Assembly: GCF_027924145.1 (NCBI RefSeq)
Contig: NZ_BRVP01000013.1
Location: 1-64,000 of the forward strand
Origin: Neptunitalea chrysea
Lineage (GTDB): Bacteria; Bacteroidota; Bacteroidia; Flavobacteriales; Flavobacteriaceae
Length of the DNA stretch: 64,000 bases
Direction of reading: 5' to 3'
Below, in pieces: positions 1 to 64,000 of this stretch; within the stretch, counting starts at the first letter, position 1; each line of letters begins with the position of its first letter. The notes below the pieces were generated by a model, which was not told the DNA's origin, ran no database searches, and worked only from the letters and a program-made list of their open reading frames with translations. A program made the translations under genes and the position numbers.

Positions 1-2
1 AA

Positions 3-98
3 AGAATTTGTAATAAGTTGTTAAAACAAGCATTTGCTATTGCAAAATCAGGATTGGTTTACGATCAAACTTATCGAAGTGTTTTAGTAACAAATTAA
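3..98 (+). mobile_element. IS110-family transposase, C-terminal end only
   Basis: An open frame enters from the window edge and stops at TAA 96-98. Its last residues read NKLLKQAFAIAKSGLVYDQTY, the pattern at the C-terminus of IS110/IS116/IS902 transposases (RNKL...F...K....YD..Y). The start lies outside the window, so I cannot tell whether the element is complete. It abuts a cassette-like accessory strip on the right. The family call is from recognition of this short end only. Confidence 0.55.
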
Positions 99-110
99 TG
101 AGTTTTTACT

Positions 111-138
111 TGTTTTTTACCACAGTACTTTGTTATAG
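111..138 (-). repeat. attC-like cassette end (half-site)
   Basis: Read on the minus strand this is CTATAACAAAGTACTGTGGT followed by AAAAAAC. It matches the motif that ends the DUF6265 gene (ATACATAACAAAGACGTGTA) and the DUF2306 gene (GCACACAACAGTGTATAAAA). The TAA stop of the preceding minus-strand gene lies inside the motif, as in the other two cases. No facing partner is visible before the IS110 remnant. Confidence 0.4.
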
Positions 139-840
139 CAATTTTTTAATGTTATCAATTGTGTCAAATATGTCTGCCCCTTCATTAACATCTTTTATTC
201 CTTCATCAGTTTGTTTCCAATTTTCATAAGCTTCTAAAATTGTTTTCTGAACCTTTTTATTGTTTGTCAATTCTGAAAGAATAAGTAAGTCTGGTATAAT
301 CAAAAGACCAAAATAGTCAAGATTGTTAAATTCGTTTAATCTGTATTCAAGTGATTTATCGAAGCTTGAATTCACGTCTAAATAAGTATTTACACAACTT
401 GTAATATTTTCTGTTATCCTTTCAGCAATTTTAATGTTATCATCAAGTTGTAACCGATACCAACCCTCGCAATATTCTTGATTCCATTGTTTCAAGTATT
501 CTACATGTTCACTAATAAAAGAGGGCTTAGGGTAATTGTATTTATTGATGCAGTGTTTTTGATAATCCTCATTTTCGACTTTCAGATGAATTTCAAAATT
601 CACAACTTCATCCCTATAATTTTTGATCGAAGTTCTAAACCAAATGACCTGCTTAAAGTCTCCAAGTGTTCTTTCAAGTTGCATTCTGGATTTAATAAAT
701 TTAAACCCGTTAATACCAAGATTAGGTAAAATATGATCCGTGACAATTTTGCATATTCGATCCTTGGGTTTTAAGTCCTTATAAAGCTGATTCTTGTTCT
801 TTCTCAACCGTTGAATGTAGTCTCTACCTATGTTGAACAT
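133..840 (-). CDS. DUF4304-like hypothetical protein
   Basis: This is a 235-residue cytoplasmic protein with no signal peptide or membrane segment. Residues about 35-110 read like the DUF4304 core: a GF motif after an N-terminal helix, then RTLGDFKQVIWFRTS followed by beta-strand-like VVNFEIHLKV. The C-terminal half is helical with an EYRLNEFNNLD segment, also seen in DUF4304 proteins. The biochemical role of the family is unknown. The gene is flanked on both sides by attC-like motifs and its stop codon overlaps one, so I infer it sits in a cassette-like mobile unit. The family assignment is by pattern only. Confidence 0.55.
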   Translation of the reverse strand: MFNIGRDYIQRLRKNKNQLYKDLKPKDRICKIVTDHILPNLGINGFKFIKSRMQLERTLGDFKQVIWFRTSIKNYRDEVVNFEIHLKVENEDYQKHCINKYNYPKPSFISEHVEYLKQWNQEYCEGWYRLQLDDNIKIAERITENITSCVNTYLDVNSSFDKSLEYRLNEFNNLDYFGLLIIPDLLILSELTNNKKVQKTILEAYENWKQTDEGIKDVNEGADIFDTIDNIKKLL

Positions 841-859
841 ATTCTCTCTTTAATTTGCT

Positions 860-993
860 ATAACCTGTTTGTGTATGAAGCGTTGGGCATTTATAGCACT
901 TCATTTTCAAATTTACGTTTTGTTTTTTAGTTGTTCTAATTTTTAATTTAACTAATTGTAGACCAATGATTTATACACGTCTTTGTTATGTAT
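860..993. repeat. attC-like inverted-repeat bracket A
   Basis: The left arm (860-889, TATAACCTGTTTGTGTATGA then AGCGTTGGGC) is an imperfect inverted copy of the right arm (about 963-993, ending TTATACACGTCTTTGTTATG). About 75 AT-rich bases lie between. The left arm aligns directly with bracket B (3133-3200) and with the left arm of bracket C (61383-61590). The right arm lies immediately after the stop of the DUF6265 gene. Architecture (long imperfect hairpin at a gene 3' end) recalls integron attC sites, but I see no consensus GTTRRRY core and no integrase. Confidence 0.5.
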
Positions 994-998
994 AGGCT

Positions 999-1484
999 TT
1001 ATTTCAATCGTTCAAATTCAAAGTCTATTTTTAATGAATCTCCCGAAACCAAAGCGTTTATTTTCTCTCCATTTTTCCAATATTTGATTTGTTTTGGAAA
1101 GTCCAATGAGTCGTTTGTACAAGTAAACTCATCGCTTTTCAGTTCAGTAATCGGAAATGTAATTGATTCGGTTTCTTCGGGAACTTTCACGATTAAAACC
1201 CATTTTCCGTTTTGTTTTCCGATTCGTATTTTTTCTTGCTTAATCGTGTCGGAACCTTGCATAGTAAAGCCGATACCCGAATATTCGTTTTGACTTATTT
1301 TTTCCCAGTTTTCAAATGTTTTTTTGCCTGTTTCTTCGTACAATCTTTCCCATTTTCCGAGTAGCCAATCGAAGTTTTCTACTGCTTTTTTTGAATTATT
1401 TTTCTTTTCGTTTGTTGCTGAATTACACGATACAATTATAAATATCGTTGCAATTAAAAGTGTTAATTTTATTAGTGTTTTCAT
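999..1484 (-). CDS. DUF6265-type lipoprotein
   Basis: The 161-residue product has a lipoprotein signal (hydrophobic stretch then IVSC, lipid Cys at residue 20). The mature part begins with FDWLLGKWERLYEETGKKTFENWEK, the DUF6265 signature of small lipocalin-like secreted Bacteroidota proteins (FxWLxGxW...ExW). The remainder alternates strands, ending FEFERLK. It should be anchored in the periplasm or outer membrane; its ligand is unknown. It follows the sigma factor gene by 4 bp on the same strand, so it is probably co-transcribed with the ECF/YCII pair and may be an output of it. The stop codon sits beside the right arm of bracket A. Confidence 0.72.
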   Translation of the reverse strand: MKTLIKLTLLIATIFIIVSCNSATNEKKNNSKKAVENFDWLLGKWERLYEETGKKTFENWEKISQNEYSGIGFTMQGSDTIKQEKIRIGKQNGKWVLIVKVPEETESITFPITELKSDEFTCTNDSLDFPKQIKYWKNGEKINALVSGDSLKIDFEFERLK

Positions 1485-1488
1485 TGAA

Positions 1489-2691
1489 TTATAAGTTTAT
1501 AAATTTGGATTCCAATACATACTTTTTGCGTATCTCTTGGTTCATTTTTGTAATTATACTTGCAGTTATTTTTTCTGATTCTTTAGGATTTGTTTCACTT
1601 AAAAAAGTTGCTTTTATTAGCGATAGATAAATGTGTTCGGATGTCAATTCACGTTCTAAATTTTCCAATAAAATTATGGCTTCTTCCTTTCTTTCAGCTT
1701 TGTACAGACAGAAACAATAATTGATTTCGATGATTGGCGAAGGCGAAATTTGTAATAGGATTTCGTAAAGTTTGATAATGTCTTTCCAAAAATCAATTGT
1801 GAAAGAAAGCGTGGTCATATACTTGCTGACAATCAAAGTTTCAATATAAATTTTACTGATTTTGTCAGGCTTTTTTAGATAATGAAAACCGAGATTAATC
1901 ATTTCATCATTCCATTTTTTGCGGTCTTGATTGAAAAAGGAAATCAAATTCCCATCACTTATTTTAGCTTCTATTCTCGCAATGTGAAAGCAAAAAAGGG
2001 ATAATAAATTGCTCGTAGATTGTTGATTGTAATCGTTGAATAAGATTTTGGCAAGGGCAAAAGATTCCAAACATAAATCTTTATTTACGATTGATTTTTG
2101 TGTTTCGTTGAACGAATCGAATCCTGAATTAAAAACTGCATATAAAACTTCTTCGACTAAAGAAATTTCTTCATTTTGGATTCTTTTTATGATTCCAGAA
2201 ATTTGTCGGTCTTTATATTCGTCTTGAAGTGAAGATTTTGATCTTTTGACCATTTTGTAAATGGCCTCGTTACCAAGTAAGGTGCTCTTTGCAATCTCTT
2301 GAACTCCAAGTCCGAATATGTTTTTTAAAACGAAAACTATTTTAGCTTGTTTAGAAATACTTTTTGATGAAGCGATAAGAAATAATGTTTCTAAACGCAA
2401 ATCATTTGTTTTTGGCTCGGAATAACTTTTTGTTTGATAAACTTCTAAATCAGTTGTTTTGTTGTTACGTTTTAACTGGTTCAACAAATCGTTCTTTGCC
2501 GTTATGTAGAGCCAATCCTCTTTCTTTTTCGGTGTATTATCAGGTTTCCAATTCTTTACCGATTTTAAAAAACTGTTTTGGATAGCATCTTCGATTTCTG
2601 AAAAATATCGTATTCCAAATTGGCGAGTCAGAGCCGAAAAAAGCTTACCGTATATCGCTCGGTAATTAGTTTCAGCAGTTGGATTGCTCAT
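1489..2691 (-). CDS. ECF42-type RNA polymerase sigma factor with C-terminal extension
   Basis: I start the gene at ATG 2691 (MSNPTAETNYRAIYGKLF) rather than further upstream, because this gives the normal sigma-2 N-terminus and a 20-bp overlap with the YCII gene. Residues about 10-75 are region 2 (FSEIEDAIQNSFLKSVKNW...WLYITAKNDLLNQLKR). Residues about 105-165 are region 4 (LGVQEIAKSTLLGNEAIYKMVKRSK). About 230 further residues form the helical DUF6596/TPR-like extension typical of ECF42. Established knowledge: ECF42 factors have no classical anti-sigma factor and are encoded with YCII/DGPF proteins, exactly the neighbour seen here. Control is therefore expected through the C-terminal extension. 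Stress or secondary-metabolite roles have been proposed for the group. Confidence 0.85.
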   Translation of the reverse strand: MSNPTAETNYRAIYGKLFSALTRQFGIRYFSEIEDAIQNSFLKSVKNWKPDNTPKKKEDWLYITAKNDLLNQLKRNNKTTDLEVYQTKSYSEPKTNDLRLETLFLIASSKSISKQAKIVFVLKNIFGLGVQEIAKSTLLGNEAIYKMVKRSKSSLQDEYKDRQISGIIKRIQNEEISLVEEVLYAVFNSGFDSFNETQKSIVNKDLCLESFALAKILFNDYNQQSTSNLLSLFCFHIARIEAKISDGNLISFFNQDRKKWNDEMINLGFHYLKKPDKISKIYIETLIVSKYMTTLSFTIDFWKDIIKLYEILLQISPSPIIEINYCFCLYKAERKEEAIILLENLERELTSEHIYLSLIKATFLSETNPKESEKITASIITKMNQEIRKKYVLESKFINL

Positions 2692-3037
2692 AATCTTCCA
2701 TATCCATAATTTGTCTAATTTCGGTTGTTCCACCCCAATTATGACAAGGACATTCTTTGGCAAGTTCTACGATTGTTTCCAAGTTTTGGGCTTGTAAAAG
2801 ATAATAACCTCCAATTATTTCTTTCGATTCCAAATAAGGCCCGTCTTTGACAACTGAATTTTTGCCCGAAATCAAAACACCTTTCTGTTGTAGCCCATCT
2901 CCTGAAATTAAATGTCCTGATTCAGCTAATTTTTCAGCCCAAGTCATATGAGCATTCGCCAATTCTTCCATTTCCTTTGGCGATAAATTTTCCATTTTTT
3001 CAATGTCTTCGTGTAGTAATAATAAAAACTGTTTCAT
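2672..3037 (-). CDS. YCII/DGPF-domain protein
   Basis: This 121-residue soluble protein fits the YciI-like (YCII) fold. It starts MKQFLLLLHED, has SGHLISGDGLQ in the middle, and carries the DGPF-type motif as DGPYLESKEIIGGYYLL (residues about 65-81). The family is ferredoxin-like, often dimeric, with suspected but mostly unproven enzymatic activity. Its 3' end overlaps the ECF42 sigma gene by 20 bp, implying translational coupling. Such pairing is the defining neighbourhood of ECF42 factors, so I infer it is part of their regulation or output. Cysteines near the C-terminus (CPCHNW and the final Cys) could make it redox-responsive, but that is speculation. Confidence 0.85.
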   Translation of the reverse strand: MKQFLLLLHEDIEKMENLSPKEMEELANAHMTWAEKLAESGHLISGDGLQQKGVLISGKNSVVKDGPYLESKEIIGGYYLLQAQNLETIVELAKECPCHNWGGTTEIRQIMDMEDYEQSNC

Positions 3038-3132
3038 TTTTTAAAAGTATTGATTTATTCTAAAGACAATTAAGGTTTTCATTTTTGGACATTATCGTGA
3101 AATTTTTTCGGTCGTGGCTTTTTTCCAAGCTT

Positions 3133-3200
3133 ACACACAACGTGCTTGTGTATGAAACGTAGCGTGTAAAAAGACGCTAACTTTTCGGATTAACACAGAG
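3133..3200 (+). repeat. attC-like bracket B
   Basis: The sequence ACACAACGTGCTTGTGTATG then AAACGTAGCG, with AACTTTTCGG further on, aligns with the left arm of bracket C (ACACAACGTCTAGTATAAGA then AACGTAGGGC) and with bracket A. It lies upstream of the YCII/ECF/DUF6265 operon and so delimits that operon on the side opposite bracket A. No clear inverted partner is seen close by. Confidence 0.45.
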
Positions 3201-3201
3201 C

Positions 3202-3300
3202 CTAATTTTTGGTGTCGGTAACATAAAAAACAATTCCCAATACCAGTCCTATTACGATAAGAGAAATATTGGCTATAAGTTCAATTTTTTTAGTATCCAT
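3202..3300 (-). CDS. small single-pass membrane protein
   Basis: A 32-residue reading frame starts at ATG 3300 and ends TAG 3202. It encodes a charged N-terminus (MDTKKIEL) followed by a hydrophobic helix ISLIVIGLVLGIVFYV and a short polar tail. Small proteins of this layout are common in Flavobacteriaceae. There is no homologue I can name and no clear ribosome binding site, which is normal for this phylum. It could be a chance frame in AT-rich DNA. Confidence 0.4.
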   Translation of the reverse strand: MDTKKIELIANISLIVIGLVLGIVFYVTDTKN

Positions 3301-3354
3301 CAGTTTGATTATTTAGTGCTGTAGGATAAGGGGTGTTTGTATCATTAACAAATG

Positions 3355-3825
3355 TTATGTTGTAATGATTATGGGTTTATGATGAATAACAAAGTTACAA
3401 GAATTTGCAATAAAACACATTTCATTGGCTTTTTTATGCAAGCTATTCGCCAAATCGATTTGCTTGGGGTTGGTTATGGTTACCTCTGGGAAAAGCGTAA
3501 CCTCCGAAAATTTTCCACGACCATCTTGTTCTTCGTCCATAATTCCTGTGGCGTGGTCTTTATAATCGGTTACTATAATATGGTTAGTAGTACATAGGTG
3601 TAAGTACCATAGCATATGGCAAGCACTTAGCGATGCCAAAAACAAATCTTCAGGATTATACCGTGTAGCATCGCCTAAAAAAGCAGGATCCGATGAGCCT
3701 AACAATTCATTGTATTTACCTTCTGCAATAATGGTATGGTTACGGTTGTATGCACGGTAGGTAGTTGTGCCTTGTCCTTCATTTCCTGTCCAGTTAACAG
3801 TTACTTTGTAGTGGTGTTGTTTCAT
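3355..3825 (-). CDS. OsmC/Ohr-family peroxidase-like protein
   Basis: The 156-residue protein matches OsmC-family proteins in length and motifs. The YNPEDLFLASLSACHMLW segment carries Cys69, and NEMCFIANS carries Cys137, corresponding to the two active-site cysteines of OsmC/Ohr. These cysteines reduce organic or hydrogen peroxides in the cytoplasm using thiol or lipoyl reductants. The N-terminus (HHYKVTVNWTGNEGQGT) matches the subgroup common in Bacteroidota. The gene stands alone, with no MarR-type OhrR regulator next to it. Confidence 0.88.
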   Translation of the reverse strand: MKQHHYKVTVNWTGNEGQGTTTYRAYNRNHTIIAEGKYNELLGSSDPAFLGDATRYNPEDLFLASLSACHMLWYLHLCTTNHIIVTDYKDHATGIMDEEQDGRGKFSEVTLFPEVTITNPKQIDLANSLHKKANEMCFIANSCNFVIHHKPIIITT

Positions 3826-4048
3826 AGGGTTTGCAGTACTTGCTTATATCAGCTATTTATTTAGGTAAATATGCTTTAAATATAATTATATTCATTTTGT
3901 CTTAACACCAAACGAACCAAAAAGTAAGGTTTTTTATATAGAATGCAAACCGAAGATTTATGAATTCTTAATTCAATAAAAACGTATGAACTAGAATAAA
4001 CGCAATGAGAGATATGAGATTAAGTGGTTGAATTTCAAAACGCTCAAA

Positions 4049-4089
4049 CAAATTAAGTTCCCTCGATTTAATAGAGGGAACTTGATTTG
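4049..4089 (-). terminator. rho-independent terminator of the DUF4915-like gene
   Basis: A 16-bp stem with one mismatch (CAAATTAAGTTCCCTC at 4049-4064 pairing with 4074-4089) closes a 9-base loop. It lies 8 bases past the stop of the minus-strand gene at 4097. Confidence 0.75.
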
Positions 4090-4096
4090 TAAAAAA

Positions 4097-5173
4097 TCAC
4101 TTCTTATTTTCAATCCAAAAAGCATGCTCTTCTGTTAGAATGCTCTTTTTAAAGTTATCGGTTATATTATTAAGAATATTAGGTCTCATTACCCCTGGCA
4201 ATAACTCCACATCGTAAATTTCATCAACTGATGAAAGGTACTTTAAATACCCTTGTAAACTACCTGAAGGTAAATGAACAATTTTAATGCCTGCAAAATC
4301 AGAGAGTTTAGCTACATCTAAATGTGCAAAACTAGATGAATTCTTTCTTAGTTTATTCATTCCGATAAATAAATAATCCTTGTAGAAAGACATCCCTCTA
4401 ACAAAGCCGTGAAGTTCAGTTACTACCGTATACTTTTTATTTTCTACATCTACTTTAATCAGCTGCCCTGTTGCTGAAAGCAATACATAAAGTTCACCGT
4501 TGATAATTCTGGGGGTATGTGGCATTCCCAACCCCTCTAAAATAATTTCCTGTGTCTCTATATCTATCAAGATTCCCGTACGGGTCAAATCCTTTTTCCA
4601 ACCGGTAGGAGTGTCTGAAACAGCAAAAGCAGTAGCATATTTCGGCTTCCCGTCTTTCAATGCCATCCCGTTTAAATGACAACGATCCTCAGGCTTTAAC
4701 TCCGATATAAAATGAGGCTTCCAATAGGGTTTAAAGTTATAATTGGCATCAAAAGTACAAATACAACTAAACATGGTATTAACAGCATATAACTCTCCCG
4801 ATTCACCGTATGACAAATCGTGTAAATCTAATTGCCCGGTATAATTACTTTGCATTGGCAAATACAAACTATCGTACCTATTTTGTTGTACGGGGTATGT
4901 TTTTGCCAATACATTAGAATTTCTAAACTGAATTACTTCATTAAAAGATGCCAATGCCATTTTATTATACTCATCGCTGAATGTAATTCCCATGGGTCTA
5001 TTAAAATTTCTGGCAAGTTGTACCATTGAGTCTTCATCTTTAGATGAAATAGCAATCAGTTTTCCTGCTTGAAACGTTGATAGCAATATACTACACCTCA
5101 ATCTATGAAGTATCTCTGGTACTTGTGCAGAGTACGTTAATTGAAAAGGAGTAATATCAGGTTTATCATTCAT
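4097..5173 (-). CDS. TIGR03032/DUF4915-family protein
   Basis: The 358-residue protein has no signal peptide and reads like the TIGR03032/DUF4915 beta-propeller-like family. It opens with FQLTYSAQVPEILHRLRCSILLSTFQAGKL and contains CHLNGMALKDGKPKYATAFAVSDTPTGW and GLGMPHTPRIINGELYVL. The family is mostly uncharacterised. In some organisms members neighbour prolyl hydroxylase or glycosyltransfer genes, but nothing like that is here. The next gene upstream (51 bp) encodes a secreted FG-GAP protein on the same strand, so co-transcription is possible. A strong terminator follows. Confidence 0.75.
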   Translation of the reverse strand: MNDKPDITPFQLTYSAQVPEILHRLRCSILLSTFQAGKLIAISSKDEDSMVQLARNFNRPMGITFSDEYNKMALASFNEVIQFRNSNVLAKTYPVQQNRYDSLYLPMQSNYTGQLDLHDLSYGESGELYAVNTMFSCICTFDANYNFKPYWKPHFISELKPEDRCHLNGMALKDGKPKYATAFAVSDTPTGWKKDLTRTGILIDIETQEIILEGLGMPHTPRIINGELYVLLSATGQLIKVDVENKKYTVVTELHGFVRGMSFYKDYLFIGMNKLRKNSSSFAHLDVAKLSDFAGIKIVHLPSGSLQGYLKYLSSVDEIYDVELLPGVMRPNILNNITDNFKKSILTEEHAFWIENKK

Positions 5174-5224
5174 AATTTATGACATTTGGAACACATTTAT
5201 AAAATAAGAAAGCACTTCAAATAA

Positions 5225-6676
5225 TTATAGCTTTACAAACTTTTGAGTTTTCGTTACTCCGTTCTCATCTGCTACAACAGCTAGATAGATCCCCGATTTC
5301 AATTTCGAAACATTCACAGAAGTTACATTTTCAGCAGAAATAAGTTGCTGTCCGGTAGTGGTATAAACATGAATGTTATATTGTTCTCCTTTTCCGGATA
5401 TATTCAACTCATGAATTACCTTGGTAGGATAAACGCTTATCTCATTAGTTTCAAACTGATTAATAGCCATAGTGCTACTGTCTGATTCAAACAAATACAA
5501 TTCTCCAGAAGTTCCTGAGTTATCAATAAATCCAGATATTAAATCTAAATCTCCGTCTTCATCTATATCAACAACTAGTGGACAAGACCTTGTATTATAG
5601 GTATAATTGTACGCATAATCAATTGTAACGTTGTTTCCAGAGTCAAAACTATGCGCATTTGTTCCTCCTTCATTTTCAAAATAATACAAATCTCCTGTAT
5701 TCAACCCTACAAATAAATCTAAATCAGTATCACCATCATAATCAACTAAATATGGCACAGGCATATGAAAACCAATAATACCAGTACCCAAAACATTAGT
5801 ATCTCCCGATCTTAATATTTGTCCGGCATTTGAAAATGCAATAGGGTTTCCTGCTCCGGCTGTATTTTCATAAACATGAATCTGTGATTCATATCCTCCA
5901 CCATAGGAATGTCGCTCTCCTACTAACATATCCATATCACCATCACCATCAATATCAGCAAAATTGGCATGCATAAAGTTTCCTGCACTAATATCAGATC
6001 CATTAGCTTGCACATAGCTGTCAAAAGAAAAGTTTCCGTTACCATCATTCTTTAATAATGATAATGTCTCATTATAATTCCCTGTAATCAAATCGACATC
6101 CCCATCTTCATCAAAATCAACAAATGCAGTAGTAGCGTATGAATACGGATTATCGTAATTGGCTATAGAAAATCCATTCGTATTAAGCTCAAACGAGTTC
6201 TGAAAAGAGTCTGTAGCAGAGTCAAAATCACTATACACTTTAAACTTAGGTTCCATGATATAGTCGTACGTACTAGAGTCTAAAGAGCTGTACTCAGTTC
6301 TCATTCCAACTATCATGTCCAAATCACCATCTCCATCGATATCTGCCATGGCTGGTGCTGCAAAACCACCTGAAAAATACACTTCCGATCCATTATGATG
6401 AAAATGAGTTCCTACACCAAAATCAGGAGTGTTTGTGTTTTGAGCTTGTAAGCTTGTAGAAGCAATAAGTCCGGCTGCCAACAAACCTTTATGTGCCCAG
6501 GCATTCCATTCTTTTTTACTAAAATTATATTTAATTTCTGTATATAAACGCTTAATAGTCTTTAAAATCGTGCTAGTAGACGTTTCTTGTAAAAGTCCTT
6601 GGGCATTTCTTCTGTTAAATTCAAGTAATAAATTTCTGAATTTCATCTTTTTGCCTGCAAGTAGATATTTATGCAT
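5225..6676 (-). CDS. T9SS-exported FG-GAP/VCBS repeat protein
   Basis: At least five Ca-binding FG-GAP/VCBS motifs of the form DIDGDGDLDM(I/L)VG are visible between residues about 110 and 400. The C-terminal 75 residues (starting ISVYPTKVIHELNISG and ending TQKFVKL) are a type A type IX secretion sorting domain. The protein should be exported and attached at, or released from, the cell surface. Oddly, the signal-like hydrophobic segment (HKGLLAAGLIASTSLQAQ, residues 62-79) is preceded by about 60 polar residues. ATG at 6646 is an equally good start and still leaves about 50 residues in front. The function is likely adhesion or substrate binding; no catalytic domain is visible. Confidence 0.82.
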   Translation of the reverse strand: MHKYLLAGKKMKFRNLLLEFNRRNAQGLLQETSTSTILKTIKRLYTEIKYNFSKKEWNAWAHKGLLAAGLIASTSLQAQNTNTPDFGVGTHFHHNGSEVYFSGGFAAPAMADIDGDGDLDMIVGMRTEYSSLDSSTYDYIMEPKFKVYSDFDSATDSFQNSFELNTNGFSIANYDNPYSYATTAFVDFDEDGDVDLITGNYNETLSLLKNDGNGNFSFDSYVQANGSDISAGNFMHANFADIDGDGDMDMLVGERHSYGGGYESQIHVYENTAGAGNPIAFSNAGQILRSGDTNVLGTGIIGFHMPVPYLVDYDGDTDLDLFVGLNTGDLYYFENEGGTNAHSFDSGNNVTIDYAYNYTYNTRSCPLVVDIDEDGDLDLISGFIDNSGTSGELYLFESDSSTMAINQFETNEISVYPTKVIHELNISGKGEQYNIHVYTTTGQQLISAENVTSVNVSKLKSGIYLAVVADENGVTKTQKFVKL

Positions 6677-6952
6677 AAGTAATATATTTATAAAAGCTAC
6701 AAAATTAATCTCAAGACTTCTTTTGAACGAATGATTTCTGTTTTTTTTTTGATAAAAAACACGCCTTCTTATTGTCTTTAATAAAACAGCATTGCCTAAA
6801 ATTTTTTAATACTTTAGGTTGACTAATTTTTTAACAAAATGACAGCTTCAAAAAAATAAGATTCATTCAAGGATTGGCTGCTTTTCTATGAGTACATTTT
6901 ATATGGCAACAAACAGACTACTTTTTTTAGGGGTAAAAGAAAGTGACCTGCA

Positions 6953-8563
6953 CTATTTATTTAATAGTTTTTCATAGCGTTTAATAAGGTTCTCTTCAAG
7001 TTCGTTTTTTAGTACTTTCTTTAATAAGCTATTAAAAGTAGACGGTATGTTATCGGTTCCCCATTCACTTAAAATGTAGGTAACCGTATACCTGTTTTTA
7101 GCTAACGGACTTTCTAATCCGGCTTTTAGCAAAGTAACGCCCTTACCCGGATACTTTGCTAACGTATATAAAACCGAATCAAATGCCATTAGCTCTTCAA
7201 ATATTGCCCCTTTAGGTTCGGTTTGTTGTACACTGCTTGCAATTTTAGAAAGATCAAATTTTTTCTTTGCCAAGTCAATCAATAGGTCAATAGTTTCGTC
7301 AGAGACATAGTCGTGTATAAAGAACCAATAGCTATCGCATATAGGTTTATTAGTAAGCAATTGTAGGTAAGTATCCCAAGTGCTAATATGTAATAATTTA
7401 CCAGCTTGTTTTATTTGCCAAAACGGTATAGACGGATTTTCTAACTGTTCTTTCACAATAGCATTCCAGTTGGTTTTAGAAAGTATTGTATGTATGTCTA
7501 TAAGTAAATTAGCACGATGATCTTCTGTCCAGTCCATAGCGTCTAAATCTTTCCAATCTTTGGCAGTGTCTTCTAAAAAGTCTTTAAATCTGTGTAGTAT
7601 AATAAATTCGTTAATAGACAAATCATTGTGATGTGTCATGTGGTTAAGATATAATTGCAAGGCTTCAGCACCATCTTCATAGCTGTAGATGTCTTCTACC
7701 GGACTATTGTCGTTTAAGAGGGTGGTTAAAATGGTTCCTGCTCCTTTAAACAAATCAGTATCTATTTTGCGGGCTGTTAACGCCTGTTTTAGGTTCCCTG
7801 CCACAGCACAGGTGTATGCCAAATACTCATACATAATGGTATTTTTAAAACCTTCTCGCAGCAACCAATTCTTAATATCAGGGTTATTGGTTTCGGCAAG
7901 GCGTTCTACAATATTTATTTTTCCCCAGCCGCTAACATACTTTGCCATATTCCATAAATCTAGCTCGGGCGTTTCAGACATATTCATAATAGCCACCGCA
8001 GCAAAGAGGGTAAACTCTTCATGTTTTCCTAGCGTTATAAGTCCTTTTTTATCGTAATTGTTGCCAATAATTCCCAGTAAGGCAATCCCTAATTTTACCG
8101 CCCCTCTATGAGGAGCCTGAAAAGCCAGCCATCGGGCATATCTATCTAAATGAGGAGATACCTGTATTTCCATACTAGCCATTTTTTCCATGGCAGTTTC
8201 TATGTATGCCAATACATTGTCTTCTATAAGAATTTTGTATAGGTCTATACGGGTGTTTAAGTTATTCGTAAGTGATATCTCAGCAGCATAAGTAGCTACT
8301 TTATCTGCCGTATTATCTAGGTTTTTGTTTCCTCCGTTAAAACCCAAAATGCTGTCTTGACCGCCACTAACCCAACGTAAGCCGTTATCTTTATAACGCT
8401 TATCTTGGTCGGGTAATACATTTCCCTTACTGCTCAACATTCCTGTTGCATCAATGTACCTCTTAATATGTAAAAATATCGGAGGCAAATTTTGCCATGG
8501 GAGTACCGTTTTTTCTGTTTCAGCTTTTTGTTTGGGTTTTTTTAAAAATGAAAATAATTTCAT
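6953..8563 (-). CDS. large alpha-helical repeat protein of unknown function
   Basis: The 536-residue product lacks a signal peptide and membrane segments. Most of it predicts as paired helices with HEAT-like character (for example HEEFTLFAAVAIMNMSETPELDLWNMAKYVSGWGKINIVERLAE). Similar Bacteroidota proteins are sometimes labelled limonene hydroxylase in databases, as I recall; nothing in the sequence supports that activity and I do not adopt it. A role as a protein-protein scaffold is the most that can be inferred. It is a single-gene unit with 275 bp of gene-free sequence on its 3' side. Confidence 0.65.
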   Translation of the reverse strand: MKLFSFLKKPKQKAETEKTVLPWQNLPPIFLHIKRYIDATGMLSSKGNVLPDQDKRYKDNGLRWVSGGQDSILGFNGGNKNLDNTADKVATYAAEISLTNNLNTRIDLYKILIEDNVLAYIETAMEKMASMEIQVSPHLDRYARWLAFQAPHRGAVKLGIALLGIIGNNYDKKGLITLGKHEEFTLFAAVAIMNMSETPELDLWNMAKYVSGWGKINIVERLAETNNPDIKNWLLREGFKNTIMYEYLAYTCAVAGNLKQALTARKIDTDLFKGAGTILTTLLNDNSPVEDIYSYEDGAEALQLYLNHMTHHNDLSINEFIILHRFKDFLEDTAKDWKDLDAMDWTEDHRANLLIDIHTILSKTNWNAIVKEQLENPSIPFWQIKQAGKLLHISTWDTYLQLLTNKPICDSYWFFIHDYVSDETIDLLIDLAKKKFDLSKIASSVQQTEPKGAIFEELMAFDSVLYTLAKYPGKGVTLLKAGLESPLAKNRYTVTYILSEWGTDNIPSTFNSLLKKVLKNELEENLIKRYEKLLNK

Positions 8564-8700
8564 ACTTCTAAAAGTGATAAATGTAAGTATTTATAACTTA
8601 AGAATGTATAAAAATAAGGGATGTTACAGTATATTAATGCTTATTTAATATATAAATGATATTTGTTTGCCTAATGAATACTTAACAAGATAGGTATAAG

Positions 8701-9042
8701 TTACGCTACAAACACAAAAATACCGTATAAAACCAAGCTGAAAAAAAACAGTAGTAGAAGTCCAAATCCAATAACGGCAGTATACCATTGGTAGTCTTTC
8801 TTTTCTTTTTTAACCATACTCATGATGGTAAGTACCAATCCTGCTACAAAAAGTAAATTTGTTAGTATACCTACTATTCGCAACACTTTTTGGGTGGTAG
8901 TCATTTGGCGTATATCGGGTACAAATGACATATCTACCTGTGTAAGGGTTACATAATAGGTAGCTATGTTTAAGACTACTACACAGATTAAACATCTAAA
9001 GGCCCATTTTTTATATTGAGTGTTTTTTTTTGTTTGTTTCAA
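8701..9042 (-). CDS. small three-helix membrane protein
   Basis: The 113-residue frame starts at TTG 9042; no upstream ATG exists because a stop lies five codons before. It has a Lys-rich N-terminus and three hydrophobic helices: about residues 13-34, 52-76 and 86-112. No family is recognisable. It follows another small membrane protein gene (9123-9317) on the same strand, and a possible 46-residue frame overlaps its start, so these may be one transcript. A run of nine A near the start makes the exact 5' end uncertain. Confidence 0.6.
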   Translation of the reverse strand: MKQTKKNTQYKKWAFRCLICVVVLNIATYYVTLTQVDMSFVPDIRQMTTTQKVLRIVGILTNLLFVAGLVLTIMSMVKKEKKDYQWYTAVIGFGLLLLFFFSLVLYGIFVFVA

Positions 9043-9122
9043 GATGTCTTTTTTTAGTTAATAATTGGTATAATTTTTCAGTATCTTCTTTTTTAATGTT
9101 ATTTAGATCAATTGTTTTTTCT

Positions 9123-9317
9123 TTACCACCTTTTAGAATAATAACCAGCAAACCCTTTAAAGAGTTTTTGATGTTGTAGAATTCTTCCTATCATGTATAT
9201 AAACACCATGGGTACTATGATGTAGTAAGTTATAATGTTTACCTCATGGTAGGTAAGTCCCGTAAGGGATTCTATATTTTTAAGAAGTTGATATACAATA
9301 GAAAAAATAGTATCCAT
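9123..9317 (-). CDS. small inner-membrane protein
   Basis: The 64-residue protein has an N-terminal amphipathic segment and one long hydrophobic helix (YYIIVPMVFIYMIGRIL). The pattern TGLTYHEVNIITYYIIVP is recurrent in short unnamed membrane proteins of Flavobacteriaceae, which supports a real gene. Function is unknown. It is followed by an 80-bp gap and the next small membrane protein. Confidence 0.6.
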   Translation of the reverse strand: MDTIFSIVYQLLKNIESLTGLTYHEVNIITYYIIVPMVFIYMIGRILQHQKLFKGFAGYYSKRW

Positions 9318-9917
9318 GATTTAATTTAGATAAAAAGTAAATATACTAATTTGATTTTATGGGTATATAAAGATGTTTCAAAGTGGTTTTGGGTTGGTTC
9401 ACCTTTTTTTAGTAACCATTTTTTAATCTCGATTATTAATTTGTAACTGATAATGAATGAAATAGAAAAAGTTTTTCCCCTAAGTACAGTGTATTATAAT
9501 TACAGCAATGAGAGGGTACTCCAATACTCCTGTTAGAGGCTATTATCTGTTGCGTAGGTACTATTTGCAACAATATGGTTTTTGGTTATTTATTGAGTTA
9601 TTTTTTTAGGAGTATTTGGGTGTGCCTTTTAGCAGTAAACTACTTTGGGGTACGCCCACGAAGTGTTTAATCTCAATTATTGAATAAAGATGAATTATTT
9701 TTATAAAGAGGGAGCGTAAAGCCAGCTATTGCTAATTTGCCATAAAGGGATTTCGGCAACTTATCACATAGAAGGGAATACATTACTGGTTTTACAAACC
9801 CTTTACGGTTTTACAATTCAAGATTCAAAATAATATTTTTAAACCTTGAACATGAAACCTTAATTCTCCACCTTTTTACAATAAAATTATATCTTAGTAC
9901 CTTGTAAGAGATAGCAT
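9318..9917. other. intergenic, 600 bp, with one dispersed-repeat copy
   Basis: It lies between divergent genes. It contains the short-form dispersed repeat at 9626-9686 and a weaker fragment near 9424-9445 (TAATCTCGATTATTAATTTG). The stretch 9700-9830 has broken frames containing GISATYHIEGNTLL, possibly a gene remnant, but I could not assign it. Confidence 0.5.
9626..9686 (-). repeat. dispersed palindromic repeat, short form
   Basis: It reads AGTAAACTACTTTGGGGTAC then GCCCACGAAG and ends TTTAATCTCAATTATTGAAT. It is the reverse complement of the two ends of the long copies at 45271, 52695 and 61233, with the roughly 45-base middle missing. Confidence 0.7.
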
Positions 9918-11213
9918 ATGCATAACCGTTTTGTAGCAGATAAAAGTTTTCATTTATGGGCGTTTTTGGTATTTATAGTAGTTGGGGCGGTAAGCCTTAG
10001 CAAACCTATGCAATTAGCCCCCGACTCTTCAGGATATATAAACATGGAAATCATTAGATCTCCTACCTATCCTATGTTTTTGCAACTGTTACAAAGCTTG
10101 TTTGGTAAGGGATATTTAACCGCTACCCTTATTTTACAAAACCTCATCAATTTTTGGGCGGTGTATTATTTGGTACGGTCATTAAGAAAAACTATTCCTA
10201 TGAATGGTATTTGGTATGCCTTATTACTAGTAATACTATTAGTACCTTGTGTATATACTGTAAACATTGTAAACATGGTACTTTCCGGAGCCTTGGCATA
10301 CCCGCTGTATTTGGTGGTGGTTGGACTGTATATAAAAGCCTTTATAAAAGAGCGTATTACCTATTTGTTGTACGCTATGCCCTGGTTGTTTGTACTTATT
10401 TTAACCCGTAGTCAGTTTTTATTTTTGGTAGTAGCTGGCTTTTTGCTCGGATTGTTTACAATTTACAACTCTAAAAACTACCGTAAAGGGATGCTCGTTT
10501 TAGGGTTGTTTTTGCTGTTGCCCATTCTTACATCACAGGCAGATAAGCTGTACCACAAAGTAGTACACGGTGCCTATGTAAATACCCCATGGACAGGGAT
10601 TCACCTTTTAACCCCAGCTATGTTTGTGGCCAATAGCAGTAATGCCGATGCATTTGATGATTCTGTGGAGCGTGCCTTTTTTAAGAAAATGATTGCACGT
10701 CTGGAAGCAAAAAAATTAACCTTGAATACACTGGAATTAGGGAATAATGAAACCGATATTACTTTCTACGTAGATAACTATACCCAAATTGCCAACCATA
10801 CCCTATATGATGAAGGTAAGGAATTGTTAGGAGCCAATCTTACCGAAGACGAAAAATACATGCAGTTAGATGCGCTTACTAAAGATATGGTGCCTACCTT
10901 GGTACTGCTTAATTTTAAAAAATGGGCAGCCATAAACCTTAAAAACTTTATTTATGGGTTTGATAGTGCACGCTACGCTTTAGTGTTTTTTATATTGCTT
11001 ATTTTTAGTGGAATAAAATTGAGTACAGGAACTGCTAATGAGGTGGTTAAGTTTATATTTTTAGGGGTATTATTAACCTTTTTAAATGTGGGCTTGGTAG
11101 CTACCGGAATACATACCATACGCCGCTTTATGTTTTATAATGATTGGGTGCTATATGCTATGCTGTTTATGTTGTTAGATCGGTTTATAAAACAAGGGGT
11201 ATGGAACAGATAA
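9918..11213 (+). CDS. polytopic membrane protein, GT-C-like
   Basis: The 431-residue protein has about ten predicted membrane helices. After the first helix comes an extracytoplasmic loop with APDSSGYI and, shortly after, RSPTYPMFLQ. This resembles the first-loop acidic motif and R-x-P-x-YP of GT-C glycosyltransferases, which use polyprenyl-phosphate sugars. A large soluble loop (about residues 215-330) precedes the last helices, unlike standard GT39/GT83 proteins. The 3' end overlaps the GT2 gene by 13 bp, so translation is coupled. Together they look like a lipid-linked sugar donor synthase and its user. Substrate and acceptor are unknown. Confidence 0.6.
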   Translation: MHNRFVADKSFHLWAFLVFIVVGAVSLSKPMQLAPDSSGYINMEIIRSPTYPMFLQLLQSLFGKGYLTATLILQNLINFWAVYYLVRSLRKTIPMNGIWYALLLVILLVPCVYTVNIVNMVLSGALAYPLYLVVVGLYIKAFIKERITYLLYAMPWLFVLILTRSQFLFLVVAGFLLGLFTIYNSKNYRKGMLVLGLFLLLPILTSQADKLYHKVVHGAYVNTPWTGIHLLTPAMFVANSSNADAFDDSVERAFFKKMIARLEAKKLTLNTLELGNNETDITFYVDNYTQIANHTLYDEGKELLGANLTEDEKYMQLDALTKDMVPTLVLLNFKKWAAINLKNFIYGFDSARYALVFFILLIFSGIKLSTGTANEVVKFIFLGVLLTFLNVGLVATGIHTIRRFMFYNDWVLYAMLFMLLDRFIKQGVWNR

Positions 11214-12352
11214 CCCTTTCTATAGTAATGCCTTGTTTAAACGAGGCCGAAACCTTGGCTACATGTATAGAAAAGGCGCAACGTTTTTGTGCCGAACAGC
11301 AAATTGCAGCCGAAGTTATAATTGCCGATAATGGTAGTACCGATGGCTCTGTAGCCATTGCTAAAAAACTAGGAGCTCGTGTAGTACATGTAACCGAAAA
11401 AGGCTACGGAAGTGCGTTACGTGGAGGTATAGATGCGGCAAAAGGTACGTTTATTATTATGGCCGATGCCGATGATAGTTACGATTTTTATAACTTGAAT
11501 CCGTTTATTGAAAAATTAGAAGAAGGATACGAGCTGGTGATGGGGAACCGCTTTAAAGGCGGAATTGAAAAGGGGGCTATGCCGTTTTTGCACCGCTATT
11601 TGGGTAACCCTGTACTGTCTTTTGTAGGGCGTTTGTTTTTTAAAAGCAGTATAGGCGATTTTCATTGTGGATTACGAGGCTTTACGAAAGCACTTTATAA
11701 TAAGCTAAACTTGCATACAACCGGAATGGAGTTTGCTTCTGAAATGATTGTGAAAGCCAATTTGCAAGGGGTTAAAATTGTTGAGGTTTCGGTGGTCTTA
11801 TCTCCTGACGGACGTAGCGGTAAACCGCATTTAAATACCTGGAGAGATGGGTGGCGACATTTAAGGTTTCTCTTATTATATTGTCCTATGTGGTTGTTTT
11901 TGATTCCCGGACTTATACTTATGATTCCTGGACTTCTGGCTACTGCCGCCTTAGTAACCGGACCCGTAACACTGGGGAGTATTACCTTTGATGTGCATAC
12001 GCTTATTTTTGCATCGAGCTTTATTCTTATAGGGTTTCAGTTTGTGGTGTTTTACGGACTCACCAAGGTGTATACTATAGAAAATGAATTACTGCCTAAA
12101 ACGAATACTTACAATCGTTTGTTTAAATACATTAACCTTGAAAAAGGGTTGTTGTTAGGTTTTCTGTTAAGCCTTGCCGGATTGGTATTGGGTGTGCTTG
12201 CTTACAATTATTGGAAAGAGCTGGGCTTTGGCGATATAGAATCGGGTAACCCGATGCGCTTGGTAATTGTATCGGTTACTACCATGTTGTTAGGCGTGCA
12301 GATTATTTTGTTTAGTTTGTTTTTTAGTATACTCGGACTTAAAAAAAAGTAG
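11201..12352 (+). CDS. GT2 family glycosyltransferase, polyprenyl-phosphate type
   Basis: I place the start at ATG 11201, giving MEQITLSIVMPCLNEAETLA, the usual GT2 start. Residues 1-230 are a GT-A domain: NGSTDGS at 44-50, the metal-binding DADD at 89-92, and GDFHCGLRGFTK further on, all as in dolichyl/undecaprenyl-phosphate mannose synthases. Four C-terminal membrane helices follow (residues about 240-380), placing it at the inner face of the cytoplasmic membrane. The likely reaction is transfer from a nucleotide sugar to polyprenyl phosphate. It overlaps the upstream membrane protein gene, which I infer uses its product. Confidence 0.85.
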   Translation: MEQITLSIVMPCLNEAETLATCIEKAQRFCAEQQIAAEVIIADNGSTDGSVAIAKKLGARVVHVTEKGYGSALRGGIDAAKGTFIIMADADDSYDFYNLNPFIEKLEEGYELVMGNRFKGGIEKGAMPFLHRYLGNPVLSFVGRLFFKSSIGDFHCGLRGFTKALYNKLNLHTTGMEFASEMIVKANLQGVKIVEVSVVLSPDGRSGKPHLNTWRDGWRHLRFLLLYCPMWLFLIPGLILMIPGLLATAALVTGPVTLGSITFDVHTLIFASSFILIGFQFVVFYGLTKVYTIENELLPKTNTYNRLFKYINLEKGLLLGFLLSLAGLVLGVLAYNYWKELGFGDIESGNPMRLVIVSVTTMLLGVQIILFSLFFSILGLKKK

Positions 12353-12466
12353 GGGTTATTTCAATTTACAGGCAATATAGTGGGTAATCTTCTAAAAAAT
12401 ACCCTGAACAAACTAGTGCCCAGGGTAACCTCAAGTTGTAATAGTTGGAAGAATATTTATGTCTTA

Positions 12467-12702
12467 TTAGTCCATACGTAAGTATCTGTTACTGCAAGCT
12501 TTGTTGCAGCTAGATTCTGTTAGATTTTTATAGGTAAAAGTTGACTCTAAATAATCGTTGTTATATGCCTATCCATTAATGATTACCGAGTCATTATGGG
12601 GAAGCTGAAAGTAACTTTCACCAAAATAATTATACCAACCAAGATCCTTATTTCTGTACTAAAGTCATATTCAGTAAACGGAAGTTTACTGAAGGTAATC
12701 AC
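12467..12702 (-). pseudogene. degenerate coding remnant
   Basis: Minus-strand frames give protein-like pieces (VITFSKLPFTEYDF, then WYNYFGESYFQLPHND, NNDYLESTFTYKNLTESSC), separated by a frame change and an in-frame stop. They look like parts of one secreted protein. The family is not recognisable. Confidence 0.4.
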
Positions 12703-12860
12703 TTTTAAAACCTATCCATGCTATGATGATGAGCAATAAACAGCGCCTCTTCTCGGTATTTCTTATTCCCTTACTTAATAGATGCAGCTTTTTAAAAAAG
12801 GTTGCTTGTAAGGTATAAATAAATTAATTTTAGTTTTATGAGAGCAATAAGACTGTTTTC

Positions 12861-13097
12861 TTATTCCTTTACCATATACCTGCAATCTGTAATACAATAG
12901 AGCAGCGTATTGGTTACTACATATTTCTCTTTTAAATACATAGAAGGTCTTTTGGTGTATTTTAAGTGAAGGGTATTGTTTTGTATGGTGTAGGTACCCA
13001 CATCTTCAGTTTGGCTGGCAACATCTTAGGTAGTAGTAAAAAAGCGGTTGTTCTCATACAATTGTATCGCTACAGTAATATTTTGGTTATTTGCCAT
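12861..13097 (-). pseudogene. small protein gene with an in-frame TAA
   Basis: From ATG 13097 the frame reads MANNQNITVAIQLYENNRFF and continues without shift to TAA 12861, except for one TAA at 13026-13028 (codon 24). The downstream part (EDVGTYTIQNNTLHLKY, KEKYVVTN) looks like a real beta-rich protein similar in style to lipocalin-like Bacteroidota proteins. One base change would restore a 78-residue product. The 5' end may also be eroded, because no signal peptide is present. Confidence 0.5.
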
Positions 13098-13141
13098 AGC
13101 ATGGTATTTTTATGTATTAAATGTAATTAATTTCTTTAATA

Positions 13142-14011
13142 CTACTTACTTCCCAGCATACTTTCTATCACTGCTTGGTTTTGTAATAGTCCGTTAGGGT
13201 CTTTTTCTGTTTTAAAGTTACAAAATACTTCTGCCCATGCAGAAGTACGTATACGTATAGGAGGGGTACTGGTTTGAGCAACTTGTAACACCACCTCAGC
13301 TACCTCAGTAGCCGTCTGAAAAGATGGTGTATTTCCAGCGGCAGCGCGTTCTTGTCTTTTTCCAATATATTGCTGAATAATAGGCAGGTAATTATCTTGT
13401 GGTAAGCCGGTAGTGCCCAATGTTTTTTCGGTAGCCGATTTAGTAAACTCGGTAGCAATACCACCCGGTTCTACCGCCGTAAAATGAATACCGAAGTTTT
13501 GAGGTAAATACGTTGCCATAGCTTCTGTATATCCTTCCACCGCAAATTTAGCAGCACAATACAACTCGTTAAACGGTTGTCCTACCAAACCACCAACCGA
13601 CGATATATTGATGATATGTCCGCTTTTTTGTGCTCTCATTACAGGTAATACTGCTTTTACACACCGTACCACGCTTTTAAAATTTACATCTAACACCCAG
13701 TCCACTTCTTCTTCAGTGGCTTGTTCGGTGGTTTTGGCAAAACCAGCTCCGGCATTATTTATAAATACATCTATACGCCCTTCTTTTTCTACAATAGTTG
13801 TGATAGCTGAGGTAATAGAAGTTATACTAGTCACCTCTAAAGGAAGTACTTGCACGATTACGTTATTGGTTTTAGCAGCTGCTAACAGCAGGTCTTGTTT
13901 TGCCAAATTACGCATGGTAGCATAGACCGTAAAGTTTTGTTTTGCAAATAGTATAGCTGTTTCAAGTCCTAGTCCGGTAGAGGTTCCGGTAATTACAACA
14001 ACTTTTTTCAT
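13142..14011 (-). CDS. short-chain dehydrogenase/reductase
   Basis: The 289-residue classical SDR has the nucleotide-binding TGTSTGLG (8-15), NNAG (85-88), catalytic Ser138 region (INISSVGG) and the YCAAK motif with Tyr151 and Lys155. The VEPGGIATEF segment after the active site is typical of SDRs that act on small alcohols or ketones with NADP(H). Arg34 after the second strand suggests NADP preference. The substrate cannot be read from sequence. It is monocistronic; its neighbours are relics on one side and a divergent zinc-ribbon gene on the other. Confidence 0.88.
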   Translation of the reverse strand: MKKVVVITGTSTGLGLETAILFAKQNFTVYATMRNLAKQDLLLAAAKTNNVIVQVLPLEVTSITSITSAITTIVEKEGRIDVFINNAGAGFAKTTEQATEEEVDWVLDVNFKSVVRCVKAVLPVMRAQKSGHIINISSVGGLVGQPFNELYCAAKFAVEGYTEAMATYLPQNFGIHFTAVEPGGIATEFTKSATEKTLGTTGLPQDNYLPIIQQYIGKRQERAAAGNTPSFQTATEVAEVVLQVAQTSTPPIRIRTSAWAEVFCNFKTEKDPNGLLQNQAVIESMLGSK

Positions 14012-14192
14012 TAGAGACTGTTTTTCAGATTTATAGTAGATTTAAAAGGTATGAAAAGTATAGGTAGGTTGGTAGGTAATTTCGTTATCTTTTAATTATT
14101 TCTACGATTAGGGTATGAATTAAGTTAGAAAATTAGGCTTTTTAGCTTCAAAAAATTAGTAATTTTAAAACCTAACTAATCGATAATAAAGC

Positions 14193-14837
14193 ATGAATTG
14201 TCCTAAGTGTAACCACAGTATTCCTAGCAACGACATTAATATTCAGGCAGATATTGCCAAATGTACCCAATGCGGGTATGTATTTAAACCTTCAGGATTA
14301 GTTACTCAAAGTAAAAATAACTTTAACATACAAGATGTTCCTAACGGAGCATGGTACCGTAAAGAACGCAATAACATAATTTTAGGAGCTAATTTACAAT
14401 CTAAGCAGATATATTTATTCATTGCGTTTTTTAGTGTGTGGTTAGTAGTGTTTGGTACCGGTATTGGGGAAAGCAATGGTGAAACTAATGAATTACCTCC
14501 GTTCTTTTTTCTTCCGTTTGGAGTAGGATTTATCATAATTTCTACCGTAATAGCTCGTGTGTTATTTGGCAAGGTGGAGTTTACACTAGACAAGCGTGGC
14601 GGTAAGGTGTTTACCGGAGTGGGGTCTATTGGGGTTACCCGTACTTTTTTATGGGAGGATATAGATAATATTACCGAGCGCGAAAGCAATTTTAGATCGT
14701 TTGGCAAGCACAATACACAAATAGCCTTAGAGGGTAAAAAACGTATTATGGCAGGTATTGGTGTATCAGATGAGCGCAGGTACTATTTAATGCGTGCGCT
14801 TACCCAGGTAATGAATGAGTACCAACGAGAGTGGTAG
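14193..14837 (+). CDS. zinc-ribbon membrane protein (copy 1)
   Basis: The N-terminus has a four-Cys zinc ribbon (CPKCNHS...CTQCGY, residues 3-28). After a linker come two membrane helices (about 72-90 and 100-125) and a C-terminal domain rich in strands (FTLDKRGGKVFTGVGSIGVTRTFLWEDI, IALEGKKRIMAGIG), reminiscent of bacterial PH-like domains. It ends DERRYYLMRALTQVMNEYQREW. The next gene is a clear tandem paralogue. Function is unknown; a membrane-bound sensor or scaffold is plausible. Confidence 0.7.
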   Translation: MNCPKCNHSIPSNDINIQADIAKCTQCGYVFKPSGLVTQSKNNFNIQDVPNGAWYRKERNNIILGANLQSKQIYLFIAFFSVWLVVFGTGIGESNGETNELPPFFFLPFGVGFIIISTVIARVLFGKVEFTLDKRGGKVFTGVGSIGVTRTFLWEDIDNITERESNFRSFGKHNTQIALEGKKRIMAGIGVSDERRYYLMRALTQVMNEYQREW

Positions 14838-14866
14838 TTTTATATGTTTTGAAGAAGTATAGATAG

Positions 14867-15556
14867 ATGAATTGTCCTAACTGCAAAGTAGAAATAGCTC
14901 CTGATAATATTAATATTCAAGTAGATACTGCCAAGTGTTCTTATTGCGGAACGGTTTTTAAAGTATCGGAACAGTTACATGTTAAAAAGAGTGCGTTTGA
15001 TTTAAAAACTACTCCCAACCAAGCCTGGTATTATAAAGAACGGGATGACATGGTACTAGGAGCTAGTTTACGAAATAGACAAATGTATTTTTTTGTACCC
15101 TTTGCAGCCCTTTGGGCGGGGGGAGTTTTAACCGCTTTTACAGTGTTTATTTTTGAAGGAGTTTTTTTGAATACTCCTTTTATTTTGTTGCCTTTGCTAC
15201 CTTTTCTAGTAGCGTCTATATTTATGATAAGTATGGCGGCTTTAATGGTAGCGGGTAAGGTAGAATTTCGCTTAAATAAAAGAGGCGGAACCGTATTTAC
15301 AGGAGTAGGGAATATAGGTATTAAAAGAGAATTTTTGTGGGCAGATGTAGATACCATTACAGAACGATCGAGTACGTTTATTTACCCTAGTCAAGTTGGT
15401 CTCCGAATTGCCTTGGAAGGTAAAAAACGCATTGCCGTGGGTGCCAGACTTTCAGATGAGCGTAGGTTTTACTGCGGGGTATGCAAGAAGCTATGTATAT
15501 GTATAAGAGCAATTGAAACTGCAAAGTCTAATATTAACCATTCCTGGTATGCCTAA
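14867..15556 (+). CDS. zinc-ribbon membrane protein (copy 2), C-terminus frameshifted
   Basis: This tandem paralogue lies 29 bp after copy 1, with the same order: CPNCKVE...CSYCGT ribbon, two membrane helices, and the RGGTVFTGVGNIGIKREFLW domain. After DERRFY the frame diverges from copy 1. A different frame then reads GMQEAMYMYKSN and stops at 15514-15516, which aligns with copy 1 (RALTQVMNEYQREW). Inserting TTAA or TAAT at about 15473 would give FYLMRGMQEAMYMY. So a 4-bp deletion has replaced about 15 residues with a 31-residue unrelated tail. Most of the protein remains intact. Confidence 0.7.
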   Translation: MNCPNCKVEIAPDNINIQVDTAKCSYCGTVFKVSEQLHVKKSAFDLKTTPNQAWYYKERDDMVLGASLRNRQMYFFVPFAALWAGGVLTAFTVFIFEGVFLNTPFILLPLLPFLVASIFMISMAALMVAGKVEFRLNKRGGTVFTGVGNIGIKREFLWADVDTITERSSTFIYPSQVGLRIALEGKKRIAVGARLSDERRFYCGVCKKLCICIRAIETAKSNINHSWYA

Positions 15557-15622
15557 ACTTTGAATTGGGGTCTAAGTTGAGGTAACAGTTAACTCCTTTA
15601 CCATTTCTAATTTATTCTTATG

Positions 15623-15657
15623 TGCTCAATAATTGAGATTAAATGCTTTGCATACTA
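15623..15657 (+). repeat. dispersed palindromic repeat, partial
   Basis: It reads GCTCAATAATTGAGATTAAA then TGCTTTGCATACTAA. It has the palindrome CTCAATAATTGAG and the flanking of the longer copies, but the second hairpin is missing. It lies in the 245-bp gap before the next gene. Confidence 0.65.
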
Positions 15658-15801
15658 ACCCCAAATAACCCCTATTTTTTTGCAAGGCTAAATACCATTC
15701 TGTTCATAGGGAAACCCCTATTTAATTGATAGCTATTTGTGATAATTTAGTCTGTATAATATTGTTAAACAGGTTACCAACTATTAATCACTTCTTTAGT
15801 T

Positions 15802-17493
15802 ATGAAAAAAATTCTATTTATACTGCTACTTTGCGTTTTGCCTAAAGTATACGCGCAGTCTTATTTTGTACCAACCGATTTGGTGAAAGGAAGTATAGAT
15901 GCCCCACCTAACGGAACAGACTTTAATTCTATGTTATTAACTACATCTCAAGATGCGGATGGGTTTTATGATTTTAAACTAACGTATTATAATAAGGATG
16001 TTAGTTTTAAAATGAAGCCGTTACTTTACAATAGCTTCAAATTAAAATTTAAAGCTGCTCTTAAAACATTAATAGACAGTACAAAAGTGGATGTTGGTGG
16101 TACTCCTACTCCTTTAACATACAAGGCTGCTGATGATAGTATGGTTGATAAAAATGTGTCAGTATTGTTTTATCAATCGGTAACTTATCATAACACCGAA
16201 GACGGAAAATTAGTAGCTGGTACTATGAGCCTTATAAGTAATGAGATACCTGTATTTGTTAAGGATAGCTTTAGTGGTATTAGTAATAATTGCATAGGAA
16301 AATTAAAGGATGTAAAAGTAGGTATTACCTTTAAAAATGGGTATATACAAAAGGTGTTGGTAGAAGGGAAAATAGGTGAGCTTGAGGTAAAATTTAAAAA
16401 TGTATACTCTATAGGTATTAGTTCATCGGCAAATATTAAGAATCTTAGAAGGAATAAGCTATTCTCTAAAAGGTCATATACAGAAAAAGAAATTTTAAGA
16501 ATACAAGCAAATGAAAGATTAAGTGTTAAAGATATACAGTATGATGCAAAAAGAAAACTCTATAATTTAGAGGTATATCTTGGAGATATTATAGATTATT
16601 CAGAAAAAATAGGCTTAAATGCACATGATATTAGTCCAGAACCACAGACCATTCTATTAGATGAGGCAGATACCAGTCAAAGTGAAGTAGAAGTATATAA
16701 AGAAGACAAATCTGAGCTTTTTGAAATTGTAGTCTATACCGATGCTTTAAATGCCTTTGGTTTAGATGATACAGAAAATGGACTTGTACAAGCAGAAATT
16801 AACAAACGTTTTAATCTGAATACCAACCTTAGGGATACAAGAACATTTGGACAATATATGTCACCTCCATTTTTATCATTTCTTTCTAAAGGTATAGGGT
16901 ATGTAACTTTTGTGAATTTGAATGTTCGGTATTCTAAATTTGAAGAAGGTAAAGAGTTTGTATTACTTTCTGAACTTGATGGAAATACATATTACCCACT
17001 TACAGAAATATTCCAAAAACGAAACTTTACGTTTGGTCCCATATTGAATTTGGTGACCATGGAAAATCAGGATCTAAAACTTGATATGCACTTAAATACG
17101 GGGGTTTTGTTTGGAAGAACATTTTATAGAACTGCTGAAGATGCAGAAAATCAGTTTGTAAACAATTTAGAAATTCCTATTGAGTATAAGTTTCAAATAA
17201 CACCCGAGAATGCAGTAAACTTTTGTATAAGTGATAGACTTTCATATTTCAAAAGTTTTAAAGAAGACTTTAATGTTAGTACTATAAAAGGGGGCTCCTT
17301 ATCGGGAGGTGAGTTTATGAACACGATTAATATGGGAGTGAATTTAAATTTATCTTCTACGGGTAAGATGTTTTTTAGATATCAATTTGTACATGCGTTT
17401 GATAATATAAACCAAAACTACCACCAACTGCAATTTGGTTACAGTTTTTATTGGTTGAAACAAAACGGAGTTAAAACACAATCGGGGAGTTAA
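15802..17493 (+). CDS. secreted protein of unknown function
   Basis: The 563-residue protein has a Sec signal peptide (MKKILFILLLCVLPKVYAQ, cleavage near residue 19). The N-terminal half has a beta-rich domain. The C-terminal half (from about residue 300) ends in alternating strands such as NMGVNLNLSSTGKMFFRYQFVHAF and QLQFGYSFYWL, which suggests an outer-membrane barrel or beta-sandwich. I recognise no named family. It is monocistronic and upstream of the fecI gene; there is no evidence it belongs to that locus. Confidence 0.6.
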   Translation: MKKILFILLLCVLPKVYAQSYFVPTDLVKGSIDAPPNGTDFNSMLLTTSQDADGFYDFKLTYYNKDVSFKMKPLLYNSFKLKFKAALKTLIDSTKVDVGGTPTPLTYKAADDSMVDKNVSVLFYQSVTYHNTEDGKLVAGTMSLISNEIPVFVKDSFSGISNNCIGKLKDVKVGITFKNGYIQKVLVEGKIGELEVKFKNVYSIGISSSANIKNLRRNKLFSKRSYTEKEILRIQANERLSVKDIQYDAKRKLYNLEVYLGDIIDYSEKIGLNAHDISPEPQTILLDEADTSQSEVEVYKEDKSELFEIVVYTDALNAFGLDDTENGLVQAEINKRFNLNTNLRDTRTFGQYMSPPFLSFLSKGIGYVTFVNLNVRYSKFEEGKEFVLLSELDGNTYYPLTEIFQKRNFTFGPILNLVTMENQDLKLDMHLNTGVLFGRTFYRTAEDAENQFVNNLEIPIEYKFQITPENAVNFCISDRLSYFKSFKEDFNVSTIKGGSLSGGEFMNTINMGVNLNLSSTGKMFFRYQFVHAFDNINQNYHQLQFGYSFYWLKQNGVKTQSGS

Positions 17494-17607
17494 TTTTATA
17501 GGTAACCGCATGTTAGAGGTGCCTTGCCTCATGTCATTTTTTCTATTTTTAATTAGCTTTCAATCATCAACCTCCCCAACAAATAACCAAAACTTAATTT
17601 ACCAGAA

Positions 17608-17637
17608 TTGCGTTTTCAGCAGATTATCATAATTTTG
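17608..17637 (+). promoter_or_regulatory. Bacteroidota-type promoter of the fecI-like gene
   Basis: TTG at 17608-17610 and TAATTTTG at 17630-17637 are separated by 19 bases, matching the primary sigma consensus of the phylum (TTG...TAnnTTTG). The ATG lies 11 bases after the -7 box, so the leader would be very short. Confidence 0.55.
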
Positions 17638-17648
17638 TTGGCAAATTA

Positions 17649-18206
17649 ATGGCTACAATTTTGGAAGACGCATTATGGGTTACGCAAGTAAAAGAGGGCG
17701 ACTACAAAGCCTTTGAAATACTTTACAATAAGTATTTTGGACGGGTGTATGCCTTTTTGCAATCGCTACAACTTACCGAGCATGCCGACGATGTAATTCA
17801 GGAAACCTTTATTATTGTTTGGGAAAAAAGAGCCACCCTTCAACCCGATAAATCGTTTAACTCTTATCTGTTTACCATTGCTAAAAATCAAGCTTTAAAA
17901 GCGTTAAGAAAAGGCATAAAAGAACGTATAGATGCGGCAGAAGTAGAAGTAGCAGATACCCATGTTTCTGAAAGCAATCTGATTTCTGAAGAGATGGAAC
18001 AGGCCATTCAAAAATCGTTGGAAGAGATGCCCGAGCGTCCGCGTACGGTGTTTGAGATGAAACGCTATCAGGGCTTGAGTACCAAACAAATTGCCGAACT
18101 CCTTAACATTTCTGCCAGTACGGTAGAGAATCACATGAACATGGCGCTCTCCATTTTAAAAAAGAATATGTTGCTGGCGGTGTACATTCTTCCCTTTATT
18201 AAATAG
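17649..18206 (+). CDS. FecI-like ECF sigma factor
   Basis: The 185-residue protein has sigma region 2 (YNKYFGRVYAFLQSL...ADDVIQETFIIVWEKR) and region 4 (LEEMPERPRTVFEMKRYQGLSTKQIAELLNISASTVENHMNMAL). Established knowledge: in Bacteroidota such factors are released from a FecR-like membrane anti-sigma factor when a TonB-dependent SusC-type receptor binds its ligand. The next genes are exactly fecR, susC and susD, so I infer it activates transcription of the downstream locus. Its own promoter matches the housekeeping consensus, which keeps a basal supply. Confidence 0.92.
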   Translation: MATILEDALWVTQVKEGDYKAFEILYNKYFGRVYAFLQSLQLTEHADDVIQETFIIVWEKRATLQPDKSFNSYLFTIAKNQALKALRKGIKERIDAAEVEVADTHVSESNLISEEMEQAIQKSLEEMPERPRTVFEMKRYQGLSTKQIAELLNISASTVENHMNMALSILKKNMLLAVYILPFIK

Positions 18207-18329
18207 GTATTACAGGCTATATGTTAAGCAATTTATTTTTTCTTAACGTTTTGTTAATCTATTCTAATTAGGTGATACCCCATGTTTCTGGATATAACGG
18301 ATGTAATAACATAGTTATAGCTAGAGAAC

Positions 18330-19310
18330 GTGAAAGAGCAATTAAATACACTTTGGAATAAATACGCCAACAGAACAGCTACCCGTAAAGAGCTGGAAAC
18401 TTTTTTAGAGTTGTTAGAAAACAACCAAGCGTCTGAAGAAGTAACTCAATGGATGGAGCAAAAATGGAATACTGCTACGATGCCTGCCGAGGTTACTCAG
18501 GTACGCAACAAGGTATGGAACAATATAACCACTACAATACAAACTAAGGCAACACCTAAAAAATCGAAGGTATTCCGTTTACATACATGGTACAAAGTAG
18601 CTGCTGCAGTAGTATTACTTATTGGGGTAGGCAGCATGGCATATTTTGGCACCAATATTTACAATGCACTAAGTTATGATTCGGTTTCGGTAGCTGCTAA
18701 TGAAAATCCACAACAATTTACCTTACCCGATGGTTCAGAGGTATGGTTAAACTCGGGGACTACACTGTACTACGATAAGTCGTTTCAGGAAAACCGTTTT
18801 TCTAAACTAGACGGAGAAGCCTTTTTTAAAGTCACTAAAAATAAGGAAAGACCTTTTATTATTAAAACAGGAGATATAAGCACTCGTGTAGTAGGTACTC
18901 AGTTTAATGTAAAAGAAGACAAGAACCATATAAAGGTAACCGTTACCGAAGGTGAGGTACGCGTATACAACCAAAAAGATACTTTACAGTTAACCCCTAA
19001 CAAACAAGGTGTGTATGCCTTAAACAGTCAACAACTTACCGAGCAACCTGTAAATGCCTTTTTATATGGGTTGTGGCAGAAGGAGGAAATAGAACTAAAC
19101 AGTGTAACCATGAAAGATTTTGCCGTGGCTTTAGAAACAGTATTTCATGTAAAAACACAATTTGCAGACGAAAAAGCCAAAGAGGTTTTAATGTCGTTTA
19201 GTTTCTCTAAAACCGAATCAATAGAAAATATTATAGCGCGCATAAATATCATAAACGAAGTTCAACTAACCCAAAAGCAACACATGATTACTATAAAGAA
19301 AGTAGAATAA
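18330..19310 (+). CDS. FecR-type anti-sigma factor
   Basis: Translation probably starts at GTG 18330 (MKEQLNTLWNKYANRTATRK). The N-terminal 80 residues are the cytoplasmic sigma-binding segment. Residues 87-107 form the single membrane helix. The periplasmic FecR domain (LPDGSEVWLNSGTTLYYD..., about 125-225) follows, and a C-terminal DUF4974-like signal-receiving domain (about 250-322). It is expected to hold the FecI-like sigma inactive and relay the signal from the STN domain of the SusC receptor encoded next. The gap to fecI is 123 bp with no terminator. Confidence 0.92.
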   Translation: MKEQLNTLWNKYANRTATRKELETFLELLENNQASEEVTQWMEQKWNTATMPAEVTQVRNKVWNNITTTIQTKATPKKSKVFRLHTWYKVAAAVVLLIGVGSMAYFGTNIYNALSYDSVSVAANENPQQFTLPDGSEVWLNSGTTLYYDKSFQENRFSKLDGEAFFKVTKNKERPFIIKTGDISTRVVGTQFNVKEDKNHIKVTVTEGEVRVYNQKDTLQLTPNKQGVYALNSQQLTEQPVNAFLYGLWQKEEIELNSVTMKDFAVALETVFHVKTQFADEKAKEVLMSFSFSKTESIENIIARINIINEVQLTQKQHMITIKKVE

Positions 19311-19321
19311 TTAAAAGGAAA

Positions 19322-19343
19322 AGAGCCTGCGCCAACAGGCTCT
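19322..19343 (+). promoter_or_regulatory. hairpin between fecR and susC
   Basis: AGAGCCTG at 19322-19329 pairs perfectly with CAGGCTCT at 19336-19343 around a 6-base loop. No U-run follows, so it is more likely an RNA-stability or processing element, or a weak attenuator, than a full terminator. Confidence 0.4.
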
Positions 19344-19391
19344 CTAAAAGCGTCGAAGTGAAAACAAAAACATCAACACTTAAATTGTATT

Positions 19392-22300
19392 ATGAAATTT
19401 AAAATTCAATGGATTAGAACATTCATGCTCCTGATTTGTTGCTTGCTCTTAAAACCAGTGCACGCAAAAGGACAGGAGGAACTTGAACAAACAAAAATAA
19501 GCATAAATCTTACAGATGCTACGTTGGTTCAAATTTTTTCAAAAATAAAAGAGGCTACAAACGCTACCTTCTCTTATGGTGAGTTTGTACTTAAAAACAA
19601 AACGACCTATAATGCTGTATATAATAACAGCAGTGTACAATACATATTATCGGACCTTAGTAAAAAAGCCAAGTTCAACTTTGTAATTACCGGTAGTCAG
19701 GTAGTAATTACAGGCCGAACCACTTCGCAAACTAACTATAGAAATAAAGTTGGGCAACGTTTGGTAGTAACTGGTAATGTAACCGATGCAGACGGTGTTC
19801 CTATGCCGGGTGTTGCCGTGCAAGAAAAAAATACAACCAACGGAATAAGTACCGGATTTGATGGTGAGTACTCAATTACTGTAGCCAATGAAAACGCCGT
19901 ATTAATATTCTCGTACATGGGGTATACTACACAAGAAATAGTAGTAGGTAATCAGGTTACTGTAAATGTAGTGTTAACCGAAGAAGCAGGTGCTTTAGAA
20001 GAAGTAGTTGTGGTTGGGTACGGAACAGAGAAGAAAGCGAATCTTACCGGAGCGGTAACTTCTATAGATGGTGACGAAATTCAGCGTAACATTGGGCCAA
20101 ATACCAGTCAGTTATTACAAGGTATTTCGCCTAACTTAAATGTAACCTTAGACAATGGAGGCATTAACGAAAAGGCTAATATTGCAATTAGAGGAATGGG
20201 TTCTATTAACGGGAGTTCTCCTCTGGTATTAATAGATGGGGTTCAGGGAGATATCAATCGTATCAATCCAAGAGATATAGCTTCTGTTTCTGTATTAAAA
20301 GATGCTTCTTCGGCAGCTATTTATGGAGCAAGAGCTTCTTTTGGGGTTGTTTTAGTAACTACTAAAAAAGCAGAGGCAGGGAAATTGCAAGTAAGCTATA
20401 ATGCCAACTTTGGTTGGAGTAGTCCTACCATTAGAACCGATAATTTTATTACCGATGGATTAGAGTGGGCTAAGTTGAGTGACAAGCTTAGTTTATTAGA
20501 AAACTCGAATACATATTTGGGGTATACAGATGAGGATTATGCGTATTTAGAAGCAAGAAAAGCGGATCCTTCATTACCTAATGTATTGATTAAAACGGTA
20601 GATGGTGTAGAACGCTACATACATTACGGGAATACCGATTGGTGGAATACCTTGTTTAGTGATGCACAGGCTTCTCAAGAACACAACATTAGTTTAACCG
20701 GAGGTACCGATGTAATTAGCGTATACCTTTCGGGTAGGTTTTATACCAGAGAAGGTATTTATAAGGTAAGTGAAAACGGAATAGATACTTATACCATTAG
20801 AAACCGAATTGAAGCGCAACCATTATCTTGGTTAAAAATAAGCAATGCAACCAATGTTTACAAGAGCGATTATACTGAGCCGGCTACCAATACACGTAAT
20901 GTAAGCGGGTCTAGCAACAGTGAAAACTGGCGTAAGTATACCTACCATGCAGCTCCGTTGTTTTTACCGCATAATCCTGATGGAAGTATTATGATTAACT
21001 CGGCATATACAAGTAACCGTGATATTGCCGATGGTACTTTTGCCGATTTATTATATGGAAAGAGTAGAGATAACGAAACCGATTTTGAGGTATTCAATAC
21101 TACTTCGTTTGTACTTACCCCAATCAAAGGATTAGAAATTAAGGGAGATTATAGTTTTAGAAGAAGACAACAACAAGAGCAGGTACGTATTATTTCTACA
21201 CCTCATACCAACCAGCCTAATGGGGAAGGTGTTTCATATTATAAAGAGAGTACTCAACTTTATAAAGAGCTAGAGCGTAACTATTTGTATCAGGCGGTAA
21301 ACGCGTATGCAGATTATACTACAAAATTATTTAAAAACCATCAGTTTACTGCATTGGTTGGGTATAATCAGGAGTGGCGATGGTTTAAAAGAAATATTGC
21401 GAGTAGAAACGGAAACTTATCAGAGAGTTTAAACTCATTTAATTTGGCAACAGGCGATAACATTACCCTTACCTCAACAGAGGAAGAATGGGCATTACGT
21501 GCCGGTTTTTACCGTTTAAAGTATAGCATTGCCGATAAGTATTTGGTAGAGTTTAACGGGCGTTACGATTTGTCATCTCGTTTTCCGGAAGATAACCGAG
21601 CAGGGTTTTTTCCATCGGCTTCGGCAGCGTGGAGAGTAAGTCAGGAAAATTTCTTTACTCCTTTAAAACCCTATGTAAGCTCGTTAAAACTAAGAGCGTC
21701 TTATGGTGCTTTAGGAAACCAAAATGTGGGCGCATACGATTACTACTCAACCATGTCTGTAGAGCAGTCTAGTTATGTGGTAGAAGATGCATTATCTCAA
21801 TATTTATCTTCACCAGCTCCGGTATCGTCTAACTACAGTTGGGAAACTTCTCAAACTTTAGATTTAGGGGTAGATGTTAGTTTTCTTAACAATAGACTTA
21901 CTGTTAATTATGACTGGTTTCAGCGCGACGTGAAGGATATGCTTACTGAAGGGAAACAATTACCATCGGTATTTGGCGCAGATGAGCCTGTAGAAAATGC
22001 AGCCGATTTAAGAACGAAAGGTTTTGAACTTTCGGTAAACTGGAGAGATGAGTTTCAGTTAGGGAAAAAGAAATTCAAATACCATATTGGGGTAAATCTA
22101 GGAGATAGCAGAACGTTTATTACGAAGTTCGACAATCCTAACGGAGATATTCAGCAATACTATGTAGGGCAAGAAATAGGTGAAGTTTGGGGATATACAG
22201 TAGAAGGATTCTTCCAGTCTGATGATGAATATCTAAGTCATGCCGATCAGGTATTGGTGAATGAGCGTATTGAAAATAACTACCTGATTAACCATCCTGT

Positions 22301-22931
22301 TGCAGGAGATATTAAGTTTAAAGATGTAAATGGCGATGGGGTAATTTCTCCGGGTGATTTAACCCTTGAAAATCATGGTGATTTAAAGAAGATTGGGAAT
22401 ACTTCGCCACGATATAACTACGGTATTAATGTTGGGGGTGAATATGCCGGTTTCGACTTTAATGTATTTGCACAAGGGATTATGAACAGAGACTGGAATC
22501 CGGGTACGGATAACGGTTATTTCTGGGGACCTTTTAGCCGTCAGTACTTAAACTTTTATTCTAAAAGCATAGAAGGAATGGCTTGGACACCTGATAATCC
22601 GGATGCTTATTTTCCACGTTTAGCGGTATACGCAGAGAGAGGTGGGCCTTATGAAGGTGCACAGCTTGGTGTGAACTCCGATAAGTACTTGCAAAATGCT
22701 GCATACTTAAGAATTAAGAACATTACTGTGGGATATACCGTACCAGAGAGTATTACCTCAAAATTAAAGATTGATAATATCAGATTTTATGTAACTGGGA
22801 TGAACCTGTTTACGTTCTCTCCGATATACAAACATAATCCTGACCATACGGTGGATCCTGAGCAGTTGGGTAACGGTAACGATTATCCGTTCTCTAAAAC
22901 GTACTCCTTTGGTCTTGATATAAAATTTTAA
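19392..22931 (+). CDS. SusC/RagA-family TonB-dependent receptor with STN domain
   Basis: The 1179-residue outer-membrane protein starts with a signal peptide, then a secretin/TonB short N-terminal (STN) signalling domain (about 35-110). A carboxypeptidase D-like domain (about 125-205) follows, and then the plug (LVLIDGVQGDINRINPRDIASVSVLKDASSAAIYG). The beta-barrel ends SKTYSFGLDIKF. The STN domain is what transducing receptors use to contact FecR, fitting the upstream pair. Established knowledge: SusC forms a lidded import complex with the SusD lipoprotein encoded 12 bp downstream. From the enzymes nearby I infer import of glycerophosphodiesters or a related phospholipid fragment rather than a glycan. 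Confidence 0.93.
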   Translation: MKFKIQWIRTFMLLICCLLLKPVHAKGQEELEQTKISINLTDATLVQIFSKIKEATNATFSYGEFVLKNKTTYNAVYNNSSVQYILSDLSKKAKFNFVITGSQVVITGRTTSQTNYRNKVGQRLVVTGNVTDADGVPMPGVAVQEKNTTNGISTGFDGEYSITVANENAVLIFSYMGYTTQEIVVGNQVTVNVVLTEEAGALEEVVVVGYGTEKKANLTGAVTSIDGDEIQRNIGPNTSQLLQGISPNLNVTLDNGGINEKANIAIRGMGSINGSSPLVLIDGVQGDINRINPRDIASVSVLKDASSAAIYGARASFGVVLVTTKKAEAGKLQVSYNANFGWSSPTIRTDNFITDGLEWAKLSDKLSLLENSNTYLGYTDEDYAYLEARKADPSLPNVLIKTVDGVERYIHYGNTDWWNTLFSDAQASQEHNISLTGGTDVISVYLSGRFYTREGIYKVSENGIDTYTIRNRIEAQPLSWLKISNATNVYKSDYTEPATNTRNVSGSSNSENWRKYTYHAAPLFLPHNPDGSIMINSAYTSNRDIADGTFADLLYGKSRDNETDFEVFNTTSFVLTPIKGLEIKGDYSFRRRQQQEQVRIISTPHTNQPNGEGVSYYKESTQLYKELERNYLYQAVNAYADYTTKLFKNHQFTALVGYNQEWRWFKRNIASRNGNLSESLNSFNLATGDNITLTSTEEEWALRAGFYRLKYSIADKYLVEFNGRYDLSSRFPEDNRAGFFPSASAAWRVSQENFFTPLKPYVSSLKLRASYGALGNQNVGAYDYYSTMSVEQSSYVVEDALSQYLSSPAPVSSNYSWETSQTLDLGVDVSFLNNRLTVNYDWFQRDVKDMLTEGKQLPSVFGADEPVENAADLRTKGFELSVNWRDEFQLGKKKFKYHIGVNLGDSRTFITKFDNPNGDIQQYYVGQEIGEVWGYTVEGFFQSDDEYLSHADQVLVNERIENNYLINHPVAGDIKFKDVNGDGVISPGDLTLENHGDLKKIGNTSPRYNYGINVGGEYAGFDFNVFAQGIMNRDWNPGTDNGYFWGPFSRQYLNFYSKSIEGMAWTPDNPDAYFPRLAVYAERGGPYEGAQLGVNSDKYLQNAAYLRIKNITVGYTVPESITSKLKIDNIRFYVTGMNLFTFSPIYKHNPDHTVDPEQLGNGNDYPFSKTYSFGLDIKF

Positions 22932-22943
22932 ATCCTCCTGAAA

Positions 22944-24680
22944 ATGAAAAAAGTATTTATAAGTACCCTGATAATTTTGTTGTTAACCACGGCGTGTAAC
23001 GATGAATTTTTAGATCGTACCCCACTTTCTGAGATTGTGCCGGAGAACTCGTTTCAAACGGCTGAAGACCTGGAGTTGTATACCAATAGTTTTTACAATG
23101 TGCTTCCGGGAAGAGAGGGTATTATAGAACAAGACTTATTGTCTGATAATGTGTTGTATAATGGTGTGCCACAAGAACAAACAGGAGAGCGTTTGGTACC
23201 TAGTGAAGCAGGTAGCAGCGGATGGGATTGGGACGACCTGAGAACCATTAATATCTTTTTTAAATATTATGATCAGTGCGATGATGAAGCTGCTAAAACC
23301 GAGTATAGTGGTGTGGCCTATTTCTTCAGAGCCTATTTCTATTTTGATAAATTAAAACGTTTTGGGGGTGTGCCATGGTACGATACCGTAATTGGTAGTG
23401 GGGACGATGAGTTACTATATGCTGCAAGAGATACCCGTGAGTATGTAACGGAACGTATTATTGAAGATTTAGATAATGCGATAGCCAATTTGAGAGACGA
23501 TCAGACATCGGATAGAGTAACTAAATGGACAGCCCTTGCGCTAAAATCGAGAGTGTGTTTGTTTGAAGGTACTTTTAGAAAATACCACAACGGAACCGAT
23601 GCGGATGCCTTATTGCAATTAGCAGCAGATGCTGCTGGAACCTTAATGACCGAAGGACCGTATAGCCTGTATACCACAGGAGATGCTTCGGTAGATTACA
23701 GAGATTTATTTGCTTCTGCTGAAACGAAAGATGAAGAGGTGTTGTTGACCAGAAAGTATAGTGAAGAGGTAAACGTAATGAATAATATCAACTATTATTT
23801 GTTATCACCAACGCAGGAAGATGTAGGACTTACCAAGTCGATTGTAGATAGCTACTTAAACGAAGATGGTACCGCTTTTACAGATAATACAGACTATGCA
23901 ACTATGGAGTATTATGATGAAATGCAAAATAGAGATCCTCGTTTAAGCCAAACCATTCGTACACCGGGGTATATGCGTATAGAGGGTACTTCGGAAGAGT
24001 TAACCGATTTTTCGGTAGCCATTAGTGGGTATCAAATAGTTAAATACGTATCCGATGAGAGTCAGGATGGTGACAGTGCCGGGTATCAAGATCTTCCTAT
24101 TATTAGGTATGCAGAAGTCTTATTAAACTATGCAGAAGCAAAGGCCGAGTTAGGTTCGCTAACACAAAGCGATGTTGATGCGTCTATAAATTTAATCCGT
24201 AGTCGTGCCGGGATGCCTGGTTTAAGTATGTCAGACGCCAATGCAATACCCGATGCGGTATTAGCAGCACGTTACAGTAACGTAAGCGGAAGCAACACTG
24301 GTGTGATTTTAGAAATACGCAGAGAACGTAGAATAGAATTGGTGTTGGAAGGATTTAGATATGACGATTTAATGCGTTGGAAAAACGGAAAACTGTTAGA
24401 GGAATATTTTAAAGGAATGTATTTTCAGGGGTATGGAACCTACGATTTAAATAACGATGGGACTGCCGATGTTGAGGTGTATACCGGTACGGCTACCGGA
24501 GGTACAGACCAAACGGTAGAAATAGGGGGCGTACTTTCGTTTTCTAATAGTACCTACGGAAACTTAATTCCTTTTGAAGACCGCACCAAATCGTTTGATG
24601 AAGACAGAGATTATTTGTATCCAATACCCTCTGGAGATATTCAATTAAATCCGAATTTGGAACAAAATCCGAACTGGTAA
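22944..24680 (+). CDS. SusD/RagB-family surface lipoprotein
   Basis: The 578-residue protein has a lipoprotein signal ending LLTTAC (Cys18), followed by NDEFLDRTPLSEIVPENSFQ, the canonical SusD N-terminus. The TPR-like helices and the closing LYPIPSGDIQLNPNLEQNPNW (the SusD C-terminal motif) are intact. It forms the lid over the SusC barrel and captures substrate at the surface. The stop codon overlaps the start of the next gene by one base (TAATG), so susC, susD and the GDPD genes are clearly one operon. Confidence 0.93.
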   Translation: MKKVFISTLIILLLTTACNDEFLDRTPLSEIVPENSFQTAEDLELYTNSFYNVLPGREGIIEQDLLSDNVLYNGVPQEQTGERLVPSEAGSSGWDWDDLRTINIFFKYYDQCDDEAAKTEYSGVAYFFRAYFYFDKLKRFGGVPWYDTVIGSGDDELLYAARDTREYVTERIIEDLDNAIANLRDDQTSDRVTKWTALALKSRVCLFEGTFRKYHNGTDADALLQLAADAAGTLMTEGPYSLYTTGDASVDYRDLFASAETKDEEVLLTRKYSEEVNVMNNINYYLLSPTQEDVGLTKSIVDSYLNEDGTAFTDNTDYATMEYYDEMQNRDPRLSQTIRTPGYMRIEGTSEELTDFSVAISGYQIVKYVSDESQDGDSAGYQDLPIIRYAEVLLNYAEAKAELGSLTQSDVDASINLIRSRAGMPGLSMSDANAIPDAVLAARYSNVSGSNTGVILEIRRERRIELVLEGFRYDDLMRWKNGKLLEEYFKGMYFQGYGTYDLNNDGTADVEVYTGTATGGTDQTVEIGGVLSFSNSTYGNLIPFEDRTKSFDEDRDYLYPIPSGDIQLNPNLEQNPNW

Positions 24681-25825
24681 TGAAAACCATTGGAATAAAA
24701 TTAGGTTTACTGTTTGTGTTATGTACAGGAAGTTGGTTAACGCTGACTTCCTGTTCTAAAGATGGTGATGCTGATAGTGGATCGCAATCGGTACAACCCT
24801 CTTTTGAGGCAAGTGTAGATACCATTTTTGAAGGCGAACAAATGAGTTTTGTAAATACAATAAACAGTACCGCAGATGTAGCATATTATTGGGACTTTGG
24901 TGATGGGGCTACCTCAATAGCTGAAAACCCTAGTCATACTTTTGATGCCGTGGGAAATTATGTGGTAACCCTTACCACTACGGTACAAGGTACCGAGACT
25001 TCGGTAGCTAAAGAGGTAGGTGTGTACAGACATGAGTTGGAAAACCGACCGGGATTGGTAACGTATATGGAAAGCCTTAATGGTAACATTATGGTGTGTG
25101 CCCACCGCATGTATCACAACGTACTGCCCGAAAATTCTATGTCGGCTTTAAATGCTTCTATAGAGGCTGGTATTGGCATGGTTGAAATAGACATACGCCA
25201 AACTAAAGACGGTGAGTTGGTTTTACTACACGATAGTACCTTGGATGATACCACCACCGGAAGCGGTGACCTTACCGATTATTTGCTAGAAGAGTTAGGT
25301 CAGTTTTATTTGTACAAAGCAGATGGTAGTTTGTCTAATGAGCATATTCCAACCTTTAAAGAAATTTTGGAGGTAGCCCGTGGAAACATCTATATAGATA
25401 TTGATGTGAAAATGGAAAACTATCTTAAAATCTATCAACTGGTAAAACAGTATGGAATGTTATCGCAGTGTATGTTTACTACCGATGAGCTTTCGGTATG
25501 CCAAAGTTTACAAAACGCCGATAGCAAAACAATTTTATTTCCAATAGTAAGAGAAGAAACCGATTATGCTGCGTATACCTTGACAGGGTTAGACATACGT
25601 ATATTTCAATTGAATTCTGATATGTCGCAAAACCAAACAGTGGTAGATGATATTTTGGCAAATGGTGATTTCTTTTTTGCCAACATATACATTAACAGCA
25701 ACGTTACACCGCAAAGTAACAACTACGTGCAGGTGAATAATTTTATCAATCTGGGAGGAAGTATTATTCAAACAGATTATCCGGTAACCTTAAAATCGTA
25801 CTTACAAAATTTAAACTTGAATTAG
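24680..25825 (+). CDS. PKD-domain glycerophosphodiester phosphodiesterase lipoprotein
   Basis: The 381-residue product has a lipobox with Cys25 and a PKD Ig-like domain (about 40-115, YYWDFGDGATS). A GDPD TIM-barrel follows (about 138-380). GDPD motifs are AHR (His142, Arg143), PENS (150-153), EID (Glu169, Asp171) and LLHDST with catalytic His184. The usual HRG is HRM here. The enzyme should hydrolyse glycerophosphodiesters to glycerol-3-phosphate and an alcohol, probably at the cell surface because SusCD-locus lipoproteins with PKD spacers generally face outward. It overlaps susD by one base. Confidence 0.88.
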   Translation: MKTIGIKLGLLFVLCTGSWLTLTSCSKDGDADSGSQSVQPSFEASVDTIFEGEQMSFVNTINSTADVAYYWDFGDGATSIAENPSHTFDAVGNYVVTLTTTVQGTETSVAKEVGVYRHELENRPGLVTYMESLNGNIMVCAHRMYHNVLPENSMSALNASIEAGIGMVEIDIRQTKDGELVLLHDSTLDDTTTGSGDLTDYLLEELGQFYLYKADGSLSNEHIPTFKEILEVARGNIYIDIDVKMENYLKIYQLVKQYGMLSQCMFTTDELSVCQSLQNADSKTILFPIVREETDYAAYTLTGLDIRIFQLNSDMSQNQTVVDDILANGDFFFANIYINSNVTPQSNNYVQVNNFINLGGSIIQTDYPVTLKSYLQNLNLN

Positions 25826-27307
25826 ATGAAATCTTTTTATAGAACTTTTTATATACTGGCTTCGTTCATGGTACTGTCGTGCGGTGACGATGATGAAAGC
25901 CTTAATACAAAACCGGTAGCAGCCTTTTCGTATAACATTGGAGGGGTAGCCGAAACCGGAGAGACCATAACCTTTACCGACTTGTCTTATGACTTAGATG
26001 GTGAAGTAGTAGAATGGGCATGGGATTTTGGGAATGGAGATACCTCTGTAGAGGCCAGTACTACCTATGCGTATAATACTGAAGGTGATTATACCATAAC
26101 CTTAACGGTAACCGATAACAATGGAGAACAAAATGCTACGGTATTCTCAAAAGACGTATCGGTATTAGTGCCGTCCAATGCAACTACAGAACCAACAGTG
26201 GTTTGGACGTATGAGGCACCTTATTATTCTACCAATTCCTCGGTAGCGGTTTCAGACGCTGGGATTGTTTATTTTGGTACCGATGGAAAGTCGAGCGACT
26301 TAACTCGTGGTAATTATAATATGTTTGCCGTGCAAAACGGAAACTTCTTATTTGGGACCTTAACCGATGAGGTAGTACGTGCTTCGGCAGCTATTGCAGC
26401 AGATGGTACAGCGTATATTGGTGATTACAACGGTGAGTTTGTAGCCTTTAATACCGATGGTTCTCAAAAGTGGCATGTAGATTTAGGGGATCGTATTAAG
26501 TATTCATCGCCAGCAATTGCTCCTGACGGAACAATATATATTGGTATGGAAGATGATGATGCTTTATTAGCTATAAACCCAGATACAGGAAGTATTAATT
26601 GGTCGTTTGCGGTAGGTGACGATATTAGAGCTACTCCGGTAGTAGCTGCAGACGGAACTATTTTTGTAGCTTCTTCAGACGGGTATTTCTATGCGGTGAA
26701 TCCTGATGGTACGCAAAAATGGAGTGTAGCCTATGGTAATTATACCGCCGGAGCACCAGCCATTAGTGAATCTATGGGAGCGGTTTGTTTAACTGGTAAA
26801 ACTTCTGATAATACAGGTCACTTAATGGCATTTGATATGGCAACGGGTACAGTGTACTGGGATAACGGTAGCAGACCCGATGCTAAAATGGAGCAGGGAG
26901 GTCCTACACTTTCGGCAGATGGTTCAACCATTTATGCTGGTGGAGAAGATAATCAATTGGTGGCTTACAATGTAGACGGTACAGTAAAATGGACATTTGA
27001 AGCTACAGGTAGAGTGTTGTCGGCTCCGGCTATAGATAACTTAGGACAAATTTATTTTGGTGATGATAGTGGTTATTTTTATGTGTTAGATGAAGAGGGT
27101 GAAGTAGCTTGGAAAACAACCAAACTAAATGAAGATATCCGTTCTTCTCCAGTAATTGATGCCAATGGTATTATTTACATTCTTACACGTAACAATACCG
27201 ATAAAAAAGGTACCGTATACGCGTTAAGTACAAATGCATCTGGTGCAGCCGATGGTGAGTGGCCTATGTTGTCGCAAAATACGCGTCACACAGGAAGTAG
27301 CAATTAA
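25826..27307 (+). CDS. PKD plus PQQ-like beta-propeller lipoprotein
   Basis: It starts immediately after the preceding stop codon. The 493-residue protein has a lipobox (LSCG, Cys19) and a PKD domain (about 30-112, WAWDFGNGDTS). A seven- or eight-bladed PQQ-like propeller follows, seen as repeats of the type AADGTIFVASSDGYFYAVNPDGTQKW. No catalytic residues are evident; such propellers usually bind ligands or partners. Its position between two GDPDs suggests a surface binding subunit of the same uptake complex, perhaps recognising head groups or assembling the enzymes. That role is inference. Confidence 0.82.
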   Translation: MKSFYRTFYILASFMVLSCGDDDESLNTKPVAAFSYNIGGVAETGETITFTDLSYDLDGEVVEWAWDFGNGDTSVEASTTYAYNTEGDYTITLTVTDNNGEQNATVFSKDVSVLVPSNATTEPTVVWTYEAPYYSTNSSVAVSDAGIVYFGTDGKSSDLTRGNYNMFAVQNGNFLFGTLTDEVVRASAAIAADGTAYIGDYNGEFVAFNTDGSQKWHVDLGDRIKYSSPAIAPDGTIYIGMEDDDALLAINPDTGSINWSFAVGDDIRATPVVAADGTIFVASSDGYFYAVNPDGTQKWSVAYGNYTAGAPAISESMGAVCLTGKTSDNTGHLMAFDMATGTVYWDNGSRPDAKMEQGGPTLSADGSTIYAGGEDNQLVAYNVDGTVKWTFEATGRVLSAPAIDNLGQIYFGDDSGYFYVLDEEGEVAWKTTKLNEDIRSSPVIDANGIIYILTRNNTDKKGTVYALSTNASGAADGEWPMLSQNTRHTGSSN

Positions 27308-27328
27308 TCAACTTAAAAGTAAAATACA

Positions 27329-28273
27329 ATGAAAAAGTATGGTAGTGTATTGTTTGCCTTATGGGTATTCCTCTTAACAGCTTGTACGCATATAAATACA
27401 GTACAGGCGCAAGAGATACCTGCAGACAGTACCAATACAATTGCCTATTTACGAAACGTACTGTTAGATGAAAATAGCAATCAGGTAATGGTGATTGCCC
27501 ATAGAGGCGATTGGCGTAATGCTCCTGAAAATTCTATTATGGCTATAGAAAACTGTATTGCTATGGGAGTAGATATGGTAGAGATTGATGTACGTAAAAC
27601 CAAAGATGGTAAGTTGGTATTAATGCACGATAGTACCGTAGACCGCACCACAAACGGAAAAGGAAAGGTTTCTAGCTTAACGTTAAATAGCTTAAAAAAG
27701 CTTCACCTTAAAAACGGTCAAGGTCGCGTTACACACCATACCATACCTACACTAGAGGAAGCCTTACAAGCAGCTAAAGGAAAGATATTGGTAAACTTAG
27801 ATAAGTGTTACGGATATTTTGACGAAGTATATGCTGTTATGGAGAAAACAGGAACAGTAAATCAGGTAGTGCTTAAGGCGTATAATAAACCGTATAGTGA
27901 GGTACGAAAAGATATAGGAGATAAGCTAGATAAAATTTTGTTTATGCCTATTGTTAACCTAGACAAGCAAGCCGATGCGTGGCAAATTATAACCGATTAC
28001 CAAAAAGCTAAAACACCCGTAGCTTTTGAGATTGTGTTTGCTACAGAAAACTCGGATATCTTAAACAGGTTTAAACAAATACAACAAGGAGGCAGCAGAG
28101 TTTGGGTAAACAGTTTATGGGCTAGTTTAAATGCTGGTTATGAAGATGACATGGCAGTTAACAACCCAGATGGTATTTATGGGTGGCTTCTTAAAAAAGG
28201 AGTAACCATGCTACAAACCGATCGCCCACAATTACTGCTTGCTTATTTAAGAAAAAAACAATTACACCGTTAA
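27329..28273 (+). CDS. glycerophosphodiester phosphodiesterase
   Basis: The 314-residue enzyme has a lipobox-like signal (LLTAC, Cys19) and a single GDPD domain. Catalytic motifs are complete: HRG with His58/Arg59, PENS, EID (Glu85, Asp87) and LMHDST with His100. Unlike the first GDPD it has no PKD spacer, so it may act in the periplasm on imported substrate. It is the last gene of the SusCD operon and is followed by a strong terminator. The two GDPDs share the VEID(V/I)RKTKDG..VL.HDST core but are otherwise diverged, suggesting different locations or substrates. Confidence 0.9.
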   Translation: MKKYGSVLFALWVFLLTACTHINTVQAQEIPADSTNTIAYLRNVLLDENSNQVMVIAHRGDWRNAPENSIMAIENCIAMGVDMVEIDVRKTKDGKLVLMHDSTVDRTTNGKGKVSSLTLNSLKKLHLKNGQGRVTHHTIPTLEEALQAAKGKILVNLDKCYGYFDEVYAVMEKTGTVNQVVLKAYNKPYSEVRKDIGDKLDKILFMPIVNLDKQADAWQIITDYQKAKTPVAFEIVFATENSDILNRFKQIQQGGSRVWVNSLWASLNAGYEDDMAVNNPDGIYGWLLKKGVTMLQTDRPQLLLAYLRKKQLHR

Positions 28274-28312
28274 TAGGAAAGTTGTTTTTAAGTGTTTTTA
28301 GTTAATATGGCC

Positions 28313-28339
28313 AACAGGCTACCCATTGGGTAGCCTGTT
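28313..28339 (+). terminator. rho-independent terminator of the SusCD/GDPD operon
   Basis: A perfect 12-bp stem (AACAGGCTACCC / GGGTAGCCTGTT) with a 3-base loop is followed by TTTTG. It separates the operon from the phospholipase gene. Confidence 0.85.
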
Positions 28340-28519
28340 TTGTTCAGGCTTAATTGAGTTGAAAGTTGTATCGAGAAAAGGAGTTTTCTCTGTAAAGGGA
28401 TGTGCACTCAGCCGCTGCCTTTGGGGCTCGATACATTTTATCTACAGGATTTCAAATTTTAAAACTCCTTTAGGGTTTTATTGTCATAATTTTAGTGCAA
28501 TACAGTTTACTTTTGCTAT

Positions 28520-29353
28520 ATGAAAACAGCTATCTCATTATTTATAGCATTGCTAGGCGGAATATGCTTTGTAATGGCTCAGAACAAACCAAAGGAGGTT
28601 CCTAAAATTACACGCTACAATTATAAACAATACATTGAAGAAGCACCCAGATTTACCATTTACGGAGATAATTATTTTGTGTCGGGTACACAAATGAATC
28701 ATAGTATATCGGAAGAAACCAGTGATGCCCGCTTTGAGATAGGGTTTAAAGAGCGTTTGGTAGATAAACCACTGCCGTGGGATATTTATTTGTTTTTAGC
28801 ATACCGACAAAAAGCATTTTGGGATATCTATAAAGAATCGTTTCCGTTTAGGGCTCTTAATTACAACCCGAGTTTAGGACTTGGAAAAGTAATTTTTGAT
28901 GAGGAAGATAAGCTTAAAGGGGCTTTTTGGTTTCAGGTTGAACATGAGTCGAATGGTGAGGCCGACTCCATTTCAAGAAGTTGGAATCGTTTTTCATTAT
29001 CGTATTTTTTGCCGGTTAGTGAGCATTTTTTGTATACAGTAAAGGCATGGTTACCCGTAGGGTCAATGTCTGATAATTCGGATATTACAGAGTATTTGGG
29101 GTACGGACAAGTAGATATGGCGTACCGCCCCAATAGTCGCTGGATTTTTGAGGCTTCTGCCAGAAAGGGTGTAGAAGGATGGAAAGGGAGTTTACAGTTG
29201 GGAGTAAATTTCCGAATTACAAAAACAGGAAATGAATTTGTGTATCTTCAATTTTTTCAGGGATACGGTCAAGATCTGATTAATTATAATAAAGAGCTTA
29301 CCTATCTGCGGTTAGGTTTTAGTATTAAGGATATGAGCTTTAATTTTTATTAG
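28520..29353 (+). CDS. pldA: outer-membrane phospholipase A1 (OmpPLA family)
   Basis: The 277-residue protein has a signal peptide (cleavage near Ala20) and the OmpPLA barrel signatures YRQKAFWDIY and FRALNYNPSLGLG. The catalytic block is EHESNGEADSISRSWNR, with His142, Ser144 and Asn156, in the same spacing as the E. coli triad. It should deacylate phospholipids, yielding lysophospholipids and then glycerophosphodiesters. A TACTTTTG box at 28508-28515 just before the ATG may be its own promoter, and it follows the operon terminator. Its position directly after two GDPDs suggests it supplies their substrate. In E. coli the enzyme is a dormant outer-membrane quality-control lipase; here it may be catabolic. 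Confidence 0.9.
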   Translation: MKTAISLFIALLGGICFVMAQNKPKEVPKITRYNYKQYIEEAPRFTIYGDNYFVSGTQMNHSISEETSDARFEIGFKERLVDKPLPWDIYLFLAYRQKAFWDIYKESFPFRALNYNPSLGLGKVIFDEEDKLKGAFWFQVEHESNGEADSISRSWNRFSLSYFLPVSEHFLYTVKAWLPVGSMSDNSDITEYLGYGQVDMAYRPNSRWIFEASARKGVEGWKGSLQLGVNFRITKTGNEFVYLQFFQGYGQDLINYNKELTYLRLGFSIKDMSFNFY

Positions 29354-29408
29354 GCGGAATCTTTATTTGGTTTAAAGTTATTGGAAATCAATCTTGTAGC
29401 TGCTTGTG

Positions 29409-29439
29409 TTTGCTTTGTGGTAAGTATTGTGTAACTTTA
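29409..29439 (+). promoter_or_regulatory. promoter of the DUF1801 gene
   Basis: TTTG at 29409-29412, a 19-base spacer and TAACTTTA at 29432-29439 (7 of 8 to TAnnTTTG) precede the TTG start by 17 bases. Confidence 0.4.
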
Positions 29440-29456
29440 GCTAAAAATAAAGCGCA

Positions 29457-29798
29457 TTGAATCCGTTAGAACAATTTTATGCAAAGCAACCCGAACCGCA
29501 TCGGAGTGTTTTTTTAGTGTTACGATCGTATTTTTTAGCCAAACCGAATATGACGGAGGCGTATAAATACGGAGCGCCATTTTTCTATTGTAACGGAAAA
29601 CGTTGTTTTTATTTTTGGAACGAAAAAAAAACCAATCAGCTTTATATAGGGGTCATAGATGGTATGCAGTTAGATCATCCTGCATTAGAGCAAGGCGATA
29701 GAAAACGGATGAAAATATTCCGTATCAATCCGTTTAAAGATATTGATATGGAACTGTTAGATGAGGTGGTAACACTGGTGCTACAATTATATGTATAG
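29457..29798 (+). CDS. DUF1801 domain protein
   Basis: The 113-residue protein starts at TTG 29457 (MNPLEQFYAKQPEPHRSVF). It matches the DUF1801 / YdhG-like fold: an N-terminal helix, TEAYKYGAPFFYCNGKRCFYFWNEKK and YIGVIDG, ending in a helix that follows FRINPFKDID. The family has no firm biochemical function. It appears monocistronic with its own promoter. Confidence in the family is good; the start codon is supported by promoter spacing. Confidence 0.78.
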   Translation: MNPLEQFYAKQPEPHRSVFLVLRSYFLAKPNMTEAYKYGAPFFYCNGKRCFYFWNEKKTNQLYIGVIDGMQLDHPALEQGDRKRMKIFRINPFKDIDMELLDEVVTLVLQLYV

Positions 29799-29828
29799 GC
29801 GATACATTAATTTTACTCTCAATAGTAA

Positions 29829-29900
29829 TTAAAAAATTAGTTGCCAGCGTATGCCGTTGGTACCTTCTTCTCCTGTTAGTTCATCTTCGTTTAATACAAA
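29829..29900 (-). pseudogene. C-terminal scrap of a lost gene
   Basis: A 23-codon minus-strand frame, bounded by stops, reads FVLNEDELTGEEGTNGIRWQ and ends LIF. Its composition looks like a genuine protein C-terminus, not random AT-rich translation. No start and no family are visible. Confidence 0.3.
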
Positions 29901-30065
29901 TTAGGAGAAAGGAAGATTTTGTTTCTAGTATTTATTTACTCTTTTGAGCATACGCTGTAGGTAATAGTAGTAAAAATAGCTTAAAAGGGAGTTGTATTTT
30001 ACAAGCAATAATGATTAGCAATAAACGTAAAGTGTACTAAATTTATTATGGTTATCTTAGCGTTA

Positions 30066-30989
30066 ATGACAACTATACAGCGAATTACAGTAGAATATCA
30101 GCGCCGTATGAATACGGTATTACAATATATTGAAACACACCTAGATGAACCACTATCTTTAGAAATGGTGGCTGAGGTTGCTATGTACTCTCCATATCAT
30201 TTTCATCGTGTTTTCAGGACACTGATGAATGAGCCGTTAAACGAATACATAAACCGACGTCGATTAGAAAAAGCCGCTGCCGACCTAATGCATCGCAATG
30301 AGATTTTAATTACCGATTTGGCGTTACGATATGGGTTTAGTAGTAATTCGGCTTTTACCAGGGCATTTAAAAAATTTTATGGGGTGAGTCCTAGCATCTT
30401 TAGAGTGCAACTGCCTACCAAATATAGCAAGATACGTATACCAAAGAGCAAGAATGGTCAACCCGATTTTCTGTTTGAAAAATACCTTTGGAGCATTACA
30501 AATCTTAAAAATTGGATAGATATGAATGCACAAATTATGATCACACAAATGCCCGAAATGGAGCTTGCCTATGTAACAGCTATTGGACATACACAAGTAG
30601 CCGAAGCCTATACGACCTTACTGCAGTGGGCTACCCCAAAAGGATTTATGACGTTACCTACTACTAAAATGGTTACTGTGTACCACGATAGTTTTAAGGT
30701 TACCCACCCCGATAAGGTACGTATAAGTGCAGCTATGACGGTAGCCAAAGAGGTAAAGGAAGAAGGAGTTACGGGCAGAATGCAACTACGTGCGGGTACG
30801 TGTATTAAAGGAAGTTTTGAGATTACCTTACCCGAATTTGAGAAAGCATGGAGCAGCTTGTTTATTTGGATGAATGAACAAGGGTACAAAAAAGCCGATC
30901 AGCACCCGTTTGAAATATACCATAACGATTATCGTACCCATCCCGAACAAAAGTGTGTAGTGGATTTGTATATTCCTGTAGCGGTATAG
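30066..30989 (+). CDS. AraC-family regulator with GyrI-like ligand domain
   Basis: I start at ATG 30066 (MTTIQRITVEYQRRMNTVLQ). Residues about 10-110 form the double helix-turn-helix AraC DNA-binding domain (LSLEMVAEVAMYSPYHFHRVFRTLMNEPLNEYINRRRLEKAA ... FSSNSAFTRAFKKFYGVSPS). Residues about 150-307 form a GyrI-like (SOUL/Rob-type) effector domain, ending EIYHNDYRTHPEQKCVVDLYIPV. The layout (HTH first, effector second) is that of Rob and BmrR-like multidrug-sensing activators. It is monocistronic; the target genes are unknown. Confidence 0.88.
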   Translation: MTTIQRITVEYQRRMNTVLQYIETHLDEPLSLEMVAEVAMYSPYHFHRVFRTLMNEPLNEYINRRRLEKAAADLMHRNEILITDLALRYGFSSNSAFTRAFKKFYGVSPSIFRVQLPTKYSKIRIPKSKNGQPDFLFEKYLWSITNLKNWIDMNAQIMITQMPEMELAYVTAIGHTQVAEAYTTLLQWATPKGFMTLPTTKMVTVYHDSFKVTHPDKVRISAAMTVAKEVKEEGVTGRMQLRAGTCIKGSFEITLPEFEKAWSSLFIWMNEQGYKKADQHPFEIYHNDYRTHPEQKCVVDLYIPVAV

Positions 30990-31080
30990 TCGTTTAAGGT
31001 TGGTTGTTCTTGTAACGCTCAACGTATGGTAACATTACCTAATTAGCCAAAAAGTAGCCATTTATGGTCTATTTTAAAAA

Positions 31081-31133
31081 CAACCTCCTGCAACAAATAT
31101 CATACAAAGGAGATATAGATTAACAGGAGGTTG
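31081..31133. terminator. possible bidirectional terminator, long loop
   Basis: CAACCTCCTG (31081-31090) pairs perfectly with CAGGAGGTTG (31124-31133), flanked by AAAA and TTTT tracts, between two convergent genes. The 33-base loop is longer than usual, so a regulatory fold is also possible. Confidence 0.5.
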
Positions 31134-31180
31134 ATTTTAAAAAACTAAGAGTATTACGTAGCAACAGTTTTCCCACCTAA

Positions 31181-31804
31181 TTAGGCGATGGCTTTTTTCA
31201 TATTTTGTTTTATAACGCAGCTATACGTAAAATGCGTATATAAATCGTTTAAGTTCCAGGTAGCAACTTCGTTTACTACTAGTTCCTTGTGGTTTTTGCT
31301 AATGTCTCTTAGCGCATTCCCCACCGATTTACGCACGTAGGTACTTGGGTTGTTTTTTTGGCTGCCAAGCAACTGCACTGCCACTTCCGGGTGTGCAGCA
31401 AAATACGGTCTGTTTGTCCAGATACGTAAACCTTCTGTCGCCGCACGGGTAACATTCGGGTTTTCGTCATTTAACCATTCGTTAATTACTGGCAATGCCT
31501 GCTGGTAACCAATATCTTTACAATACTGGTTAAACGCTTTGGCTAGTATTTCTTGTACCTGCCAGCTTGGGTCTTTACTAACTTCTAATTGTAATATTTG
31601 TAAGGCTCTAGGGTTTTTGGCTGCAATTCTACCTAATATAAATACGCCTAAACTACGTATTTGATAACTAGTGTATTTTAAGAATCCGTAAGCATATGCA
31701 AAACAATCATCTGTGGTTTTGGTTTGGTACATTTCTAACGCTACTCCTTCAATAGGTTTAAATCCGTTAGCAATAGCTTGTAGCTTGTTAATTGTAGCTT
31801 CCAT
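31181..31804 (-). CDS. DNA alkylation repair (AlkD-like) HEAT-repeat protein
   Basis: The 207-residue all-helical protein is built of HEAT-like repeats: YQIRSLGVFILGRIAAKNPRAL, DPSWQVQEILAKAFNQYC, NPNVTRAATEGLRIW and STYVRKSVGNALRDISKNH. These are typical of the AlkC/AlkD superfamily of DNA glycosylases that remove alkylated bases by backbone contacts. The conserved WxVQE and VRKSVGNALRD segments line the DNA-binding groove in the family. Members of this compact subgroup are annotated as alkylation repair, but activity is often unproven. The gene is alone, convergent with the AraC/GyrI-like regulator. Confidence 0.75.
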   Translation of the reverse strand: MEATINKLQAIANGFKPIEGVALEMYQTKTTDDCFAYAYGFLKYTSYQIRSLGVFILGRIAAKNPRALQILQLEVSKDPSWQVQEILAKAFNQYCKDIGYQQALPVINEWLNDENPNVTRAATEGLRIWTNRPYFAAHPEVAVQLLGSQKNNPSTYVRKSVGNALRDISKNHKELVVNEVATWNLNDLYTHFTYSCVIKQNMKKAIA

Positions 31805-32366
31805 ATAGTAAAGTTTAAGTATTTATCTGCTCTTACCTTAACCTATTTTAAATGTACATTTTTTGGTTGATACAATTGCAAGCTACTAATAAGTTTTTAA
31901 TGATGTTTTGTAAGAATTATCATAATGTAAATACAAGTGCGTTTGTATTACTAATAGGGTTGTAGTTGTGTTAAAATATTATGTTAATTACAATGTCTGT
32001 AATGGTTAAATCAATATAAAAAGAATTTTTTTTGGACACTGCTTTGTCTACGTATTTTAATAGGCTACTATCATATTACATATGAGCCTGTTTTTGTTGG
32101 TAGTTTATACATATAAGTAAATGTATTGCATAAGGATGCAGCTACATTTGTTATACAGAAACCCATAATCTGATGATACCGAAGTTGATATAATTGCTTT
32201 CTGAATCCAAAACCCTTTAGCGATTCTTTTAGGTTATTTTATGATGTGCTAACGAGTTAGTTAATGCAGCTTAAGTCATCAAATATTGTAATATAACTTT
32301 TGGTTTTCTTAACGGGTTATAATGTGATTTTTGTATCTTTAAAAAACAAAAATTACACTATAACCA
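31805..32366. other. intergenic, 562 bp, no gene seen
   Basis: AT-rich DNA between divergent genes. I find no reading frame, repeat copy or hairpin that I can support. The promoter of the next gene should lie near 32310-32355 (a TATCTTTA box occurs just before the ATG). Confidence 0.4.
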
Positions 32367-32792
32367 ATGCAAAAAATACTACTATGTATGTGTATAACTC
32401 TTTTAGGGTTTACAACTACAAAAGCACAATCTACTACGGATGAAATTATTAATACCTTTTTTCAAAAATATAAGATAAGTACAGATGAAGCGGTGGATTA
32501 TGTATTTCAAACCAACCCTTATTTCGCTGGAAATGATGGAGTAGATAACGTTAAACTTAGGATAAATAATGTTAAACCTTTATTAGGAGACTATTTGGGT
32601 GAAGAGGTGTTGAGCACCAAAAAATTAGGATCTAGTTATGTTTTAATCACCTATATAGTGAAGTACGACCGTGAGCCATTACGTTTTCAATTTCAACTTT
32701 ACAAACCAAGAGATAAATGGCAGTTGTACAACTTTAAGTTTGATGAAAATGTTTGGGAAGAATTTGAGGGCTACGAGCCAAAAGCTCCGTAA
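32367..32792 (+). CDS. small secreted protein
   Basis: The 141-residue protein has a signal peptide (MQKILLCMCITLLGFTTTKAQ, cleavage after Ala20). The mature part has alternating helix and strand with LGSSYVLITYIVKYDREPLRFQFQLYKPRDKWQLYNFKFDE, a pattern of NTF2-like or DUF3887-like small folds. No catalytic residues are evident. It is upstream of another secreted unknown (183 bp) in the same direction, and the two may be functionally linked. Confidence 0.6.
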   Translation: MQKILLCMCITLLGFTTTKAQSTTDEIINTFFQKYKISTDEAVDYVFQTNPYFAGNDGVDNVKLRINNVKPLLGDYLGEEVLSTKKLGSSYVLITYIVKYDREPLRFQFQLYKPRDKWQLYNFKFDENVWEEFEGYEPKAP

Positions 32793-32975
32793 CCCCAAAT
32801 AGGGGAATTCAAAATTTAGCATGATAGGGGTCTCTAACAACCGTTAACCAATAACTAAATAAGGTATCTTAGTAAAAGGGTTTAGGGGCTGTGAGCTAAT
32901 AAAACTTTAATCGATAGACGTTTTACGGAATCCATTTTATTTGTATTTTTCACACCCAATAAACCAGCTATTACT

Positions 32976-34682
32976 ATGAATAAAATATTACGTATCACCC
33001 TTATTGGTTTTTTTATATGTAGCATGTTGCATGCGCAAAAAGGTTTTTTAAGCAGTACCGAACTCGAGTCGTGGCCTAAAGATCATAGTATTTCGGTACC
33101 GGAAAACCACAACAGGGTGTCTTCGTACTTGTTTCTTATCAATAAAAATAAATATATAGAACTGTTTAATATGGTAAACTACAACCGTAGTTTACGTAAT
33201 AAAGCTGGACTTAAAAAGAACGATGAGCTACAGTATTTGTATATGGGGGTAGACTTTGCGTTGCCCGATAGCGATAGTATTAGTGTACCGCTGTTTTTGT
33301 TTGATGTAAAGAACCCTGCCAGTGTAAAGAAGTTTGAACAGTACGACGGAAAACTGCTAGACAACATAAACACCAATAACATGCGAACCAACTTAAATGG
33401 TACGTTTAAGGTAAAGGCAATGCTAAGCAGAGAATCTAGCGGTTTTTGGAAAGAGTTGGTTAAAATTACTACCGATGTAGCCAAATCGGCCTCGCAATTA
33501 ATGATCGGAAATCCGTTTGGGGCGTCGGAGCTGTTAACCTGCTTTCAGGGACGTGTAAGTACCGGTTTAGAGGAGTTGGGTACGTTGTCAGGTTCTGATA
33601 ATACCACTACTGCTACAAATAATACTATTACCCAAGAGCATAGCTTTTTAATAAACTTAGTGGAGTACAACAAAAACCCTGATTACAGAGAGGTGGTTGT
33701 AGCGGCACGGTTGTATAGAGTACATTGGTCGTTTGACAAAAACCGAAATAAATCGAAGTTTTTTAGGAATATAGATGCCGATGATTTTCCGGGACCTGAG
33801 AATTTTAAGAGTGTTATTAGAAACTATACCTACCCGATGATTTTAGTGGTAGAAACCCGCTTTATGCCTAAGATTAGTTTAACTACTCCTGAGTTTGTTG
33901 ATGCTTATCAAAAATCGATTACCGACGAGTACAAAGATTTTGCGGAGTCTGAACAGGAAATGTTTAAGCAGTATGTAAAGAATTTTGACAGAGCTTATAC
34001 CATTCAAAAAAATCTTGAAAGCTATATTAAAAACATACATACTAATAACCAAAGTTTAAAATCGTCTTTGTTAATAGAGGCTATAGAAGAAAGTTTTCTG
34101 TATCGCCAAAATGTACTGGAAGAAAATGCCAAATACGAGTATATTCCAGGCACTCCTGCTTCTATTAGTAGATATGGTACTATAGGTAACCGTTACGATG
34201 CTATTGAACGGAAATTAAAACGCTTGTACGACGATAATAAATATAATGAACCGATGGCTAATAGTTATGTTTTATTAAAGAGTTTGCTAAACCCTGTAGA
34301 AGGTAAAGATACCAGTAGCGAAACCTTGTACAGAGAAATTAGTAAGCTGTCGTATTTTAATGATATACTAGCCAATGTAACTCCCGAAAGTTACCAGAGT
34401 AAAAAGAGTTACATACGGTATACAGCTTTGCTAAAAACGTATGAATCGGCTTTGTATGAGAAACTTACCGGAGAAGATAATGCCAATGCTAAAACTGATT
34501 TCTACGAAAAATTAATGACCGATTACGATAAGTGTAATTTTTGTGTAGCAGAGTGTCAAAAAGAGATAAACGACTTACAAAAGAAGGAGGTAGAAGAGGA
34601 ACCAAAAATTTTAACGCCTAAGGTAGAAGAAGGGGCTGAAACCATAGGAGAACAACAAGGCGATACGGCAGATAAGCCTTAA
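32976..34682 (+). CDS. secreted protein of unknown function
   Basis: The 568-residue protein has a signal peptide (MNKILRITLIGFFICSMLHAQ). The N-terminal half has beta structure with no recognised family; the segment from about 320 on is strongly helical, and the final 50 residues are acidic and low-complexity (KKEVEEEPKILTPKVEEGAE). There is a CNFCVAEC cysteine cluster near residue 518. No T9SS sorting domain is visible. A membrane protein of unknown function follows after 121 bp on the same strand. Confidence 0.55.
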   Translation: MNKILRITLIGFFICSMLHAQKGFLSSTELESWPKDHSISVPENHNRVSSYLFLINKNKYIELFNMVNYNRSLRNKAGLKKNDELQYLYMGVDFALPDSDSISVPLFLFDVKNPASVKKFEQYDGKLLDNINTNNMRTNLNGTFKVKAMLSRESSGFWKELVKITTDVAKSASQLMIGNPFGASELLTCFQGRVSTGLEELGTLSGSDNTTTATNNTITQEHSFLINLVEYNKNPDYREVVVAARLYRVHWSFDKNRNKSKFFRNIDADDFPGPENFKSVIRNYTYPMILVVETRFMPKISLTTPEFVDAYQKSITDEYKDFAESEQEMFKQYVKNFDRAYTIQKNLESYIKNIHTNNQSLKSSLLIEAIEESFLYRQNVLEENAKYEYIPGTPASISRYGTIGNRYDAIERKLKRLYDDNKYNEPMANSYVLLKSLLNPVEGKDTSSETLYREISKLSYFNDILANVTPESYQSKKSYIRYTALLKTYESALYEKLTGEDNANAKTDFYEKLMTDYDKCNFCVAECQKEINDLQKKEVEEEPKILTPKVEEGAETIGEQQGDTADKP

Positions 34683-34803
34683 ATAGAGGATATTAGTGGT
34701 ATTTTTTGGGAAAGTTTTGTAAGAATTAGGTTAAAATGTTTATTTTAGGGCAACCGCAACCAAAATCTATAACAGTAATACTTGTATATAAGCCCGTTAT
34801 CGC

Positions 34804-35427
34804 ATGCAAATTTTATATAAGCTAAAAAAGTTATTTTTAAAGTGTCCGCATGATGTAGTGTTAGGAGTTGAGAATTCAATATCCGTTAAACATAGTTCGC
34901 ATGTAAACGATATGTCTAAAAATGATTTAAAAAAGCTGTTGGATTTTGTAAAATTGGAGGAAAATTATAGGCAAAAAAAGTTTATTACACTGTTACTCAC
35001 CATAGCCATGATAGTAGGGCTGTTTTTCTTTTCTCAATTAATTAGTTTAGATGCGTACCACGGTGCAGAAAACGATAAAAGGGTTAATAATAGTATAGAA
35101 GAAGAAAAGCTGAGGAATAATAAAAACGCCATGTTTGTGGCTTTTAAAAGAAAGCGTCGCGAGTTTGAAAAGCATATTGAAAGAGGCGATAAACTAGCGC
35201 AAAATATATATTTGTATAAGGCATTAGAAGAATACCAAAAGGCACAAGTGCTTTTCCCCGAGGCTTATAAAGTTAACTTTAGAATTACTTATACCAGTAC
35301 CGAAATTTGTAAGCGCTACAAAAGTAGGTGCCGTGAGGCTCATAAGCTTATATTAAAACTTCAGAAAAAGTATCCTCATAGAGAAGAGGTACAAGAGCTT
35401 AACAAGCAAATTTCTATGCGCCTATAA
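34804..35427 (+). CDS. membrane-anchored helical protein
   Basis: The 207-residue protein has one membrane helix (about 60-81, FITLLLTIAMIVGLFFFSQLI). A helical periplasmic or cytoplasmic part follows (YLYKALEEYQKAQVLFPEAYKVNFRITYTSTEICKRYKSRCREA), resembling TPR units. The N-terminal 60 residues are polar and have no signal peptide, so topology is uncertain. No enzymatic motif is seen. Confidence 0.55.
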   Translation: MQILYKLKKLFLKCPHDVVLGVENSISVKHSSHVNDMSKNDLKKLLDFVKLEENYRQKKFITLLLTIAMIVGLFFFSQLISLDAYHGAENDKRVNNSIEEEKLRNNKNAMFVAFKRKRREFEKHIERGDKLAQNIYLYKALEEYQKAQVLFPEAYKVNFRITYTSTEICKRYKSRCREAHKLILKLQKKYPHREEVQELNKQISMRL

Positions 35428-35535
35428 AAGGGTTTTCATCGGTAAAATGTATTCAACATTCGGTAATAAGTATACAGTGTGTAGTGCGGGTACGGTTGTA
35501 AATTTGATGAGTACATCAATTATAACTAAACACTT

Positions 35536-36315
35536 ATGAAAAACGTAGCATTAATTACAGGGGCATCATCGGGGATAGGAAAAGAGTTTGCCCATATACA
35601 TGCAGAAAAGGGAGGCGATTTAATTATTGTGGCTCGTAATGAGGCTAAATTAAATGCACTTAAAACCGAGTTAGAAGCTAAGTACAGTATAGAGGTGGTT
35701 GTACTGGTGAAAGATCTTACGGCACCTACTGCACCACTAGAGATTTATACAGAAGTAAAAGAATCGGGTATACTATTGGGTTATTTAATTAATAATGCAG
35801 GCTTTGGCGGACAAGGATATTTTCATGAGCGTGCGTGGGAAGAAGACCTGTCTATGATACAATTAAATGTAATTAGCTTAACGGCGTTAACCCGTTATTT
35901 TCTCCCCGATTTTGTAGCGGCTAATAAAGGTAAAATATTAAATGTATCGTCTACAGCAGCATTTATGCCCGGACCATTACAAGCCGTGTACTATGCTACA
36001 AAGGCGTATGTAACTTCGTTTAGTAATGCCATTGCCGAGGAGCTTTCCTATACCAACGTTACGGTAACTGTATTAATGCCAGGGGCTACCGAAACTGAAT
36101 TTGCCAGAATTTCGGGCATGGATAAAACCGATTTATTTGATAAGGCAGCTAGCGCACGTAGTGTTGCAGAGGATGGTTATAACGGAATGATAGCGGGTAA
36201 ATTAGATGTTATTTCGGGGCTTAGTTTTTCACTGCGTATGCTGGTAAGTATATCTCCTTTGTTACCTAAAAAGGTGTTGCTGAAGAATATTAAAAATATG
36301 CAGGAAACTGTTTAA
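35536..36315 (+). CDS. short-chain dehydrogenase/reductase
   Basis: The 259-residue protein has TGASSGIG (8-15), Arg34 after the second strand (NADP preference), NNAG (86-89), catalytic Ser139 and the YYATK motif (Tyr152, Lys156). The LMPGATETEFA segment and C-terminal helices match the DltE/YqjQ-like SDR subgroup. The substrate is unknown. The next gene is a truncated AraC regulator; in many genomes such SDRs are regulated by a neighbouring AraC protein, so this may be a broken pair. Confidence 0.88.
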   Translation: MKNVALITGASSGIGKEFAHIHAEKGGDLIIVARNEAKLNALKTELEAKYSIEVVVLVKDLTAPTAPLEIYTEVKESGILLGYLINNAGFGGQGYFHERAWEEDLSMIQLNVISLTALTRYFLPDFVAANKGKILNVSSTAAFMPGPLQAVYYATKAYVTSFSNAIAEELSYTNVTVTVLMPGATETEFARISGMDKTDLFDKAASARSVAEDGYNGMIAGKLDVISGLSFSLRMLVSISPLLPKKVLLKNIKNMQETV

Positions 36316-36328
36316 GGTGCGGGAAACT

Positions 36329-36370
36329 ATTTCGAGACACCTCTCGGAATATGTAATCTTGATTATTGAT
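36329..36370 (-). repeat. dispersed palindromic repeat, partial
   Basis: It reads ATTTCGAGACACCTCTCGGA then ATATGTAATCTTGATTATTG. It matches the reverse complement of 52695-52740 (CTCGATAATCAAGATTAAAT ... TGTCTCGAAAT). It lies exactly at the broken 5' end of the AraC remnant. Confidence 0.6.
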
Positions 36371-36372
36371 AA

Positions 36373-36957
36373 AAAGAGAGTACTTTAGAAGCCTATGAAT
36401 CAGCTTGTACAATACATCAATATCGCTTTTTTGATTATGGTGTTACCGAAGCCCTGCATGTACAATACGAAGAACAACAAACCATTACTCATTTGGCTCA
36501 TAAGATAGCCAATGAATATACCGAGCGTATGGATGCCTATAGCCATAAACTAATGGTAGTTAATTTACAATTGATATTAAACTACGGTATTCGATTTTAC
36601 AATCGGCAGTTTTATACCCGTACAGGTTTTAATAAAGATGTGGTTACCCGATTTGAGACCTTGCTAAAAACACATTTTAGTAACGAAGATACCATGCAGC
36701 AAGGGTTACCAATCGTAAAGCAATGTGGGGAGCAACTGAATATGTCTTCTAATTGCCTCAGCGATTTACTTAAAAATGCTCAGGAACACATACAATACTA
36801 TCTTATAGAAAAGGCGAAAACCGAATTGCTCCGTACTACCGCTTCTGTAAGTAGTATTGCCTGCCGTTTGGGGTTTGAGTATCCGCAGCATTTCAGTAAG
36901 CTATTTAAAAGCAAAACAGGGGTGAGTCCGGCAATGTATAGGAGTAAGTCAGAGTAG
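36373..36957 (+). pseudogene. AraC-family regulator, 5'-truncated
   Basis: The frame is open from just after a TAA at 36370 and encodes about 194 residues beginning KESTLEAYESACTIHQYRFF. There is no ATG until the middle of the protein; the first usable start is TTG 36493. The C-terminal 100 residues are an intact AraC double HTH (LNMSSNCLSDLLKNAQEHIQYYLIEKAKTELL ... FEYPQHFSKLFKSKTGVSPAMYR). AraC proteins of this type are about 290-300 residues with an N-terminal cupin, so roughly the first 100 residues are missing. The truncation point coincides with a dispersed repeat, suggesting repeat-mediated loss. A short DNA-binding protein could still be made from the TTG. Confidence 0.65.
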
Positions 36958-37051
36958 TCTTTAAGGAGATAAACTACCGTTTAGAGTTTGGTAAATTAGC
37001 ATTTGCTACTTTAAAATTCACTAAATTAGCATCATATTTTTAGAAAGCACT

Positions 37052-37552
37052 ATGTTAAGCGATAAAGAAAGACAATTGTACCAAGCATATTTTAAAACCG
37101 AGATACCCTACTACACAAAACAGCTAGAAAAGTATGATGAAACAGGTAGGTGCTCCTTTAATTTCTATGCGTTGTTATTTGGCATGTTGTGGATGGCGTA
37201 CCGAAAAATGTATCGCGAAATTGCTTTCTATTTTTTAATTTTTTTGTGTGCTGAATTCCTTCAAAAAATGGCAACCCAATTTGCACTCATTCCAGCAGAT
37301 CGTTCAGAAATGATAAGTCTTATAGTAAGCCTCATTTTAGGTATTGTGTTAGGTATGTATGCCAATCAGCTATACATTGCAAAATGCAAAAGAGAAATTC
37401 TTGGTCTTATAGATTTAACAGATAGAGAAGAACACTTAACTAATGCTGTTGCCGCAAAAGGAGGGATACAACCATGGGCACCTGTACTATTGTTTTTTAT
37501 AATTATAGTAGTTCAATATTTGCTAGTAATAGCAGCAGCAACCACCGGCTAA
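37052..37552 (+). CDS. DUF2628-type membrane protein
   Basis: The 166-residue protein has FNFYALLFGMLWMAYRKMYREIAFYFLIFL, the DUF2628 signature (FNxxAxLFGxxWxxYRKMY). Two or three further helices follow, with YANQLYIAKCKREI between them, another conserved spot. The Cys-containing N-terminus (ETGRCSFN) is in the cytoplasm. The family has no known function. It is monocistronic. Confidence 0.72.
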   Translation: MLSDKERQLYQAYFKTEIPYYTKQLEKYDETGRCSFNFYALLFGMLWMAYRKMYREIAFYFLIFLCAEFLQKMATQFALIPADRSEMISLIVSLILGIVLGMYANQLYIAKCKREILGLIDLTDREEHLTNAVAAKGGIQPWAPVLLFFIIIVVQYLLVIAAATTG

Positions 37553-38068
37553 TTTTTGATGTAAAAAAACAGAGGTTTTAATTTTAAGCCCAACTCATCT
37601 TTGTTTAATGTACAAAAGCAGCAAGGCAAAATTAGGGAACATTTGGTAGCGGTACCATTGCTAATGTAGTTAATGTTTGCAAGAAAAGGGATGCGGAGCT
37701 GGGATTGCAAATGGGGTACATTAGTGGTTTTAGATAGTTAGGGATACGGAGAAAATAGGCCGTACGCAAGGTGTAGGAATAGTATATTTAATGTTAAGCA
37801 AAATCCGTATCGGATTATCTAGGGGTAAAGGTTTTATAAGCAGCCTTTTACAGGTTAATCTGTCCTGTATAATTAGCAAATAACGAGTCAAATTGTTAAA
37901 TTTGCGAACACGTTTTCGGAAAGCAATTCATCTTACTAAAGAAACCGTTCGTCTAAGGAAAACCTCTTGTGGCATAAAGCCTTCTTCTTTAGTCTACAAT
38001 TAGTAGTTAATTTGTGCTATATTCTTTTCGAGAAATGAATTTCGGAAGATTTTAAAGGGGGGCAATAA
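37553..38068. other. intergenic, 516 bp
   Basis: No complete gene. A 33-codon frame at 37636-37737 (GSGTIANVVNVCKKRDAELG ... YISGF) is bounded by stops and may be the end of a lost gene. The rest is AT-rich and should hold the promoter of the histidine kinase. Confidence 0.4.
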
Positions 38069-39556
38069 ATGTTGCAAACAAATACTAGAGAGGTTATGGA
38101 GGGATACACACTAAACAAATTAAAGCACACGCTAGAGATGGCGGAAATTGCTCAGGCTTTTTTTGATGTAAAAAAAGGTATGATGTTTTTTGATAATATG
38201 TGTTGTAAAATTCACGAAACAAGTGAGTCTAGTATATCTATATTACACCTTATGCGCATGTACGATACCAATTCGGCCAGAAAATATATTGAACGGCTTA
38301 AGAAGGGTATTGCTGAGAAAGAAACACACTTTGATAGTATTATAGAAACCATTACTGAAATAGGTAAAAAGAAATGGATTCATGTTGTGGGAGTACCTGA
38401 ATATGAATGGGGTGATTGCACGGGGATACAATTCTTATATAAAGATGTAGACAATGAAACCCGTGATAAGATGAGAATGCACTCACATGCAAATACTATG
38501 GAGAGTAGCTTCACCAATGCAACTGAGGGGCTTGCCATGGTGAGTATTGGAGGTAGGTTTGTAAAAGCAAATCCGGCGTTGTGTGCTATGCTGGGGTATA
38601 CAGAGGAAGAGCTTTTTAATAAACCGTTAATCGATTTTGTTCCTAAAGAAGATCTTCAGGAGCTTGAAAGCATTTTGGCTAAGTTTTTAATGGGGAAAAT
38701 TTCTCAGTATGTCGATGAAAAAGAATATATAGACCGTTTTGGGGAGCGTAAACGTATGGGGCTCATTATTACCATAACCAGAGATGACCAAAAGCGTCCG
38801 GTTCGGTTTTTATTTCAGTTAACAGACCTTACCCAAATGTACCATAGACAAAGCGAAATTAAAACGCTTTTACGTTTAGTGTCTGACCAAAATAAGCGCT
38901 TGATAGACTTTGCCTATATCGTGTCGCACAACCTGCGTACGCACTCGGGTAATTTTACCATGATTATGGAATTAATGAAACGAGAGTTCCCGGAGCATAC
39001 AAATAATTATTATTATCCGATGCTGAAAACCACAGCACGTGAATTGCAAAAAACAATGGAAGACTTAACAACTGCTATTGTTAGTTACTCCTATAACGAG
39101 GAAGATTTAACACAGCTTTGTTTAGGTAGACAATTAAGTTTAGCCTTAGGAAGTATTAGTAGAGAGCTAAAAACTATTGGAGGAACAATAGTAAATAATG
39201 TACCCAAAAATATATGTGTAAACCATCTTAAAACCTATTTGTTAAATATTTTTATAAGCGTGTTAGAAAATGCTATTAAGTTTAGGCATCCTGATAGACC
39301 AATTGAAATAACTATAGATTTTGAAGATTCAGGTGATTTTTATGGCATTTTAATTAAAGATAATGGTTTAGGAATTAACATAGAAGAACATGCCAATGAA
39401 ATGTTTATGCTCTATAAAACATTTCATGAGAAACAATCGGGTAGAGGAGTTGGTTTATTTGTAGTTAAAAATCAGATGGAGTCCTTACATGGCATTTGTG
39501 AAGTAGAAAGTGTGGTAGATGAGGGTTCCGTTTTTAAATTATATTTTAAAAAATGA
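38069..39556 (+). CDS. PAS-domain sensor histidine kinase
   Basis: The 495-residue soluble kinase has no membrane segment. An N-terminal PAS-like region (about 20-130) is followed by a clear PAS domain (about 143-258, GRFVKANPALCAMLGYTEEEL). The HisKA-like helix has the phosphoacceptor His287 in SHNLRTH, and the ATPase domain has Asn401 (N box), DNGLG at 431-435 and GRGVGLFVVKNQ (G2). It should sense a cytoplasmic signal and pass phosphate to the response regulator whose gene overlaps its stop by 4 bp (ATGA). It resembles Bacteroidota kinases of the SHNLRxP class. Confidence 0.92.
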   Translation: MLQTNTREVMEGYTLNKLKHTLEMAEIAQAFFDVKKGMMFFDNMCCKIHETSESSISILHLMRMYDTNSARKYIERLKKGIAEKETHFDSIIETITEIGKKKWIHVVGVPEYEWGDCTGIQFLYKDVDNETRDKMRMHSHANTMESSFTNATEGLAMVSIGGRFVKANPALCAMLGYTEEELFNKPLIDFVPKEDLQELESILAKFLMGKISQYVDEKEYIDRFGERKRMGLIITITRDDQKRPVRFLFQLTDLTQMYHRQSEIKTLLRLVSDQNKRLIDFAYIVSHNLRTHSGNFTMIMELMKREFPEHTNNYYYPMLKTTARELQKTMEDLTTAIVSYSYNEEDLTQLCLGRQLSLALGSISRELKTIGGTIVNNVPKNICVNHLKTYLLNIFISVLENAIKFRHPDRPIEITIDFEDSGDFYGILIKDNGLGINIEEHANEMFMLYKTFHEKQSGRGVGLFVVKNQMESLHGICEVESVVDEGSVFKLYFKK

Positions 39557-39963
39557 AAGGATCAGAGTTAAATATTTGCGTTGTAGAAGACTCTACCTTA
39601 ACCTTGTTACTTTTGCAAAAAATGGTAGAGATATTTAAAGTTCCTATTCGTGTAAATACATTTACACAAGGAAGTAGAGCATTAGAATGGATTAAAAACA
39701 CCGTTAAAGATAAAGAAGAGCTAGGAGCTATCTTGGTAGATTTAAATATGCCTGAAATGAGTGGGTGGGAGTTTGTAGCAGCACTGGAAGAGGAGAATCC
39801 TAACATTGAGGTACCAGTGTACATTGTGTCTGCCAGTTGCGACCCAATAGATAAGGAGCGTATAGAAGAGTATCCGACAATTAAAGGTTTTTTGCATAAG
39901 CCTTTAAAAGTAGAAGATCTTGAACGTATTACCGATACCAAGAGACAATCTTCTAGTTGTTAA
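39553..39963 (+). CDS. single-domain response regulator
   Basis: The 136-residue CheY-like receiver has acidic pocket residue Asp13, phosphoacceptor Asp63 (LVDLNMPEMSGW), Ser93 and Lys116 (HKPL). There is no output domain, so it probably acts by protein contact or within a phosphorelay. It overlaps the kinase gene by 4 bp. Such regulators of the SHNLR kinase type are frequent orphans in Flavobacteriaceae. A strong terminator follows 22 bases later. Confidence 0.92.
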   Translation: MKGSELNICVVEDSTLTLLLLQKMVEIFKVPIRVNTFTQGSRALEWIKNTVKDKEELGAILVDLNMPEMSGWEFVAALEEENPNIEVPVYIVSASCDPIDKERIEEYPTIKGFLHKPLKVEDLERITDTKRQSSSC

Positions 39964-39985
39964 TTTTATAGATGATTTAAATATG

Positions 39986-40020
39986 AAAAGGCGTTTAGTT
40001 AATTTTACTAAACGCCTTTT
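39986..40020 (+). terminator. terminator of the kinase/regulator operon
   Basis: Perfect 14-bp stem AAAAGGCGTTTAGT / ACTAAACGCCTTTT with a 7-base loop. Confidence 0.85.
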
Positions 40021-40707
40021 ATGTTATAGGATTGTGGCAGAACCTATTGCCTTTTGATACTACCTTAGTACAAATTTATTAATTGCTTACAAAAGCCCTA
40101 CGTTAGATTATGGGCTTATACCATGGAGTTGTATAAATGGTATTGAGGAATGCAAAGCCATTGGTAGTAGTAAAAGTAGTGTGCTAATCGTTAACAACCT
40201 TCAGAAATATCTTAAAAAAGTAATAGGTAGGTTGCTGAAAAAATACTAAAAAAGAAACAGAAGGAAATAGTTGTTATTGCTAAGTATGTACCGTAAAATT
40301 ATAATGTAGTATATAAGTTACTTTGGTGGTTTTGTAGCTGTAATTGCAAATTAAAATAGCTTATTTGCGCAGAATATTACTAGATATACAGAAATATTTT
40401 TAGTTATAAAAACTGTATTTTAAATAGGTTATGTAAAATAGTAAACTGGATTTTTATTATATAATTGTAAAGTTTTTGTTCTTTAAAAAGTAGGTGTACA
40501 CACATTTTCAATGGGTTAACTGTTTTTTATAAAAAAAATTATACTGTATGGCGTTAGTGTTTGAGTTTTTTAGTTATCTTAAAAAAAAATTTAAAAGTGG
40601 ATTTTGTATTAACAACCAAAATATATTAGGGGATATATAGAAAGTTGTTAGTTAATATTAAGAATGATTTCAATTTTTGTTGCCAAATAATTTAGTTACA
40701 AGGAACT
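40021..40707. other. intergenic, 687 bp, no gene seen
   Basis: Extremely AT-rich from about 40360 (runs of A and T around 40530-40590). I find no supported frame. This long leader precedes an AraC-type gene and may contain its control region. Confidence 0.4.
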
Positions 40708-41520
40708 GTGCAAAACGTTAATATTAAAGTATATAACCCAGAGGAGTTATCGGGGATAGCTGAGCGTATCTGGTTGATAGAAACCAACGAAAATCCATTT
40801 ACACCTATTATTGTAGCTTCTAATTTTATAAATATCTTTTTCCCATTGGATGAAAGAGGTATTTCTATTAATGATGTAGTTTCTCATAAGCCTTTAATTT
40901 CGGGAGTAATGCAAAAACCATTTGTTTTGCAAATGCCACCCAACTGTAAATTTCTTAGTGTTAGGTTGTACGTGTACGGACTTTATCCGTTAGCAGATGT
41001 GTACAACATTACCGAGAATGGGCCAGAAGCATCAGAAGCTTTAGAAACCTTTTATGATAGCCATAAAGAAACGTTTTTATCTAACGATATAGAAGCTATT
41101 TTAACCTTAGTGCGTAAAGAGCTTATTTCTAAGTTTTGTGCCAAGAGAGCCCGTAAAACCGACTTGCTTAAATCGTTTTATGAGTACATTGTTAATGAAG
41201 TGTCGGGTGATATTGTATCATCTTTCTGTAAAGAGAAAGATATTAATTACATTAATTTAAATAGATTGTGTACCAAAGTTATTGGTATTACACCTAAAAA
41301 GTTAGAACGCTTGGTTAAGTTTCGTAAATCATTAGATTATATACTTAAAACGAATAATAGTTTTACAAATATTGCTATTAATAGTGGTTATTTCGACCAG
41401 CCACATTTTGTAAAAGAGTTTAAATTTTTCACTGGTTTTACTCCTACAGCTTTTATCAAATTTTTACAACAAGAAGCTTTATTCGACTCAAAGGAAGTTA
41501 TTAATTTTTCTACATTTTAA
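40708..41520 (+). CDS. AraC-type transcriptional regulator
   Basis: The frame starts at GTG 40708 and gives 270 residues. The N-terminal 160 residues are a sensor-like domain (ISGVMQKPFVLQMPPNCKFLSVRLYVYGLYPL resembles the DUF6597/AraC N-terminal cupin-like domains). The C-terminal 100 residues are AraC HTH (INLNRLCTKVIGITPKKLERLVKFRKSLDYIL ... FDQPHFVKEFKFFTGFTPTAFIKF). The C-terminal half is well matched; the N-terminal assignment is weaker. It lies between two gene-free regions and convergent with unknown genes, so targets cannot be guessed. Confidence 0.85.
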   Translation: MQNVNIKVYNPEELSGIAERIWLIETNENPFTPIIVASNFINIFFPLDERGISINDVVSHKPLISGVMQKPFVLQMPPNCKFLSVRLYVYGLYPLADVYNITENGPEASEALETFYDSHKETFLSNDIEAILTLVRKELISKFCAKRARKTDLLKSFYEYIVNEVSGDIVSSFCKEKDINYINLNRLCTKVIGITPKKLERLVKFRKSLDYILKTNNSFTNIAINSGYFDQPHFVKEFKFFTGFTPTAFIKFLQQEALFDSKEVINFSTF

Positions 41521-41746
41521 AGGCTTGTTAGAAATATACAAGTTTTTGATTTTCAGTATTGTTACATTTGTTAAGGGAAAAATTGAGGATTAAGTCTTTC
41601 AATAGACTAAATTCTTTGGGGTGTTTAAAGTTACATACGGGTATGTAGTCATATCCGTAGTAGCTTTTACTTTAAATTCTTATAATTTATTTTAATTCAT
41701 TCGGTATAAATTTTAAAATCTATATACTTTTTTGCAAATAGTGTTT

Positions 41747-41795
41747 ACTCCAATTTTGATACAGCAACAATCCCCTGTTGTATTAATGTTGGAGT
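41747..41795. terminator. possible terminator between convergent genes
   Basis: ACTCCAA (41747-41753) pairs with TTGGAGT (41789-41795); inside, ATACAGCAACA faces TGTTGTAT around an ATCCCC loop. A T-run (CTTGTTTTT) follows on the plus side. Confidence 0.5.
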
Positions 41796-41810
41796 ACTTG
41801 TTTTTAAAAA

Positions 41811-42272
41811 CTAGTAGTTTCTTACAGGATATCCTCTACTTTCTCTAAAGGATATTTTTTCGGTATATATTTCCAAATCGGAATCTTTTGGTAGCAAAGA
41901 TGTTATTTCAATCTGCGCGAAGTGTTCTGCTCTAAAGGTTACCTGTATAGTACTTGTTTCAATGTTTTTTATATTTACCCGTAAATTAAAGGTGCCGGGA
42001 TTTTCTATAAATAAATCACTTGCAATTAATAGCTTACCCGAATATACTTGTACTTGCACAGGTTCATTTACTTTTTTCCACCCTAGTACACCCTTAGTAA
42101 ACATAGCGCCTTTTATGGTAAGGCTATCGCTGCTTGTTGTATGTTGAGCTAGTTTCCAAGAGCCAACCTTTTTACGTTGTGCGGTTGCATTTTGAGTACA
42201 TAGTAAGGCAATAAGCATAAGCGTTGCTAATGCCCATTGCTTTAAAGATATAGTAACTGGTTTTTGAGTCAT
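41811..42272 (-). CDS. small secreted protein
   Basis: I start at ATG 42272, giving MTQKPVTISLKQWALATLMLIALLCTQNATAQ, a normal signal peptide. The mature part is about 120 residues, strand-rich (VGSWKLAQHTTSSDSLTIKGAMF, GTFNLRVNIKNIETSTIQVTF). No family is recognised. The upstream gene ends 10 bp before the proposed start on the same strand, so they are likely co-transcribed. Confidence 0.55.
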   Translation of the reverse strand: MTQKPVTISLKQWALATLMLIALLCTQNATAQRKKVGSWKLAQHTTSSDSLTIKGAMFTKGVLGWKKVNEPVQVQVYSGKLLIASDLFIENPGTFNLRVNIKNIETSTIQVTFRAEHFAQIEITSLLPKDSDLEIYTEKISFRESRGYPVRNY

Positions 42273-42282
42273 AGGTGCTATG

Positions 42283-42795
42283 TTATAAAACTTGGTGTAC
42301 GGTAAGGTAGTTTGCTTTAATAAGAATATCAATAGCTTCTTTACTTTTAGTATCTCCTTTAAATAAGGCTCCTGGGAACAGTATTAAGCGTTTTTTTAAC
42401 GTACCTTTTTTAGACTTGTAATGCACTACTAAGCGTGCTCTAGTAAGCCATTTAGTGCCTTTTTTAAATTTGATTTTTACAATACTCTTTTTGGGTATCA
42501 TTGGAGTAGTTGTAATGTTTATGTTGTAAATAATAAATATAATATATCCTAAAATAACCATTACAGATGCACCACTACGCACAAACTTATAATCTTTAAA
42601 AGCTGTATAACTCTTAAGTGCAAGGAGCAGCACAATTGCTAAATAACTTATATGAGCTTTAGGTAACTTATTGGTTTCTTTATATTCTTCAATATGTTGT
42701 ACTAATGTACTTTGTTCTGTAAGTATAAGCCTGTCTGGTAATACATGACAGTAGCCTAATTTGGTTTCAAATTTTTTATAGGTATCCATATCCAT
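42283..42795 (-). CDS. membrane protein of unknown function
   Basis: Starting at ATG 42795 (MDMDTYKKFETKLGYC), the 170-residue product has two hydrophobic helices (about 46-60 and 74-92) and then a basic strand-rich domain (KIKFKKGTKWLTRARLVVHYKSKKGTLKKRLILFPGALFKG). The domain resembles a bacterial PH-like module in layout only. A secreted-protein gene follows after 10 bp. Confidence 0.5.
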   Translation of the reverse strand: MDMDTYKKFETKLGYCHVLPDRLILTEQSTLVQHIEEYKETNKLPKAHISYLAIVLLLALKSYTAFKDYKFVRSGASVMVILGYIIFIIYNINITTTPMIPKKSIVKIKFKKGTKWLTRARLVVHYKSKKGTLKKRLILFPGALFKGDTKSKEAIDILIKANYLTVHQVL

Positions 42796-42909
42796 GGTTA
42801 TAAATATTAGTAGTACCAAAGCTGTTTATTAGCCAACCGGTATTCGCTTTTCTTATTTTTAAACTTCATTGCAAACCTGTGTCCTTTTGTAGCACGAAAG
42901 ATACGATTT

Positions 42910-42935
42910 TACTCAATAATTGAGATTAAGTATAC
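42910..42935 (+). repeat. dispersed palindromic repeat, end fragment
   Basis: TACTCAATAATTGAGATTAA then GTATAC: the conserved end of the repeat with only the first palindrome. It lies in a short intergenic gap. Confidence 0.6.
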
Positions 42936-42958
42936 CCAGAGATTATGCTTATTCTTCT

Positions 42959-43336
42959 TTAGTTAATACGCCAAGGTGGGTTAGCCCTGTTTTCACCGGC
43001 GTGGTAAAGTACAATCAGATTACCATCAGGGTCTTTTAAACGAGCTTCCCTCCATAACCAAGGCTCGTCTGTAGGGAGTTGATCAAACATAATCCCTTTG
43101 CTTTGTAGTTTTTCAACAGTAGCATCTACATCATCACATTCAAAATATACCCAAATACCATGTCCGGAAGGCAAGCTTTCTACCTGATGAATAGAAAACG
43201 TACTACCTCCATTAGTACATAAAAACCGCGCATATTTAGGCAGCGATTTTACAATGAGTTGCAATCCTAGCATTTTATAAAACTTAATAGATGCTGTTAC
43301 CTCTAAACTGGGTACGGTTATTTGGTTTAAGTTCAT
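42959..43336 (-). CDS. VOC-family (glyoxalase/bleomycin-resistance fold) protein
   Basis: Start at ATG 43336 gives MNLNQITVPSLEVTASIKFYKMLGLQLIV, the standard VOC opening. It continues with a single betaalphabetabetabeta pair and ends LKDPDGNLIVLYHAGENR, which carries the metal-ligand Tyr/Asp region. At 125 residues it is one VOC module, expected to dimerise. Substrate is unknown; such proteins range from lyases to resistance binders. Confidence 0.85.
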   Translation of the reverse strand: MNLNQITVPSLEVTASIKFYKMLGLQLIVKSLPKYARFLCTNGGSTFSIHQVESLPSGHGIWVYFECDDVDATVEKLQSKGIMFDQLPTDEPWLWREARLKDPDGNLIVLYHAGENRANPPWRIN

Positions 43337-43372
43337 AATAAATATACATGTATAAGTAATTACAAGGTACAC

Positions 43373-43731
43373 AGGCCTTTTAAACCTAAAATTAAATCAA
43401 TTTTATAAAGATATATAATTAGTAATAATTCGGTTAATAGATTATAATGGTAGTAAGGCGTAAATTCTTTCTCTTTATTTGCTTTAGTACTATATTTAAA
43501 GAGTCTAAATAACCTTTTATACATTATTTAGATTTTTGGCTTTTTCTCCCGTCCAAAATGATGCTTAGTAAGGTGTTTTGCCTGCTAAGATTTTTACAAA
43601 TGTTTAAGGAATATGATTAGGAAAAATAAAGCCCCAACAGCGTTGGGGCTTTGCTATCACTTGGGTTTTAGATACGTTGGGTATAACAGAGATACCTACT
43701 TTTTAGCAATATTATAAGATAATGGTTTTAC
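43373..43731. other. intergenic, 359 bp
   Basis: It lies between the VOC gene and the phage-like islet. It contains only the terminator at 43628-43652. The islet's left boundary should be here; no direct repeat or tRNA is visible. Confidence 0.4.
43628..43652 (-). terminator. terminator of the islet minus-strand operon
   Basis: Perfect 11-bp stem AAAGCCCCAAC / GTTGGGGCTTT with a 3-base loop; on the minus strand it is followed by ATTTTTC. Confidence 0.85.
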
Positions 43732-44406
43732 CTAGTCAACACTCCTTCTTTTTCGTTTTAAAATGTGTACATACTCTTTACGAGCGGGGTCGCGTTGCCA
43801 GTCGGTAATGGTATCTTCCAGCATTTGTCTGTCCATGTCTAGCGTAATACGATCTACATAGATGTGTACCCATTTCATAAAATTCCTGTCCTGAATCTGT
43901 TGGTATGTTTTTGCTACATCGGCCATAGTTGTGGTGTTTTTAGGTGCTTTTTGTTGTTGGTGTTGTTGTTCTCGTAACTGTGCTTTTTGGTCTAAATATA
44001 TGGGAAACCATTCCCCAAAAATAAGATTGGCATCTACGCCTCGTTTGGTGGCACCAAACTTTCCTGAGCGCGCCATTTTAAAAAATAGAATGATGTCTTC
44101 TAAACTCTCATAGGCAAAATTTTCAAGTGTATCTACTGTAAGCGTTTCCAATTGGGCATCGTTTAGTTTGGTGCTAAAAGCAAATGCATGGATAAACCGA
44201 GTAACCAATACCCTAACCACACTAAACCCCAAACTGCCATTATTGCCTTTAAATACCGATCGTATGGTGGGTTTACCCAGTGTTTGGGGTAGGGTAAGTT
44301 CCATTTCCATATTGGCTAAGCTGGCTTGGTTGGCTACAATTTGCTTACTTAAATCTAAAGTTTTTGCCCACTGTGCTTCCCAGGGCTTCGGTAAATACTT
44401 GCTCAT
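43732..44406 (-). CDS. DUF6633-like mobile-element protein
   Basis: The 224-residue soluble protein has a central segment (LEDIILFFKMARSGKFGATKRGVDANLIFGEWFPIYLDQK) that I recognise as the core of DUF6633-like proteins of Bacteroidota phages and conjugative elements (xxAxxGKYGxxYGxxDxxxIxxWLxxYxxxR style). The C-terminal region is basic. It is the last gene of the islet operon and overlaps the DUF1376 gene by 62 bp, indicating tight coupling. A role in replication or its control is inferred from neighbours only. Confidence 0.5.
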   Translation of the reverse strand: MSKYLPKPWEAQWAKTLDLSKQIVANQASLANMEMELTLPQTLGKPTIRSVFKGNNGSLGFSVVRVLVTRFIHAFAFSTKLNDAQLETLTVDTLENFAYESLEDIILFFKMARSGKFGATKRGVDANLIFGEWFPIYLDQKAQLREQQHQQQKAPKNTTTMADVAKTYQQIQDRNFMKWVHIYVDRITLDMDRQMLEDTITDWQRDPARKEYVHILKRKRRSVD

Positions 44407-45199
44407 TATTTTTTGCCTGTTGCTTGAGTTTAAAGAAACCTTTCCATCCGTTAGCCATGCTTTGGTGCAGAATGGCTATGGCTGTTTGCTCGTTTTGTAG
44501 TGCTTTATTAGCCAGCTCTACTAGCGCTGCCTGTTCACTTTGTGCCGACCTATACCTGAAATTAAACTGTTCTGCTTTGTATGCTTTCCACTGTTCCCAT
44601 TGTGTTCTGAACTGGTTGCTCTCAAACGGCGATACCATGATTTTTTCATTCGCTGTTTCTTTTTTAATTTCAACTTTAGTTCCATTTTCAATTTCATTTA
44701 CATCTTCATAAATTGTCGACCGTTTGTTTTGCAGTTGGTTAACCATTTGGTTAAACCAATTTCGTACCCGTTGTTTTATGTCGGTTTCATTGGTAATAGG
44801 CGTGCTATTTTCAAGTATAAAATTGTTTATATCGAAAGCTGCTTTAAGCTTTTCTTTTTGATTTTTAGTAAGTTTTGATCCTGAAATGAGTCCGGCAAAA
44901 ACCGCCGAGGCAATTTTTTTAGGACGCCCTAAGGAGCGTAACTTTACCTCATGGTCTAACCGTAAGTTTAACCATCCGTTAGCCGTTAGTTTAAAGTGCT
45001 CGTTAAGTACCCGTTCAATAGTATCTTTACTACAACCCGAACAATACATTTGCAAGCGTGTACTATTGTTTGGGATGGCTCCCTTCTGATGTTGGTAAAT
45101 CATAAGGTCTATATAGCAAGCTCTTTCTTCGGGTAGCATAAGTCGGGTACCCTCGTAAAAGTCTTTACTGTAAAATAAAAATGCAGGGTCTTGGTTCAT
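44345..45199 (-). CDS. DUF1376-type phage replication protein
   Basis: The N-terminus of the 284-residue protein (DPAFLFYSKDFYEGTRLMLPEERACYIDLMIYQHQKGAIPNNSTRLQMYC) is DUF1376, the winged-helix-like origin-binding module found in phage replication initiators. A GRPKK segment follows (residues about 90-96), then a variable linker and a helical C-terminal domain (FESNQFRTQWEQWKAYKAEQFNFRY...MANGWKGFFKLK), which resembles the helicase-loader-like end of such proteins. It probably recruits host helicase to the element's origin. There is no DnaC-type ATPase in the islet. Confidence 0.75.
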   Translation of the reverse strand: MNQDPAFLFYSKDFYEGTRLMLPEERACYIDLMIYQHQKGAIPNNSTRLQMYCSGCSKDTIERVLNEHFKLTANGWLNLRLDHEVKLRSLGRPKKIASAVFAGLISGSKLTKNQKEKLKAAFDINNFILENSTPITNETDIKQRVRNWFNQMVNQLQNKRSTIYEDVNEIENGTKVEIKKETANEKIMVSPFESNQFRTQWEQWKAYKAEQFNFRYRSAQSEQAALVELANKALQNEQTAIAILHQSMANGWKGFFKLKQQAKNNEQVFTEALGSTVGKNFRFK

Positions 45200-45217
45200 A
45201 GGTTAAAAGTTCAATGT

Positions 45218-45261
45218 TTTGCTCACTCATATGTGACCCTGAACAAATTTCAGGGAGATGA
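45218..45261 (+). repeat. islet intergenic repeat, copy 1
   Basis: TTTGCTCACTCATATGTGAC followed by a perfect hairpin CCCTGAA-CAAAT-TTCAGGG and AGATG. Copies 2 and 3 lie at 47251-47277 and 47612-47656. Confidence 0.65.
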
Positions 45262-45270
45262 AAATTTGTT

Positions 45271-45371
45271 TACTCAATAATTGAGATTAAATGCTTCGAG
45301 GCTTGTTTCTAAATAGAAATGCCATGCTTACTAAATGCTTCGGGTTTGTTGCGAAGTAGTTTGCTAAAAGA
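45271..45371 (+). repeat. dispersed palindromic repeat, long form
   Basis: It begins TACTCAATAATTGAGATTAA and ends TTCGGGTTTGTTGCGAAGTA then GTTTGCTAAAAG. Both the CTCAATAATTGAG palindrome and the CTTCG...CGAAG hairpin are present, with ATGCTTACTAAATGC in the middle. Confidence 0.8.
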
Positions 45372-45406
45372 AAGGTGTGGCAGGTGCCTCACCTTTCTAG
45401 AGTTTG

Positions 45407-47152
45407 TTAAATACCTAAATTGGTATTGTCTATAGATGTAAAAGAGTTGGTACCTCCCTGGTAATTTTGACTACCATAAGAGCCAAATAAAACATTGTCT
45501 TGCACAACACCGGTTACACTTTGTATCATTAACGCAGTACCACTTATACTGTTAATAGTATTTCCCCGTAATAATAAATTATCAATATTAGCTACTTCAA
45601 TACCTCCACCGTTTGAATATCTAACAGTGTTGTTACAAATTTGAATACTTTCTGAGTTACTTGGTAGCTGATGTCTAATTCCTCTTGTTACAGAGTTGTA
45701 AATTTTGTTGTCTAAAATGTAAACATCCTCTACGTTATAAGAGTCAATTCCTCTGTAATAGGAGTCGACAAAGTTACTAGTTGCTTCAATAATTTTACAG
45801 TTTTCTAATAGGATACCAACAAATAACTTTCCTTCTTCGCTTGTAAATGTGATATCAGATTGTATAGTGTTATCTTGAATTTTAATAAACTCTGTATTTC
45901 CGTTAACGCTATTTCCAACTGCAGAGACTACAACACCGTGTCCGTACCCTTTGTTGTGAATAGTGTTACCAATAACACTTACGTGTTTTGGATTTCTGGT
46001 ACCCCCACCAATTCTAATAGCTGAGAATTTAGGATTCCATGAAGCTCCTGCATCATTTGTGCTTTCTCGGTCGTACAGAATGTGGTTATTACTTACAATA
46101 GTATGGTTGGCTTGGTCTAATACAGCAATTCCCCACCAAGTGTTTCCACCATTAACAACATTATCAGAGATAACTACTCCCTGTAAACCTTCATTTACAA
46201 TACCTCTTCTAAAAGGCCCTTCAACAAGATTACCTTCTATAATTACCGAGTAGCTTAAAAAGTCAGGATCAATATTGTTTGTATCTAAAGCTTCACAATG
46301 AATTCCTATTCGGGCATCCTGTCCTTCCATACATTTTACAATGTTATTAGCAATAACCCCTGATGATCCCCAAAAAGTAATACCATCGCCTCGGTCTTCC
46401 TTAGAGACACCTATGTTGTCTAAAATTTGGTTATTGGTAATAATAATGTCAATATACTCTGCACCACCTACTTCAGGAGGTCTAACCGTAATTCCTTGTA
46501 AAAACTTTTCGATAATACAATGGTCTACCGTTACATTACTTGCCTTAATTAAGATAGCGCAGTTTCGGTCTCCATCATAAGCTACGTATTGATAGGGGTT
46601 TGATAATTTAATATTGCTAACTTTTGAAAAAGGATATACAATTTCTAATAGAGCCAGATTTGCAAAGTCGGCATGATTTGCAATTAGCACTGCCCCGTCT
46701 TTGCCAACTACCTCAATGCTACACGGAGGAGTAATAGTACTGGTTACATAATAGGCTTGCGAAAGCATTAGGGTATGTACTTCTGTAACAGGAGTAGATA
46801 AAGCCATTAATTCAAAGGCTTTTTCAAAGGCAAGGTAATCATCTGCACTGCCGTCTCCGTAAACACCAAACCATTCGGGATATACGGTTCCTAAACGGTA
46901 AGTGCCACTAAAAGATGTATCTTGAAATATTTGTTGTGGAAATGCACATTCAATAGAAGTATTGTCTCCGATAAAATTGGAGGCATTTAAGATGCATCCG
47001 TTATTGGTAAAACGTAAGGTTACATTAGCAGGAAGTGTAACAGTACCTACTGAAGACAAGTCAAATTCCTGATTAATTTCCCAAATGCTATCTGCATAAC
47101 TTGTAGATATAGATGACCAGTTAAAACTTGAAGTAATAACGTAGTAATTCAT
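45407..47152 (-). CDS. right-handed beta-helix, tailspike-like protein
   Basis: I start at ATG 47152 (MNYYVITSSFNWSSISTSYA); the product is 581 residues without signal peptide. Residues about 105-130 (YPEWFGVYGDGSADDYLAFEKAFE) are the pectate-lyase-superfamily / tailspike entry motif (GDGxxDDxxA). The rest is a long parallel beta-helix with many N-rich turns (NNIVKCMEG, GNLVEGPF, NNHILYDRES, GNTIHNKG, DNTIQSD, GNTINSIS). The absence of a signal peptide fits a phage tail or capsid-borne depolymerase rather than a secreted enzyme. It sits in the middle of a replication operon, flanked by intergenic repeats, which is unusual. Confidence 0.75.
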   Translation of the reverse strand: MNYYVITSSFNWSSISTSYADSIWEINQEFDLSSVGTVTLPANVTLRFTNNGCILNASNFIGDNTSIECAFPQQIFQDTSFSGTYRLGTVYPEWFGVYGDGSADDYLAFEKAFELMALSTPVTEVHTLMLSQAYYVTSTITPPCSIEVVGKDGAVLIANHADFANLALLEIVYPFSKVSNIKLSNPYQYVAYDGDRNCAILIKASNVTVDHCIIEKFLQGITVRPPEVGGAEYIDIIITNNQILDNIGVSKEDRGDGITFWGSSGVIANNIVKCMEGQDARIGIHCEALDTNNIDPDFLSYSVIIEGNLVEGPFRRGIVNEGLQGVVISDNVVNGGNTWWGIAVLDQANHTIVSNNHILYDRESTNDAGASWNPKFSAIRIGGGTRNPKHVSVIGNTIHNKGYGHGVVVSAVGNSVNGNTEFIKIQDNTIQSDITFTSEEGKLFVGILLENCKIIEATSNFVDSYYRGIDSYNVEDVYILDNKIYNSVTRGIRHQLPSNSESIQICNNTVRYSNGGGIEVANIDNLLLRGNTINSISGTALMIQSVTGVVQDNVLFGSYGSQNYQGGTNSFTSIDNTNLGI

Positions 47153-47250
47153 TTTGTTTAAGTTTTGTTGTAAGGAGTATCGATTGAAAAGCAATAAATC
47201 TGCTTTTCTGAAATATCATAGTGTAGTTTGTGGTAGACTTATTTTGATAA

Positions 47251-47277
47251 GACCCTGAACAAAATTCAAGGTGATGG
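47251..47277 (+). repeat. islet intergenic repeat, copy 2
   Basis: GACCCTGAACAAAATTCAAG then GTGATGG: the hairpin core of copy 1 with one mismatch. Confidence 0.55.
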
Positions 47278-47311
47278 GGCTCTACCAATTCAAAATACCC
47301 AATGCGCTACT

Positions 47312-47563
47312 TTAGTTAGCTATAAGCGCAATACGTTTGGCAATGATGTTGTTATACTTACGCCCCAGACCCGATACCTTTCCGTTAAAGCGTACCTGTA
47401 CCGTAACATCATCTCCGGTGTGGTACTCGTCTAAAAGCTGTATGTTTTTCCCTTGAAATTCTACAAATAGTATTTCACGACCATTTACAAGTGTTACTAC
47501 TTTTTTATCGTTTCCGTTGTTGTTTTCTACTGTAATACAGTCAATTTTGCCACTTAATTCCAT
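47312..47563 (-). CDS. DUF3127-like OB-fold protein
   Basis: The 83-residue protein matches the DUF3127 layout: MELSGKIDCITVE, a central strand EILFVEFQGKNIQLLDEYHTGDDVTVQVRFNGK and the closing YNNIIAKRIALI. DUF3127 is an OB-fold likely to bind single-stranded DNA and occurs in Bacteroidota phages and mobile elements. Thus it may be the single-strand binding protein of the islet. Upstream it shares the 17-base leader AAAACTTAAACAAAATG exactly with the beta-helix gene. Confidence 0.65.
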   Translation of the reverse strand: MELSGKIDCITVENNNGNDKKVVTLVNGREILFVEFQGKNIQLLDEYHTGDDVTVQVRFNGKVSGLGRKYNNIIAKRIALIAN

Positions 47564-47611
47564 TTTGTTTAAGTTTTATATGTTAATGATTTTTAGATTT
47601 AATATTCAGTG

Positions 47612-47656
47612 TTTGCTCACTCAGATGCGAGGCTGAGCAAAATTCAGGATAATGAG
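47612..47656 (+). repeat. islet intergenic repeat, copy 3
   Basis: TTTGCTCACTCAGATGCGAG then GCTGAGCAAAATTCAGGATA: the same unit as copy 1, with the hairpin partly degraded. Confidence 0.6.
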
Positions 47657-47694
47657 TTCTTTAATTCAGAATCCTGAATTCTAATAGCGAAATA

Positions 47695-47958
47695 TTATTG
47701 CGTATTTAGGTTTGTTCTATCCTTAAATAAGCAGAGATTGTAACTGCGTTGCATAGCGTTTAGCACGTTACGCAAAGCTTCTAAATAGGATCTATACCCT
47801 TTTTTAAATAAAGATTGTGCTACACTTTCTACCCAAAAAGTGCCGTTTTTTTCTTCGTACAGATACGCATTCACAAATCCGTGAGCAGTGGTTACTACTA
47901 TTTTGTAACGGTTACCGTTAGGTAGTTGTCCGGTGAAATTTTTAGCTTGTATTTTCAT
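47695..47958 (-). CDS. small islet protein
   Basis: The 87-residue soluble protein (KNFTGQLPNGNRYKIVVTTAHGFVNAYLYEEKNGTFWVESVAQSLFKKGYRSYLEALRNVL) has a strand-strand-helix pattern. No family is recognisable. It follows the 127-residue gene by a single base on the same strand, hence co-transcribed from the divergent promoter. Confidence 0.55.
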   Translation of the reverse strand: MKIQAKNFTGQLPNGNRYKIVVTTAHGFVNAYLYEEKNGTFWVESVAQSLFKKGYRSYLEALRNVLNAMQRSYNLCLFKDRTNLNTQ

Positions 47959-47959
47959 A

Positions 47960-48343
47960 TCAATAGCTGGTGTAAAAATTTATATTTATATGGTTAAAAG
48001 TTTCGTTAATGTCTTGGTTGTGTACATCTTCACTTTCTTCATAAATAAAGGCTTCACGATCTATTTTGTATAATTGATTCAGCTCAGTTTCGAGTGCTTT
48101 TTCCAATATCTCCAGTTGTGCTTTGGTGGGGGTAATCTGGTACCAAAAGCCCTTACTTTCGTAACCAAAATCTTCTATAATAAGTGTGTAGTTGTCTTCT
48201 GGCAAGGCGTATAAAGATATCTTATGTTTTCCCCATTCAGCTATCAGAAATACATTTTCAAGACTACTATCTAACGGGTGAAGGTCTTGTAATATTTTAC
48301 GGAAAACCTCAGTGCTAAGATGTTCGTTTGTAACGCCTACCAT
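47960..48343 (-). CDS. first gene of the islet minus-strand operon
   Basis: The 127-residue acidic soluble protein (VFLIAEWGKHKISLYALPEDNYTLIIEDFGYESKGFWYQITPTKAQLEILEKALETELNQLY) has no named family. It begins immediately next to the operator region shared with the divergent repressor, the position where phages often encode antirepressors or early regulators. That role is inference from position. Confidence 0.5.
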   Translation of the reverse strand: MVGVTNEHLSTEVFRKILQDLHPLDSSLENVFLIAEWGKHKISLYALPEDNYTLIIEDFGYESKGFWYQITPTKAQLEILEKALETELNQLYKIDREAFIYEESEDVHNQDINETFNHININFYTSY

Positions 48344-48453
48344 TTTTTTTCGTATATTTGATTTGAATACGAAGCAAATTTACGCAATAATATTTCGTAT
48401 TAACAAATTTAATATGAAAATAATTTGCGTTATTCATTGTATGTTTTTGTTTT
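48344..48453. promoter_or_regulatory. divergent promoter-operator of the islet
   Basis: 110 bp between divergent genes. Inverted elements: AATACGAA (48367-48374) with TTCGTATT about 26 bases on; a further TTCGTATA at 48349; and ACGCAATAAT facing TTTGCGTTATT. These are probable sites for the XRE/S24 repressor. On the minus strand TTTG-N21-TAAATTTG fits a Bacteroidota promoter for the early operon; on the plus strand TAATTTG lies near 48421. Confidence 0.55.
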
Positions 48454-49167
48454 ATGTTGAAAGTTAAAGAGTTACGAAATAAAAAAAAGGAGAGTCAATC
48501 TAGCCTTGCTGAGGTGGTAGGTGTAAGCCTGCGTACTATTCAAAATTATGAATCGGGAAAAGTGGCTGTTCCATATAAGAATCTGGAGGTTATTGCACAA
48601 CATTATGGGGTAACTGTTGCGTATTTTTTTTCAGATGAGAAAGACGACCAGAAAAGCAAAGTGGCTGAAAAGAAAAGCCATAACCAACTTATCTGGACCG
48701 ACTATGAAACTTTTATGTTGGTGCCTTTGGTAAGCAAACGGGTGCAGGCAGGTTTCTTATCGAATTGGGATACCGAACGTGACTCGTTTGAGGATGTATT
48801 ACCAAAAGTGCCATGGGAAGTAGATAAGGAATATAAAGGTAGGTACCTAACGTTTGAGGTTACAGGGGAAAGTATGGAGAGCGAAGAAGAACCGTACGAT
48901 AGTTTGTTTGAAGGGGATCTTATTCTGTGCAGAGAGGTGCAACGCCATTTATGGAAAAGTGGATTGCATATCCATAAATGGGATTTTGTAGTGGCACATA
49001 AAACCGAAGGCTTATTGGTAAAACGTATTGTTAAGCAGAATATGGAAACTGGAGAGCTTATCTTAAAAAGTTTGAATCCTCGTTTCCCATTACAAAAAGT
49101 ATATATGGATGATTTAGTTGCGGTGTTTAATGTAATAGACGTGAAACGATCGCGAAGAAGAAGATAA
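48454..49167 (+). CDS. XRE-family self-cleaving repressor (HTH + S24 peptidase)
   Basis: The 237-residue protein has an N-terminal XRE helix-turn-helix (residues 1-60, SQSSLAEVVGVSLRTIQNYESGKVAVP). The C-terminal LexA/CI-like S24 domain has a cleavage-site Ala99-Gly100 in SKRVQAGF, nucleophile Ser140 in GESM and Lys190 in LLVKRI. By analogy with phage CI and LexA it should repress the divergent operon and be cleaved upon RecA activation, derepressing the islet. The C-terminal basic KRSRRRR tail is unusual. A terminator follows. Confidence 0.9.
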   Translation: MLKVKELRNKKKESQSSLAEVVGVSLRTIQNYESGKVAVPYKNLEVIAQHYGVTVAYFFSDEKDDQKSKVAEKKSHNQLIWTDYETFMLVPLVSKRVQAGFLSNWDTERDSFEDVLPKVPWEVDKEYKGRYLTFEVTGESMESEEEPYDSLFEGDLILCREVQRHLWKSGLHIHKWDFVVAHKTEGLLVKRIVKQNMETGELILKSLNPRFPLQKVYMDDLVAVFNVIDVKRSRRRR

Positions 49168-49187
49168 ATGTAAAGAAACCGTCATAT

Positions 49188-49218
49188 AAAAGCCGAAGCA
49201 AAACTTGCTTCGGCTTTT
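49188..49218 (+). terminator. terminator of the repressor gene
   Basis: Perfect 14-bp stem AAAAGCCGAAGCAA / TTGCTTCGGCTTTT with a 3-base loop. Confidence 0.88.
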
Positions 49219-49404
49219 GTATTTAGTATAGTACCACCGCTGTAAAACCTTCAGAAAACGCTAAAAGAGTTATTATAAGGAGATACTTTTTTAACTGAAC
49301 TATTTCTGGTTTTTGTAAGGTGTTTGCTCATGAGTACGGATTGCCGTAATGCACAAAATTTGTTGTTTTGTACGTTTGCACCAACAATCTAACCGATATA
49401 AATA

Positions 49405-50007
49405 ATGAAAAAAACTTATTTTTTTATGTTGTTGCTTTTATTGGCAATAGCCCCTGTATTTTCTCAAGTGCAGTTTGGAGCACGATTTTCTGCTAACTTT
49501 TCTAAATACACTAATTATCCTGATTACGTAACAATGGATTCTAAGGCGAAATTTGGACAAGGAGGATCTTTTCTTCTAATAATTCCTGTTTCTGAAAAAT
49601 GGATAATTAGACCCGAAGTGGGAACCACCTTGCTAAATACCGAGGTAAATTGGGAGAGTTATGGCTATAATTCAAATGGAAATCTTACAGGTACTTATAA
49701 GAACTCGTACGAAGCGAACGAAGTGATGTTGTCTTTTGATGCAATGGTAGGCTATAAAATAACAGATAAATTTACAGTACAAGTGGGGCCAGAGCTATTA
49801 TATTCCTTAAGTGCTTCGGCTATTTTTGATGACGTAATTTTTGTGGCAGATGATTATGAGAAAACTAATTATTTGGGTAAAATAGGTGCTACATATACGT
49901 TTTGGGATCATATGTTTACCGATGTGCATTATGCTACGAGTGTAGTAAAATTGTCCGATGATACACGGAGACATATGATAGAACTGGGTATAGGTTATAC
50001 TTTTTAA
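49405..50007 (+). CDS. outer-membrane beta-barrel (PorT-like) protein
   Basis: The 200-residue protein has a signal peptide (MKKTYFFMLLLLLAIAPVFSQ). It then has eight likely membrane strands (VQFGARFSANFSKY, SFLLIIPVSEKWIIRPEVGTTLL, LSFDAMVGYKITDKFTVQVGPELLYSL, LGKIGATYTFWDHMFTDVHYA), ending RRHMIELGIGYTF with the aromatic C-terminal residue required for barrel assembly. It fits the outer membrane beta-barrel family PF13568. Ligand is unknown. It has its own terminator. Confidence 0.82.
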   Translation: MKKTYFFMLLLLLAIAPVFSQVQFGARFSANFSKYTNYPDYVTMDSKAKFGQGGSFLLIIPVSEKWIIRPEVGTTLLNTEVNWESYGYNSNGNLTGTYKNSYEANEVMLSFDAMVGYKITDKFTVQVGPELLYSLSASAIFDDVIFVADDYEKTNYLGKIGATYTFWDHMFTDVHYATSVVKLSDDTRRHMIELGIGYTF

Positions 50008-50034
50008 AAGAGACTATATATAACGGGTTTTTTA

Positions 50035-50060
50035 AAGTCCTTTGCTATAGCAAAGGACTT
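50035..50060 (+). terminator. terminator of the barrel gene
   Basis: Perfect 11-bp stem AAGTCCTTTGC / GCAAAGGACTT with TATA loop, followed by ATTTTG. Confidence 0.85.
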
Positions 50061-50128
50061 ATTTTGTTGCAGTGTAATCGGGTTAATTTCTTTCAAAATC
50101 TGTATTTTTACACTGTAATTTTATTGAG

Positions 50129-50509
50129 ATGAGAATATATAAAATACCAAATTGGTATCCGTACATCTATACGATATTGATAGTGTTGGTGGCAGTGTTT
50201 ATAATGGCTAAAGTGCATAAAATTGTTCTGTCCTTAATTGTTTTAATAGCGTTAGGTGTAACTTTGGTATTACTACGGGAGTCTGCTAAAATATTGTGGG
50301 TAACCCACGAATATATTATTCTTTCCCATTTTAAGAATGAAAAAAAGATAGCTCTTAATAATATAAAAGGGTATCGCTTAACCAAATACTATATATGTAT
50401 TTATCCCACAATAGTAGAAGAAATGGAGGTGTTACAAATACCGAAGTCGTTTTTAAAGTATAATCCCGATTTTGTACAATGGATTAAGCTGAATGTGCCT
50501 AAAGTGTGA
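50129..50509 (+). CDS. membrane protein with PH-like domain
   Basis: The 126-residue protein has two membrane helices (about 12-28 and 31-49), then a strand-rich domain (EYIILSHFKNEKKIALNNIKGYRLTKYYICIYP). The layout is that of bPH-type (PF-style STM3941/bPH_10) small membrane proteins frequent in Flavobacteriaceae. Function unknown. It follows a terminator and so is separately transcribed. Confidence 0.6.
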   Translation: MRIYKIPNWYPYIYTILIVLVAVFIMAKVHKIVLSLIVLIALGVTLVLLRESAKILWVTHEYIILSHFKNEKKIALNNIKGYRLTKYYICIYPTIVEEMEVLQIPKSFLKYNPDFVQWIKLNVPKV

Positions 50510-51016
50510 ATGCGACTTAGGGAATGGGTAAGTACAATTATTAAATAAATGCCTACATATGTAAACATATAATTTAACCCGTGGAATTAGAATTTTTTCT
50601 AGGTGTTTTTCTCTCTTTGCATTATAGGTTTTGTAGTGTTGACTTTGGAGCCCAATATTGTATCCGGATTTACTAGGAAAATGAGGATTGTATAATTGCA
50701 ATTACTGTGGTTTTCATTAGAGACTTGTATGTAGCTTGGGGAAAAACATTAGTTCCAACCTAATAATCGAGCCTAAAGAGGTGTATGAAATGCATATAAG
50801 CAACGTAGTAATCGTAAGCTTGCGCGAAGGCTGTTATATGAGGTGGAGATTTGATTTAGGGAAACTCACTTTAGTTTAAGCATATTTTCTTTTAAAACAT
50901 AAATTTATTGGTGTGTTGTACCACATATAAACGGTTATGGTTGTGGAGGTGATATTTTTTTATTGTAGGGAATAAAGATTATATTTACGAAAGGAACGGA
51001 TTTATGTTTTATTAAG
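50510..51016. other. intergenic, 507 bp
   Basis: No confident gene. A 47-codon frame from TTG 50736 to TAA 50879 (ending NVVIVSLREGCYMRWRFDLG) is protein-like but has no known relative; it may be a remnant. The remainder is AT-rich. Confidence 0.4.
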
Positions 51017-51799
51017 ATGAAAAAAGGGCAAAGGCTTTGGACTAGAGAAGAACTTATTCTTGCTATAAATTTGTATTGTAAGCTTCCTTTTGGGAAAATT
51101 CATAAGGGAAATTCTGAGATAATTCAATTAGCTAGTTTGATTGGTAGAACGCCTAGTTCTGTCTCATTAAAGCTTGGAAACTTTGCTAGTTTGGATCCAA
51201 GTTTGAAAGCTAGAGATATTAAAGGGGTTTCTAATTCTAGTAAATTGGATAAAGAAATTTGGAATGAGTTTTATAATAATTGGGAAGAATTACCTTTTGA
51301 AAGTGAGAGATTACTAGCTAATTATTCAGGAACCACAATAGAAGAACTAAACCAAATAGATATAACCCAATTGCCAGTAGGAAAGAACCGAGAAAGAATA
51401 GTAAAAACGAGAGTCAATCAGTCCTTTTTTAGAAGTTCTATACTGGCCTCCTATGATTTTACGTGTTGTATTACTGGTATATCACAACCAGAGCTTTTGA
51501 TAGCTGGACATATAATGCCTTGGAGTAAGGATGAGGTTAATAGAATGAATCCTAGGAATGGAATAGCAATTAACGCTTTGCACGATAAAGCATTTGAAGA
51601 TGGATTAATTACAATTACGCCAGACTATAAGGTAAAGGTTTCTCCTAAGTTGCGTAAGAGTAAGAAAGATAAAGAAGCTTTGGAAAAGTATTTTTTTCGA
51701 TATGAGGATAAAGAAATTATATTACCTAAACGGTTTCTCCCTGATAAACAATTTTTAATCTATCATAATCAGTATAGGTTTCAGAACACATCCCGATAA
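51017..51799 (+). CDS. SANT-like/HNH endonuclease
   Basis: The 260-residue protein has an N-terminal SANT-like DNA-binding module (WTREELILAINLYCKLPFGKIH ... LASLIGRTPSSVSLKLGNFASLDPS, residues 8-62). The C-terminal HNH nuclease (PF13391 type) has SYDFTCCITGI, AGHIMPWS (His165), NPRNGIAINALHDKAFE (Asn181, His189). Such fusions are annotated as restriction-like HNH endonucleases and occur as lone defence or genome-maintenance genes. No methyltransferase is nearby, so it may cut modified DNA or be orphan. Confidence 0.85.
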   Translation: MKKGQRLWTREELILAINLYCKLPFGKIHKGNSEIIQLASLIGRTPSSVSLKLGNFASLDPSLKARDIKGVSNSSKLDKEIWNEFYNNWEELPFESERLLANYSGTTIEELNQIDITQLPVGKNRERIVKTRVNQSFFRSSILASYDFTCCITGISQPELLIAGHIMPWSKDEVNRMNPRNGIAINALHDKAFEDGLITITPDYKVKVSPKLRKSKKDKEALEKYFFRYEDKEIILPKRFLPDKQFLIYHNQYRFQNTSR

Positions 51800-51862
51800 T
51801 CTTGTTATCTATTTTTTACCATCTCAACAATAAACCCAACCTCTTGTTGTATAAAAAACGAG

Positions 51863-51916
51863 GTAAACTACTTCGGGGCAAGTCAACGAAGCATTTAATC
51901 TCTATTATTGAGTAAA
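51863..51916 (-). repeat. dispersed palindromic repeat, short form
   Basis: GTAAACTACTTCGGGGCAAG then TCAACGAAGCATTTAATCTC and TATTATTGAGTAAA. It lacks the middle segment of the long form, as at 9626-9686. Confidence 0.75.
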
Positions 51917-52050
51917 TAGGTGTTGATTTTATTTTTATATGACCTACCTGAATTGTTAACTTAATGTTAAAACAGAGAAGGAAAAAGGAGTGGTTTATTT
52001 GTTATTTTAGAGGTCTGATCAACCAACAAATTAACTAATACTCTTGCAGT

Positions 52051-52647
52051 ATGGCTCTTAAACAATTAACTGTTTACTATTCAGATGATTATCCTGAGTT
52101 GCGCTATGAGTCTGCTACCATCGGACAAATAGCTTTACACCGCGTAACAGATTCATTTACAGTCTTAAAAATTTATTTCCCAAACCTTACATTAGTTAAC
52201 CAGCCTGCTACTATAGAAGCGGTAGATGAAACGGTAGAGGTAATGCTTACTAACTACCCTGTTACGGTACAAAAGTTGACAGATTTAGATGGTAAAACCA
52301 TTGCCATAGATAAAGACTGGAATCGCAAGAATACCTTTACCATGATTCAGCTTTTTGATGGGGAACCTATTCAGCAAAATAGTATTAGATTTACCTTAAA
52401 AGATGAAACGACCCTAGAGGTATGCTGGACGGGTATTTGGGGAGAGGAGCGTAATGATACTCACACCATGAAGTTGTGTTTAGATGCCAAGGTGGTTTCC
52501 GAGATTGAAACACCTCTATGTATGAAAGTGTCCGACTTGCTAGAGCGTAATGGGGAAAAGGCGGTAGCTGCAGTGGAAAAAAAGAAGAAGAAAAAGAAAA
52601 AAAAAGATAAGAAGAAGAAGAAAAAGAAAGATTCAGAAAAGGAGTAA
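52051..52647 (+). CDS. soluble protein with poly-lysine tail
   Basis: The 198-residue protein has a beta-rich body (TVYYSDDYPELRYESATIGQIALHRV, LKIYFPNLTLVNQPATIEAVDETVEVML) and then ends in about 22 residues that are nearly all Lys, with a few Asp, Ser and Glu. The tail should bind nucleic acids or anionic surfaces. The gene encodes it as runs of AAG and AAA, a slippage-prone tract (52577-52640). No family is known. It stands alone between two repeat copies. Confidence 0.6.
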   Translation: MALKQLTVYYSDDYPELRYESATIGQIALHRVTDSFTVLKIYFPNLTLVNQPATIEAVDETVEVMLTNYPVTVQKLTDLDGKTIAIDKDWNRKNTFTMIQLFDGEPIQQNSIRFTLKDETTLEVCWTGIWGEERNDTHTMKLCLDAKVVSEIETPLCMKVSDLLERNGEKAVAAVEKKKKKKKKKDKKKKKKKDSEKE

Positions 52648-52694
52648 TGTATTTTTTGGTATGGTATATGCTGTTATTATGTTTTATAGTAAAT

Positions 52695-52795
52695 TACTCG
52701 ATAATCAAGATTAAATACGCATCGACTTGTCTCGAAATTGAAATGTAATGCTTACCAAATGAGTCGTGGGCTTGCCCCGAAGTAGTTTACTAAAA
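52695..52795 (+). repeat. dispersed palindromic repeat, long form
   Basis: It begins TACTCGATAATCAAGATTAA and ends GGGCTTGCCCCGAAGTAGTT then TACTAAAA. The first palindrome has paired changes (CTCGATAATCAAG), and the TTGTCTCGAAATTGAAATG middle is present. Confidence 0.8.
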
Positions 52796-52831
52796 TTAAA
52801 TGCTTTGTAATAACCAAATTTCTTTTGAACT

Positions 52832-53938
52832 GTGAAACGTATTCCTCTTCTTACTGTTATAGGTATTGCCTGTTGTGTAACCGGTTGTGGTGTAATGCCA
52901 TCTAATACATCATCTTTTCCTGAGTCTACAGGTACTACTAGTAATCAAATAATAGAAAAGAACAGCTATAATTTTACTCCTCAAAAGCCAGTTATACCCT
53001 ATACCGGATCAGAAGATAAGCAAGAGCTTACAGCGGCTCGTTTTCGTGATATGGATGTGTACGAGCTACAACAACCTATTGATTATCCTAACTTTAAATA
53101 CGATTGGATTACTACTGTAGTGCCTAAGAGCGGAAAACCGTTTTCTGTGGATGAGGTGAGTACGCTGTTACATTTGTTAGACGATACGAGCGAGAAAGTA
53201 TATGTAATGAAAGAGGGGAGCAGCACTTGGCAACCTTTTGTATTAAAGAGTCAGCGCGAGATATATCGTAAACTAGCTATTGGGTATAAACTGTACAGTA
53301 AAGTACAGTTTAATGCTTCTAAAGATGGATACAGTAAGCAGCAACTCATTAATTACAAAGCAGGATTAGAGGCTAATTTGGCTAAGCTGCCGTATGCCTC
53401 TCTAACGTATAATTATACAGTTGAACAAGCTACAGATGTGTCTCATAAAATGGCATGGTTTATACATAAAAACAGCAAATGGGCGGTGATTCGATTAAAA
53501 GCGGATGGAGTTTACAAGGGTAAAGACGTATGGGATGTAATGATGTCGGTAGGGTTGCAGTATGGTGCAAACAATCATTTTTATTGGTATAATACCGATT
53601 TTGAAAATGCTTCTAAAACGTATATGTCTGCATGGACAACAACACCAAAAGGTTATTTTAATCCTGAAAATATTAGAGATGGAAAAGTAACTACCAATGA
53701 GCTTGTATTTGGGTTTAGTATACCGCGCTCTATTGCACCTGAAGAGATTTTTGATGCTATGTATAACATAGCGCAATACGCTCAAAGCCGACTAGGGGGT
53801 ACCATTACACCACCTGTAAATACAGAAAACGAACTAAAACAAATACGAACGGTGGTAAAAAGTTTGCAAAACGAAAATATGATTACCGGTACCGGAGACG
53901 CCCTCTATTTATTTGAAGAAGACGATTGGGTTGAGTAG
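52832..53938 (+). CDS. lipoprotein with ZipA C-terminal-like domain
   Basis: The frame starts at GTG 52832 and encodes 368 residues with a lipobox (VTGC, Cys19). Residues about 208-340 follow the order of the ZipA C-terminal (FtsZ-binding) fold: YKGKDVWDVMMSVGLQYGANNHFYWYN, PKGYFNPENIRDGKVTTNELVFGFSIPRSIAPEEIFDAMYNIAQYAQSRLGG. In gamma-proteobacteria that fold binds FtsZ on the cytoplasmic side, but this protein is a lipoprotein exposed to the periplasm or surface, so FtsZ binding is not expected. The fold match is from pattern reading. Confidence 0.6.
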   Translation: MKRIPLLTVIGIACCVTGCGVMPSNTSSFPESTGTTSNQIIEKNSYNFTPQKPVIPYTGSEDKQELTAARFRDMDVYELQQPIDYPNFKYDWITTVVPKSGKPFSVDEVSTLLHLLDDTSEKVYVMKEGSSTWQPFVLKSQREIYRKLAIGYKLYSKVQFNASKDGYSKQQLINYKAGLEANLAKLPYASLTYNYTVEQATDVSHKMAWFIHKNSKWAVIRLKADGVYKGKDVWDVMMSVGLQYGANNHFYWYNTDFENASKTYMSAWTTTPKGYFNPENIRDGKVTTNELVFGFSIPRSIAPEEIFDAMYNIAQYAQSRLGGTITPPVNTENELKQIRTVVKSLQNENMITGTGDALYLFEEDDWVE

Positions 53939-53958
53939 TGGTTTAGTTATAAAGGCTA

Positions 53959-54459
53959 TTACTTCAACTTTAATCGCATACCACTTTTCTCCATTAGGGA
54001 GATAAACTCGTCGGTATGACTTCCTAAATCTTTTTTAGGAATAAAGTATAAAGCTGTTTTTCCTGAGAAAATAACAAACCAGTAGTTAAACTCTTCCACC
54101 ACATAAGTAGGGTTGTAATCTTCTTCATAGCTACTAAGGTCAGAGTGTACTTTTACCCCTTCATAGGTAAACTCATAGTTAATAGTTTGGTGTAATCCGT
54201 TTGGTCTATAAAATCCTTTTTTAAAGGTATAATATAGTGTAGCCGGAAAAACAAAAGCAATACCCATACCTAATACAAATTGCGGTAACGAGTTGTTGTA
54301 GCCTTCTAATACAACAATTCCTGAATAGGCAAGTACAGCCATAATAACCATGCCTAACCCCATAAAAGTAACCAATTGCATGGCTGTTTTACGATAAATA
54401 AGCCAATACATTAGCTTCATGTACTCTTTAAAATCTGCCTTAATTGTTAGATGTAACAT
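53959..54459 (-). CDS. YcxB-like membrane protein
   Basis: The 166-residue protein has two membrane helices (about 28-48 and 59-80) and a C-terminal strand-rich domain with YEFTYEGVKVHS and NYWFVIFSGKTALYFIPKKDL. This last part is the YcxB-like (PF14317) signature (G.. L.. IPK...). Family function is unknown. Single gene, convergent with the ZipA-like lipoprotein. Confidence 0.72.
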   Translation of the reverse strand: MLHLTIKADFKEYMKLMYWLIYRKTAMQLVTFMGLGMVIMAVLAYSGIVVLEGYNNSLPQFVLGMGIAFVFPATLYYTFKKGFYRPNGLHQTINYEFTYEGVKVHSDLSSYEEDYNPTYVVEEFNYWFVIFSGKTALYFIPKKDLGSHTDEFISLMEKSGMRLKLK

Positions 54460-54522
54460 GGTTATTGCGTTTAGAATAGCAATATAGGCAGTATTTTTTT
54501 ATATGTAGCCTCTATATACGAA

Positions 54523-55029
54523 TTACTTTGTTTGACTTAATGCAGTAATAAATGAATTAAGTTGATTTTCTGAATATTCACCATTGTATTGCAGATATTC
54601 ACCAGAACTATTTACAACCATAACCGCATGACAGCTCTTTTTTCGATTAAAGAAATTATTATAAAGAAAATCATCTACGTCATCAAAATACAAGATGTTA
54701 TCCATTTTTCTCTTTATTTTTTCACCGTTGTAATGCACATGTATTCTTTTACAATTGGTGGTATTTACTTTGGTAAAAAATTGCTTTTGCCATCTTTTAG
54801 AATCTCCGGTAACTTTATTTTGGTCATAATGGCAAGTACTTTCGGGTTGCACATAACAAATTAAAAGCACAGGGAGGCTGTCGCTTTTCCAGTGATAATT
54901 TTTTTGAAGAAACGCTAATTCAGTTTTAGTTAAAGATCCTGTATAATGTAGTCTTGTATTTTTAGTTTTTTGTGCAGTTACTCATAGACTAAAACATATT
55001 GTAATAGCTAGGAAAATAAGGTTTTTCAT
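54523..55029 (-). pseudogene. secreted thioredoxin-like protein with in-frame TGA
   Basis: From ATG 55029 the frame reads MKNLIFLAITICFSL, then TGA (54982-54984), then VTAQKTKNTRLHYTGS and on without shift to the stop at 54523. It is a typical signal peptide interrupted near its end by one TGA. The mature part (LPVLLICYVQPESTCHYD ... HAVMVVNSSGEYLQYNGEYSENQLNSF) is a thioredoxin-like fold lacking a CxxC. The downstream ATG-like or TTG starts would give an unexported product. It could be a recent nonsense mutation, a sequencing error, or stop readthrough. Confidence 0.6.
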
Positions 55030-55057
55030 GTGGCTTTAATTTTAGCATATATAGTTC

Positions 55058-57223
55058 TTACTTCTTACTCAATAATATTTTAGCGTTAGACGCTTCGTAG
55101 GCAGCATTTAAAATATCTACCAGTTTAGGCCAATTGGCAGCGGTTTCAAAATTATGAGCATGTATTTCGGTTACTTTCATAATCACCTGGTTGCCCTTTA
55201 TACGAGCTTCACAAGTAAAAGATCCGGCTTCGTTTTCAAACTTTTTGTTTAGGTTGTCTACCGGTTTTGCTTCATACCCTTCAGGGATATTAAATTGTAG
55301 TTCAGTAATCAAAGTTTTAGGATACTTTTGGTATACATCTAAATCACGGGTTTTATCCTCATCTTTAATTTGTATCTGATTTCCCATTAGTTTTCCTAGC
55401 TCAATAATTAGGTTAGGGCCGGCTTTTTTAACAAAGTTGTTTTTAATGTTAAAAGTTTCGGTATAGGTCATTGGTTGCTCTTTACCAAAGCGCCCGGTAG
55501 CCTCAATATTATAGGTGTAATCGGTAAGCTCATCTCCTAAATCGTAAAAGTCTTTAACGCCATCGGTAAACCATTCATTTTGTTTTTCGCGGTAGGTATC
55601 TTCAATAGCTTTTAACCCTTCCTCTAAACGGGCTCTTTTCTTTTTAGATCCAAAATATTCAACAAAAGGTTTTAAACCATATTTTAGGGCATCTTCTGCT
55701 TCGTAATCACCATAAAATAAATAGTATTCCTGCATAGCTGTTTTACGGTGGCCTATAGCGCTGTGACTCGTTTTTACTTGTACGCCTTTAGTGTCATCAG
55801 TTAACGATATTTCCGCAACATAGGTAGTTACATTGTCTTCAGGAGTAGAAACCGGAATAGCGGTTTTCTTAATATCAACAATCTTCTTTTTGTTAAACTC
55901 CAGTAAGAAAGCATCGGTACCTTCCAGTAACGGACTTAACTGGTTGGCATCGGATACCTGATCAAACATTTCTACATACACCGGCGGATTGGTATGGGCT
56001 TTTACAACCAAGTTTACATTCGATGTAAATAGAAGTTCATCTATAGGGCCGTCATAACGTTTTTTTGCCACTAAAATATCATAACCAATGCCCATTTTAT
56101 TAAGGTTGCTGGTAAAAATGTTTACAAAATGACGATCGTTATTTAAGCTGGTTACCGGATATTTTTGTGCAATTAGATACGGGTCTTCCAACTCCTTTTC
56201 ATACGCTATATACGCTAAAATATTTTTAGTAATGTAGTAGTTACGCATAAAGTAATAGAGATCCATTACTTTTTTGTAATCAGATGAAAATGATTGCTTT
56301 TTATAGCGGTCAAACTGCCATTTCCCAACATCTAACCATTCTTCATACAAGGCTTTAACCTCGTCTATGCTTACGTTGTTTTTAATAATGCTTTCGTCTT
56401 TTGGTAAAAAAGCATAGGTGTTTTCTTCAAACTTTCCGCTACGCGCAAATACCGTTTGAAACTTATACGTAGGCATTTGTATTAACGGAAAGATATAACG
56501 TTCCGATTCAAATTTAGGAATATCGTGCGCTACCAATTCATACTGGCGTAAGTTACGCTCGTCATTCTTTAATTGCTTAAGCTCAGGGGCACCGTTAAAT
56601 GATTTAAAGGTGATAAAAAAGTCGTTTTCGGTTTGTAGGTATAGTTTATAATCTACTACCGGATAATCATCTGCAAGGGTTTCCTCTTCAGGATTAAACT
56701 TCACTGCGTATTTAGAAACAAACGATTCTACTACGTAAATATAGTAATCTATAATATCGCCTACCTCTAGGTTTTTAATAGCTACTTTGTATTTATCGTT
56801 TTGTTGAACAGCATCGCCATCTACATCAATACGTTCTACCGAGCCATCTGGTTTAATAATTTTAACACCTACTAGCGTAAAGCTCTTTTTAGAACGGCGA
56901 CCTTTGCTAGACTTAAAGAATTTTTTATAAGAAAAATCAGAGTAGTTTTCTACCGAGGCTGCATCCATTAATTTAATGCGCTTACGTATAGAGGATTTAT
57001 AGGTAACTTTTTTAGCGAACTTATGATAATCAAAATTTACATTTTTATATAAAATCACAGCCGACTCTCCTTGCCATTTTTCAGGTACCTCTGTGGCGTC
57101 TTTGTATTGGTCTTTAGCGCCCCAGAAAACTTTTTCGACTTCTTTTTTCATTTCCCCAGGCGATTGTGCTATACCTATACAAGGTAGTAACAACAATAAA
57201 GCAAGTAGTTTAAACAGTTTCAT
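55058..57223 (-). CDS. DUF3857 protein, transglutaminase-like domain inactive
   Basis: The 721-residue protein has a signal peptide (MKLFKLLALLLLLPCIGIAQ). The DUF3857 domain follows (about 50-250, VEKVFWGAKDQYKDATEVPEKWQGESAVILYKN). The following region corresponds to the transglutaminase-like domain of the family (VTSLNNDRHFVNIFTSNLNKMGIGYDILVAKKRY). In place of the usual GDCKxxA motif it reads LNNDRHFVNIF, so the catalytic Cys is gone. It forms an operon with the next, active paralogue (10 bp away). I infer a structural or regulatory partner role. Confidence 0.82.
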   Translation of the reverse strand: MKLFKLLALLLLLPCIGIAQSPGEMKKEVEKVFWGAKDQYKDATEVPEKWQGESAVILYKNVNFDYHKFAKKVTYKSSIRKRIKLMDAASVENYSDFSYKKFFKSSKGRRSKKSFTLVGVKIIKPDGSVERIDVDGDAVQQNDKYKVAIKNLEVGDIIDYYIYVVESFVSKYAVKFNPEEETLADDYPVVDYKLYLQTENDFFITFKSFNGAPELKQLKNDERNLRQYELVAHDIPKFESERYIFPLIQMPTYKFQTVFARSGKFEENTYAFLPKDESIIKNNVSIDEVKALYEEWLDVGKWQFDRYKKQSFSSDYKKVMDLYYFMRNYYITKNILAYIAYEKELEDPYLIAQKYPVTSLNNDRHFVNIFTSNLNKMGIGYDILVAKKRYDGPIDELLFTSNVNLVVKAHTNPPVYVEMFDQVSDANQLSPLLEGTDAFLLEFNKKKIVDIKKTAIPVSTPEDNVTTYVAEISLTDDTKGVQVKTSHSAIGHRKTAMQEYYLFYGDYEAEDALKYGLKPFVEYFGSKKKRARLEEGLKAIEDTYREKQNEWFTDGVKDFYDLGDELTDYTYNIEATGRFGKEQPMTYTETFNIKNNFVKKAGPNLIIELGKLMGNQIQIKDEDKTRDLDVYQKYPKTLITELQFNIPEGYEAKPVDNLNKKFENEAGSFTCEARIKGNQVIMKVTEIHAHNFETAANWPKLVDILNAAYEASNAKILLSKK

Positions 57224-57233
57224 TGGTTATGTT

Positions 57234-59156
57234 TTAAATTTTGGTCAGGGTAATAGTTTCCTGATACATATTGGTAAGTTGTTTGTGAAATTCGTTCCAG
57301 GCGGCAAAGTTCTCTTTGGCTATTTTGTCTTTGTGAAAAGCAAATTTTTTGGTGTATACCACCTTATCTCCTTTTTGCTCGTATCCTAACGATATAGCAA
57401 AATCAGGATTGTTTATTTCAATAGCCTTTGGTAAATAGGTTACTTTGTACCCTGCAGGTATGGTAAGTTCTACCACATCTTCAATATTTTTTTTGTAGTA
57501 AAGCGAATAGTCGGTTTTACGTTTTTCAAAATCGTATGAAGAATAGATGTTCTCATACTCCATAGTTATGTACAAGTCTTTATCGTAACTTGTTACAAAG
57601 CTATCTAAGGTAATATCATAATCTATTACAATATTGGCTTCTCTATCGGTTAAATCAGAAGTAACCGGATTAGCAATAGATACATTACCATTATCGTAAA
57701 ACGAAAGGAAGTACTTTAAAAAGTCTTCTTTATTGTTGTTCTCAATCGTATGAAAATATTGTAGTAAACTAGTTCTACTTTCCCCTTGCAATTGTTTGTG
57801 CGCCTTACCTGTAAGTTGTTCTCCATCTAAGGTCAGTTGAATTACAGAAGCATTTTTGTTGTGCTCAGACTTTACATCGGGTATGCGTTCTAAAATATAG
57901 TTATCGCCATCTTCAATAAGTACTTGTCGGTTTTGTATACGGTTGGCATATTCGCCAAATACATTGTAATCTTCGGTACCATCTAAAAATACAAAACTAT
58001 CATGGTATTTAACGGCACAGATCATATGATTATCTACTGCTAAATTAGGAGTACTATAATCATATGCAATATGGTTGGTACCTATCCAACAAAGGCGGGC
58101 ATCAAAACCAGCTTCGGTAAGCATGTTTTTAGTAAGGTTCGCCATGCCCTTACAGTCGCCATAGCGGTTGGTAAATACGTTGCTTGCTTCGTCTGGTTTA
58201 AAACCGGCAATACCGTCTTCAAAAGCAATGTAGCGTATGTTGTCTTGTACCCAGTAAAAAATGTTTTTAATTTTTTCTTCGTCGGTAGTAGCGTCCTTTG
58301 TAAGCTCTGCTACTTTAGCCGCAAAAACACTATGATTGTTTTTTAGTTCATCGGTAAGCGATTTGTACCAAGCATATTGATCGGCAGTAGACTCAAATAG
58401 GCGTACTTTTTTATTGTTTTTAGACTGCGATTTTGCCAACACTAACAAATGCGGATAAATATAGCTGTATCCAAGCATCTTTTTTTCCTTGTATTGGGCC
58501 GGTAAGTTTTTGGCGGTGTAAGTATACAGCGTACCGATATTGGTTGGGGTTACTGTTTTTTGAATATCGAACCCTTCAAAATTCATTTCCTTAAATTCAA
58601 TATCAAGCCAAGACGGTACGTTAATATAGATTTTATGAGTTTCTATGGGGTACTTCTCCATGAAAGAGATTGTAGTAAAGTACTTAATGTCTTTATACTT
58701 TTTGGTAATATAAATATCGTATTTAGATCCGAATAAAGGAAAGTCTATATCGCAATGTTTTACAAGAACATCCTGATGAAAAATACCATTGCTATTAAAA
58801 ATTTCATCTTTAGTTTTTAAAAGTATTTTCTTTTTTTTCTCAGAACGGGTAGCCTCAAACTTCGTAATTTCAGACTCACTGTTGTAGAATTCGTATATCG
58901 GAATATCGGCACGGTTACCAATGTTATAAATACTTTGAGAAGTTGCTTCGGTTACTACAACCAGTTGTTTGCCCGAGTTAAAATGAAAAGATATATTGTT
59001 TTCAAAATAATCCAAAGCAAGGTCATCATCTGTAAACTGCTTTTTCAATTCGCTTGCATGTGCAATTTGTTCATCACTTATCTTAAGTTTTTTTTGTGCG
59101 TGTAAGCTTAAAAAAGCCAATGAAAAAAGCGAAATAGCAATTAGTCTTTTATTCAT
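57234..59156 (-). CDS. DUF3857/transglutaminase-like protein
   Basis: The 640-residue paralogue has a signal peptide (LFSLAFLSLHAQ) and a DUF3857 domain (about 40-240). The transglutaminase-like domain has Cys335 (NRYGDCKGMANL), His377 (VDNHMICAV) and Asp392 (FLDGTED), a complete triad. It is predicted to be periplasmic or outer membrane associated. The family is widely conserved in Bacteroidota; its substrate is unknown. It is transcribed first, followed after 10 bp by the inactive partner. Confidence 0.87.
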   Translation of the reverse strand: MNKRLIAISLFSLAFLSLHAQKKLKISDEQIAHASELKKQFTDDDLALDYFENNISFHFNSGKQLVVVTEATSQSIYNIGNRADIPIYEFYNSESEITKFEATRSEKKKKILLKTKDEIFNSNGIFHQDVLVKHCDIDFPLFGSKYDIYITKKYKDIKYFTTISFMEKYPIETHKIYINVPSWLDIEFKEMNFEGFDIQKTVTPTNIGTLYTYTAKNLPAQYKEKKMLGYSYIYPHLLVLAKSQSKNNKKVRLFESTADQYAWYKSLTDELKNNHSVFAAKVAELTKDATTDEEKIKNIFYWVQDNIRYIAFEDGIAGFKPDEASNVFTNRYGDCKGMANLTKNMLTEAGFDARLCWIGTNHIAYDYSTPNLAVDNHMICAVKYHDSFVFLDGTEDYNVFGEYANRIQNRQVLIEDGDNYILERIPDVKSEHNKNASVIQLTLDGEQLTGKAHKQLQGESRTSLLQYFHTIENNNKEDFLKYFLSFYDNGNVSIANPVTSDLTDREANIVIDYDITLDSFVTSYDKDLYITMEYENIYSSYDFEKRKTDYSLYYKKNIEDVVELTIPAGYKVTYLPKAIEINNPDFAISLGYEQKGDKVVYTKKFAFHKDKIAKENFAAWNEFHKQLTNMYQETITLTKI

Positions 59157-60191
59157 TATGTGGTAGGTTTATTAGCAAAAATAATATTTTTTAATAAACG
59201 ATAATGTTTTAATCAATTTTTTAAGAAAAATGTAGAGAAATAGGATAAGATATTATTAATGTAATTGATTATGAGTCGGTTTGTTTACAGTTGGTCTGTT
59301 TTTTAAGACGGGTTAAAACAGTACTAAGGTTCTTTTTTGAAACGTTTGGTACAAGGCGTTCTACATATATTTTTAGTGAGTTTCCTTTAAAAACGCTGTT
59401 CCATATGCAATTCTTTATGCGCTTTTTAATGTGTATTAAAACTCATCAAAAAAATAAAATAGAGGTAAAAGTTGTTAAAAAGATAAGAAAAAAACTGCGC
59501 AGTTCATGCTGGATGATATTTAACAAATTTAAAAAGGTATAAACCTTTTACTAATGTTTTACAATTCCTGCGCAGTACAAGAAAAAACTACTTGTATTAT
59601 ACACTATAAATAGTGCTAAAAACTACTCTACGTACAAATGTACGGTATAAATTAATTAAGATTACTAAAATGTGTAATTTTTTAATAAAACCGTAACAGA
59701 TTGATAATATTATATCAAATCTGCTTAAAAAGTGTAATAATATAACAACATAAAAAAAGCTGTGCTACTTATAGTTACAACCTTATAAAGCCTCTGTAAT
59801 ACCATAACCCTTATTGTCCCCACAACCCTAGGTAATTGATGCAAGATGCTTTAGTTAGCTCATATCATTAAGCGTGCTGCACAGCTCTTATTTGCAAACT
59901 ACTTTAAATCTTATTGTGAGTCTCTTGAAAAAGAAAACTCATGAATTTTTCACTTATAAACAAACAGAAGCTTTTATTGCTTTTGTGTTTGTCTTATTAG
60001 TAGATACCGATGGTTGTAAAAGGTTGCGTAATTTTTTTAATTTTTTTAATTCTGTTAAAAATGCAGTGGTATTTTACTTGTAATAACATTATTACTAAAG
60101 TAATGTTGGTGTTTAAGGCATTGTTTTATAATAAAATAAACTTTATTGCTGCTTATAGTGTAACTGTGTATCTTTGTTGAAAATTTAATCT
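59157..60191. other. intergenic, 1035 bp between divergent genes
   Basis: No gene is supported; plus-strand frames at 59291-59542 and 59874-60083 have AT-driven composition and no protein features. Visible items: the palindrome ACTGCGCAGT at 59494-59503, a second CTGCGCAGT at 59568-59576, and between them a hairpin AAAAGG-TATAAA-CCTTTT (59532-59549). The rluB-like promoter lies at the right end. Confidence 0.5.
60146..60176 (+). promoter_or_regulatory. promoter of the pseudouridine synthase gene
   Basis: TTG at 60146-60148, a 20-base spacer, and TATCTTTG at 60169-60176 (exact TAnnTTTG). The ATG follows 15 bases later. Confidence 0.6.
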
Positions 60192-61067
60192 ATGAGTAGA
60201 AGTGATAAGTCGTCAGATAAAAATTCAGGGCGACAAGGAGGAGGACCACGTAAAAATAGTTTTGCCAAAGGGAATGCGCCAATCAAAAAAAGATGGGAAA
60301 ATACCAAACCGCAATTAAATGAAAAACCCCAAACTCCGAAAAAGGAAGTAGGAGGAGGTATACGTCTTAACAAGTTTATAGCCAACTCTGGAATTTGTAG
60401 TCGTAGAGAGGCCGATATTTATATTGCTGCAGGGAGTGTTTGGGTAAATGGGAAACCAGTTACCGAAATGGGATACAAAGTGTTACTTACCGACGAGGTA
60501 AAGTTTGATGGTAAAACGATTACTCCTGAGGCTAAAGAATATCTACTGCTTAATAAACCAAAAGGATTTATTTCAACAACGTCTGACGAACGTGCACGTA
60601 AAACAGTAATGGAGTTAATTGCCAAAGCTACTAAGAGTAGAATAGTACCGGTAGGTAGATTAGATCGGCCAACTACTGGGTTATTGTTATTTACTAACGA
60701 TGGTGATTTGGCTAAAAAACTTACGCACCCGTCTAATGGTGCAACTAAGTTATACCATGTTGGATTAGATAAGCCATTAAGTATGGCCGATATGCTAAAA
60801 ATTAGAGAAGGATTACATTTAGAAGATGGACTTATAGAAGTTGATGAAGTTAGTTATATTGAAAATGCGTCTAAACGAGAAGTAGGGGTGCGTATACATA
60901 GTGGACGTAACCGTATTGTTCGTCGTATTTTTGAACATTTAGGCTACGAGGTAACAATGCTAGACAGGGTATTGTTTGCCAACTTAACCAAAAAAGATTT
61001 GCCAAGGGGGCGTTGGAGATTTTTAACCAAACAAGAGGTGATTAATCTTAAAAACATAAAGAAATAA
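60192..61067 (+). CDS. rluB: RsuA/RluB-type rRNA pseudouridine synthase
   Basis: The 291-residue enzyme has a basic low-complexity N-terminus (1-55, KSSDKNSGRQGGGPRKNSF), then an S4 RNA-binding domain (57-103, RLNKFIANSGICSRREADIYIAAGSVWVNGKPV). The catalytic domain has the motif GRLDRPTTGLLLFTNDG with Asp158. It ends RNRIVRRIFEHLGYEVTMLDRVLFANL. It should isomerise a uridine in 23S (RluB) or 16S (RsuA) rRNA; the family subdivision is not firm. It has its own promoter and terminator. Confidence 0.9.
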   Translation: MSRSDKSSDKNSGRQGGGPRKNSFAKGNAPIKKRWENTKPQLNEKPQTPKKEVGGGIRLNKFIANSGICSRREADIYIAAGSVWVNGKPVTEMGYKVLLTDEVKFDGKTITPEAKEYLLLNKPKGFISTTSDERARKTVMELIAKATKSRIVPVGRLDRPTTGLLLFTNDGDLAKKLTHPSNGATKLYHVGLDKPLSMADMLKIREGLHLEDGLIEVDEVSYIENASKREVGVRIHSGRNRIVRRIFEHLGYEVTMLDRVLFANLTKKDLPRGRWRFLTKQEVINLKNIKK

Positions 61068-61070
61068 AAT

Positions 61071-61100
61071 AAAAATCCCTGAGCTTGCTCAGGGATTTTT
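61071..61100 (+). terminator. terminator of the pseudouridine synthase gene
   Basis: Perfect 14-bp stem AAAAATCCCTGAGC / GCTCAGGGATTTTT with TT loop, then TT. Confidence 0.88.
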
Positions 61101-61232
61101 TTGCCTAACTAAAACACATATTCTACTCGTTCCTCCTCGTAAAACTGTTCTTTGCTCAAAGATGATAAAAGTTGTATTATTTTCTAAGGGGTGTTTACCT
61201 TCGTTTTTATAGGGATATCCCTATTTTATTGG

Positions 61233-61328
61233 TACTCAATAATTGAGATTAAATACTTAGAGACTTTTCTTGAAATAGAAATGCAATGTTTACTAAATGC
61301 TTGTGGCTTGCCCCGAAGTGGTTTACTC
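61233..61328 (+). repeat. dispersed palindromic repeat, long form
   Basis: It begins TACTCAATAATTGAGATTAA and ends TTGTGGCTTGCCCCGAAGTG then GTTTACTC. The middle (GAAATAGAAATGCAATG, TTTACTAAATGC) matches 45271-45371. Confidence 0.8.
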
Positions 61329-61382
61329 TGTAATAGAGCGTAAATGGCTTGCGCGTAAAATTTGATGTAGTTCACTTGTTTA

Positions 61383-61590
61383 ATTACACACAACGTCTAG
61401 TATAAGAAACGTAGGGCAGGTGATAAGCACTATCGTTTCGGTTTATTACTTAGCTAAATATAAATATTTTGCTTTTATCTTTTCTACTATAAACACCAAA
61501 TTTTATATTTAGCGGATTTTGTGAATAAACACAGACTTTTCGGTTAAGCCAAAAATGCCCTATGTTTTTTATACACTGTTGTGTGCCGTT
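61383..61590. repeat. attC-like inverted-repeat bracket C
   Basis: Left arm ACACACAACGTCTAGTATAA then GAAACGTAGGGCA (61385-61413) is an inverted imperfect copy of the right arm TGCCCTATGTTTTTTATACA then CTGTTGTGTGC (61556-61587). Inside, ATCGTTTCGGTTTATTA and CTTTTCGGTTAAGCC form a second pair. The right arm contains the stop codon and last six codons of the DUF2306 gene, as in integron cassettes where attC overlaps the gene end. Confidence 0.55.
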
Positions 61591-62267
61591 TTTATTCCTT
61601 CGTTTTGTTCTTTTCTCTTTCTGCTTTTCTTAAATTTTCTTACGTAATATACTATAAATCCAATTTGTAATAATGTACCAAAAACTGAAGGTAAAAATTG
61701 GCTATATGGTTGGTAATTCTCAAAAACAGTTCCTGAAAATGCAGATAACAATGCAGTAAATGCTCCAATCATTTTGAATATATGTTCAAAAAGCCACATA
61801 TTTCTGTAAGTCTTTTTTGGAATTAAATAACGTATAAAATCGTAAATAATTATCATTAATAAAGCTCCAACTGTACTATATACAATTATTGGTGACCAAT
61901 ACATCCCGATAGACTTGAAATAGTATAAAAAGTAAGAAACTGAAATAAGCGAAACAATAGCAAACGAAATATCAATTAATTTTGGACTATTAGATTTGGT
62001 TTGCAAAATCCTATATCCAGAGAACCCGTAATAGGCACTCAAAACAGTTATTATTAATAAAAAAGTATTTCGGTTAAAAATAAAAACCCCAATTAATCCT
62101 GTTAGCACAACAATTATTAAGAGTGTTAAAAAATAATTACCACTTTTTTTATGCCACTTTCCACCTTTTTTAATTGTCAAAGCTATAATTCCAAGTAATA
62201 TGGCAATTGAGCCTGAAATAACGTGAATAAAAATATTTGAATTATGTAAAAATGAATATTCAGACAT
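61569..62267 (-). CDS. DUF2306 membrane protein
   Basis: The 232-residue protein starts MSEYSFLHNSNIFIHVISGSIAILLGIIALTIKKGGKWHKKSG, the DUF2306 motif (HVxxGxIAxxxGxxAxxxxKGGxxHxxxG). It has about seven hydrophobic helices. The family is of unknown function, perhaps haem- or quinone-related by the conserved His pair. The last codons (TAHNSV) lie inside an attC-like arm. A second, broken copy of its first 17 codons is present at 63847-63942. Confidence 0.8.
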   Translation of the reverse strand: MSEYSFLHNSNIFIHVISGSIAILLGIIALTIKKGGKWHKKSGNYFLTLLIIVVLTGLIGVFIFNRNTFLLIITVLSAYYGFSGYRILQTKSNSPKLIDISFAIVSLISVSYFLYYFKSIGMYWSPIIVYSTVGALLMIIIYDFIRYLIPKKTYRNMWLFEHIFKMIGAFTALLSAFSGTVFENYQPYSQFLPSVFGTLLQIGFIVYYVRKFKKSRKRKEQNEGIKTAHNSV

Positions 62268-62407
62268 ATTAGAGTTTAATTAATTTTATTATTCTACCAA
62301 TTTCCTTTTTCATATAAATCCAAAAATGAAGCTGCTGAAAGATTGAAAAAGTCGACTAAAAAGTGAGCCAATATAATCCACTTTAAACTATCCGTTTTCT
62401 TATAGAG

Positions 62408-63313
62408 GTGATTTAAACTTTTATATATAAAAACAAGCAGTTCATAATTAGTAATTTAGAGTTGAACACCAATAAATTACAATTCAATGAACTGCAAGTA
62501 CACAAATTTACAAAAAGAGCTAAAAGAAAATTGTATTTTATGCTTTATTCCAAAAAATAAGCGAGGATTTACCAGTAGTTTTGATATGACTGCTATTTTT
62601 AAGTGTATTGTCCATAAACTCAAAACAGGCTGCCAATGGAGTTTTTTATTCGTTGATATAGAAGGATGTAAGCCACCTTTTTCTTGGCAAACAGTTTACT
62701 ATTACTATCGAAAGTGGAGCGAAAAAGGTGTTTTTAAAGAGATGTTTGAGACGTATTTGGAAATACAAAAAGATAAACTGGATACCGAAAAATTAAACCT
62801 TGACGGCACGCACAGTTTGGTAAATAAATCGGCACAAAGTGTAGCCTACCAACATCGGAAAAGAGGACGGACTTCTAATATTTTGATTATGACCGATGGG
62901 AAAGGTATCCCCATTGCTAATGGAGGAATCATTAGTGGAAACCATAACGACCTTTTCCAAATAGTTCCACAGTATGCACAGATGATAAGAGATTTAAAAA
63001 ATTGTGGGATTTGTACAGAAAACAGTATTCAAAATGCGGATAAAGGCTTTGATTCTAAAAACTTTAGAAGAGCCATACATAGAAGAAAAATGTTTGCTAA
63101 TATGGTTGAGAACAAGCGTAACAGAAAAACAAACAAAAGAGGGAGAAAACGATTTTTTAACCAAGATATTTATAACCAAAGGTTTGTAAATGAACGTACA
63201 TTTGCTTGGATGGACAGTTTTAGAACCTTACTAATACGATTTGATACATTAGATTCTTCTTGGTTGAATTGGCATTATTTAGCTTTTGCTCTTATTTTAA
63301 TAAAAGTTTAAAC
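62408..63313 (+). mobile_element. IS5-family insertion sequence, 906 bp
   Basis: The element is bounded by GTGATTTAAACTTTTAT on the left and ATAAAAGTTTAAAC on the right (TTTAAACTTTTAT is a perfect 13-bp inverted repeat). GAG is duplicated on both sides (62405-62407 and 63314-63316). It carries one transposase gene and interrupts the CPBP gene. Confidence 0.82.
62487..63311 (+). CDS. IS5-family transposase
   Basis: The 274-residue DDE transposase has an N-terminal helix-turn-helix region (SFDMTAIFKCIVHKLKTGCQWSFL, then PFSWQTVYYYYRKWSEKGVF). The catalytic residues are Asp106 (LNLDGTHS), Asp185 (QNADKGFDS) and Glu236 (VNERTFAWMDSFRTL). The C-terminal HYLAFALILIKV is typical of the IS427/IS5 group. 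The single reading frame is intact, so the element is probably active. The stop codon lies in the right inverted repeat. Confidence 0.9.
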   Translation: MNCKYTNLQKELKENCILCFIPKNKRGFTSSFDMTAIFKCIVHKLKTGCQWSFLFVDIEGCKPPFSWQTVYYYYRKWSEKGVFKEMFETYLEIQKDKLDTEKLNLDGTHSLVNKSAQSVAYQHRKRGRTSNILIMTDGKGIPIANGGIISGNHNDLFQIVPQYAQMIRDLKNCGICTENSIQNADKGFDSKNFRRAIHRRKMFANMVENKRNRKTNKRGRKRFFNQDIYNQRFVNERTFAWMDSFRTLLIRFDTLDSSWLNWHYLAFALILIKV

Positions 63314-63846
63314 GAGTTCATAAACTAATCCCCAAATTATTCCCATAATAAATGTCGAAATTATGACTATTAAACCACTATTTAACTCTGAATTTATCCC
63401 GAAAACTGCGTGATTTAATGCAAATACTAAACTTGTAAAAAGTATCGCCATCCATTTTGACCAGTTTTTAGAATACTCAAACAGGAGACCACGCCAATAG
63501 AATTCTTCAATCCAAGGATTAATTAAAGCCAAGAGTATCCAAGGCAACCAAACTTGCCAAATATCTAGTGTTTCATAGTGCATTAAAAACAAGGGCAGGG
63601 GAAGTATTCCAATAAATAGGGCTAAAATATTCCAACCAAAAGATCCTTTTGATTTTTGTAACCACGCCGTTCGGGTTTCTTTTTCAGTATATCTCAAAAT
63701 GAAAAATACAAACAGATACCATTCAATTAATATTATGGGTATAAACGCCCATTTTCCTATGAACTTTCCAAACAAAAATGCAATGGCGAAGTTAATGGCG
63801 ATAATCAATAATGGTGACGCAAGAACTATTTTCCTTTTTGTTAACT

Positions 63847-63942
63847 TCATACAGTTTTAGTTTTTATCCAATGTAATAAGGTAATTAAGCCTTCAATAAC
63901 TTGAATGAAAATATTTGAATTATGCAATAAAGAATAAGAAGC
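63847..63942 (-). pseudogene. duplicated 5' fragment of the DUF2306 gene
   Basis: The minus-strand frame after a TAG reads ASYSLLHNSNIFIQVIEG, matching EYSFLHNSNIFIHVISG at the start of the DUF2306 protein. It then diverges (LITLLHWIKTKTV) and its TGA overlaps the CPBP start codon (ATGA). The ATG is lost. It is a relic of a second DUF2306 copy. Confidence 0.6.
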
Positions 63943-64000
63943 CTATTGAAATTAATATTTTGGTGTTAATTTAATCTTAATGTCACTTGAAACATCGAAT

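Follow-up and report, generated by a model that had tools for sequence, protein, structure and literature searches.

A SusCD locus with two glycerophosphodiester phosphodiesterases in Neptunitalea chrysea, a probable organophosphorus counterpart of polysaccharide-utilisation loci

What does a SusCD importer carry if the enzymes encoded beside it are phosphodiesterases? The question is raised by a locus at 17649–29353 of the window, that is, the whole stretch of 64,000 nt of Neptunitalea chrysea that was analysed (NZ_BRVP01000013.1, GCF_027924145.1, positions 1 to 64,000). The genes are arranged as FecI, FecR, SusC, SusD, a PKD-GDPD lipoprotein, a PKD/PQQ-propeller lipoprotein and GDPD-DUF4996, followed by a hairpin and an OMPLA-type phospholipase A1 (PLA1). 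Every gene named in an earlier, sequence-only reading was found in its place with its domains by the ORF and domain scans. That reading proposed a FecIR-controlled locus dedicated to phospholipid or glycerophosphodiester use; the phosphodiester cargo of SusCD and the FecIR control are retained here, whereas the membership of PLA1 is not.

The FecI-type ECF sigma factor is encoded at 17649..18206 (plus strand, as are all genes below; TIGR02985, 141.9 bits, cut-off 126.4) and the FecR-type anti-sigma factor at 18330..19310 (PF04773 and PF16344). The locus may be split into two transcription units at an intergenic hairpin between fecR and susC (19320..19345, no strand given; z of −2.6, 4 of 200 shuffles as good). 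The sigma-70 promoter scan is uninformative, with 29 sites versus 36.2 expected. SusC, a SusC/RagA TonB-dependent transporter (19392..22931; TIGR04056, 849 bits, cut-off 368), starts with an STN-like signalling domain (19464..19757, plus strand) according to a predicted model with mean pLDDT 85.7. This N-terminus was assessed by its predicted fold, because the sequence search against PDB chains yielded no match at a useful E; Pfam STN does not match SusC at E≤0.001 either. The Foldseek matches to the model, none of which reaches E≤0.001, include the signalling domains of PupA (2a02, TM 0.66/0.77), PupB and FpvA, with E of 0.011–0.053 for these three; the first rank is held by an anti-sigma factor (4m0n), and secretin N0 domains also match. 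The predicted signalling-domain fold supports the earlier suggestion of FecIR control.

SusD, a lid lipoprotein, is encoded at 22944..24680 (PF07980, 177 bits, cut-off 23.1) and is assigned to a phosphoesterase-linked clade by the tree. Its model (mean pLDDT 79.3) shows the SusD fold, has 3qnk (BF3747) as the top solved structure in Foldseek, E 9.2e-21, and fits it better than RagB. In the alignment, R330 is present in all 94 clade rows and in none of the genome's 16 further SusDs; R459 and R460 are likewise shared by all 94 rows, and each recurs in one of the 16. Together with K213 and H215, these arginines are candidate residues for phosphate recognition.

The susD gene overlaps by one base with the gene for GDPD1, a PKD and GDPD lipoprotein (24680..25825; PF03009, 80 bits, cut-off 23.6; PF18911; lipobox SC|SKDGD). 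One-base overlaps had been described along the locus, but this is the sole one, as GDPD1 and the next gene merely abut. The latter encodes a lipoprotein with a PKD domain and a PQQ-type beta-propeller (25826..27307; PF13360, PF13570 and PF00801; lipobox SC|GDDDE), and is followed by GDPD2, consisting of GDPD and DUF4996 (27329..28273; PF03009, 106.4 bits, cut-off 23.6; PF16387, 119 bits), which matches the solved structure 3i10 with 303 bits. The lipobox sequences suggest that GDPD1 is probably exposed at the cell surface and that the propeller lipoprotein is probably a surface binding protein; GDPD2 is probably periplasmic. By eye, H-R, E-x-D and H-D, the catalytic and metal motif of the family, are seen in both GDPDs. 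However, in the motif HDxTxDRTT, GDPD1 has D in place of the R of DRTT that its three relatives have, which makes its activity uncertain. GDPD-family enzymes act on further phosphodiesters too. The same type of propeller is fused to Metallophos in three related loci (L012, L107, L080), and the InterPro numbers of an orphan lipoprotein from the phosphate utilisation systems discussed below are presumably propeller-type. None of the CAZyme models, including those of glycoside hydrolases and lyases, exceeds its cut-off in the nine proteins scanned, in agreement with the earlier claim of no glycoside hydrolase; the only CAZyme-like match is that of the PQQ protein to PF25292, the lambda-carrageenase propeller domain (25.1 bits, under the cut-off of 26.8), and general propeller matches are much stronger.

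Three further genomes, those of Tamlana nanhaiensis, Aestuariivivens sediminis and a Marinoscillum MAG, have the arrangement FecI/FecR-SusC-SusD-GDPD1-PQQ-GDPD2, and their SusC and SusD are 62–70% identical to the proteins of the window. The A. sediminis variant has FecI on the opposite strand, a doubled PQQ gene and an added PhoD-family gene. Thus, the gene order that was to be sought elsewhere recurs from fecI through GDPD2 in three species, but pldA is found in none of the three within the flanks examined. Downstream of GDPD2, all three loci have an MFS sequence whose best NCBIfam matches are organophosphate antiporter models (TIGR00881, 169–251 bits; glpT, 136–226 bits; all under the curated cut-offs), so that they appear to carry a GlpT/UhpC-like transporter; the one in L006 is split across two reading frames, of which the larger was scanned.

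Of 136 SusD relatives ranked by similarity to the window SusD, the best 80 were retained, 79 of them usable, as no SusD open reading frame was called in L082. With class HMMs built from the clade loci themselves, which are related and were gathered by similarity to the window SusD, a phosphoesterase-like gene is seen in the same run in 68 of these 79 nearest loci (62 without PHP domains). Scored for the same six classes, 0 of 14 ordinary SusCD runs from the own genome have one. This control is modest: in three of these runs no gene follows in the same direction, and in another, judged by eye, nothing but a transposase-like frame does. It leaves aside two loci of the own genome, C25 (GDPD) and C9 (PhoA genes); C9 also scores zero because the class HMMs leave out PhoA and PhoD. 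The adjoining phosphoesterases belong to a number of families that are unrelated to one another (Metallophos, EEP, type I phosphodiesterase, GDPD, PF04185), the clade neighbours being counted in 64 of 76 loci (12 lacking a co-directional downstream gene, and L006–L008 set aside), with 25 of 33 families listed. A later profile search gave 14 matches besides the window: L107 (Metallophos at +1) and L106 (PHP at +3), both read earlier, and twelve newly read loci, some of them near the first set (the L163 SusD is 74% identical to that of L009), of which eleven have a phosphoesterase-like gene as one of the two genes that follow. The tree joins the window SusD with those of the three syntenic loci (support 100) within an 82-row clade, which is separated with support 99 from the genome's 16 remaining SusDs. 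The branch is seen in the Sphingobacteriaceae, Prevotellaceae, Flavobacteriaceae and other Bacteroidota, and in one Gemmatimonadota MAG. The proposal of a phosphodiester rather than an ordinary glycan SusCD is supported by the synteny, the clade context and the later set.

Gene order, domains, lipoprotein signals and the phosphoesterase-linked clade of SusD are all read from sequence. Since two phosphodiesterases accompany an importer from a branch adjoining phosphate-cleaving enzymes, the locus most likely imports glycerol-phosphate compounds, and we consider it probable that it is to organophosphorus compounds what a polysaccharide-utilisation locus (PUL) is to glycans, with a specialisation on glycerophosphodiester bonds. 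Substrate in SusCD would cause the SusC signalling domain to contact FecR, so that FecI is freed and the operon is switched on. GDPD1 and the propeller lipoprotein would catch and trim the substrate at the surface, SusCD would import the trimmed product, and GDPD2 would cleave it in the periplasm to glycerol phosphate and an alcohol. Because the own genome has no clear GlpT-family importer (the best glpT match is 24 bits, and we judge the gene absent or too diverged), glycerol phosphate would probably be dephosphorylated in the periplasm, with phosphate gained and glycerol entering via GlpF-GlpK-GlpD. The transporter of the three syntenic relatives also seems to be lacking, as that of L007 has no match in the own genome in a search run without a positive control. 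The DeoR/GlpD/GlpK/GlpF set of the own genome is 54–64% identical to the genes of L172, where SusCD-GDPD lies tail to tail with genes of a GDSL hydrolase, a Phosphodiest-family protein, MIP, FGGY and DAO/DAO_C (GlpF, GlpK, GlpD). Candidate cargoes are head groups released from lipids and a polymer of polyol phosphate.

In systems of a GlpQ-type GDPD and GlpT, the GDPD yields glycerol phosphate. The window locus is similar in this respect, and the three syntenic loci have the GlpT/UhpC-like gene, but in the window locus this is preceded by TonB-dependent uptake through SusCD, with SusD as the lid. With PULs it shares ECF sigma/anti-sigma control, SusC, SusD, surface lipoproteins and periplasmic enzymes, with phosphodiesterases in place of the glycoside hydrolases and no CAZyme model above its cut-off. 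RagAB is likewise a SusCD complex with non-glycan cargo, in that case oligopeptides, according to the available part of its description (PMC7782687), although the window SusD model is nearer to 3qnk than to RagB. A further parallel is the phosphate utilisation system (PUS) with PusCD of Flavobacterium johnsoniae and relatives, whose report, as far as available, describes a SusCD pair beside phosphodiesterases or phosphatases, the CAZymes being replaced, and proposes phosphodiesters including lipid head groups and nucleic acids as cargo (PMC8115612). The window locus, with SusCD adjoining phosphoesterases and no CAZyme above cut-off, is probably a GDPD-type organophosphorus variant of these systems. 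The enzymes listed for PUSI/II in the same portions are of the metallophosphoesterase, PI-PLC-like and PhoA types, while the GDPD pair and the FecI/FecR genes of the window are undescribed there; low-phosphate induction is demonstrated for PUS (PMC8115612), whereas the window locus is known from its sequence. A signalling-type SusC may occur in PUS as well, since the entry for PusC2 includes pf16344, the C-terminal family of FecR; one orphan lipoprotein is listed with InterPro numbers, and PusD is called polyphyletic, with six published clades (all from the available part of PMC8115612). Literature searches for SusD with glycerophosphodiester phosphodiesterase, at the level of titles and abstract beginnings, named no such locus, and those for teichoic acid with SusD and polysaccharide utilization found nothing; for SusC with GDPD, the available text mentions a gene for a GDPD close to a starch-type PUL.

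The alternative that survives best is a teichoic-acid-type polyol-phosphate polymer or oligomer as cargo, which would be trimmed at the outside of the cell and taken up in the form of oligomers, from which glycerol phosphate would then be released internally. Such trimming suits a surface GDPD and a surface propeller, and SusCD complexes do transport oligomers, according to the available part of one report (PMC7782687). Three clade loci (L044, L053, L084) combine GDPD with a ribitol/arabitol-type MFS transporter (TIGR00897 in L044, 564 bits, above the cut-off), a histidine-phosphatase-like gene and a pair of FGGY kinases. In two others (L039, L070), a glycerol-1-phosphate-dehydrogenase-like gene (NF002022, 186 and 175 bits, cut-off 413) is accompanied by one for a GlpT/UhpC-like transporter (glpT, 308 and 370 bits, cut-off 633). 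However, these polyol markers sit in relatives, outside the window locus, the GDPDs lack polymer specificity, and no other teichoic-acid-degrading enzymes were recognised in the locus, so we regard this reading as tentative and rather unlikely. It is a sharper form of the organophosphorus explanation, and the two are compatible.

One might also suppose an ordinary glycan locus whose GDPDs strip glycerophosphate decorations, as SusCD loci mostly handle glycans. The clade offers some encouragement: L106 has an NAGPA phosphodiester glycosidase, L034 an alpha-fucosidase, and GH89/GH3 genes occur in nine loci of Prevotellaceae, where Pfam identifies them in L013 and L014 and clustering in the others; the match of the PQQ protein to the lambda-carrageenase propeller is just below cut-off. 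Yet no glycoside hydrolase or lyase passes cut-off in the locus, and none turned up when additional genes of the three syntenic loci were scanned, whereas glycan enzymes do accompany the other SusCD runs of the own genome, where glycoside hydrolases predominate among the 25 of 74 Pfam families listed for 34 hand-picked neighbours, a sample of their genes. We consider this explanation improbable.

The remaining alternative is one dedicated phospholipid system, in which PLA1 deacylates outer-membrane phospholipids and feeds head-group diesters to SusCD and the GDPDs. PLA1 (28520..29353; PF02253, 149 bits) adjoins the locus and retains His142, Ser144 and Asn156 (precursor numbering), as had been noted, and its sequence points to an OMPLA-type phospholipase A1. 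The terminator previously suggested ahead of it corresponds to a strong terminator-like hairpin: a 51-nt stretch around the hairpin at about 28309..28340 (plus strand), 3' of GDPD2, folds at −24.2 kcal/mol (z of −4.3, none of 200 shuffles as good), although the generic terminator scan does not list it. PLA1 is absent beside all three syntenic loci, in flanks reaching 2.1–6.3 kb past GDPD2; a genome of the same genus has PLA1, 82% identical, with no match to the window SusD; and the five neighbourhoods read of nine PLA1 relatives elsewhere have no match to the window GDPDs or SusD. We therefore reject PLA1 as a member of the system, in disagreement with the earlier reading, and consider it probably an independent neighbour gene. 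In G002, a SusC-like frame lies 4.7 kb from the PLA1 relative.

Ethanolamine as a product fares similarly. Ethanolamine ammonia-lyase (EutB) is encoded in the own genome and equally in its congener, which lacks the locus, but in none of the three genomes with a syntenic locus, so no link is seen and we judge EutB a genus trait; one search found it in three of 12 genomes, namely G001 and those of L028 and L030, both from the SusD clade. As PLA1 relatives occur in 10 and EutB in 4 of 99 genomes searched (own included), the genus has an uncommon phospholipid-related set, and the GDSL hydrolase gene adjoining SusCD-GDPD in L172 also speaks for a phospholipid system. Nevertheless, with PLA1 set apart by the hairpin and head-group diesters being small for SusCD, for which a minimum cargo size has been proposed in the available part of one paper (PMC7782687), a dedicated phospholipid system is very unlikely.

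The organophosphorus explanation widens the idea of such SusCD systems from the Flavobacterium PUS loci to a phosphoesterase-linked SusD branch across the Bacteroidota, and gives a rule for re-annotation of SusD genes labelled starch- or sugar-binding by default. More speculatively, and with odds that we hold to be low, there may be a widespread SusCD branch devoted to polyol-phosphodiesters, with a sub-branch importing glycerol-phosphate oligomers (of the teichoic-acid type or from phosphatidylglycerol head groups) and relatives for ribitol-phosphate and sn-glycerol-1-phosphate. If so, the window would hold a teichoic-acid or polyglycerol-phosphate utilisation locus. This opens a testable question, whether SusCD complexes import phosphodiester oligomers.

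Nine window genes between 15802 and 29353 were examined by a family-model scan (Pfam, NCBIfam). The core locus (17649–28273) contains, in this order, FecI, FecR, SusC, SusD, GDPD1 (PKD and GDPD domains), a PKD/PQQ-propeller protein and GDPD2 (GDPD and DUF4996). The sequence-only reading described contiguous genes with one-base overlaps; SusD and GDPD1 do overlap by one base, but the PQQ gene only abuts GDPD1. The terminator it placed ahead of the OMPLA-type phospholipase A1 gene (PLA1) was found as a hairpin 3' of GDPD2 (z −4.3), beyond which PLA1 begins (28520–29353). For the upstream gene at 15802–17493, neither Pfam nor NCBIfam gave a family match at E≤0.001. Further upstream, two adjacent genes, 14193–14837 and 14867–15556, have by eye the look of tandem paralogues, with a zinc-ribbon-like motif at the N-terminus. 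The genome has four GDPD matches altogether, two of them within the core locus. GDPD1 carries HDSTLDDTTTG (25229–25261), against DRTT in its three relatives; its activity may differ.

The SusD search, with one genome per species in 84,980 species, yielded 136 relatives, and the analysis went on with the best 80 of them. Among these 80 of 136, the core order recurs in three loci, those of Tamlana nanhaiensis (L006), a Marinoscillum MAG (L007) and Aestuariivivens sediminis (L008), whose SusC and SusD are 62–70% identical to those of the window. L008 departs in having FecI on the opposite strand, a second PQQ gene and an added PhoD-family gene. PLA1 was not found in L006, L007 or L008 within 2.1, 6.3 and 3.8 kb past GDPD2, respectively. 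All three have an MFS sequence instead, divided between two frames in L006, with the best NCBIfam matches to organophosphate antiporter models including GlpT, all below the curated cut-offs. The L007 transporter had no match in the N. chrysea genome in a search run without a positive control, and the best glpT match there is just 24 bits.

The PLA1 residues H142, S144 and N156, named from sequence, are all present and, counted on the precursor, agree with the numbering of OMPLA. PLA1 was matched in 10 of the 99 genomes searched, including N. chrysea itself, and the neighbourhoods of five of the nine relatives in other genomes were examined. In the congener (G001), PLA1 is 82% identical and lies beside a relative of the window's next gene (29457–29798), while the window SusD is unmatched at E≤1e-100. 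The other four neighbourhoods (G002, G055, G015, G054) have no match to the window SusD or GDPDs; in G002 a SusC-like frame is situated 4.7 kb away. Judged by its gene neighbourhoods, PLA1 is probably separate from the SusCD–GDPD system, of which it had been considered a member: it is missing from the 2.1–6.3 kb of flank past GDPD2 in the three syntenic loci and occurs in the congener without a matching SusD. The N. chrysea genome also has EutB (C1:262180–263448, 716 bits), next to an EutC-like frame; EutB is present in four of the 99 genomes, N. chrysea and the congener among them.

In the Bacteroidota, a lipobox trailed by acidic residues is suggestive of export to the surface. Such residues follow the lipobox in GDPD1 (SC, then SKDGD) and the PQQ protein (SC, then GDDDE), as well as in the three relatives, which suggests that both proteins are exported to the surface. 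The window GDPD2 has no acidic lipobox signal and that of L007 no cysteine in its first 60 residues, suggesting a periplasmic location; the location in L006 and L008 is less sure, since GDPD2 there is lipoprotein-like, with some acidic residues further on. SusC proteins with FecR upstream have a median length of 1189 aa (n=19, range 1132–1206), those without it 1085.5 aa (n=52, range 1053–1184), the two ranges overlapping. The extra N-terminal domain of SusC is predicted to have an STN-like fold, as in PupA, PupB and FpvA. Its Foldseek matches are weak, none at E≤0.001; an anti-sigma factor ranks first, and there are matches to secretin N0 domains too.

In the SusD tree, 82 rows are set apart from the 16 other SusDs of N. 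chrysea (support 99), and the window SusD and L006–L008 form a single group (support 100); long branches are common in the outgroup, and joins within it are unsure. A census of co-directional runs around SusD used 79 loci from the best 80 of 136 relatives, with class HMMs derived from clusters within the same loci and cluster representatives typed by Pfam. A phosphoesterase-like gene is present in 68 of the 79 (62 with PHP domains excluded): Metallophos in 39 loci, EEP in 16, type I phosphodiesterase in 14, GDPD in eight, PHP in seven and PF04185 in four. Some of the 11 loci without an HMM match sit at contig ends. Among the 25 of 33 Pfam families listed for the first downstream gene in 64 loci were Metallophos (26), EEP (12), BACON (12), PHP (3), Phosphodiest (2), PF04185 (1) and alpha-fucosidase (1). 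The same HMMs, which exclude PhoA and PhoD, matched none of 14 ordinary SusCD runs of N. chrysea, a modest control, as three runs have no downstream gene and one has a transposase-like frame alone; the sampled neighbours of these runs are mainly glycoside hydrolases. In nine Prevotellaceae loci (L013, L014, L015, L016, L018, L019, L020, L023, L032), EEP adjoins SusD and GH89/GH3 is present, typed by Pfam in L013 and L014 and assigned through clustering in the remaining seven. These loci may have a phosphoglycan as cargo.

When 397 genomes of the family were later searched with a profile built from four SusDs, 13 of them had a match, N. chrysea included. A phosphoesterase-like gene lies within two genes after SusD in 11 of the 12 newly read loci, the exception being L173, with AP_endonuc_2 and BACON genes. 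Two additional matches were to loci already examined: in L107 a Metallophos–PQQ gene adjoins SusD, and in L106 PHP is third and the phosphodiester glycosidase NAGPA fourth after it.

The closest known systems are the Flavobacterium phosphate utilisation systems (PUS), in which SusCD is found beside phosphoesterases and is induced on phosphate depletion (PMC8115612). Unlike them, as far as the consulted parts of that paper describe, the window has a GDPD pair and FecI/FecR genes (PMC8115612). Since PusC2 is annotated there with pf16344 (PMC8115612), signalling-type SusC may exist among PUS as well. Elsewhere in N. chrysea, at C9:98392–108770 (L109:393–10771), SusC–SusD is followed by two PhoA-family (alkaline-phosphatase) genes, with a metallophosphoesterase on the opposite strand, an arrangement similar to the published PUSII. 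One PhoA-family gene matches GDPD_2 weakly (24.4 bits, cut-off 27) and is in this like PhoA1 of PUSII (pf00245, pf13653) (PMC8115612). A second FecI–FecR–SusC–SusD–GDPD locus, with a different SusD, is situated at C25:25911–33283 (L108:912–8284); its GDPD is 285 aa long, with a DUF4996 match under the cut-off.

Neighbouring genes give clues to the cargo. In L172 (G305:C24), DeoR, SusC and SusD are followed, 370 bases on, by GDPD; tail to tail on the opposite strand, genes for a GDSL hydrolase and a Phosphodiest-family protein stand together with MIP, FGGY and DAO/DAO_C genes, the last three designated GlpF, GlpK and GlpD. This looks like a self-contained glycerophosphodiester-to-glycerol cluster. 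The DeoR, GlpD, GlpK and GlpF set of N. chrysea is 54–64% identical to that of L172 (GlpK match 740 bits). In two SusCD loci of Bacteroidales MAGs (L039:1735–6181, L070:11727–15214), a glycerol-1-phosphate-dehydrogenase-like gene beside a GlpT/UhpC-like transporter, both under curated cut-offs, hints at sn-glycerol-1-phosphate. L044, L053 and L084 combine GDPD with two FGGY kinases and an MFS of the ribitol/arabitol type. Finally, L107 (8816–13273) and L174 have, beside SusCD, a Metallophos–PQQ fusion (Pfam-typed in L107) and TIGR03364/PhnX-like genes (above cut-offs in L107), suggesting phosphonate diesters as the cargo of such loci. Taken together, the neighbour genes in L172, L039/L070, L044/L053/L084 and L107 suggest that the branch carries phosphodiesters and phosphonates; at the window locus, the likely product would be glycerol phosphate.
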